Virus record (IMG/VR): IMGVR_UViG_3300046804_001093
Span: 1-30,737 of that record
Direction: 5' to 3' (one strand)
Source: a virus
Length of the DNA: 30,737 bases
This document shows, piece by piece, positions 1 to 30,737 of this stretch (position 1 is the stretch's first letter; every line of letters begins with the position of its first letter). Both the position numbers and the translations under genes were made by a program. The notes below the pieces were generated by a model. The model had not been told where the DNA came from. It saw nothing but the letters and a program-made list of their open reading frames with translations, and searched no databases.

Positions 1-28
1 GAACAACAATGTAAAAGAACATGGAGCT

Positions 29-1123
29 ATGAATAGATCTAAGCAAAGCGTACAAGATGAAGCACTTGAAGTACTTCAGGATTATAATCGCGCTACTGCT
101 GCAGTTAGTATGGGTGTGGGTAAAACCTTGATAGGTTTGAAGCACATGGAAAAACAATTGAAGAAGTTTAATAAATTTCTTGTTGTAGCTCCAAAATTAT
201 CAATTTTAAAGTCATGGCAAGAAGAAGCTGAGAAGTTTAATCTTCAGCATTTATTGAATAAAATTACGTTCACTACGTATATTTCTTTAAATAAGCAAGA
301 TTTAAACTATGATTGGGTGTATTTAGATGAGTGTCATAACTTATTATACTCTCATGAACCTTGGTTATCTGAATACAAAGGTAGAATACTAGGTTTGACT
401 GGTACTCCACCTAAAGTAAAGAAGTCGGAAAAGGGTGTAATGGTGAGCAGATATTGTCCTGTAGCATTTGAGTATATTACAGATAATGCTGTTGAAGATG
501 GTATTCTTAATGACTATAGTATAGTGGTTCACTTACTTAATCTTGATACTCGTAAGAATTATATGAAGAAGTTAAAGAATGGTAAGTCATTCCCTTCTAG
601 TGAGTTAGCAGATTATAACTATTGGTCAGAAAGATTACTAAATGCTGATTATGGTAAGGAAGAACAGATCTTAAGAGTTATGCGTATGAAAGCATTGATG
701 GGGTATCCCAGCAAAAAGAAATACGCATTAGATCTTTTTAAATCTATTCCTGAAAAATGTATACTGTTTGCAAATACACAAGAGCAAGCAGATGATATGT
801 GTACCCATAGTTATCATAGTAAGAATCCAAATTCTGAACAGAACTTACAAGACTTTAAGAATGGTACTATTGACAAACTATCTTGTGTACTGCAGTTAAA
901 TGAGGGTGTTAATATACCTGATCTAAAACAAGGTATTATAATGCACGCTTATGGTAACGAGCGTAAGAGTACTCAGCGTATCGGACGTTTATTACGTTTG
1001 AATCCTAATCAAAAGTCTACTGTGCATATCTTATGCTATGAAGATACTGTTGATTATACCTGGGTTACAAAAGCGCTAGAAGATTTTGATCAAACTAAAA
1101 TTAAATACGTAAGAAAACAATGA
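29..1123 (+). CDS. SF2 DEAD/DEAH-type helicase
   Basis: Superfamily 2 ATP-dependent helicase or translocase, probably opening or remodelling DNA for phage replication or repair. Visible motifs in order are a Q-motif-like start, Walker A SMGVGKT (residues 27-33), a DECH box (100-103), motif III TGTP (124-127) and an arginine-finger motif VI QRIGRLLR (316-323). Both RecA-like lobes are therefore present in 364 residues, compact for the family. The frame is open from the left window edge, so a start upstream of the ATG at 29 cannot be excluded; GGAG six bases before that ATG supports it. The stop overlaps the next ATG (ATGA). Whether it resembles UvsW-like or other phage SF2 enzymes cannot be settled here. 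Confidence 0.9.
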   Translation: MNRSKQSVQDEALEVLQDYNRATAAVSMGVGKTLIGLKHMEKQLKKFNKFLVVAPKLSILKSWQEEAEKFNLQHLLNKITFTTYISLNKQDLNYDWVYLDECHNLLYSHEPWLSEYKGRILGLTGTPPKVKKSEKGVMVSRYCPVAFEYITDNAVEDGILNDYSIVVHLLNLDTRKNYMKKLKNGKSFPSSELADYNYWSERLLNADYGKEEQILRVMRMKALMGYPSKKKYALDLFKSIPEKCILFANTQEQADDMCTHSYHSKNPNSEQNLQDFKNGTIDKLSCVLQLNEGVNIPDLKQGIIMHAYGNERKSTQRIGRLLRLNPNQKSTVHILCYEDTVDYTWVTKALEDFDQTKIKYVRKQ

Positions 1124-1365
1124 GTAACTTACCTAGTGGTGCAGAAAATGATCCACGAGCACCGTGGCAAAGTAATAATACTTTGTGTAGATATTGTGAT
1201 TCAGATCTTATATATGAAACATTACGCGAAGAAATGTTAGGGTTTGACCCAGACTGTGATGAAGACTGCGTAGAAGAACGTATAGAAGAAATAATATCAG
1301 AGTATCCGTTATGTAAAGATTGTGCAAAAGAAGAATACTATGACTATGATGAAGATGAGTTATGA
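1120..1365 (+). CDS. Small acidic Cys-rich protein, likely zinc-binding
   Basis: Unrecognised 81-residue protein. It has three cysteine pairs: C23/C26 (CRYC), C46/C50 and C65/C68 (CKDC). The first and last are spaced as in zinc ribbons. The tail after residue 70 is almost all D, E and Y, giving a strongly acidic C-terminus. The start overlaps the helicase stop by four bases and the end overlaps the clpS start, so it is translated within one operon. A metal-binding adaptor or inhibitor is possible, but no function can be assigned. Confidence 0.7.
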   Translation: MSNLPSGAENDPRAPWQSNNTLCRYCDSDLIYETLREEMLGFDPDCDEDCVEERIEEIISEYPLCKDCAKEEYYDYDEDEL

Positions 1366-1630
1366 TACTGATGTATTAGAAGAAACTGAAGTTGCTACTA
1401 CTACAGAGGAAGAGAGTAAGATTATCCTCTATAATGATCATGTTAATTCATTTGAGCATGTCATCATGTGTCTAGTTGCTTTCTGTGATCACGGGTTTCA
1501 ACAAGCTGAACAATGTGCTGTCATAGTACATTACAAAGGTAAGTGTGCCGTGAAACATGGAAGTAAAGAAGACATGATAAACCGTGCAAAGAAATTATCT
1601 GAAGAACATTTGACTGTAGAAGTAATCTGA
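1355..1630 (+). CDS. clpS: ClpS-like adaptor of the Clp protease (N-degron recognin)
   Basis: ClpS delivers proteins with destabilising N-terminal residues to ClpAP. The 91 residues match the family along nearly their whole length: YNDHVNSFEHVI corresponds to the YNDD..T.EFV segment, followed by a central helix and VHYKGK. The pocket residues known from E. coli ClpS (Asn-Asp after Tyr, and the His of VHY) are kept. The wording AEQCAVIVHYKGKC reads like Bacteroidota ClpS, suggesting acquisition from the host. The ATG at 1355 is preferred; the longer frame begins with GTG at 1322 inside the preceding gene. A disordered Thr/Glu-rich N-terminus of about 20 residues precedes the fold, as in cellular ClpS, where this part engages ClpA. 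No clpA or clpP is seen, so it would act on host machinery. Confidence 0.85.
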   Translation: MSYDTDVLEETEVATTTEEESKIILYNDHVNSFEHVIMCLVAFCDHGFQQAEQCAVIVHYKGKCAVKHGSKEDMINRAKKLSEEHLTVEVI

Positions 1631-1639
1631 TTATATTTG
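1610..1639 (+). promoter_or_regulatory. Bacteroidota-type promoter P1
   Basis: TTG at 1610-1612, exactly 19 bases, then TATATTTG at 1632-1639. This is the published Bacteroidota housekeeping pattern (TTTG around -33, TAnnTTTG around -7), and the upstream element is a full TTTG (1609-1612). It overlaps the 3' end of clpS and points at the gene starting at 1725, with an expected start of transcription near 1645. A terminator-like hairpin lies between promoter and gene. Confidence 0.75.
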
Positions 1640-1682
1640 TGGTGTGTACTTGTTTACATAGTATATGTTTTGATTTAGCTAG

Positions 1683-1714
1683 AAGGGGGGAAACGTCTCC
1701 CCTTTTAGTTTTAA
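1683..1714 (+). terminator. Terminator-like hairpin in the leader of the 1725 gene
   Basis: A run of AAGGGGGGA pairs with TCCCCTTTT around a short loop (about 1683-1706, two G-U pairs allowed), followed by TTTT-rich sequence. It looks like an intrinsic terminator, but it lies downstream of promoter P1 and upstream of the ATG at 1725. It may end the transcript coming from clpS, attenuate the P1 transcript, or define a leader RNA of about 65 bases. Confidence 0.6.
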
Positions 1715-1724
1715 ACTAATTGTC

Positions 1725-2018
1725 ATGAAAACTAAAAAGAAAACTAAGGAAGAAGTAGCAAAAGACCTAATTAACGCTATGTTCCAAATAGCTGGTTATG
1801 ATATTACTTTTGATGATGTTGCTAAAGAACCTGATGGTTACTATGAAAGATATACCTGGTCTCCTGAACAAGAGAAAGAATGGATGTCTTGGGCAACCGA
1901 CTATGTAAAGAAACATTTAAAGCAACGTTCTACCTATGCAGATAGAGAAGTTGCTATGTTTAACTTATGTTATGGTCTTCGGACTGTATTTCCAGAAACA
2001 GAAATTGATAATGCTTAA
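1725..2018 (+). CDS. Hypothetical small phage protein
   Basis: Unrecognised 97-residue protein. The N-terminus is lysine-rich (KTKKKTKEE), followed by predicted helices with several Trp residues (WSPEQEKEWMSW, residues about 45-56). No membrane segment or signal peptide is seen. It is the first gene behind promoter P1 and its hairpin, so it begins its own transcription unit, which includes the exported-protein gene 13 bases downstream. Function unknown. Confidence 0.7.
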   Translation: MKTKKKTKEEVAKDLINAMFQIAGYDITFDDVAKEPDGYYERYTWSPEQEKEWMSWATDYVKKHLKQRSTYADREVAMFNLCYGLRTVFPETEIDNA

Positions 2019-2031
2019 AAACAAAAAAAAA

Positions 2032-2475
2032 ATGAAAAAAATATTATTATTACTCCTATTGAGTACATCCTTATTATCTAATGCACAATGGCAATGTAAA
2101 AGTGTAAATAACGGTATAGACGATCCTTATAGAATTTGCCATACCGCAATTACTGATGGGGTTTTTCTTAAATTAGAAAAATCACAGGGTGAAATAGCTT
2201 TTTATTTATCTGGTGGATACTTTTGTGATGAAAACCCTTCAATTATAATGTCATTTCTAGTAAATGGTGAATATAAAAGGTATTCTAAACAGGCTAGTGT
2301 ATATAAAAGCAGTACTGTATTTATAGTAGATGACTTATTAAATAGTGAAATACTAGAAGATTTTAAAGCATGTACATCTTTTATAATACGTATCAATGAA
2401 TCTTTTTGTGAAAGTGAAACATATACTTTTAATATGTCTGGTAGCACTAATGCTTTAAACTTTATTAATAATTAA
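2032..2475 (+). CDS. Exported protein with signal peptide
   Basis: Unrecognised 147-residue protein. The ATG at 2032 gives a textbook signal peptide (MKK, a Leu-rich core, then SNAQ with likely cleavage after Ala), whereas the longer frame from 1936 would bury that signal. The mature part has five Cys residues, which may form disulphides in the periplasm, and reads as beta-rich. Phage proteins sent to the periplasm or outer membrane before lysis often change the surface or block superinfection; that role is inference only. It follows the 97-residue gene and sits one base before the next gene. Confidence 0.75.
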   Translation: MKKILLLLLLSTSLLSNAQWQCKSVNNGIDDPYRICHTAITDGVFLKLEKSQGEIAFYLSGGYFCDENPSIIMSFLVNGEYKRYSKQASVYKSSTVFIVDDLLNSEILEDFKACTSFIIRINESFCESETYTFNMSGSTNALNFINN

Positions 2476-2476
2476 G

Positions 2477-2779
2477 ATGAGACCAGGAACTAGAGTTATA
2501 TGTGTAGATGATTCTATGAATCCTGATGTTGCTGCGTGGCAACCTAGATACTGCCCTAACTGGGTTAAGTTAGATCAGAAGTATACTATCCGTGAGTTTG
2601 ATAATAATGACGGTATAGTTGATGGAGTTCTCCTAGAAGAAATTGTTAATCCTATACTCTATTTACCTAAATGGGGTAGAGTTATAGAACCTAGATTTGC
2701 CGCATGGAGATTCCGGGAACTTGAAGATGATCAAGTTGAAGAAACAGTTATTAGTAAAGAAGAAGTTGCAGTATTGTAA
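2477..2779 (+). CDS. Hypothetical protein, possible small beta-barrel
   Basis: Unrecognised 100-residue protein. It starts with a strand-rich segment (TRVICVDDS, residues 5-13), then YTIREFDNNDGIVDGVLLEE, which looks like strands of an SH3-like barrel, and ends in an acidic, probably helical tail. The ATG follows the preceding stop by one base. Promoter P2 lies across its 3' end. Function unknown. Confidence 0.65.
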   Translation: MRPGTRVICVDDSMNPDVAAWQPRYCPNWVKLDQKYTIREFDNNDGIVDGVLLEEIVNPILYLPKWGRVIEPRFAAWRFRELEDDQVEETVISKEEVAVL

Positions 2780-2795
2780 TTTCTTACTATATTTG
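2766..2795 (+). promoter_or_regulatory. Bacteroidota-type promoter P2
   Basis: TTG at 2766-2768, exactly 19 bases, then TATATTTG at 2788-2795. It is identical in both elements and spacing to P1 and P3. The expected start of transcription near 2801 is about 14 bases before the ATG at 2815, so it decides the start of the GroES-like gene and would also transcribe the structured RNA and radical SAM gene behind it. Confidence 0.8.
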
Positions 2796-2814
2796 TTACA
2801 AATAAAACCAACTA

Positions 2815-3092
2815 TGTTCAAAGAATTACGCGGAAAACGCATCTTGGTTGAGAGACCAGAAAGACCAAAATCTCTTATTGAATTAACTCCTGAAGCTGAA
2901 CAAGAAGCAGCTATTGAGTTTGTAAAGACGCTAAATAAGTTACCTGTTGCTGCAGTAGGAACTGATGTTACCAACATTAAAGTTGGAGACTTGGTTTATA
3001 CCGGTATGGGTATTACCAACTGTGAAGTGCTTGAGATAGATAACAAACTCTATTTCGTAGTACCTGAGCAGATGGTTATTATTGTTTGGTAA
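2815..3092 (+). CDS. GroES-like co-chaperonin (gp31-type candidate)
   Basis: Probable lid protein for the host GroEL chamber, the role played by GroES and by T4 gp31 during capsid folding. The 92 residues follow the GroES plan: a start strand LRGKRILVERPE, a mobile-loop-like stretch (about 17-40, including SLIEL), VAAVGTDVTNIKVGDLVYTG, which matches the GroES V.AVG...VKVGD.V segment, and a closing strand pair ending VPEQMVIIVW like GroES ...ILAVI. Promoter P2 fixes the start at 2815; the longer frame from 2697 would begin inside the previous gene. Overall identity to cellular GroES is low, so a structure prediction is needed to exclude another small beta-barrel. Confidence 0.6.
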
Positions 3093-3097
3093 AATCC

Positions 3098-3202
3098 GTA
3101 GTACAGATAGTCGAGTAGGTAGCTTCTACTCACCCCAGTTGAGGAATACTCTCCGTAAGGACGTCTATCCGGAGTGACGTATAGCACTGGGTTCTGTACT
3201 AC
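3098..3202 (+). ncRNA. Candidate structured RNA in the leader of the radical SAM gene
   Basis: The 139-base gap between the GroES-like and radical SAM genes holds a GC-richer block closed by a perfect 10-bp stem (GTAGTACAGA 3098-3107 with TCTGTACTAC 3193-3202). Inside are a 6-bp hairpin (GAGTAG 3113-3118 / CTACTC 3126-3131), a 6-bp stem (CCCAGT 3134-3139 / ACTGGG 3186-3191) and a 5-bp hairpin (CTCCG 3151-3155 / CGGAG 3170-3174). ACGTC (3161-3165) in that hairpin's loop can pair with GACGT (3176-3180) just outside it, forming a pseudoknot. No coding frame fits. A riboswitch, ribozyme or phage RNA is possible; no known family was recognised. Confidence 0.65.
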
Positions 3203-3231
3203 TACTTTACAGATTAGTAAATAATTATCTT

Positions 3232-4125
3232 ATGAATGGTTTAGTAAAAGAAGTTACCAGACGGCAACTTAAGATTACTGAATCTGGGAGGAGCACTGAC
3301 TTCATTGCTCCTAGTTTTGGTCATGGGTGTCTATTCAACTGCAGTTATTGCTACATGAAGAGACATAGACCTACCGGATTACAGATTGCAAAAAATGTAG
3401 ATGATGTATTAGATGCTGTAGGTAAGCATTATGAATGGTTAAATACAACTACGTGGTGGGCTGAGAATAAACCTAATCAAACACATGATTCTAGAGTTAC
3501 TTATGATATAGGTACTAATGAGGATCTTGCTTTACATGCTAAGTATTATGACTTACAGAAGATATTTGATTACCCAAAAGGTAAGGCTATGCTGTTCTCA
3601 TTTGCTACTAAGTATGTAAACTATGACTTAAAACATTTAAACGTACATCTTAGTAGAACACGTATTAGATTTAGTTTGATGCCTCAGAAGTATGCTGATA
3701 TACTAGAACCTAATACTAGTCCTATAGAAGAAAGGATATCTGCTATCAATGATTTTATAAAGTATGGTTATGATGTACACATTAACTTTAGTCCTATTAT
3801 AGTTACTGATACTTGGATAGAGGATTACCGGGATTTGTTTATGCTTGTAGATAAGATTGTATACCCCTTGTATAAAAGAGAGCGTTCTATAAAATCAGAA
3901 GTTATCTTTCTCACACATAATGAGAAGAAGCATAATTATAATCTTGCTAACGGGATACCCGGGGAAGATCTACTATGGAGACCTGACATACAAGAGAACA
4001 AGATCTCTAGTAATGGTCAGTTAAATATAAGGTATAACCATAAACTAAAAGCTGATTACATATATCAGTTTAAGTGCTTACATGAGTTGCTAATACCTTG
4101 GAACACAATACGTTATATATTTTAA
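3232..4125 (+). CDS. Radical SAM protein, spore-photoproduct-lyase-like
   Basis: Radical S-adenosylmethionine enzyme of 297 residues. The cluster motif is C33-x3-C37-x2-C40 within GCLFNCSYCYMKR, which would hold a 4Fe-4S cluster. The flanking phrasing (APSFGHGC..NCSYCY) resembles SplB-type photoproduct lyases, which directly reverse UV damage, but substrate is not provable from sequence. Downstream, alternating strands and helices are consistent with a partial TIM barrel. The gene sits 30 bases behind the candidate structured RNA and likely belongs to the P2 transcript. Alternatives are a base-modifying or RNA-modifying radical SAM enzyme. Confidence 0.75.
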   Translation: MNGLVKEVTRRQLKITESGRSTDFIAPSFGHGCLFNCSYCYMKRHRPTGLQIAKNVDDVLDAVGKHYEWLNTTTWWAENKPNQTHDSRVTYDIGTNEDLALHAKYYDLQKIFDYPKGKAMLFSFATKYVNYDLKHLNVHLSRTRIRFSLMPQKYADILEPNTSPIEERISAINDFIKYGYDVHINFSPIIVTDTWIEDYRDLFMLVDKIVYPLYKRERSIKSEVIFLTHNEKKHNYNLANGIPGEDLLWRPDIQENKISSNGQLNIRYNHKLKADYIYQFKCLHELLIPWNTIRYIF

Positions 4126-4128
4126 ATT

Positions 4129-4371
4129 ATGGAAGAACCTAAACCAAAGTTAGAGTCTGTTGTATTTACCTTTAGTCAAGAAGGTAATTGTGTAGGTAAC
4201 ACCGCTGAGTATGAAGAATTAACTATTGAATATACCTCTGATATGGGTATAGATAATAGTGAAGGAGGATTCTTTGTTCTTAAAACTACTACAGGATGGT
4301 CAGTTGATAAAGAGGATGATATCAAAGAGTTATTTGATAGAGTTAGACAAGTTGATCTTTTAAAACCTTAA
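4129..4371 (+). CDS. Hypothetical acidic small protein
   Basis: Unrecognised 80-residue, acidic, soluble protein. The middle reads as beta strands (LESVVFTFS, ELTIEYTS, GGFFVLKT) followed by a C-terminal helix rich in Asp and Glu. It begins three bases after the radical SAM stop. First of a run of very short genes that continues to 6281. Function unknown. Confidence 0.65.
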   Translation: MEEPKPKLESVVFTFSQEGNCVGNTAEYEELTIEYTSDMGIDNSEGGFFVLKTTTGWSVDKEDDIKELFDRVRQVDLLKP

Positions 4372-4373
4372 TT

Positions 4374-4484
4374 ATGGAAATAGATGACATAGTATTTACA
4401 GCAGTATTTTACATACTATTTGCTATTGCAATAGGAGCAGTATTATATGTAATGTTTCATAACCCTAAAGACAGACAAAAATGA
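4374..4484 (+). CDS. 36-residue single-pass membrane peptide
   Basis: Very small frame of 36 codons in an otherwise empty 109-base gap. It has an acidic N-terminus (MEIDD), one hydrophobic segment of about 20 residues (VFTAVFYILFAIAIGAVLYV) and a short charged tail (HNPKDRQK). The ATG follows the previous stop by two bases and the stop overlaps the next ATG (ATGA), which is strong positional support. Function unknown; a membrane effector is possible. Confidence 0.6.
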   Translation: MEIDDIVFTAVFYILFAIAIGAVLYVMFHNPKDRQK

Positions 4485-4720
4485 ACGAGATAGAAGTATT
4501 CCGGAATAGACTAAAGAAGATAGGCATAGAACTAGAACTCTTTGGTAATGTTCCTTGGATATACATAGACAAAGTTAATGGTAACAGAATATCTCCAGAG
4601 GACTACAATGCTAACCACGGATATAACTTTGCTTGGTATCCTATAAGAAATGGAGAACATCCTCATCTTGATTGGTCAGTAATTAAAAGAACATTTAAAA
4701 TAATCAGAAAATACAAATAA
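4481..4720 (+). CDS. Hypothetical small phage protein
   Basis: Unrecognised 79-residue basic protein. Conspicuous elements are WIYIDKVNG (about 26-34), NANHGYNFAWYPI (about 44-56) and a basic C-terminal helix (VIKRTFKIIRKYK). The pattern of a W-x-Y strand plus an NHG turn gives the impression of a conserved phage family, but I cannot name one. Overlaps the membrane peptide gene by four bases. Confidence 0.65.
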   Translation: MNEIEVFRNRLKKIGIELELFGNVPWIYIDKVNGNRISPEDYNANHGYNFAWYPIRNGEHPHLDWSVIKRTFKIIRKYK

Positions 4721-4723
4721 ATT

Positions 4724-4936
4724 ATGCCGGATATTGCAATGTGTAAAGGGACTGATTGTCCCGTAAAAGAAAAGTGTCACAGGTTTACAGCAAAACCTGA
4801 TGAGTATCAATCTTACTTTGCTGATGCACCTGGAGAAATGAAAGATGGTAAGTTTACCTGTAATTATTTCTGGGGTGAACAATCTCAAGGTGTTTGGGAA
4901 CAACTTAATGATATAGTAAAAGGAGAAGAAAAATGA
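4724..4936 (+). CDS. Small Cys-motif protein
   Basis: Unrecognised 70-residue protein with C7, C12, C18 and C46 (CKGTDCPVKEKC then FTCNYF), a spacing suited to binding zinc or an iron-sulphur cluster. Proteins of this type, with a Cys-rich start followed by a short Tyr/Phe-rich stretch, recur in tailed phages, but no function is known to me. Overlaps the next gene by four bases. Confidence 0.65.
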   Translation: MPDIAMCKGTDCPVKEKCHRFTAKPDEYQSYFADAPGEMKDGKFTCNYFWGEQSQGVWEQLNDIVKGEEK

Positions 4937-5232
4937 AAAATTATTATGTAATAGAAACACTTGGTCAGAGTGTTGAGTATATCATTACGGAAGCAGATAC
5001 TGATGATGGTGTTATGTATCAATTACACCGTAGTCTTAATGAGACGTGGTCTGAGGATTGTCAAGGTGAGGTTCTTGTAACCATGATTGATGATGGTAAT
5101 GGGTATAAGTTTAAGTGGAAACAAAAGGAAAAGAAACGTCTTGGTTATGATGAGATAGAGCATTTGTACTTGCTCATTAACCATGTACGTAGAGCTGAAG
5201 ATCAAATTATGTATAATATTTGTCAATATTAA
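4933..5232 (+). CDS. Hypothetical small protein
   Basis: Unrecognised 99-residue soluble protein. The first 60 residues look beta-rich (YYVIETLGQSVEYIITEA), followed by a Lys-rich segment (KWKQKEKKR) and a helical C-terminus. No signal or membrane segment. Coupled to its upstream neighbour by an ATGA overlap. Function unknown. Confidence 0.6.
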   Translation: MKNYYVIETLGQSVEYIITEADTDDGVMYQLHRSLNETWSEDCQGEVLVTMIDDGNGYKFKWKQKEKKRLGYDEIEHLYLLINHVRRAEDQIMYNICQY

Positions 5233-5236
5233 TATT

Positions 5237-5485
5237 ATGGTACTAGCATTTATTTTAGCTATTTTAGCACTTAGTATAGTAATACTAGGGCTATTTGTAA
5301 AAATTGTAATGAAGTCTGCAGAAATTGATATGCTTAAAGAACATATATGCTATGACAAAAAAGATCTACAGAATGCTTGGAATGGTGGTTATGTAGAAGG
5401 TGTGAATAGTGAGTTTGGACACAATACAAAAACCTTTCATGAGTGGTATCAAATGCATAAATTCACAAAAAAATATGGAAAGTAA
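5237..5485 (+). CDS. Small membrane protein with cytoplasmic tail
   Basis: Unrecognised 82-residue protein. The ATG at 5237 places one hydrophobic segment (MVLAFILAILALSIVILGLF) at the very N-terminus, followed by about 55 mostly polar residues. The longer frame from 5183 would overlap the previous gene by 50 bases and is less likely. Four bases separate it from the preceding stop. Could be an inner-membrane effector; function unknown. Confidence 0.65.
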   Translation: MVLAFILAILALSIVILGLFVKIVMKSAEIDMLKEHICYDKKDLQNAWNGGYVEGVNSEFGHNTKTFHEWYQMHKFTKKYGK

Positions 5486-5681
5486 TAACGGTTTGTCTCT
5501 TAGTGCTGTAGTATTTATAGTACTACTAACTTTAAAATTATCAGATGTAATAGACTGGTCATGGTGGTTGATAACTTTACCTCTATGGTGGTGGTTACCT
5601 ATGATATTTCTTGTGATTATATTTGCATTGATAGTGATACTATTTGAACAAATTGGAAACAAAGTAAGAGATCAAGATTAA
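5475..5681 (+). CDS. Two-pass membrane protein, Trp-rich
   Basis: Unrecognised 68-residue protein with two hydrophobic segments flanking a Trp-rich bend (DWSWWLITLPLWWWLP, about 28-43). The ATG at 5475 is chosen; the longer frame starts with GTG far inside the upstream gene. Such Trp-rich two-pass proteins occur in early phage regions and may alter the membrane or act as accessory holins, but this is only analogy. Overlaps the previous stop by 11 bases. Confidence 0.65.
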   Translation: MESNNGLSLSAVVFIVLLTLKLSDVIDWSWWLITLPLWWWLPMIFLVIIFALIVILFEQIGNKVRDQD

Positions 5682-5682
5682 C

Positions 5683-6006
5683 ATGACAGAAGAAGAAAAA
5701 CTAAGAGTAGTGCATCTTATGATGCATCTAGAAGTATGCATACATGCATGCGATAATACTGAAAGTATTAAATGGTTTAACAGACATAAGACTAAAGTAA
5801 CTATGAAGAACTTTATAGATACTGTTCTTAAAGAACATGGTCATTTGTTTAAAGCATTCTGGGATACTCCTGGTTTAGATATGACTGATTTTGTCAGAAC
5901 AATTAGTGAGTTTGGTAATGAGGTAAGTACTGTTCCTTTAATGGATTTACCTGAGATTACCGCGATGATTAAAGAATATAAACAAAACAAATACAGTAAA
6001 AAATGA
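5683..6006 (+). CDS. Hypothetical all-helical protein
   Basis: Unrecognised 107-residue protein, predicted mostly helical from its spacing of hydrophobic residues. It contains several His and Met in the first half (HLMMHLEVCIHACDN). No motif recognised. Starts one base after the two-pass membrane gene and overlaps the next ATG by four bases. Confidence 0.6.
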   Translation: MTEEEKLRVVHLMMHLEVCIHACDNTESIKWFNRHKTKVTMKNFIDTVLKEHGHLFKAFWDTPGLDMTDFVRTISEFGNEVSTVPLMDLPEITAMIKEYKQNKYSKK

Positions 6007-6281
6007 TTACACCAATTTTAGTAGTCGCAACTATTTGCGCAACAGGTGCTGCAGTAATTTTTGCAGCTAAGGTAAAAAGTCATAGTAGGGAAATCAATGA
6101 TTTAGAAACTACTTATGATAAACTAGTAAATAAATATGCTGACAGTTTAGTAGAAAATCACGGTTTAAAAGCAGAGTTATCAAAACTTAAGAGAAAACCA
6201 CGTAAAGACAAAGGTCAACCAAGAAAAGTATATGGCGGCAAACCTATTACCCGTAAGCGTAAAGTTCAAAAAGGAGAATAA
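6003..6281 (+). CDS. Membrane-anchored coiled-coil protein with basic tail
   Basis: Unrecognised 92-residue protein. It has an N-terminal hydrophobic segment (ITPILVVATICATGAAVIFAA, residues 2-22), then a coiled-coil-like helix (about 28-62), then a very basic tail (KRKPRKDKGQPRK onward) that could bind nucleic acid. The layout resembles a membrane tether for DNA or a small spanin-like protein, but it lies in the early arm away from the lysis genes. It overlaps the next gene by 50 bases. Confidence 0.6.
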   Translation: MITPILVVATICATGAAVIFAAKVKSHSREINDLETTYDKLVNKYADSLVENHGLKAELSKLKRKPRKDKGQPRKVYGGKPITRKRKVQKGE

Positions 6282-6612
6282 AGAACTAATAATAGCTAAT
6301 CAGCTAAGTAAAGTTCAGTTAGATCTCTTTGTAAAGCAGTTAGAAGAAGGACAGAAAGTTCTGGTTACTTATGAACTTGTAAATGATGATGCATCTTATG
6401 CACAGTTGAGCAAACTACATAAGTGTATTAGGGAGTTAGCAGAATACTCCGGGATGTCTATGGATGACATGAAGTTGTATGTAAAGAATGAAGCTGGTCT
6501 TGTTAAAGGTGACAGTGTCGTGTCTTTTGCAGATTGTAGTAAAGAAGAATTGAGTAGTGCTATACAAGCGTGTATAACTATTGGAGACAAAATAGGATTC
6601 CCTCTTTATTGA
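6232..6612 (+). CDS. Possible NinB/Orf-like recombination mediator
   Basis: 126-residue protein. The segment from about 55 to 126 (SYAQLSKLHKCIRELAEYSG, then MDDMKLYVKNEAGL, then a Ser/Glu-rich helix and an A..IGDKIGFPL end) follows the general pattern of NinB/Orf family proteins, which help load recombinases onto SSB-coated DNA. The match is by eye and weak, so the name is tentative. The only start available is the ATG at 6232, which gives a 50-base overlap with the preceding gene. Its 3' end overlaps the convergent gene on the other strand by seven bases. Confidence 0.5.
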   Translation: MAANLLPVSVKFKKENKELIIANQLSKVQLDLFVKQLEEGQKVLVTYELVNDDASYAQLSKLHKCIRELAEYSGMSMDDMKLYVKNEAGLVKGDSVVSFADCSKEELSSAIQACITIGDKIGFPLY

Positions 6613-6941
6613 GGGGATTCTATTGGTGTCCTTTCACCTGTTTCCAAGTTATAGTTAGCATATTCTGTATGACCTTGCTCACGAGCATTATCTTCTATCA
6701 GAACTAGAAACTTTATTAGTGTTGATAGGTGATAAGCCATACGATCTGTTTCAATATCATTCTTAGATACTTTCTCAATTAGTTGTAGGAACTTATCTTT
6801 GTCTGTTGTTGGAAACATTTCAAGCATAAGCTGATTCAATCTGTAGTAAAAAGCTACAGGTAATTCAATTTTAATAGTAGTACCTTCTTTAAGAACTTCT
6901 ACTTTTTTTAATACTGATTCCGGTTTTTGTTCGTTTTCCAT
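6606..6941 (-). CDS. Lone leftward gene, hypothetical helical protein
   Basis: Unrecognised 111-residue protein, the only leftward gene inside the right-going arm. A short strand-rich part (GTTIKIELPVAFYYRL, about 20-35) is followed by helices and a polar tail. It has its own promoter (P4) starting inside the UDG gene on the other strand, and it converges with the NinB-like gene with a seven-base overlap. Such isolated units in phages often encode regulators or anti-defence factors; nothing in the sequence proves that here. Confidence 0.7.
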   Translation of the reverse strand: MENEQKPESVLKKVEVLKEGTTIKIELPVAFYYRLNQLMLEMFPTTDKDKFLQLIEKVSKNDIETDRMAYHLSTLIKFLVLIEDNAREQGHTEYANYNLETGERTPIESPQ

Positions 6942-6957
6942 AGTTATAAATTTAAAG

Positions 6958-6988
6958 CAAACTTATGTTACAAAGTGTAAATTTACAA
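6958..6988 (-). promoter_or_regulatory. Bacteroidota-type promoter P4 (leftward)
   Basis: On the minus strand: TTG (complement of 6986-6988), 20 bases, then TAAGTTTG (complement of 6958-6965). It fits TTG-N19-21-TAnnTTTG with one base more spacing than P1-P3. It ends 17 bases upstream of the ATG at 6941, so the transcript would have a leader of roughly ten bases. Confidence 0.55.
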
Positions 6989-7669
6989 GAAGTTAAAGAA
7001 AAACTGTATATAAAATTAAAAGAATCTGGTTGGTCTGAGTATATCAAAACATTTGTTTTGAGTTCTGAGATGGATACAATACTAGAATCTTTATTAAATG
7101 ATGCATTAGATAATAAGAGATTTACTCCAAAAATTAAAGATCTTTTTAGAGCATTTGAAGTATGTCCTTTTGATAATGTCAATGTGGTAATTATAGGACA
7201 AGATCCTTATCCACAAGAAGGTGTAGCAGATGGTGTAGCGTTTTCTTGTAGTAATACCGGTAAACCAGAAGCATCACTTAGATACATATTTGATTCTATT
7301 AAAAGAACAGTAGGTGTAGAATCTTCTGATTGTGATTTGTCTAGGTGGAGTAAGCAGGGTGTATTACTTTTAAATACAGCTTTTACAACAACTATTGGTA
7401 AACCAGGAACACATCAGTTATTATGGAAACCATTTACAGTAGCTGTATTAGATGCTCTTATTTGGAATAAACCTAATTTAATCTATGTTTTTATGGGTAA
7501 GCATGCGCAAGCATATGCAGATCTTATACCTGATAATAACTATAAAATTATGACGTCACATCCTGCAAGTGCTGCTTATACTAAACAGTCTCAGTGGAAT
7601 TGTGATGATGTATGGAATAAAATTAATAGTTGTTTAGAGAAACAAAATAAACCAAAAATTATATGGTAA
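6965..7669 (+). CDS. ung: Uracil-DNA glycosylase, family 1
   Basis: Removes uracil from DNA. The 234 residues carry the family 1 hallmarks: GQDPY (78-82) with the water-activating Asp80, VAFS after it, LLNTAFTT in the middle, a FMGKHAQ segment equivalent to the bacterial WGSHAQ region, and the C-terminal SHPASAAY loop holding the catalytic His. The residue after GQDPY is Pro where cellular enzymes have His (GQDPYH). It is divergent from the leftward gene with only 23 bases between starts. UDG also occurs in crAss-like phages near the replication genes, which is the context seen here. Confidence 0.9.
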   Translation: MLQSVNLQEVKEKLYIKLKESGWSEYIKTFVLSSEMDTILESLLNDALDNKRFTPKIKDLFRAFEVCPFDNVNVVIIGQDPYPQEGVADGVAFSCSNTGKPEASLRYIFDSIKRTVGVESSDCDLSRWSKQGVLLLNTAFTTTIGKPGTHQLLWKPFTVAVLDALIWNKPNLIYVFMGKHAQAYADLIPDNNYKIMTSHPASAAYTKQSQWNCDDVWNKINSCLEKQNKPKIIW

Positions 7670-7923
7670 ATATAGATTATAGAAAGGTAAAAGTTATCAC
7701 AAGACTTACTAAGTATGGTGAAGTAGTATTTATAGTTACAACATCTAAGGGTAACTTTAGTAGTAAATGCTTACATGATGCCTTATCCGAAGCAGGTATT
7801 AAGATGACGGGTATTACTGATATAGTTACCACATATCAAAAGGAACTAGATTTAAAAAGAGATTTTAAAATATCAAGAAATGAATTCAGAAGTACAAATA
7901 AAGGTGCAGGAGGCATTAGATAA
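7663..7923 (+). CDS. Hypothetical small basic protein
   Basis: Unrecognised 86-residue, lysine-rich protein beginning inside the UDG stop (seven-base overlap) and overlapping the next gene by 44 bases. The first half looks beta-rich (VKVITRLTKYGEVVFIVTT). No motif recognised. Its place between UDG and the DnaA-like gene suggests a replication or repair accessory, by context only. Confidence 0.6.
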   Translation: MVNIDYRKVKVITRLTKYGEVVFIVTTSKGNFSSKCLHDALSEAGIKMTGITDIVTTYQKELDLKRDFKISRNEFRSTNKGAGGIR

Positions 7924-8371
7924 TGCAGTACTGATACTAAATCAACAGTTAAATGCTGCACTACGAACATTTTCTAAAAATGTAAACATTGCAATAGAGC
8001 AAAATGAAATACGAAAGAAGATAACATACCATGATGTATTTATTGACTTTAAACTTTCACTTGATGATCTTGTTGAAGTTGCACTTGAGATTAATCCTAA
8101 AGCAATTAATCTTCATAGAAACAATAAAGACAAAGGTAAGGCTAGTGTTAGACAGGTGCTTGCATATATTGCAGGTTCTATGGGTCATACAGATTCTGCT
8201 ATTGCTGCTCATATTGGTTCTTGTCGTAGTACAGTTACTCTTGCACGCAAACGTGTAGAAGAAGCATTGTTATACAACGAGGTTCCAATGCGTAAGTTGT
8301 ATAATACTTTTCTTGAGAAATTAAGAAAACATCCTAACTCAGAAATACTAGATTACGTTATTAATACTTAA
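7880..8371 (+). CDS. DnaA domain IV-like DNA-binding protein, candidate initiator
   Basis: 163-residue protein. Residues about 86-132 (ASVRQVLAYIAGSMGHTDSA, then AAHIGSCRSTVTLARKRVEE) resemble the C-terminal helix-turn-helix domain of DnaA, where RQ..MYL.....S...IG..FG..HTTV......I recognises DnaA boxes. There is no AAA+ domain; the N-terminal part (about 1-80) is helical and unmatched. A phage protein using this fold could bind the phage or host origin. It lies upstream of the winged-helix and helicase genes, in a sensible place for an initiator or loader. The alternative is a transcription regulator. Confidence 0.55.
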   Translation: MNSEVQIKVQEALDNAVLILNQQLNAALRTFSKNVNIAIEQNEIRKKITYHDVFIDFKLSLDDLVEVALEINPKAINLHRNNKDKGKASVRQVLAYIAGSMGHTDSAIAAHIGSCRSTVTLARKRVEEALLYNEVPMRKLYNTFLEKLRKHPNSEILDYVINT

Positions 8372-8386
8372 ATTAGCAAAAAAGGT

Positions 8387-8950
8387 ATGGAAATGCTGCA
8401 ACTGTTTGAGTATATAGAAGATAATGGACTCACTCCTAATCAATACTATCTATTATGGTCTATTCATCATAAAAGAATTCCCAAACATATTAATGGTAAT
8501 CTTGAACTCAAGAGTTTAATTGCTGATGGATTTGTAAAAGATAAGGTATTGACTACTAAAGGATTAGAGTTATTAGATGTTATTAATAAAGAAGTTAAAC
8601 CAGGGACAGTAGTAGTAAAGACATTTGATGTAGAAAGTTATATTAATATATTTCCTTCAGGCAAGTTACCATCAGGTAAACCATCTAGAGTAAATAAAAA
8701 GAATATAGAAGAAGCATTCAAATGGTTTTTTAAGAACTATGACTATGATTGGGATACTGTAATCAAAGCTACACAAATGTATATAGATGAGTATGAACTC
8801 AAAAAATATATGTATATGCGTAACTCTCAGTATTTTATTCGTAAGCAAAACACAGACAAAACATGGGAGTCAGAGTTAGCTAACTATTGTGAAATAGTTC
8901 TATCTGGTGATGAACCAGAATCAAATCATTTTTCAGAAAAAGTAGTATGA
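8387..8950 (+). CDS. Winged-helix protein, possible helicase loader
   Basis: 187-residue protein. The N-terminal 70 residues read as a winged helix (LTPNQYYLLWSIHH, then LIADGFVKDKVLTTKGLELL, typical of MarR-like folds). The C-terminal part (about 100-165) is helical with many aromatic residues (FKWFFKNYDYDWDTV, YMYMRNSQYF). It precedes the DnaB-type helicase with one tiny gene between. Phage helicase loaders and replisome organisers often have this two-part layout and position, so that role is a reasoned guess. Confidence 0.5.
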   Translation: MEMLQLFEYIEDNGLTPNQYYLLWSIHHKRIPKHINGNLELKSLIADGFVKDKVLTTKGLELLDVINKEVKPGTVVVKTFDVESYINIFPSGKLPSGKPSRVNKKNIEEAFKWFFKNYDYDWDTVIKATQMYIDEYELKKYMYMRNSQYFIRKQNTDKTWESELANYCEIVLSGDEPESNHFSEKVV

Positions 8951-9141
8951 GTTTAGAAATAGAAAAAATTATAATGAAGATTTTGACATCTATATTGTTG
9001 TCAATTATCTGTTTTTTAATCATTAATCATTTTATTGTGAGTGTTAATATCTTTGAGTACTTAATTATTGAGTTTCTCTTGGTTTTATCACATACATTTT
9101 ATAGATTTGTACATCGCTGGATCAGCGTTCAACAACGATAA
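8947..9141 (+). CDS. Tiny two-pass membrane protein
   Basis: Unrecognised 64-residue protein with two hydrophobic segments (about 13-30 and 36-52) and a basic C-terminus (RFVHRWISVQQR). It overlaps the previous stop by four bases. It is odd to find a membrane protein between a winged-helix protein and the helicase; tethering the replisome to the membrane is one possibility, but nothing else supports it. Confidence 0.55.
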   Translation: MSLEIEKIIMKILTSILLSIICFLIINHFIVSVNIFEYLIIEFLLVLSHTFYRFVHRWISVQQR

Positions 9142-9152
9142 TCGATATCATA

Positions 9153-10142
9153 ATGGAGAAGAAAAAGCTTTGGAAAGACCAGAAGCAAGGGTTCCTTGAC
9201 TCTTTAGTTTATCTAAAGGGTAGAAAAGATGGTCATATTCGTAGCTTGAAGACTCCGTGGGAAAAGTTTAATGATGCTACTACTGATGGTCTTGAATGGC
9301 ACTCAATGACTGTTATAGGTGGTAGACCGGGTAGTGGGAAAACTTTGATTAAGGATCAACTTGTAAGAGAATCTTTCAGGTTAAATCCTGATGAGACGTT
9401 TAGAGTATTAGAATTTCAGTTTGAGATGCTCGCTCGTACGTCTGCAATCAGAGAATTTTCAAGCGTGCTTGGTAAATCATATAAGTACCTATGTAGTGCT
9501 GATGGTCAGTTGTCGAATGAAGATCTTGCTGTATGCTACGAACATGCTAAAGAGAGAGTAAAGATTCCTATTGATATAGTGGAGGAACCTATCACAGTCA
9601 ATGAACTTAAAGAAGTAATTGTGGATTATATGAATACCCACGCGACTAAAGATGACGAAGGTATAGTACAATTTACTAAGACTATAGTGACTCTAGATCA
9701 CTCTTTGCTGTTAAAAAAAGCACCATTTGAGAAGGATAAGTTTGATACCTTGTACAATCTTGGCGAAGCTATCACAGAACTTAAACGTAAATATCCAATC
9801 GCGTTTATTATTCTTACACAGCTTAATCGAGGTATTGATCATCCTGAGAGGAATGAAGACGGTAAGTATGGTAATTATATACTTGAGTCTGATATCTTCG
9901 GTTCAGATGCTCTGCTTCAACACGCAGATACACTTATTGGTATTAATAGACCTGCTAAACAAAAGATTAGGTTCTATGGTCCTGATAAGTATATCATAGA
10001 AAATGACCGGGTGCTTGTGTTGCACTTCTTAAAATGTCGTAATGGTGATAACCGCATGAGTTTCTTCAGAGCGGAGTTTGAACGCATGCGCATTTCAGAG
10101 ATGCCAACACCACCTCAACAAGAAAAAAGAATAAAGTTATGA
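9153..10142 (+). CDS. DnaB-type (SF4) replicative helicase
   Basis: Hexameric replicative helicase. It has Walker A GGRPGSGKT (56-64), a Walker B-type IVTLDH (178-183), and the H3-H4 region from LTQLNRGID (221-229) onward with ESDIFGSDALLQHAD, as in DnaB family members. At 329 residues it is mostly the RecA-like motor; the N-terminal DnaB collar domain appears to be missing, so it may rely on the phage primase or loader. Its stop overlaps the next ATG by four bases. Confidence 0.88.
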   Translation: MEKKKLWKDQKQGFLDSLVYLKGRKDGHIRSLKTPWEKFNDATTDGLEWHSMTVIGGRPGSGKTLIKDQLVRESFRLNPDETFRVLEFQFEMLARTSAIREFSSVLGKSYKYLCSADGQLSNEDLAVCYEHAKERVKIPIDIVEEPITVNELKEVIVDYMNTHATKDDEGIVQFTKTIVTLDHSLLLKKAPFEKDKFDTLYNLGEAITELKRKYPIAFIILTQLNRGIDHPERNEDGKYGNYILESDIFGSDALLQHADTLIGINRPAKQKIRFYGPDKYIIENDRVLVLHFLKCRNGDNRMSFFRAEFERMRISEMPTPPQQEKRIKL

Positions 10143-10669
10143 GTTTAAGTTTAAAAACAGAAAAGAAACCAGACGCAAAAACAAAAGTAGCAGAATTAAG
10201 AGAGTATCATCAATCAACATTTGATGCATTGGGTATTCCTGATGCTTACTATTATCCGAAGTTAGCGTATAGACCTAAAGGTAAGGACGAATTACATATT
10301 AGTCTTTTCCCTAGTGAGTTACGAAAAGGTACAGATATCTATACAGAGTTTGTATCTACTGACTATGTGCTTCAAGATTCAGAACGTACCTTGTGGAAAT
10401 TACACTTTAACCCTCATTGGGAAGAAGAGTATGATACTACAGATGCTGCTGAGTCAATGGTAAGATATCTTATTCCTGTTAGTGAGTTGGTAAAGGTCAA
10501 AGCACCTGCTAAACCCACTCGTTCAGGAGCTATTGTTACAGAGTTTGAAGATTTTTCTAACTTATTAGACGATTGTCCTATCACAGAAATGACTGTTAGA
10601 GACTTTGCTGCTATTATGTTAAAGAAACCTGTAAGCTCTAAGTCTTGGTTAAACGATTTAGTAAAGTAA
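10139..10669 (+). CDS. Hypothetical protein between helicase and Sak4
   Basis: Unrecognised 176-residue protein. The N-terminus is lysine-rich; the middle has strand-like stretches (YYYPKLAYRPKGKDELHISL, about 38-57) and the C-terminus is helical. No catalytic motif seen. ATGA overlap with the helicase gene and a position just before the Sak4-SSB pair suggest a replication or recombination accessory role, by context only. Confidence 0.6.
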   Translation: MSLSLKTEKKPDAKTKVAELREYHQSTFDALGIPDAYYYPKLAYRPKGKDELHISLFPSELRKGTDIYTEFVSTDYVLQDSERTLWKLHFNPHWEEEYDTTDAAESMVRYLIPVSELVKVKAPAKPTRSGAIVTEFEDFSNLLDDCPITEMTVRDFAAIMLKKPVSSKSWLNDLVK

Positions 10670-10689
10670 AAAATTAAGTATTAAGTATT

Positions 10690-11433
10690 ATGGAGATTAC
10701 ACTGCCTACACAAAAGGTTCCCGCGGAACATACCAGTCCGAAGAACCTGATTATTTTTTCAAAACCCAAAACTGGTAAAACTACACTGCTATCTCAGTTA
10801 GACAACTGTTTGATACTTGATCTTGAAGGAGGTTCTAAGTATGTAGATGCGATGAAGATAGAAGCCGATAGTATCGAAGCAATAAAGCACATAGGTAAAG
10901 CAATTAAAGATGCGGGTAATCCGTATAAATATGTTGCTGTAGACACAATTACTGCATTAGAAGAGATGTGTGTACCTTATGCTGAGGAATTATATTCCAA
11001 AACCCCTATGGGTAAAAACTGGTTCTCTGAAGGTAAACCTAAGTATGGAACAATTCTTAGTTTACCCAATGGTGCTGGTTATCCGTATCTTAGGGAAGCT
11101 TTTACAAAAGTTGTGAATTATATTCAAACTTGGGCTCCTAGAACTATTCTAGTAGGTCACGTAAAAGATACTATGTTAGAAAAAAATGGTTCAGAGTTTA
11201 GTTCTTTAGATTTAGATTTGACAGGTAAACTAAAACGTATTACTGCATCAAATTCTGATTCTATTGGTTACTTATATCGTAAAGGTAAGAAGAACATTAT
11301 TAGTTTTAAAACCTCTGATGAAGTAGCTTGTGGAGCTAGACCTGCACACTTAAGTAATAAAGAAATAGTTTTGTCCGAGATGCTAGAAGATGGATCTGTT
11401 GTGGCAAACTGGAATGAAATTTATATAGATTAA
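10690..11433 (+). CDS. Sak4-like RecA-fold ATPase
   Basis: RecA-fold P-loop ATPase of 247 residues. It starts with the fold almost immediately: Walker A SKPKTGKTT (24-32), then LILDLEGG (41-48), and Walker B YVAVDTITAL (81-90). These features match Sak4-type phage proteins (AAA_24), which promote strand annealing with a phage SSB. The next gene encodes a likely SSB, the usual partner, 11 bases downstream. Sub-assignment among phage RecA-like proteins is uncertain. Confidence 0.75.
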   Translation: MEITLPTQKVPAEHTSPKNLIIFSKPKTGKTTLLSQLDNCLILDLEGGSKYVDAMKIEADSIEAIKHIGKAIKDAGNPYKYVAVDTITALEEMCVPYAEELYSKTPMGKNWFSEGKPKYGTILSLPNGAGYPYLREAFTKVVNYIQTWAPRTILVGHVKDTMLEKNGSEFSSLDLDLTGKLKRITASNSDSIGYLYRKGKKNIISFKTSDEVACGARPAHLSNKEIVLSEMLEDGSVVANWNEIYID

Positions 11434-11444
11434 CCTTTAAGAAA

Positions 11445-12134
11445 ATGATAAGTACAAAAGATTTAAAATCCTCAGAAGGATCATCAAGTTTACCAAAAGT
11501 TATTGCACCTGGTAACAAAGAAGTTAAAATTAATGCAATTACACTAGAGCGTCCTACCTATGACCTCAATGCGTATTTCTTAGTAATGAATGTAGAAACT
11601 CGTCCTATTGACGACTTTGAAGGTTTCTTCATTGATAAAGATAACCAATCATTAGGTAGATATCTAGGTCAAGTTGGTAAAGTTAAAACCTCTGAGTATG
11701 CTTACAAAGATGGCACTACTAAGACAGGTATTTCCGTATCTCGTGATATAGATATCTTAAAAGCAATTCAGAACATTTGCAGAAATACTGATAGTCTTCA
11801 GTGGATGGAAACTAATGACGAAAAGCACGAAACAATCGAAGATTATGTTCATGCATTTAATCAAGAAGCTCCTTTCAAAGATAAGTTTATCAATGTTTGT
11901 GTTGGTGGTAAGGAGTATCAAAACAGAGAAGGTTATACTAACTATGATTTATTCTTAGTTCGTAACCAGAGAACAGCTTACAACATGGAACCAGGTAATA
12001 CTAATCCTGATAACAGTAAGTTGATCAAGTTTGATGAAGCTTTGCATATTAAGAAGAAGAAGACAGAAAACATCGAATCTTTTGATAGTGGTGTAAGTAC
12101 ATCTGCTTCAGTAGGTTCTGATTTCGAACTTTAA
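11445..12134 (+). CDS. Likely single-stranded DNA-binding protein
   Basis: 229-residue protein proposed as the phage SSB. It has a long beta-rich region (about 20-190) with a lysine-rich stretch near 200, then a Ser-rich linker and short acidic end (SVGSDFEL), as in phage SSBs whose acidic tail recruits partners. It follows the Sak4-like gene and is closed by a strong terminator, the end of a replication operon. No OB-fold signature is directly visible, so the call leans on context and tail. Confidence 0.6.
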   Translation: MISTKDLKSSEGSSSLPKVIAPGNKEVKINAITLERPTYDLNAYFLVMNVETRPIDDFEGFFIDKDNQSLGRYLGQVGKVKTSEYAYKDGTTKTGISVSRDIDILKAIQNICRNTDSLQWMETNDEKHETIEDYVHAFNQEAPFKDKFINVCVGGKEYQNREGYTNYDLFLVRNQRTAYNMEPGNTNPDNSKLIKFDEALHIKKKKTENIESFDSGVSTSASVGSDFEL

Positions 12135-12150
12135 AATTAACGTAGATAAT

Positions 12151-12176
12151 AGAGGGGGGTTCGCTCCCCTCTTTTT
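12151..12176 (+). terminator. Intrinsic terminator after the SSB gene
   Basis: AGAGGGG (12151-12157) pairs with CCCCTCT (12166-12172) over a short loop, followed by a T run (12172-12176). A clean Rho-independent terminator 17 bases after the SSB stop. Its arms resemble the hairpin before 1725. Confidence 0.85.
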
Positions 12177-12194
12177 ATCTTTAAACTTTTTACA

Positions 12195-13169
12195 ATGATC
12201 AGTTCTAAGTTTATAATAGCATCAATAACTGATGTTCCAGATTATTGGATATTCGAACACTATTGTAATTTGTCTGAAAAGCTAATTGGTCAAGATATAA
12301 AGATTAAGTCAATGTTTAATCCTACAGAAAGAACACCTAGTTTTGTTGTATTCTGTAAGGATAATAGTTATTTCTACAAAGATTTCTCATCTGGTAAGGG
12401 TGGTACTGCTGCTAGTCTTGTTATGGAACTGTATGGTTTAGACTATGCATCTGCTGTAAATAAAGTTATTAAAGACTACAAAGATTTTATCACCACTGGT
12501 ACTACGGATGATATCAGAACTTTTAAGAAAATGGCTAAGTATAAGATTGTTGATTTTACAAAACGATCTTGGACTAAAGGTGATGCTAAATTCTGGACAC
12601 AGTTTGGTATTGACTCAGATACTTTAGTGAAATACAATGTATATCCTGTTGGTGATTATCTTATGGAAAAAGAAGAAGACCATGAGATTAAGAAACTTTC
12701 TATAACAGGTCCTTACTTATATGCTTATACAAGAATTGATGGTACCATCTATAAGATGTATCAACCAATGACTCCTGATCATAAGTTTTTAAAAGTTAAG
12801 AATTATATACAAGGTACAGATCAATTGAAGTTTGAGAAACCCAATCTTATTATTTGCAGCTCTCTAAAAGATATTATGTCTCTTAGTAAGTTTGGATTTA
12901 ATGCTGAGTATGTAGCTCCTGATAGCGAGAATACTGTTATTCCCCAAGGTGCTATAAGTATGTACAAAAGCAAGTATGAGAAAATCATTACTTTATTTGA
13001 TAATGATGATCCTGGTAAAAAAGCTATGAGTAAATATGAATCTACTTATGGAATTCCCGGTGTTATATTACCACTAAGTAAAGACTTATCTGATTCTGTT
13101 AGAGATTATGGTTTAGATAAGACAAGAGAAGTATTATATCCCTTACTAAAAGAAGCTATAAAGAAATGA
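12195..13169 (+). CDS. DnaG-type Toprim DNA primase, divergent
   Basis: 324-residue primase candidate. Residues about 41-90 match the CHC2 region of DnaG in outline (NPTERTPSF, YKDFSSGKGGTAASL) but lack the full set of zinc-binding Cys/His. The Toprim core follows: LIICSSLKDIMSL (218-230), where most family members have a VEG..D start, and LFDNDDPGKKA (267-277), giving the acidic DxD pair. Asp226 and the DND motif remain, but the usual Glu is absent. I have seen a similar SLKD form in other phage primases. It starts 19 bases after the terminator and overlaps the next gene by four bases. Confidence 0.8.
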   Translation: MISSKFIIASITDVPDYWIFEHYCNLSEKLIGQDIKIKSMFNPTERTPSFVVFCKDNSYFYKDFSSGKGGTAASLVMELYGLDYASAVNKVIKDYKDFITTGTTDDIRTFKKMAKYKIVDFTKRSWTKGDAKFWTQFGIDSDTLVKYNVYPVGDYLMEKEEDHEIKKLSITGPYLYAYTRIDGTIYKMYQPMTPDHKFLKVKNYIQGTDQLKFEKPNLIICSSLKDIMSLSKFGFNAEYVAPDSENTVIPQGAISMYKSKYEKIITLFDNDDPGKKAMSKYESTYGIPGVILPLSKDLSDSVRDYGLDKTREVLYPLLKEAIKK

Positions 13170-13591
13170 GTTGGATTTATAAAGGTGTAGTATTTACACC
13201 AGACATGATACCTGAAGGTGCTGTCGGATTTGTATATGAGATGACTGCTATAATAGATGGCAAGTCTGTGTCTTACATAGGTAAGAAAAACTTTAACCGA
13301 GTTACTAAAAAGAAACTTGGTAAGAATGCGCCTGTAGATAAGCGTAAAAAGAATTATGTACGTGTTGCTAAACTAGCATATGAGAATTACTATAGTAGTA
13401 ATGCCGTATTGAAAGAAGCACACAAGAAGAAGATTCTGATTAACAGAGACATATTACACATATGTTATTCTAAGACAGAACTTACTTATATGGAAACCAA
13501 ATATCAATTTGTTAGAGGAGTACTAGAGTCAGACTTATATCTGAATGGTAATATTCTCGGAAGGTTTTACAAACAAAAACAAAGATTATGA
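13166..13591 (+). CDS. GIY-YIG-like phage endonuclease candidate
   Basis: 141-residue protein. GFVYEMTAII (21-30) and YIGKKNF (37-43) take the place of the GIY and YIG strands; SSN (77-79), ILHICYSKTELTYME (96-110, with Glu110 as the likely metal ligand) and LNGNI (126-130) follow in the usual order. Similar stand-alone small nucleases occur in many tailed phages. It could act in DNA degradation, branch cleavage or homing. ATGA-type overlaps on both sides place it in the primase operon. Confidence 0.6.
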   Translation: MSWIYKGVVFTPDMIPEGAVGFVYEMTAIIDGKSVSYIGKKNFNRVTKKKLGKNAPVDKRKKNYVRVAKLAYENYYSSNAVLKEAHKKKILINRDILHICYSKTELTYMETKYQFVRGVLESDLYLNGNILGRFYKQKQRL

Positions 13592-13947
13592 ATTTATTTA
13601 ATGATGATTTAGAAAAAGCAGCATTCTTCTCTGGACTAAAAGATTTAGGTGTTGAGAAACTAGTTGCAGAATATAGTGGGTCAGGAGACTCTGGTAGTAT
13701 AGATAATGTATATGCTGAGAATACTGAAGGTGATCATATAGACCTTGATGATTTTCGTGACCGTGTAGAAGAGTTTATGTATGAAATCTTAAGTCGTAAG
13801 TATGACTATGATTGGTATAACAATGATGGTGGTAGTGGTACTGTTTACTTTAACATTAATACTTTAGAGTATGATGTTCATGGTTATGTAATGGAAGCTG
13901 TAGAAGCATTTCAAAGTGGTGAGCTTGATATAGACGATATAAACTAA
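13588..13947 (+). CDS. DUF6878-like acidic protein
   Basis: 119-residue, strongly acidic protein. The pattern VAEYSGSGDSGSID (26-39), a helix with VEEFMYEIL (60-68), then WYNNDGGSGTVYFNI (76-90) agrees with my memory of DUF6878 (GSGDSG, then W.NNDG..G...FD). The family has no known role. It overlaps the previous stop by four bases and lies one base before the DUF6915-like gene and two genes before the zincin-VWA/MoxR pair. Confidence 0.65.
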   Translation: MNLFNDDLEKAAFFSGLKDLGVEKLVAEYSGSGDSGSIDNVYAENTEGDHIDLDDFRDRVEEFMYEILSRKYDYDWYNNDGGSGTVYFNINTLEYDVHGYVMEAVEAFQSGELDIDDIN

Positions 13948-13948
13948 T

Positions 13949-14296
13949 ATGGCACATCCTTATGATCATGCACGTTCTAGTGCAAAGAAATGGGGAGGAC
14001 ATCCTGAAGAGTATATGTTTATACACCAATGGTTTGATGAAACTAAAGCATGGGTTGGTCATTCTGATCACCGTATGTTTAGGCATCATTCAGAAGGTAT
14101 ATTTCAAGCAGAAAGTATCTTCGGTGAATACTTCACAAATTCAGTAGGTAAGAAAGTAATGGTTCGCTATGTAGGTGAACAACATGTAAAAGAGGATTGT
14201 AATAATTACATACCCTCAGCAAAAGAGTGGATACTCGCAATGAAGTCTAATGAACATCCTCTATGGATGATTAAAACAATGAAAATAGATGACTAA
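13949..14296 (+). CDS. DUF6915-like His-rich protein
   Basis: 115-residue protein starting MAHPYDHARSSAKKWGG, then FIHQWFDETKAWVGH, RHHSEGIFQAESIFGEYF and VRYVGEQHVKEDC. These blocks match what I recall of DUF6915. Many conserved His (at least ten in the first 70 residues) suggest metal binding, but no activity is known. It overlaps the next gene by eight bases. Confidence 0.7.
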   Translation: MAHPYDHARSSAKKWGGHPEEYMFIHQWFDETKAWVGHSDHRMFRHHSEGIFQAESIFGEYFTNSVGKKVMVRYVGEQHVKEDCNNYIPSAKEWILAMKSNEHPLWMIKTMKIDD

Positions 14297-14771
14297 AAGT
14301 TTAGATGAGGTAATCATTCTCAATGATTCCACGTATGACAGAGTACTAGACATGTTATGTAGTCCTGATAAGGACAATGTTCAAGTTGCTGTTAGTATTA
14401 TTGAAGCTGTAGATTTTCAAAAGAATGCTCCGTATATCTTATTACTTGCAAAAGATGCAGAAACAAAACTAAAAAGAGATGATAATCCTTTTAGAAAAGA
14501 GTTGTTTGGTGAAGCTACTGAAGATGTAGGAGTATCTAGTTTTAATCATGAGATTAGAACTATGATACAAGCATGTACTAATCAAGCTGATAAGTTAAAC
14601 TACAACGCCATGTATGAAGAACTTACCAGAATAAATACTGATACTGTTGCTATGAACTTCTTCTTAGAAAGATTTGCAGATGCATTAAAGGATCACCTTC
14701 TACAATGGGGTTTTACATTTGTAAAAAGCATGAACTTAAAACTAGTACCTAAAAATAAAACTAATGAATAA
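14289..14771 (+). CDS. Hypothetical helical protein
   Basis: Unrecognised 160-residue protein, mostly helical by composition, with no clear motif. It directly precedes the zincin-VWA gene with an eight-base overlap, so it may be a partner or substrate adaptor of the VWA/MoxR module. That is inference from position only. Confidence 0.6.
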   Translation: MTKSLDEVIILNDSTYDRVLDMLCSPDKDNVQVAVSIIEAVDFQKNAPYILLLAKDAETKLKRDDNPFRKELFGEATEDVGVSSFNHEIRTMIQACTNQADKLNYNAMYEELTRINTDTVAMNFFLERFADALKDHLLQWGFTFVKSMNLKLVPKNKTNE

Positions 14772-15966
14772 TCAAGACAGTCTAGCAAAGACCAGTAAAG
14801 AACTTATGTTGAAGGAACCATTCTATGGTTTACTTCTACTAAGTCTTAACAAAGAGTGGTCTAAAAGAGTTCCTACTGCAGGTGTCAGTAAGAATGCTAT
14901 TAATTTCCAACTTACTATTAATGAAGATTTCTGGAATTCTCTTAGTGAGAATCATAAGAGAGGTCTTCTTAAGCATGAGTTATTGCATATTGGTTTCTTC
15001 CATCTACAATGTCAAGATGAGTTTCCTAATAAGAAACTAGCAAACATTGCTATGGACATTGAGATTAATCAGTACATTGATGAAGATGATCTACCTGAAG
15101 GTGGTTGTACTCTAGAATCATTTGCTCAGTATAACCTACCTCCTAAAGCTGGTTGTAGAGAATACTATAGACTACTACAGGAAGCTGCAGATAAAGAAAA
15201 GCAACAAGGAGATGGTGGTAAATCTAAACTTGAAAAGATTCTTGATGCTATGTCACAAGGTCTATCTCATGATGAAGATGGAGACCCAGTTCCTGATCAT
15301 AGTACATGGGAAGAGTTTGAAAACATGAGTGAAGCTGAAAAGAAATTACTTCAGAGTCAGTCAGAGTATATCTTAAAAGAAATTGCAGAAGCTGTAGAAA
15401 AATCTAGGGGTACTATTCCCGGAGAGTTCCAAGGTATTATTGAAAGACTTAGAACTATAGAACCTCCCAAGTTTGATTGGCGTAGTTATGTTAGAAGATT
15501 TGCAGGTGGATCTAATGAAGTATTCACCAAGAAACTTAGACGTAAAGACAACAAGAGATTTGAAGAAAACCCTGGTCTCAAGATTAAAAACAAGAGACAC
15601 TTGTTGGTTGCTATAGATACTAGTGGTTCTGTAAGTGATAAAGAAGTTAAGGAGTTCCTTAATGAGATTCATCACATACATAAAACTGGTAGTGAAGTAA
15701 CTATACTACAGTGTGATACTACTATTAGGAGTATTGAAAAGTTTAAACCTAACCAAGACATTACATTACATGGTCGTGGAGGTACTGACTTTGATCCTGT
15801 CTTAGAGTATTACAATGAGAACACAAGAAAGTATACGTGCATGTTCTATCTAACAGATGGTGAATGTGACACAAATGTAAAACCAAAAGGTAAAATGTTA
15901 TGGGTAATCTCTACCCGTGGAGAAATCAACAAAGGTCTTCCAGGACCACAAATTAAATTAAACTAA
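14764..15966 (+). CDS. Zincin-like plus VWA domain protein (DUF2201 type)
   Basis: 400-residue protein combining a metallopeptidase-like N-domain and a von Willebrand A domain. KHELLHIGFFH (70-80) contains HELLH, a zincin motif, followed by IAMDIEINQYI (95-105), the DUF2201_N-type third element. After a charged linker, LLVAIDTSGSVS (280-291) supplies the DxSxS metal site of a VWA domain, with GGTDFD and YLTDGE as later pieces. Proteins of this type are usually paired with a MoxR ATPase, which is the next gene. The pair probably remodels or matures a protein complex; target unknown. Confidence 0.85.
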   Translation: MNNQDSLAKTSKELMLKEPFYGLLLLSLNKEWSKRVPTAGVSKNAINFQLTINEDFWNSLSENHKRGLLKHELLHIGFFHLQCQDEFPNKKLANIAMDIEINQYIDEDDLPEGGCTLESFAQYNLPPKAGCREYYRLLQEAADKEKQQGDGGKSKLEKILDAMSQGLSHDEDGDPVPDHSTWEEFENMSEAEKKLLQSQSEYILKEIAEAVEKSRGTIPGEFQGIIERLRTIEPPKFDWRSYVRRFAGGSNEVFTKKLRRKDNKRFEENPGLKIKNKRHLLVAIDTSGSVSDKEVKEFLNEIHHIHKTGSEVTILQCDTTIRSIEKFKPNQDITLHGRGGTDFDPVLEYYNENTRKYTCMFYLTDGECDTNVKPKGKMLWVISTRGEINKGLPGPQIKLN

Positions 15967-15973
15967 AAAAGAA

Positions 15974-17158
15974 ATGGCACAAGTAAGTCTAAACACAGAT
16001 GAGTTAAAGAACTTTGTTCAACACATTGTAGATAACAACAAGTATATTCAGGAGAATGGTAAAATTCCCGTTGCTGTAAATATTGAGGGTGAAGCAGGTA
16101 TTGGTAAGACTAGTACTATCCTGCAGTTTGCTAAGGATAATAACATGCATTTTGTAAAATTATCTTTGAGTCAGCTCGAGGAGTTGGGTGACTTAGTAGG
16201 TTTTCCTATTAAGGAGTTTCAAGTTGTTAAGACTACAGATGATGGACAGAAGGTTACTAAGTGGATACCTGAGAACATTATGCCTATGTATATCCAGCAG
16301 AAGTATGTACCTACTGGAGAAAAGCGTATGACACATGCTCAACCAGAATGGATTCAAGGTAAAGGAGAGAATGGTCTCTTGATTCTTGATGACTATACTC
16401 GTGCAGATGCTAGGTTCATGCAAGCTACTATGGAAATCATTGACCGTCAGGAGTATGTATCATGGAAACTTCCTAAAGGATGGACTGTGTTACTTACTAG
16501 TAATCCTGATAATGGTGATTACCAAGTAACATCTCTTGACAATGCTCAGAAGACTAGGTTTATTACAGCATATCTAAAGTTTGATATTGACTGTTGGGCT
16601 AGATGGGCAGAAGAAAATGAGATTGATACTCGTTGTATTAACTTCATGTTGTTACATCCAGAACTAGTTAAAGATAAAACTAATGCTCGTAGTATTACTA
16701 CATTCTTTAACTCTATCTCTAGCTTTGAGAAGTTTGAAGATAGTCTTCCTATGATTCAGATGATTGGTGAAGGTTCTGTAGGTGGTGAGTTTGCTACTAT
16801 GTTTACTATGTTCATTAACAACAAGTTGGATAAGTTGATTACACCAAAAGATATATTGACTAATGCTAGTTGGGAATATGTAAAAGGTCAGCTTAATGGT
16901 TGTATTGGTATGGCAGGTAACTACCGTGCAGATATTGCTAGCTTGATGACTACTCGTCTTATTAACTATGCAGTACACTATTCTAATGGTAATACTGTAG
17001 ACCAAAAGATGATTGACCGTATTACTAAGCTTATCACAGAAGATGTGTTTAGTAATGACCTTAAGTATTACATTGTTAAAGGTATACTTAATGGTAACAA
17101 ACAGAAGTTTTCCAAGCTCATGCTTAACCCTGAGGTTGTGAAGATGACTGTGAAATAA
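15974..17158 (+). CDS. MoxR-type AAA+ ATPase
   Basis: 394-residue AAA+ protein of the MoxR group. Walker A GEAGIGKT (39-46), LGDLVGFP (71-78), Walker B LLILDDYTRAD (135-145) with MEIIDRQEY afterwards, and sensor-like TSNPDN (175-180) are visible. MoxR ATPases work with VWA proteins as chaperones that insert cofactors or activate complexes. It follows the zincin-VWA gene by seven bases, making a two-gene module. A GAAA-capped hairpin follows the stop. Confidence 0.88.
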   Translation: MAQVSLNTDELKNFVQHIVDNNKYIQENGKIPVAVNIEGEAGIGKTSTILQFAKDNNMHFVKLSLSQLEELGDLVGFPIKEFQVVKTTDDGQKVTKWIPENIMPMYIQQKYVPTGEKRMTHAQPEWIQGKGENGLLILDDYTRADARFMQATMEIIDRQEYVSWKLPKGWTVLLTSNPDNGDYQVTSLDNAQKTRFITAYLKFDIDCWARWAEENEIDTRCINFMLLHPELVKDKTNARSITTFFNSISSFEKFEDSLPMIQMIGEGSVGGEFATMFTMFINNKLDKLITPKDILTNASWEYVKGQLNGCIGMAGNYRADIASLMTTRLINYAVHYSNGNTVDQKMIDRITKLITEDVFSNDLKYYIVKGILNGNKQKFSKLMLNPEVVKMTVK

Positions 17159-17174
17159 TAATAATAACTGTTGG

Positions 17175-17198
17175 TGAGCCGGGAGAAATCCCGGTTCA
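17175..17198 (+). terminator. GAAA-tetraloop hairpin after the MoxR gene
   Basis: A ten-base-pair stem (TGAGCCGGGA 17175-17184 with TCCCGGTTCA 17189-17198, one G-U pair) capped by GAAA lies in the 59-base gap before the next ATG. No T run follows, so it may be a processing site, an RNA stability element or a weak terminator rather than an intrinsic terminator. Confidence 0.55.
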
Positions 17199-17217
17199 TT
17201 AACATAATCTTACAAAC

Positions 17218-18348
17218 ATGGTGACTAAACTAACAGATAAAATATCTGATTCTAGTATCCCCAGTAAATTAAAATTTGTAGAAGAAACTGTAAATTATAT
17301 TTATCTACCTGATATAGATAACTATAGAAGTAAAGTACTAGTTACTGAGTTACATCTAGTTAATAAAGAGTCTTATCACAAGCTCGGAAATCTATTAGGA
17401 GGTAATGACAAGTATACTATTCAAAAGAAAGACAGACTGTTTGTATTCCCCGGATGTACTATTCCAGCATATAAACTTAAAGAGTATGCTAAGAATGCAG
17501 GTGCTGTACTAGTAAAGGATATAGATAAAGCAACTGTGTATCTAGGTAATACTACTGGTTTGTTTGAACCCGGGTATGACGAAAGATACCAGCTTCCTGA
17601 TAAAGCATTAGCTGGTGTTATAACAAGTACTACGTTCATTCCCTGTAATGACTATACTAAAGATTTTGTGGCTAGTAAAAACATAACACATATCTTTGAT
17701 GAAGAGCCTCATACAAGACTTAGTCATGGAAGATATCTTATAGGAGGTGCTGTTACTAATCACTTTAGTAAGTACAACTATTGTCCTAATGATATAATAC
17801 TAGAGAAGCCTAGTTCTGTTTGTGTAATAACTAATCCGGGTTTAGATCTTATATTTAGAATACTTGCTAACAAGATTCCTGTTGTTTCAGAAGAGCACTT
17901 CCTCAAATCTCATGGTAAAATGATTCATCTAGATCAAGACTTATATAATAGTTTAGATATGATGTTCAATAGTCCATCTTTGGAAGATCATCTGACAGCA
18001 TGTAAGATCTTATTTAACTGTGATGTTACTGATGAGCCACATTTAATATGGAAACTTTCTAATAAGCATTACTACAAAATAGGTACGTCAGATAACAGAA
18101 GAACTAAAGACTATAAGTTATTTAATTCTCTTAGTAAGTTTGAGGAGTATAATGGTATGGATGAACACGAGTTACTTCCTGATCTTGCTAAAGCAGATAG
18201 ACTAACTGAAGAAGACTATACCCGTATTGTTAATGAGTTATCAGATCATGCCTATAAGTATTGTACAAACTTTGAAGATGAATATCTTAATCAAAGTTTT
18301 ACATGGAAGTACACATATGAAGAATACATAAATAAATATTCAAAATGA
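17218..18348 (+). CDS. Paralogous phage protein A, possible BRCT-like segment
   Basis: Unrecognised 376-residue protein. Residues about 72-111 (FPGCTIPAYKLKEYAKNAGA, then VLVKDIDKATVYLGN) line up with a similar part of the next gene's product. This strand-helix-strand pattern, with GC, KLK and a KA[TD] ending, is loosely reminiscent of a BRCT domain, but no diagnostic residue is seen. The remainder is mixed alpha/beta. It starts a unit after the hairpin and overlaps its paralog by four bases. Confidence 0.65.
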   Translation: MVTKLTDKISDSSIPSKLKFVEETVNYIYLPDIDNYRSKVLVTELHLVNKESYHKLGNLLGGNDKYTIQKKDRLFVFPGCTIPAYKLKEYAKNAGAVLVKDIDKATVYLGNTTGLFEPGYDERYQLPDKALAGVITSTTFIPCNDYTKDFVASKNITHIFDEEPHTRLSHGRYLIGGAVTNHFSKYNYCPNDIILEKPSSVCVITNPGLDLIFRILANKIPVVSEEHFLKSHGKMIHLDQDLYNSLDMMFNSPSLEDHLTACKILFNCDVTDEPHLIWKLSNKHYYKIGTSDNRRTKDYKLFNSLSKFEEYNGMDEHELLPDLAKADRLTEEDYTRIVNELSDHAYKYCTNFEDEYLNQSFTWKYTYEEYINKYSK

Positions 18349-19466
18349 AAATACCATTTAAAACATTAGACTACGCATATGACGTAGATATTGTAGATTA
18401 TGTTCCTTATTTAAAAACAAACTCTATTGAAGTACTAGATGAAAAAGTTTTTACTGAAGATGGTAATTACTGGGGTATAGCTGTAGAAAACTTATATAAA
18501 AGCACATTCTCTAATAAAGAACTAGATCTTAAACCAGGTAATACTATTTACTTTGATAAAGGATGCAAGGTATCTCGTGAGAAACTAAAAGGTTTACTTG
18601 AGAGAACTAACTGTAAAGTAATCCGTGATCATAGTAAAGCTGATATTCTTATTACATCCTTAAGTTCATTTGAGAGTGTATTTAAACGTACAAAGTATCA
18701 TAAGTATAATACCTTAAACTATGTAAAACCTTTTACTCATGATAAAAGATTTAATCACGGTATTCTTATGGAGCAAGATGCTGCAGAAAAGATTAGTGAG
18801 TTGATAAAGAATCATTATCCTAGTTTATTGGATAAGAGACAGTCTTGGAGTAATATAAAAACTTGGTATGATGTAGGAACTAATAATGTTTTTCTAAAGT
18901 CTGATATCATGTCTAGTATTACTATGCTATATCATGAATCTAAGGGTAATGTATATGATGAGTCCGCTATACTTAAACTAATGGGTGAGACAACAATAGA
19001 CTTAGATGGTTACAAAAGCATGTGTAGTATGATGGAATCCTCAGATAAGGGTAACCATAATATTGTAATGACCATCATGGCTAACTGTAACTATGAAAGA
19101 AGTATAGGTTATATTATGATGTTACTCTTTAAGTATGGTTACAGGATGTGGGATAATCCTCTTAGAAATAGTGTAGCATTTAAAGGTGTTATTTCATATG
19201 TAGATCTTAATGCATACAAACTTAACTATAACTATGGACATGTTCTGAGGGTATGTTCTGAGAAAGGTATTCTTACCCAAGATATGATTGATATTATATA
19301 TGCAGAAGGTCTAAATGAAATAGGATATGATGATGATCATCTAACTATTACCAGTTATGATTTTAACCCAGAAGTAAAACAAAAACTTTATTCAAGATTA
19401 GAAAATGATAACAGACTTTCAAGCGGAGGAGAAGTTCTACAACAAGAAGTTCAGCTTCAGTTATAG
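18345..19466 (+). CDS. Paralogous phage protein B
   Basis: Unrecognised 373-residue protein, similar in size to its upstream neighbour and sharing the block FDKGCKVSREKLKGLLER, then CKVIRDHSKADILITS (about 70-105). Outside this block the two have diverged, consistent with an old tandem duplication followed by specialisation. The C-terminal part is helical and ends QQEVQLQL. The last 62 bases overlap the RecB-like nuclease gene, an unusually long overlap. Confidence 0.65.
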   Translation: MKIPFKTLDYAYDVDIVDYVPYLKTNSIEVLDEKVFTEDGNYWGIAVENLYKSTFSNKELDLKPGNTIYFDKGCKVSREKLKGLLERTNCKVIRDHSKADILITSLSSFESVFKRTKYHKYNTLNYVKPFTHDKRFNHGILMEQDAAEKISELIKNHYPSLLDKRQSWSNIKTWYDVGTNNVFLKSDIMSSITMLYHESKGNVYDESAILKLMGETTIDLDGYKSMCSMMESSDKGNHNIVMTIMANCNYERSIGYIMMLLFKYGYRMWDNPLRNSVAFKGVISYVDLNAYKLNYNYGHVLRVCSEKGILTQDMIDIIYAEGLNEIGYDDDHLTITSYDFNPEVKQKLYSRLENDNRLSSGGEVLQQEVQLQL

Positions 19467-20373
19467 TAGTTTAAACAAACTACTTTTTGTACCAAACACA
19501 TTTTATAAACATTATATTCTCGGAGAACGTGAAGATAAGCTTGATCCTCATTTAATTGAGGGTCGAGCTCTTCATTGTTTACTCCTTGAGGAAGAGAAGT
19601 TTAATGAATACTTTACGGTATCATTAGCAAATCTTCCTGGTGATAATGCACGTAAAGTTATTGACAAAGTGTATTCACTATCTTGCCAAGATGGTTGTGA
19701 AGCATTATCTTTGTCATCACATGAGGTAATCATACTTGATATTCTGAGAGAGATTAATCTACACCAGAGTCTGAAAACAGACCAACAGCGTATAGATAAA
19801 GTACTCACTGCAGAGAATATTAACTATTACGAGTTTCTTAAATCAAAGGGTTCCAAGACTGTTATAGATCAGGAAACCTATGATAAACTTAAAGGTTATG
19901 TAGAGATCATTCGTAGTAATGCATCTGTTACTAGCTTGCTTCAGTTAGGTTCTCCTAACAGTTGGAGTGAGGTGCCACTAGAAGCAGATACACAATATAC
20001 GTTTGGTTTAAAGGGTATCATAGATAATTATACATATGATCCTGCTACTAAGGTTGTTACAATTAATGACTTTAAAACCACTGGAAAAACAATTTCCGAG
20101 TTTAAAGAAACTGTAGACTATTACAAGTACTGGTTACAAGCAGCCGTCTATTACAAACTAATAGAAGCAAATGTTAAAGATGTTTCAGAGATCAGATTTA
20201 ATTTCATAGTAATTGATAAGTACCAACAGGTATTCGCGTTTCCTGTTTGTGCTGCTACATTGCATAGCTGGATCTGGCAACTAGATGAATCTTTAATGAA
20301 AGCTAATTATCACTACAGTAATAGAAGATATGATTTACCTTATAACTATATTGTAAATAAGGTAACCTTGTAA
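19405..20373 (+). CDS. RecB/Cas4-like PD-(D/E)XK nuclease
   Basis: 322-residue nuclease of the PD-(D/E)XK superfamily. SSLNKLLFVPNTFYKHYI (21-38) and EGRALHCLLLEEE (52-64, with His57) match the N-terminal pattern of phage RecB-like exonucleases; the catalytic core is GIID (204-207), then INDFKTTG (220-227) with Asp222 and Lys224, then QAAVYY (245-250). It probably resects ends for the Sak4/SSB recombination set. No earlier good start avoids the 62-base overlap with the upstream gene. Confidence 0.85.
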   Translation: MITDFQAEEKFYNKKFSFSYSSLNKLLFVPNTFYKHYILGEREDKLDPHLIEGRALHCLLLEEEKFNEYFTVSLANLPGDNARKVIDKVYSLSCQDGCEALSLSSHEVIILDILREINLHQSLKTDQQRIDKVLTAENINYYEFLKSKGSKTVIDQETYDKLKGYVEIIRSNASVTSLLQLGSPNSWSEVPLEADTQYTFGLKGIIDNYTYDPATKVVTINDFKTTGKTISEFKETVDYYKYWLQAAVYYKLIEANVKDVSEIRFNFIVIDKYQQVFAFPVCAATLHSWIWQLDESLMKANYHYSNRRYDLPYNYIVNKVTL

Positions 20374-20383
20374 AACAAGCAAC

Positions 20384-20950
20384 ATGCTTAAAAATTTGTA
20401 TAAGAAATACACTCAAAAGTCTCGGATATTTTTATATCCACTTTTGAATATCAAAAGAGGTTCTTCTGTAGTTCCAATACAGACCTATGTGTCTGTTGAG
20501 GGATTACATAAACCTGATGATATGAAGTTGATTTGTTTGTATGATGTGAGAACGGACTTAGAATTTAGGATGTTTGAGAAATCTAGACTAGTTGGAAACC
20601 CCCGATTTGAGAATTATATAGAGATTGAAGATGAAAAATGTTTATATATTTTTGACTTCTCTACTGATGCTCACTTATGGGATTGTTTTCTTAAAGGTAA
20701 GTTTTCTAAAATAAACTCTGATACTAAGATGGCAATACTTAATTTCTTTTCGAATAATCCTTCGAACAGAGATTTGATTAATAGCTATCTAAATCCAGAA
20801 AACTATTTTAAAACTTATGCAGAATACTTAAATGTTCCTGTTAAAGAACTAAGAGACGTAGGTGAACTATGTTCCATTCCGGACATTAATGAGGAGACTC
20901 TTAAGGTTTCGGTGAAACAAAATCAATTTCTATCTATATTTGAACTTTAA
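20384..20950 (+). CDS. Hypothetical protein with clamp-binding-like C-terminus
   Basis: Unrecognised 188-residue protein. It begins with a basic segment (LKNLYKKYTQKSRIFLYPLL) and has a mixed alpha/beta body. It ends QFLSIFEL (181-188), resembling a sliding-clamp-binding peptide. Located between the RecB-like nuclease and the polymerase, consistent with a replisome role. No enzyme motif recognised. Confidence 0.65.
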   Translation: MLKNLYKKYTQKSRIFLYPLLNIKRGSSVVPIQTYVSVEGLHKPDDMKLICLYDVRTDLEFRMFEKSRLVGNPRFENYIEIEDEKCLYIFDFSTDAHLWDCFLKGKFSKINSDTKMAILNFFSNNPSNRDLINSYLNPENYFKTYAEYLNVPVKELRDVGELCSIPDINEETLKVSVKQNQFLSIFEL

Positions 20951-20961
20951 AAACCAATATT

Positions 20962-21339
20962 ATGAATAATATGATGCTTATTACTTCCACATGGAAGAAC
21001 GGTAAGACATTCAAAATGATCCCAACAGATGCAGAATGTCCTTACGTAGAATGTATTTTTGATGCTGACATGAAAGTGTTAGCTGTCATTGGTGCAGTGC
21101 AGAAAGATATCTTTCACATGATGCCAAAGATTGATCCTAACGGTGATATCGAAATGAGAAAGACTCCTAGTCGTGAGGGTAAACCTTACAAAGAAGAGCG
21201 TCGTACTATCGAAACTTTCCAAGAATACTATATTGAGGAAGTGAGTGAGATTCGCGAGTTCGTAAAGATGTTTGCTATCAATGCTAGTACGTTTGATATC
21301 GAGCAGTACATTACAAAACCTGTAGAAACAGCTGAATAA
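20962..21339 (+). CDS. Hypothetical protein upstream of the polymerase
   Basis: Unrecognised 125-residue protein. Strand-rich first half (MMLITSTWKNGKTFKMIP, ECIFDADMKVLAVIGA), a charged middle with many Lys/Arg/Glu, and a helical C-terminus. No motif recognised. It may originally have adjoined the polymerase gene before the HNH gene came between them. Confidence 0.6.
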   Translation: MNNMMLITSTWKNGKTFKMIPTDAECPYVECIFDADMKVLAVIGAVQKDIFHMMPKIDPNGDIEMRKTPSREGKPYKEERRTIETFQEYYIEEVSEIREFVKMFAINASTFDIEQYITKPVETAE

Positions 21340-21369
21340 TGACTAACTTAAAATTTCTTTAGTTTTCTT

Positions 21370-21399
21370 TTGTTTCATAATCGTTTTTTAGTATATTTG
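21370..21399 (+). promoter_or_regulatory. Bacteroidota-type promoter P3
   Basis: TTG at 21370-21372, exactly 19 bases, TATATTTG at 21392-21399. Expected start near 21405, about a dozen bases before the ATG of the HNH gene at 21417. The endonuclease thus appears to carry its own promoter, although read-through from upstream is possible. Confidence 0.8.
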
Positions 21400-21416
21400 A
21401 TTATAAGACATTAATC

Positions 21417-21986
21417 ATGGAAACTAAAATTTGCACAAAGTGTAAATCAGAAAAACCTATTTCTGATTTTAGAAAAGATCAATATAGTACCAAGGGGTAT
21501 CATCCCCATTGTAGACAATGCTATAACGAGTCTCAGCGTAAATACAGACGTAATAATAAAGAAGGTGTAAATAACTATGCTAAAAATTATTACAATGAAA
21601 ACTCTGAGAGAATTCACACTATGCGAAAACTTAGAAAAAATGGTGAGGATACATCCCACCTACATTCTAAAAAAGAAGTTTCCAGTAATACTAAAGAGGG
21701 ATGGAAAAAAATCATTGAAAGAAAATGGAAAGCTAATGGAATTTTAGACATGAGTTATGAAAGATATGAAGCTATGCTAGAATCTCAAGATTATTCTTGT
21801 TTGATATGTTCAAAACAACATACTGAAGAAAAAAAACTTTTTGTAGATCATTGTCATAATACAGGACACGTTCGTGGATTATTATGTAATAACTGCAATA
21901 ACGGTATGGGTAAATTAAAAGATTCTGTAGAGCTACTTGAAAAAGCAATAACTTATTTAAAAAAGAATGATTATGGTCTTGTCTAA
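21417..21986 (+). CDS. HNH endonuclease, endonuclease VII-like fold
   Basis: 189-residue nuclease. An N-terminal zinc ribbon (C6, C9, C32, C35) leads into a basic helical linker, then the nuclease core with C128/C131, VDHCHNTGHVRG (143-154) and C157/C160 followed by NNG. This is the recombination endonuclease VII type of HNH protein (Cys4 zinc plus DH..H). Homing endonucleases of this kind invade phage genomes, and its own promoter and its place directly against the polymerase start support a mobile origin. Overlaps the polymerase ATG by 20 bases. A resolvase role is the alternative. Confidence 0.85.
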   Translation: METKICTKCKSEKPISDFRKDQYSTKGYHPHCRQCYNESQRKYRRNNKEGVNNYAKNYYNENSERIHTMRKLRKNGEDTSHLHSKKEVSSNTKEGWKKIIERKWKANGILDMSYERYEAMLESQDYSCLICSKQHTEEKKLFVDHCHNTGHVRGLLCNNCNNGMGKLKDSVELLEKAITYLKKNDYGLV

Positions 21987-23967
21987 TTATGTAATGGATT
22001 ACGAGACCTTGATTAATTGTTTTGTTGCGGTATTTATTGATTATAAGTCTGATGAAAAGAAGGTATTTATAGTCCATGAACTTCAGAATGATTATCCGGA
22101 ACTCTATGCATTCTTACAAGATTGTAAGCATGAAGAGGTGTGGCATATATCATTTAATGGTATCAACTTTGACTCTCAGATTACTGAGTTTATTATTAGA
22201 GAAGGTGATTACTATTTAGACGAAGCTCCTGAGATTATTGCTCATACTTTATATCTAAAAGCACAGGATATTATAGAGAGGTCCAATAAGGGAGACTTTC
22301 CGGAATATGCTGAAAGGATACTTAGTATCAAGCAATTAGATGTATTCAGATTAAATCACTGGGATAACCCTGCAAAGAGATCTAGCTTGAAGTGGATAGA
22401 GTATTCTATGGATTGGAATAACGTAAGAGATATGCCGATCAAACATAGTACTGTTATTCGAACAAGAGATCAGATAAAAACTATAGTTGATTACTGTATT
22501 AATGACGTGCTAGCTACTAAGCAGATCATGTATCTTAGTAAAGATCAGATCATGCTTAGGAAAGCACTCAGTAATGAATATGAGATTAACTTATATAGTG
22601 CATCTGAACCGCGGATTTCTAAAGAACTATTTCTATTATTCTTAAGTAAGAAGATTGGTATCAAACGATATGATCTAAAACAAATGCGTACACACCGAAC
22701 TGAGATAGTTGTAGGTGATATACTGCTAGATTACTTAAAATTTAATCGAAAAGAGTTTAATAACATCTTTGAAAAGTTTAAAGTACTAAAAATTAATCCT
22801 AATGATACAAAGGGAGGATTTAAGTATTCTATAACTCATAAAGGTGTAAAGACAGACTTTGGTCTGGGTGGTGTGCATGGTGCTACAAAACCTGGTATAT
22901 ATGAAGCAAAAGATGGTATGATTATCATGACTTCAGATGTTACTAGTTTCTATCCTAATCTAGCGATTAGAAATAGATGGTCTCCAGCGCACTTACCAAA
23001 AGAAGATTTCTGCGATCAGTATGAATGGTTCTTTGAAGAGAGAAAGAAGATCCCGAAGAAAGATCCTAAGAACTATGTATATAAGATTATATTGAACAGT
23101 ACCTATGGTCTCAGCAATGATGAGAATAGTTTTTTATATGATCCTGAATTCACAATGCGTATTACTATTAATGGTCAGCTTAGTCTAGCAATGCTCTATG
23201 AGATGTTGTCAGACGGGATACCTAATAGTATACCGCTTATGCAGAATACAGATGGTTTAGAGATGATGATTCCCGAACAGCATAAAGGTATCTATATGGA
23301 TATCTGTAAGCAGTGGGAAGATATGACTCAGTTACAACTAGAGCATGATCAGTATGAGAAGCTCATACTAGCAGACGTAAATAATTATATTGCTGTATTC
23401 AAGAGTAAAGAGGTTAGCAAAGAAGATTGGGACTCTCTTAAGAAGAAGTCTCCACACTATGTATTTGCCGAGAATAGTGGAAAGTATTTCTTCAATGCTA
23501 CCAAGTGTAAGGGTAGATTTGAGTTTACAGATCTAGCTTTACATAAGAATAAATCTACCTTGATAGTGCCAAAAGCAATATATTATTACTTTGTGCATAG
23601 TATTGTACCTGAAGTAACTCTCCAAACTAATCGTAATATTCTTGATTACTGCATAGGTGTAAAGCGTAAAGGTGATTGGATATTTATGGAGACTTGTTTC
23701 ATCAAAGGTGTTCGTTACGACCGCGAACTTCAAGCTGTTGTTAGGTATTATATATCTAACAAAGGATGTAAAATTATTAAGGTCAATAAAGCTGATGGTA
23801 GAGAGACTCGTTTAGAAGGTAAGTATCTTCAGACAGAGTTTAATCTTTATGAAATTAAATCTTGGGCTGAGTACGATGTAAATGATGACTATTATTTAGA
23901 ACGTATTTACAAAGAGATTGAAAACATCAGTAAAGAAAAGGAAAAATCACAACTAACTTTATTTTAA
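21967..23967 (+). CDS. Family B DNA polymerase with proofreading exonuclease
   Basis: Phage replicative polymerase, 666 residues, short for the family. The 3'-5' exonuclease shows DYE (11-13), NGINFD (64-69) and VDYCIND (174-180). The polymerase shows motif A SDVTSFYPN (323-331), motif B KIILNSTYG (373-381) and motif C QNTDG (426-430). The first Asp of the usual DTD is Asn, but the metal-binding second Asp (429) is kept. The C-terminus QLTLF (662-666) resembles a clamp-binding peptide. The start lies within the HNH gene's last codons, so the beginning of the ancestral gene may have been changed by that insertion. Confidence 0.9.
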   Translation: MIMVLSNYVMDYETLINCFVAVFIDYKSDEKKVFIVHELQNDYPELYAFLQDCKHEEVWHISFNGINFDSQITEFIIREGDYYLDEAPEIIAHTLYLKAQDIIERSNKGDFPEYAERILSIKQLDVFRLNHWDNPAKRSSLKWIEYSMDWNNVRDMPIKHSTVIRTRDQIKTIVDYCINDVLATKQIMYLSKDQIMLRKALSNEYEINLYSASEPRISKELFLLFLSKKIGIKRYDLKQMRTHRTEIVVGDILLDYLKFNRKEFNNIFEKFKVLKINPNDTKGGFKYSITHKGVKTDFGLGGVHGATKPGIYEAKDGMIIMTSDVTSFYPNLAIRNRWSPAHLPKEDFCDQYEWFFEERKKIPKKDPKNYVYKIILNSTYGLSNDENSFLYDPEFTMRITINGQLSLAMLYEMLSDGIPNSIPLMQNTDGLEMMIPEQHKGIYMDICKQWEDMTQLQLEHDQYEKLILADVNNYIAVFKSKEVSKEDWDSLKKKSPHYVFAENSGKYFFNATKCKGRFEFTDLALHKNKSTLIVPKAIYYYFVHSIVPEVTLQTNRNILDYCIGVKRKGDWIFMETCFIKGVRYDRELQAVVRYYISNKGCKIIKVNKADGRETRLEGKYLQTEFNLYEIKSWAEYDVNDDYYLERIYKEIENISKEKEKSQLTLF

Positions 23968-23968
23968 A

Positions 23969-25060
23969 ATGCCCTTTAAATTAACAATGGGTGCATCCCC
24001 GGAGAGTTATCTTCGGGATGCATCTCTTATTCCTTCTCATGGTGGAAGGTATAAAGTAATTACAAATTCAAGTATTATTGATTTAGTAAAGCAAGAACTA
24101 GCAGCAGCTAATCTTGTAGTAGACAAATCATTATACTCTTCTAATGGAAATGTTTCAGTAGGTAACCATTATATATCTTATGGTACAACTGAGAATATAG
24201 GTATGGTATTTACCTGGGTTAACTCTTATGATAAGTCTACAAGATTTCATTGTAGTATTGGTCTACACTTTAAAGATACAGATGGTATCATGATTACTTC
24301 TGATATGGCATTCTTTATGCGCAAGCATACTGGTACTGCAGATGTAGAAATGGTTGATGCTGTAAAGGACCAAATATCTAGAGCTGACTATTTATATAAT
24401 GAGTTGCTAAATAGAAAGTCTCAACTAGAAACTGAGATCATAAGTAAAGATGAGATGGGTGATATTATTGGTAGAGCATTTGTTAATGATCATCTAAAGC
24501 CAGACCAACTTACTTCTACTAAATGGAGATATGAGAAGGCAGGTAATGATGATATTACTCTATGGAATGCTTATCTAATTCTAGCAGCATCTATTCAGCA
24601 CTCACATCCAAAGAGTTATACCAGATCTCACATTGGTTGTTTTGATGTAGTATATGAAAAGTACTTAACTAGGTATGCATTAAGTCTAACACCTAATCAG
24701 ATTAGTGAGCAAGTAGCATTGTCTATAACTCCGGAAGTTGCTGATAATCAAATGAGTATCTTTGATGTCATTGATGAGCAAGAACCAGAGATGTATGTAG
24801 ACATGACTAATGATTTACTAATTCCTGGTTTTGATAATGTAGATTTATCCGGTTCTGATTTTGATATAGATACTAAAGATGAACCTCAACTATTTGATTT
24901 TGAACAAGATGATGCACCATTTGATACTACACCAGTACCAGATGCGTTCTATGAAGATCAAGTAGTAGAAGAAAAAGTAGAAAATAACTTGTCTGCTGAA
25001 GAAGAATTCTTTAACTTTGGTGTATCAGATGATGATGTACTAGATTTACCAGAACTTTAA
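23969..25060 (+). CDS. DUF932-like protein with acidic tail
   Basis: 363-residue protein. The first 230 residues contain blocks of the kind seen in DUF932 phage/plasmid proteins (IGMVFTWVNSYDKSTRFHCS, 77-96; LWNAYLILAASIQHSHP, 198-214). The rest is acidic and probably disordered, with QMSIF (261-265) resembling a clamp-binding peptide. It follows the polymerase after one base. DUF932 is a plasmid/phage family of unknown activity, so the name is tentative. Confidence 0.6.
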   Translation: MPFKLTMGASPESYLRDASLIPSHGGRYKVITNSSIIDLVKQELAAANLVVDKSLYSSNGNVSVGNHYISYGTTENIGMVFTWVNSYDKSTRFHCSIGLHFKDTDGIMITSDMAFFMRKHTGTADVEMVDAVKDQISRADYLYNELLNRKSQLETEIISKDEMGDIIGRAFVNDHLKPDQLTSTKWRYEKAGNDDITLWNAYLILAASIQHSHPKSYTRSHIGCFDVVYEKYLTRYALSLTPNQISEQVALSITPEVADNQMSIFDVIDEQEPEMYVDMTNDLLIPGFDNVDLSGSDFDIDTKDEPQLFDFEQDDAPFDTTPVPDAFYEDQVVEEKVENNLSAEEEFFNFGVSDDDVLDLPEL

Positions 25061-25071
25061 TAAAAAGACTC

Positions 25072-25116
25072 GGGGGGTATGCAGACCCTTGCATGCCCCT
25101 TCGGGTCTAACTTTTT
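25072..25116 (+). terminator. Terminator with mutually exclusive hairpins
   Basis: Stem A: GGGGTATGCA (25074-25083) with TGCATGCCCC (25090-25099), one G-U pair. Stem B: AGACCC (25083-25088) with GGGTCT (25103-25108), followed by TTTTT (25112-25116). The loop of A holds the left arm of B, so the two compete. Stem B with the T run would act as terminator and stem A as its alternative, a possible attenuator between the DUF932-like gene and the next. Confidence 0.6.
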
Positions 25117-25120
25117 GATT

Positions 25121-25651
25121 ATGAATAAAATAGAATTCAACAAACAAGTAGATGAGCGTATTAGACTTATCCAGTCTGTATTACAAAAGAAAGGTGCAGA
25201 GTATGCTAATGACAAAGATGTATTCCACAACTTTGAAGAAGGTACTAAGATGTCCTTTCATGACACACGTGAGATGGTAGCTTGGGAGTATATGATGAAA
25301 CATATTATATCTATTAAAGATATGATATCTAATAAGCAATCATACTCTGAACACATGATTCGTGAAAAATTTGGAGACGCTATTAACTATCTAATTTTAA
25401 TAGAAGCTATGATGTTAGAATCTAATGGTATTCAGAAAAGATTTTGTAATGCTGTAAAAGAAGCTAGTCAAAAGGCTGAAAGAAAATTAGAACAGTTGCG
25501 TACTGAAGCTTATGAAAGAGGTATAGATCAAATGGGTCTTCCTAAACTACCAAGTAATGGTACGCCCGATAAAACAAGTTATCCAATAGATAAACTTAAA
25601 TTACAACAACTACCACATAACTATGATGAGTGGTACTATTCTAGTTACTAA
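25121..25651 (+). CDS. Probable MazG-like/DUF1599-type nucleotide enzyme
   Basis: 176-residue helical protein, possibly an all-alpha NTP pyrophosphatase or nucleotide-modification associated protein. Blocks include KKGAEYANDKDVFHNFEEG (23-41), WEYMMKHIISIKDM (55-68) and REKFGDAINYLILIE (81-95); GD..NY matches the acidic helix of the MazG/DUF1599 group. The ATG at 25121 lies just after the terminator; the longer frame from 25079 would start inside the hairpin and is rejected. It pairs with the MazG gene downstream. Confidence 0.6.
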   Translation: MNKIEFNKQVDERIRLIQSVLQKKGAEYANDKDVFHNFEEGTKMSFHDTREMVAWEYMMKHIISIKDMISNKQSYSEHMIREKFGDAINYLILIEAMMLESNGIQKRFCNAVKEASQKAERKLEQLRTEAYERGIDQMGLPKLPSNGTPDKTSYPIDKLKLQQLPHNYDEWYYSSY

Positions 25652-25652
25652 T

Positions 25653-26039
25653 ATGCAAGAAATAATTAATGCTGTAAAGCAATTCCATGATGTGTTTGGA
25701 CAACACTATGCAACAGAACCTAGTTTAATTAAAGAAAAAGAATACCAATTAAGACATGATCTACAAGCTGAAGAACTTTATGAATATCTTATGTCTTGTA
25801 GGGACAATGATCTGGTGGGTATTGCTGATGCTCTTGGTGATCAGTTATATATATTGGTGGGCACCATTCTTAAACACGGTTTGCAAGATAAGATTGTCGA
25901 AGTATTTGAAGAGATCCAAAGATCTAACATGAGTAAGTTGGGAGAAGACGGTTTACCTATTCTGAGAGAGGATGGTAAGATCTTAAAATCTAATCTCTAT
26001 ACACCACCTAAGATAAAAGAAATCTTAGAAAGAAAATAA
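25653..26039 (+). CDS. MazG-like nucleotide pyrophosphohydrolase
   Basis: 128-residue MazG-family protein that hydrolyses NTP or dNTP, in phages often (p)ppGpp-related or pool-cleaning. EE..E metal-binding residues (E40, E41, E44) are followed by DALGDQLY (59-66), and the end runs SNMSKLGEDG then REDGK and PP, as in the family. The ATG at 25653 directly follows the previous stop; the longer frame overlaps it. It is the last gene of the right-going arm, ending a few bases before the bidirectional terminator. Confidence 0.8.
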   Translation: MQEIINAVKQFHDVFGQHYATEPSLIKEKEYQLRHDLQAEELYEYLMSCRDNDLVGIADALGDQLYILVGTILKHGLQDKIVEVFEEIQRSNMSKLGEDGLPILREDGKILKSNLYTPPKIKEILERK

Positions 26040-26043
26040 ATTA

Positions 26044-26676
26044 TTAACTGGGGGAAGAAGCTTTTTTCTTCTCCCAGTATAATTTTTTAGCTAAGGATTG
26101 TTTTAGTTTTCTTTCTTCTGAATGTTTTTTACCTAGATGTGAAGGAGGTTTAGGGAATAGATCAGGGTTTTCCTTTCTTTTTTTAATATTAGATTCCCTG
26201 TTTTTCTGTTTAGTTTCTTCTGACCATTTTCTACCATAGTTCCAGTGATTAGAACCACTCCTATTAATAGACATTTCTTTTTTCTGAAGATCTGTAAATC
26301 TTGCTTTTCCTTTATTAGACTTGCTAATTTTTTGTTTTGTTTCTTCTGATGTTACAATACCTTGCCTAGGATGTACATCATATCTTATAGCTTTATTTAC
26401 GCACCTATTTATCCATATGTCAGAATGCTTAAGAACTTTCATTCTTCTTAAAACAGTTTCTTCCCAAATAATAGCTTCTTGTTTGTTATTAAAAACTTTA
26501 CGTACTTCAAAAGAAAAAGAATCTTTTCCATTTTCTTTGATTTGTTCTTTGATAGCTTTACTAGATGTAAAGTATTTTATCCAAAGATCTTTATCGGGTG
26601 TTGTTTTATTACCCCACCTTACTCCATAATATACCTTATTGGTAATTTTAGATTTAACTAAGTATGTATATGCCAT
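26044..26676 (-). CDS. GIY-YIG homing endonuclease with NUMOD3 repeats
   Basis: 210-residue homing endonuclease. The N-terminal GIY-YIG domain has TYLVK (4-8), VYYGVR (15-20) with Arg20, and WEE (71-73) holding the likely catalytic Glu. The rest is DNA-binding: three NUMOD3-like repeats (SEETKQKISKSNKGK at 110-124, SEETKQKNRESNIKK at 152-166 and SEERKLKQSLAKK at 186-198). The ATG at 26676 is preferred over the longer frame from 26712. Such genes are mobile; this one lies at the junction of the two arms and ends inside the bidirectional terminator. Confidence 0.85.
   Translation of the reverse strand: MAYTYLVKSKITNKVYYGVRWGNKTTPDKDLWIKYFTSSKAIKEQIKENGKDSFSFEVRKVFNNKQEAIIWEETVLRRMKVLKHSDIWINRCVNKAIRYDVHPRQGIVTSEETKQKISKSNKGKARFTDLQKKEMSINRSGSNHWNYGRKWSEETKQKNRESNIKKRKENPDLFPKPPSHLGKKHSEERKLKQSLAKKLYWEKKKASSPS
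26047..26088. terminator. Bidirectional terminator between the two gene arms
   Basis: ACTGGGGGAAG (26047-26057) pairs with CTTCTCCCAGT (26068-26078) with one G-U pair, 11 pairs in all, around a T-rich loop. A run of six T (26083-26088) follows for rightward transcripts; leftward, the strand reads TAATAATTTATTT, a weaker U tract. The left-going GIY-YIG gene ends within the stem. It lies exactly where the two arms converge. Confidence 0.75.
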
Positions 26677-26757
26677 ACTATAATATACAAAGAAAATCTT
26701 TAAAATCCTCAAAGGACCCGGTTACAGTAAACCAGATATCAAAAAGGTATTAGGTAT
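26677..26757. other. Gap of about 80 bases in front of the homing gene
   Basis: Between the 46-residue basic gene and the GIY-YIG gene. Reading leftward there is a short inverted pair GGTT-tactgt-AACC and a small TCCT-ttg-AGGA hairpin followed by TTTT, possibly a weak terminator of the late operon. A promoter-like TATATT lies just before the ATG, but it lacks the TTTG of the P1-P3 pattern. No coding frame seen. Confidence 0.4.
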
Positions 26758-26898
26758 TTAACCCTGACCGCGATATAGTTTTACGTAGTTTTTACTTGTT
26801 TTAAGTTTACTTGTTTTTTTCTTAGCTACAATCCCAGGACGCTTTTTACGAGCGTTCTTGGGTGCGTAGTTATTCTTTGCAGTATTTACCTTTGCCAT
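26758..26898 (-). CDS. 46-residue very basic protein
   Basis: Tiny frame of 46 codons reading MAKVNTAKNNYAPKNARKK at the start and ending KNYVKLYRGQG, with more than a third Lys/Arg. Strong basic charge and position at the end of the late arm suggest a DNA-condensing or virion-internal peptide, like the small basic J-type peptides of other phages (analogy only). It overlaps the upstream 36-residue gene by 13 bases, so it is coupled. Confidence 0.55.
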   Translation of the reverse strand: MAKVNTAKNNYAPKNARKKRPGIVAKKKTSKLKTSKNYVKLYRGQG

Positions 26899-26996
26899 AC
26901 ATTAGGGTTCTTTGGTTGTTTTGGTTTTTGTGTACGAGCTTCCTTGATTATGCTATCAAGTTTGTTATTCTCAGGTTTGAAGGGTTTGTTCTTCAT
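26886..26996 (-). CDS. 36-residue peptide, coupled
   Basis: Tiny frame of 36 codons rich in Lys, Pro and Asn (MKNKPFKPENNKL start). Its ATG overlaps the stop of the KYQ-GG protein gene by four bases (ATGA) and its end overlaps the basic peptide's start by 13 bases, which supports a real coupled gene. Function unknown. Confidence 0.5.
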   Translation of the reverse strand: MKNKPFKPENNKLDSIIKEARTQKPKQPKNPNVWQR

Positions 26997-27625
26997 TTTT
27001 TCTTTTTAGAATACATACGTTGAACTTGATCCATAGATGTAATAGGTCCTCCTTTTTTAAAACTAACAAATCCTTTAACAGGACCTTTAACTGGAGTTGA
27101 TGTTTGTTTCATCCTTTGAATATTATCTTTTACCCTACCTATAAAAGTAGGTTTATCAGATTTATATCTAGTTTTTGATTCAGCTAATCTTTCTTTTTCT
27201 TGCTGAGTTCTTGTATTTTTTTCATCATAACCAGCATCAGCCGCATACCCTCCTGATGTTTTTCTACTTTTACCTTGCATGTTATCTCTACCACTCCATG
27301 CTCTATTTTCATTTGCTTCTGCTGCTTTACGTGCTTGAGCAGATTCTTTCATTTGATTAATGCTACTTTTAACTTTTGCAACAGATGCTTGAACTTCTTC
27401 TTTTTTATTTTTAATTCCTGACGCAACTGAAGCAGCTACACTACCTTTTAACATCATTGGACTTTTGTTATCAGGATGAACAATATTTCTGTTGTAGCCA
27501 TATCCTTGTTCAGCAGCCCTTACTTTTTCTTCATTGCGTAAATCTCTATTCATCTTAATAGTATTAACTGCAGATTGAATAGGTCCTGGACCACCAGTTT
27601 GATATTTTTTTATTTTCTTTTTCAT
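26993..27625 (-). CDS. Lysine-rich KYQ-GG protein, probable virion component
   Basis: Unrecognised 210-residue protein beginning MKKKIKKYQTGGPG and ending with VSFKKGGPITSMDQVQ and a tail of Lys. The middle is Gln/Ala/Lys-rich and probably helical or disordered. The KKYQ..GG start is a pattern I associate with structural or internal proteins of Bacteroidota phages. It lies between the lysis genes and the tiny basic genes in the late arm. Virion location is inference. Confidence 0.6.
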   Translation of the reverse strand: MKKKIKKYQTGGPGPIQSAVNTIKMNRDLRNEEKVRAAEQGYGYNRNIVHPDNKSPMMLKGSVAASVASGIKNKKEEVQASVAKVKSSINQMKESAQARKAAEANENRAWSGRDNMQGKSRKTSGGYAADAGYDEKNTRTQQEKERLAESKTRYKSDKPTFIGRVKDNIQRMKQTSTPVKGPVKGFVSFKKGGPITSMDQVQRMYSKKKK

Positions 27626-27637
27626 ATACTAATATAG

Positions 27638-27793
27638 TTAAGATCCGCAATATAAACAACTATCATCTTCATTATCATACCAGTCGTTGTTCTTTTCCAT
27701 GATACGCTTTACTTCCTCATTAATCTGTTCTTGAGTCCAAGTTGGGTTCATAACTTTGATTTGTGCTCTTAAAAAATAAAAATTGCTGTCCAT
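27638..27793 (-). CDS. 51-residue hypothetical protein with CxxC end
   Basis: Small frame of 51 codons in a gap of about 170 bases. It contains PTWTQEQINEEVKRIMEK, an amphipathic helix, then an Asp/Glu/Asn-rich stretch and ends CLYCGS, a CxxC motif. The ATG overlaps the preceding stop (TAATG arrangement), supporting translation. Function unknown. Confidence 0.55.
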   Translation of the reverse strand: MDSNFYFLRAQIKVMNPTWTQEQINEEVKRIMEKNNDWYDNEDDSCLYCGS

Positions 27794-28257
27794 TAGTTAG
27801 TTAGTATTAGTAGTATTCCTAGTATTAAGGTACTACAACCTAACCCAATATTCCAATTAATAGACTTAGAATGTTGTATTTTTAACGTATTATGTTCTTC
27901 TATAAGCTTACTATGTACTTCTAAGAGACTATTATAATTCTTAGCATATACTTTAGCATCACCTATACATTTGTTATATTCTATTGTTAATAAACTCACC
28001 TCAAAGTTTTTGTCTTTAATAGATTTTTCTAATTCAAGAATTATACTATCCTTTAGAAGTATAGATTTCTGACAATAGGTATAGTCAATCATAGCATCAA
28101 GAATTGCTTTCTCTTGTGCTGGGGTTAAGATTATTCCGGGTGCTCCGTTAATGGTTAATCTTTGGGGAGTAAACTGACCAAAGACTGTCAAGCTGCTTGT
28201 CAGTAGCATACTTAACAAGAGCAAGATCTTTATCACGCTGGGTTTTGTTTCCATCAT
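27793..28257 (-). CDS. Spanin-like protein with signal segment and C-terminal membrane helix
   Basis: 154-residue protein. A Leu-rich signal segment (about 9-27, ending VFGQ) is followed by a long helical, coiled-coil-like region (45-130) with two Cys, and a C-terminal hydrophobic helix (GLGCSTLILGILLIL). It lacks a lipobox Cys after the signal, so it is not a standard Rz1-type lipoprotein. It overlaps the i-spanin-like gene by 110 bases, an arrangement typical of spanin pairs. Probably acts in outer-membrane disruption during lysis. Confidence 0.6.
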   Translation of the reverse strand: MMETKPSVIKILLLLSMLLTSSLTVFGQFTPQRLTINGAPGIILTPAQEKAILDAMIDYTYCQKSILLKDSIILELEKSIKDKNFEVSLLTIEYNKCIGDAKVYAKNYNSLLEVHSKLIEEHNTLKIQHSKSINWNIGLGCSTLILGILLILTN

Positions 28258-28504
28258 CTTTCTTTTTTAAACGTTTAATATGTAACATCCTTAGACTATC
28301 TGCATAAATAAGAGAGTCATGGGTTATTTTCATTTTTAAAGAATCAATTGTAAGACTATCAGCGTGAATCTTATCTATATATCTATACTTAGATTGCTCA
28401 TCTTTACCATAAGTAGCAATACTAAATACAAATATGGTTGCTATAACTACTAGTAATACTAGTATACTTATATCTTTAATTTGTTCCCGAGTCTCCTCCG
28501 TCAT
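28148..28504 (-). CDS. i-spanin-like membrane protein (Rz analogue)
   Basis: 118 residues from the ATG at 28504: a short cytoplasmic start, one membrane segment (ISILVLLVVIATIFVFSIA) and a long charged coiled-coil-like periplasmic part with DSL repeats. This is the layout of an inner-membrane spanin. The longer frame starts with TTG at 28534 and is less likely. It overlaps the holin gene by 29 bases and the next spanin-like gene by 110 bases. Confidence 0.6.
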   Translation of the reverse strand: MTEETREQIKDISILVLLVVIATIFVFSIATYGKDEQSKYRYIDKIHADSLTIDSLKMKITHDSLIYADSLRMLHIKRLKKKDDGNKTQRDKDLALVKYATDKQLDSLWSVYSPKINH

Positions 28505-28742
28505 TGTTGTCAGGTTTAGGGTGTTTTTTTTCAAAAATTTTTTCTATAACGGTAAGACCTAAACCTCCTCCAGCAATTAAGCACAAAGCATCAAACATGA
28601 ACTCTGGAGTAATATGGTCATCATTTCTAAAGGTAGCTATGTATGCAAGAATGATTACATTTACTAGTGTAAACACAGCAGATACTCTCTTACTAGAGAG
28701 ACCGCCTCTACTACTAAACATATCATAAAAGAACTTCTTCAT
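28476..28742 (-). CDS. Holin candidate
   Basis: 88-residue protein with two hydrophobic segments (about 22-38 and 50-66), a basic N-terminus and a charged Lys/Asp-rich C-terminus (EKIFEKKHPKPDNNDGGD). This is a common holin layout, and it follows the endolysin candidate directly (TAATG overlap) and precedes the spanin-like pair. Function as holin is inferred from topology and neighbours. Confidence 0.65.
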   Translation of the reverse strand: MKKFFYDMFSSRGGLSSKRVSAVFTLVNVIILAYIATFRNDDHITPEFMFDALCLIAGGGLGLTVIEKIFEKKHPKPDNNDGGDSGTN

Positions 28743-29287
28743 TAGAACTCTTTTAAAAGAGTATATGTAAACTTTCTAAATCCGGATTTCTTGCACTTGT
28801 CTAGTAACTGTGCAAATTGTTTTGGATCATTAAGAACTTGACATCCTGCAGACCATTTATCTATAATCTTAGAGATCATGCTAGGATTAGCACGGTGAAT
28901 GTTGATACCAAATAAACCGGTATCTGTTACTGCAGACTCTTCAGCAATATCATTCTTATTGCTATCTCTATATACTGTAATAGGACCACATTGAACTAAT
29001 GCTTCGTATTTACCTTGATGCATACCTATCTTCCAGCAGTCATCCCATTGTCCGGGTTTAAGTAATGCTGCACCTTTAGGGTTAAGTAAGTTCTGTAACC
29101 AGTGAGTACCTGGATTAGTAGTACATGTATACCAAGTAACACTATCTTTCTCAATTACACCAATAAGATCGTCAAACTGGTTCTTAGCATTAGCATTAGA
29201 TCTAATACCTACTAAGTGAAACACTGGCCATGAATAACCTAGTTTCTCAAACTCTGCTTTAAGTTCTTTTGCTGTATACTGTCTCAT
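28742..29287 (-). CDS. Endolysin candidate with L,D-transpeptidase-like active site
   Basis: 181-residue protein. The C-terminal part has GLFGINIHRANP (125-135) and KWSAGCQVLN (144-153). The His131, Ser146-x-Gly-Cys149 layout resembles the H..[S/T]xGC active site of YkuD-type L,D-transpeptidases. No signal peptide, so export would depend on the holin next to it. Cell-wall hydrolase is the likely role. An alternative is a cell-wall modifying enzyme of the virion. Confidence 0.65.
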   Translation of the reverse strand: MRQYTAKELKAEFEKLGYSWPVFHLVGIRSNANAKNQFDDLIGVIEKDSVTWYTCTTNPGTHWLQNLLNPKGAALLKPGQWDDCWKIGMHQGKYEALVQCGPITVYRDSNKNDIAEESAVTDTGLFGINIHRANPSMISKIIDKWSAGCQVLNDPKQFAQLLDKCKKSGFRKFTYTLLKEF

Positions 29288-29288
29288 A

Positions 29289-29777
29289 TTAATTATAAAT
29301 TCTAATTTCTATTTTTGAGAAAAAATTATTATTATCTCCAATTGCTCCTATAGGATTTCCAATATAATCTGTAACAACTAAATAAAAACTATTATTAATA
29401 TTATCAATTTCTAAAGTATAGTTTCGTACAGCTGTACCATCATCTCCCCAAAAAACTCCTGAAGTAAATATTTTATTTTGATCTAAAGTATAATTAGTTA
29501 ATGTATCAGTTATAAAATACGAAGTATTTAAGTCTTCCGATACCCATGTTAAATCTTCTCCTAAATCATTATAAATAATATCTACTACTGGAATACCAGT
29601 TCCTCCATTATCTAAACTTCTCCAATAAAAATTTGCTACATATGATTTATAAGGAGGGGTATATGTATTAGCACTTAACTGATCATATAATGCGTTAACG
29701 TGTCCATATCTAGCAACTTGAGCATCACTAGGTTTAGAGAAGTACTTCTTAAAGTTAAAGATATCTATGAACGCCAT
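29289..29777 (-). CDS. Virion-type protein, shared N-terminal module (copy 1)
   Basis: 162-residue protein beginning MAFIDIFNFKKYFSKPSD, followed by ARYGHVNALYDQL. The first 30 or so residues match the next gene's product (MAFIDLFNYKKYFATDSD, VSRVGHVNQLA), while the rest is beta-strand-rich and different. This suggests a common anchor and different exposed domains, as in head decoration or fibre proteins; inference only. It lies one base before the endolysin gene in the late arm. Confidence 0.65.
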   Translation of the reverse strand: MAFIDIFNFKKYFSKPSDAQVARYGHVNALYDQLSANTYTPPYKSYVANFYWRSLDNGGTGIPVVDIIYNDLGEDLTWVSEDLNTSYFITDTLTNYTLDQNKIFTSGVFWGDDGTAVRNYTLEIDNINNSFYLVVTDYIGNPIGAIGDNNNFFSKIEIRIYN

Positions 29778-29779
29778 AA

Positions 29780-30184
29780 TTACTTGATAATTAAAAAGTT
29801 AACAAAGGGATCATTTAAGTCATTCTCAGTAGAAGTATTTACTATAGTAATAGTCATAAATCCATTTGAACAAAAAACTGTTGATGTTACTGCCCAGTTG
29901 ATTGTTAAAGTACTTGAACCTACAGATACAAGTACTAAAGAACTATCTTTAACTAGATTATTATAAATTTCCAATGTATATGGAGTTTCTGTTGAAATAT
30001 CATTCATATTAATCTTTGCGCAGTATGCATTACAGGTAATTGGTTCTGATGTAATCTCTTGTGTCATAACAGTGGGTTCTGTTATTCTACGAGCTAGTTG
30101 ATTAACATGTCCTACACGAGATACCTGAGAGTCAGAGTCTGTCGCAAAATACTTTTTGTAATTGAATAGGTCGATAAAAGCCAT
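29780..30184 (-). CDS. Virion-type protein, shared N-terminal module (copy 2)
   Basis: 134-residue paralog of the neighbouring 162-residue protein. It shares the MAFIDLFNYKKYF start and the GHVNQL block, then has its own beta-rich C-domain (TPYTLEIYNNLV, SLVLVSVGSSTLTINW). The tandem arrangement implies duplication followed by swap or divergence of the C-part. Role as virion surface or decoration protein is inferred. Confidence 0.65.
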   Translation of the reverse strand: MAFIDLFNYKKYFATDSDSQVSRVGHVNQLARRITEPTVMTQEITSEPITCNAYCAKINMNDISTETPYTLEIYNNLVKDSSLVLVSVGSSTLTINWAVTSTVFCSNGFMTITIVNTSTENDLNDPFVNFLIIK

Positions 30185-30233
30185 GATTCTTATTTTTTAG
30201 TTGTTTACATATATAATATACGAAAAAGTTTGG

Positions 30234-30737
30234 TTATTTGAATCTATTTTGTGCACTTTCAAAGTTTTTAAGTGCGTTAACCGGATCAATAATTTTACCA
30301 GAAAGACCTACTGATTTTAATAAGTAGTTTAGAGTTTTATACTCACCTTCTTGTTGCCATTCATATGGTCCAACTGCTCTTTTATACATAGAACTAGGGT
30401 CATTAATGAGAAGCTGGGTGATTGCTTGTATGGTTTTACCCATATTAACTACGGTACTACTTACAGCTACTGAATCTAGTTTTAGCATGTTTATATAGTC
30501 ATCATATCCAAACATTGGTGTCATAGCTTCCAACTCATTCATAGTAGTTTTAGCTAAGAATAGTGATTGGTTTTCCATCCATCCTGTAGCATTAAACTCA
30601 AACGGTGTATCTGCTACAAATAATCCGGGTAGTGGACCTGATTTTTCTCTAAGTTTAGCATAGCGCTCTTCATCATCATCATCGTAGTCAAATAGTAATC
30701 CGATAAGAGCTGAACCTAGTATAATAATACCTAGTTC
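30234..30737 (-). CDS. C-terminal part of a large membrane-containing protein (partial)
   Basis: The frame is open in the leftward direction from the right edge of the window to a stop at 30234, giving at least 167 residues; the ATG at 30578 is internal, not a start. It contains a hydrophobic segment (ELGIIILGSALIGLLFDY) at the edge, then an acidic patch (DDDDEER), then helical sequence with no catalytic motif. Likely the end of a long virion or ejection protein, since it heads the visible late genes. No family recognised. Confidence 0.7.
   Translation of the reverse strand, partial: ELGIIILGSALIGLLFDYDDDDEERYAKLREKSGPLPGLFVADTPFEFNATGWMENQSLFLAKTTMNELEAMTPMFGYDDYINMLKLDSVAVSSTVVNMGKTIQAITQLLINDPSSMYKRAVGPYEWQQEGEYKTLNYLLKSVGLSGKIIDPVNALKNFESAQNRFK

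Follow-up and report, generated by a model that had tools for sequence, protein, structure and literature searches.

Introduction

Self-complementary loops form symmetric kissing dimers in the retroviral dimerisation initiation site (DIS) and in the OLE and GOLLD RNAs (PMC7357161, PMC12286853), and the switching of such a loop from one palindrome to another is a published sign of symmetric kissing, as described for L9.3 of OLE and L21a of GOLLD (PMC12286853). Few natural RNAs work as homodimers (PMC7357161, PMC12286853). Here, we describe a structured RNA of ~105 nt located at positions 3098-3202 (+ strand) of a 30,737-nt stretch of viral DNA (IMG/VR record IMGVR_UViG_3300046804_001093; hereafter, the window), and we compare it and its homologues with these and other known systems.

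Like the retroviral DIS, the element has a 6-nt palindrome in an apical loop, flanking purines and a predicted symmetric loop-loop helix (reviewed in PMC7357161), and its apical loop has the DIS-like property of staying self-complementary through sequence changes (10 of 10 members, four palindromes). However, the DIS is part of the genomic RNA of animal viruses, whereas the element is a stand-alone, small, three-way-junction RNA of a DNA phage. OLE RNA resembles it in having a symmetric kissing loop that switches between palindromes (PMC12286853), but OLE is ~600 nt in length, bacterial chromosomal and protein-bound, and we found no homology between the two. ROOL and GOLLD are non-coding RNAs of phages and prophages that often lie near tRNA islands, as some members of the present set adjoin tRNA genes, and GOLLD also has a symmetric kissing loop at which palindromes covary (PMC12286853). 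Unlike the 105-nt element, ROOL and GOLLD exceed 600 nt and have many intermolecular loops, compared to one covariation-supported loop here, predicted from sequence; no sequence match to them was found, and the ROOL and GOLLD family models in Rfam gave no match. The phi29 prohead (packaging) RNA is likewise small, phage-encoded and built around a three-way junction, and its copies pair by their loops, as predicted for the element, but it makes rings through two different, complementary, non-palindromic loops (PMC7357161), and the element had no Rfam match to it. Finally, theta (HDV-like) ribozymes are small structured RNAs beside phage tRNAs, a position shared by some members, but their helix order is different and their cleavage site adjoins the tRNA, whereas the element lies 5' of the tRNA and has no HDV fold.

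Structure and conservation of the RNA

The non-coding gap that holds the element (3093-3231) follows a GroES-like co-chaperonin gene (2814-3092, + strand; phrog_3188, co-chaperonin GroES, E 1.9e-4), with 5 nt between the end of this gene and the RNA. Downstream of the gap, but not linked to the RNA, is a spore-photoproduct-lyase-like radical SAM gene (3232-4125, + strand; Pfam SPL, 3.6e-19). An initial annotation of this DNA had pointed to a perfect 10-bp closing stem within a gap richer in G+C than its surroundings. Both features were borne out, the stem joining 3098-3107 to 3193-3202 and G+C being 49% in 3100-3199 vs. ~33-39% in most adjacent 100-nt intervals. The minimum free energy (MFE) of the gap was -37.8 kcal/mol compared to a shuffle mean of -28.7 kcal/mol (z -2.46), and 5 of 200 shuffles did equally well.

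Ten distinct homologue sequences were obtained, with a three-way junction common to all; they represent a narrow set of related, uncultured phages in fragmentary metagenome records. Relatives of the radical SAM protein occur at 72 viral loci, only three of which carry the element by blastn (L001 and L002/L003, the latter two having the same sequence), and in L002/L003 it is ~3 kb from the radical SAM gene. By comparison, relatives of the GroES-like protein occur at nine loci, and the element is directly 3' of the stop codon in all nine. A DNA pattern scan added L088/L089, from a phage whose DNA polymerase gene is different, and L167 was first detected with a covariance model of nine sequences that did not include it (89.5 bits, E 9.5e-21; E-values of this model are rough). 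Whole-record searches of 100 viral records gave no additional member, and blastn against phage and plasmid records gave no real match to the element. The pattern scan of genome contigs produced nine chance matches, none of which the covariance model passed, and relaxed viral pattern scans produced dozens more that the model removed.

In a MAFFT alignment of the nine sequences, made without fitting to the structure, 270 of 270 cells in 30 helix pairs were paired and 10 pairs had changed on both sides. Covariation was present in all four helices, and the score of the structure in this alignment was reached by none of 500 shuffles, and slid controls gave at most 51% paired cells and at most two pairs changed on both sides. 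When L167 was added, in an alignment fitted to the structure, 99.7% of cells were still paired. Wobble pairs read on the + strand were G-U in eight cases vs. A-C in one, indicating that selection acts on + strand RNA. The comparative alignment and the match to L167 confirm that 3098-3202 is a real structured RNA.

Rfam gave no match at the gathering score for the whole window and nothing consistent at relaxed thresholds (E up to 10 for the window; up to 5 for L002 and L076), weak scores for xanthine, snoRNA and RAGATH-20 being confined to single members or the wrong strand. Models of described SAM/SAH aptamers did not match within the same E limits, nor did the Rfam ribozyme families. On the strength of these comparisons, the element and its homologues, with their clear covariation, make up a new RNA family that Rfam does not contain. 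The initial annotation had proposed a compact, structured, possibly phage-specific RNA of no known family, and had staked this on covariation among homologues and on the lack of a match to a described family. Since covariation is present and no described family was found, the proposal survives the test that it had set itself, and the RNA is phage-specific within the scope searched.

The closing stem, P1, is formed by 3098-3107 and 3193-3202, and 4 of its 10 pairs had changed on both sides among the 10 members. P2 (3110-3133) is a hairpin of 2 + 7 bp (G3110-C3133, U3111-A3132, and 3113-3119 with 3125-3131) with a 1-nt bulge at C3112 and an invariant loop, UAGCU, at 3120-3124; 4 of 9 pairs had changed on both sides, and pair 3111/3132 occurs as UA, CG or AU. 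P3 joins CCCAGU (3134-3139) to ACUGGG (3186-3191), with 2 of 6 pairs changed on both sides, a count that includes the CACAGU/ACUGUG version of L167. P4 joins CUCCG (3151-3155) to CGGAG (3170-3174), with 4 of 5 pairs so changed, and its lower extension, AUAC (3146-3149) with GUAU (3179-3182), is more weakly supported (92.5% of cells paired). The three internal helices first proposed are real as P2, P3 and P4, but these comparative helices differ in part from the single-sequence MFE fold.

The apical-loop palindrome

The apical loop contains the hexamer GACGUC (3160-3165; alignment columns 65-70), a predicted symmetric kissing loop. This hexamer is palindromic in 10 of 10 members, as GACGUC (three), UGUACA (five), UGCGCA (one) or GGCGCC (one), and it is the only hexamer column to be palindromic throughout. 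When the versions are ordered as GACGUC, GGCGCC, UGCGCA and UGUACA, neighbours differ by exactly one symmetric pair. Scored as self-pairs, the loop had 100% of cells paired and 3 of 3 pairs changed on both sides, and neither the paired cells nor the covariation score was matched in 500 shuffles. Adjacent loop columns also covary (CG in five, UA in five), and since adjacent bases cannot pair within a molecule, only intermolecular pairing explains this covariation. The idea of a conserved palindrome was recorded before the covariance model detected L167, which carries the fourth version, and the chance of a palindrome in this one new case is ~1 in 56. The chance of three derived palindromes is ~6e-6 at loop composition, an optimistic figure because the hexamer position was picked after inspection. 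Recombination may have exchanged the GACGUC and UGUACA types, so that independent changes may number as few as three. Taken as covariation of a self-pairing loop, these data suggest that two copies of the RNA probably dock by their apical loops in a symmetric 6-bp kissing interaction. The loop of P2 also contains a palindrome, AGCU, and could be a second contact, allowing larger assemblies; since UAGCU never varies, it yields no covariation evidence.

Within a single molecule, the initial annotation had suggested a pseudoknot between ACGTC (3161-3165) and GACGT (3176-3180). Both strands are present in the window, but their pairing is not conserved, with 58% of cells paired among members, equal to the shuffle mean; as a general feature the pseudoknot was tried in two registers, both at shuffle level, and rejected. 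A monomer whose loop pairs with the strand 3' of P4, the palindromes being incidental, would be served by the complementary ACGUC and GACGU of the window and by the L002 type, and the predicted pairing energies are -6.9 kcal/mol for the window type and -9.7 kcal/mol for the L002 type. In L002 (2975-3082), the strand 3' of P4 is also UGCGCA, identical to the loop palindrome; this strand has changed together with the loop, making an intramolecular pseudoknot possible in the L002 type. However, members with UGUACA and GGCGCC retain GACGUA 3' of P4 and pair poorly (-3.6 and -2.5 kcal/mol at best), and a purely monomeric explanation appears decidedly improbable. The window and L002 types may nonetheless form a pseudoknot, and competition between dimer and pseudoknot states is possible there.

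Genomic neighbourhood and alternative explanations

The element holds a nearly constant position behind a protein gene, P1 beginning 3-6 nt behind the stop codon in 10 of 11 tabulated members, and it follows all GroES-like homologues of 85-96% identity. Such an arrangement would suit a cis-acting 3' UTR element that caps and protects, or else processes, the mRNA of the upstream gene at its 3' end and has no function in trans. However, the upstream place is filled by two unrelated genes across members, and in the exceptional L089 a terminator-like hairpin and 51 nt intervene between stop codon and element. Furthermore, GroES-like homologues of 45-49% identity are never followed by it, and there the next gene often overlaps the stop. 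Given two upstream genes and these homologues without the element, the GroES-like gene is unlikely to depend on it as an obligatory cis element, and since mRNA protection needs no conserved, sequence-switching palindrome, we consider a 3' UTR role to be unlikely on balance. Read-through of the stop codon was considered and rejected: the window has another stop at most four codons further on, and members differ in their upstream gene. A + strand scan of 2700-3400 for an intrinsic terminator found none, and no T run follows P1.

Whereas the upstream stop is constant, the downstream side changes. The initial annotation had favoured a ligand-sensing leader of the SAM enzyme, and a riboswitch or leader for the downstream gene, e.g., a SAM or SAH sensor for the radical SAM gene, would be in keeping with a compact junction RNA and with the spacing from the element to the start of the radical SAM gene in three members (28 nt in the window, 51 nt in L001 and 11 nt in L076). 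In other members, however, the element precedes unrelated ORFs, a tRNA (L167) or tRNA-like genes (L089), and the next ORF begins anywhere from 11 to 663 nt away. The element is absent from most radical SAM loci and from most phages that have radical SAM homologues; no SAM or SAH family of Rfam matched it, and P1 is not followed by a U-rich terminator on the + strand. The constant upstream stop and changing downstream side therefore exclude a leader dedicated to the radical SAM gene. By these comparisons, the element is independent of the downstream gene, and we give hardly any credence to a riboswitch. A self-cleaving ribozyme that trims a flanking tRNA or mRNA, like the theta ribozymes beside phage tRNAs, would fit the tRNA that starts 5 nt behind the element in L167, and phages are known to carry ribozymes paired with tRNAs (PMC10879173). 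Against this, no ribozyme family of Rfam was matched, the helix order differs from the HDV-like nested double pseudoknot and no cleavage site is indicated; a ribozyme is therefore very improbable.

Proposed function of the RNA

Considering the conserved fold and palindrome, we favour as probable a small, trans-acting, non-coding phage RNA that would form a homodimer by a symmetric 6-bp kissing loop and would not be a switch for the gene downstream. The RNA would be read from the + strand behind a protein gene, probably within that gene's transcript, and then processed; in L167, maturation of the tRNA by RNase P would set the 3' end of the RNA. It folds into the closing stem P1, the short UAGCU-loop hairpin P2 and the long P3-P4 arm, and two molecules would join through the apical palindrome of this arm to give the homodimer. 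The dimer could act in trans as a scaffold, sponge or decoy; several relatives have tRNA genes in the same region. The sequences show the conserved fold, the strand polarity, the conserved palindrome and the independence from the downstream gene, and we infer transcription, processing, dimerisation in the cell, action in trans and the biological role.

An extension of this idea, which we think quite unlikely, is that the RNA is a minimal counterpart of the ROOL/GOLLD cages, in which closed homo-oligomers would be built by way of the P2 AGCU and the P4 hexamer, with the hexamer as an identity tag that would keep the assemblies of co-infecting related phages unmixed. At ~105 nt, the RNA would offer a small, easily made system in which to ask whether RNA-only phage assemblies exist and whether kissing-loop types serve as self/non-self marks.

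Other features of the loci

A search with two terminase models, bearing on a packaging-RNA role and on phage placement, gave no match, an outcome that carries no information because these records are fragments. The contig of L002 contains very large genes (L259-L260; 3597, 2339 and 1925 aa); Pfam gave no match for the 3597- and 2339-aa proteins, and the latter had no tblastn match in phage records. The DxDGD motif of crAss-like RNA polymerases was absent from the giant late ORFs of this contig, and we accordingly claim no phage class. The radical SAM protein (3232-4125) is widespread in uncultured phages (72 loci) and had no tblastn match in annotated phage records.

Several loci have tRNAs or tRNA-like sequences in the vicinity. 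A tRNA-Arg lies ~2.6 kb downstream in L002, and the window has no tRNA. In L089 (9433-9717) and L170 (97-359), tRNA-like genes carry long additional segments close to the anticodon or variable arm; these genes share the variable region with the element, and ARAGORN reports them (L089 9571-9716, L170 97-208) only if introns of ~69 and ~39 nt are allowed. A non-coding stretch behind the element in L083 (1775-1905) ends in what resembles a decayed tRNA 3' half (GTCAAGTTGAGTCCTGTCCTGACGGCA). In L078 (5395-5535; similarly in L077, L081 and L082), a second non-coding, structured-looking stretch (CCACGCTCGCGAGTGG...) directly behind the element is possibly another RNA. Finally, an 11-mer behind the element in the window, ACAGATTAGTA (3209-3219), resembles the 5' end of the element (ACAGATAGT), and it occurs twice, 23 nt apart, in L001 and L089, with one of the L089 copies changed.
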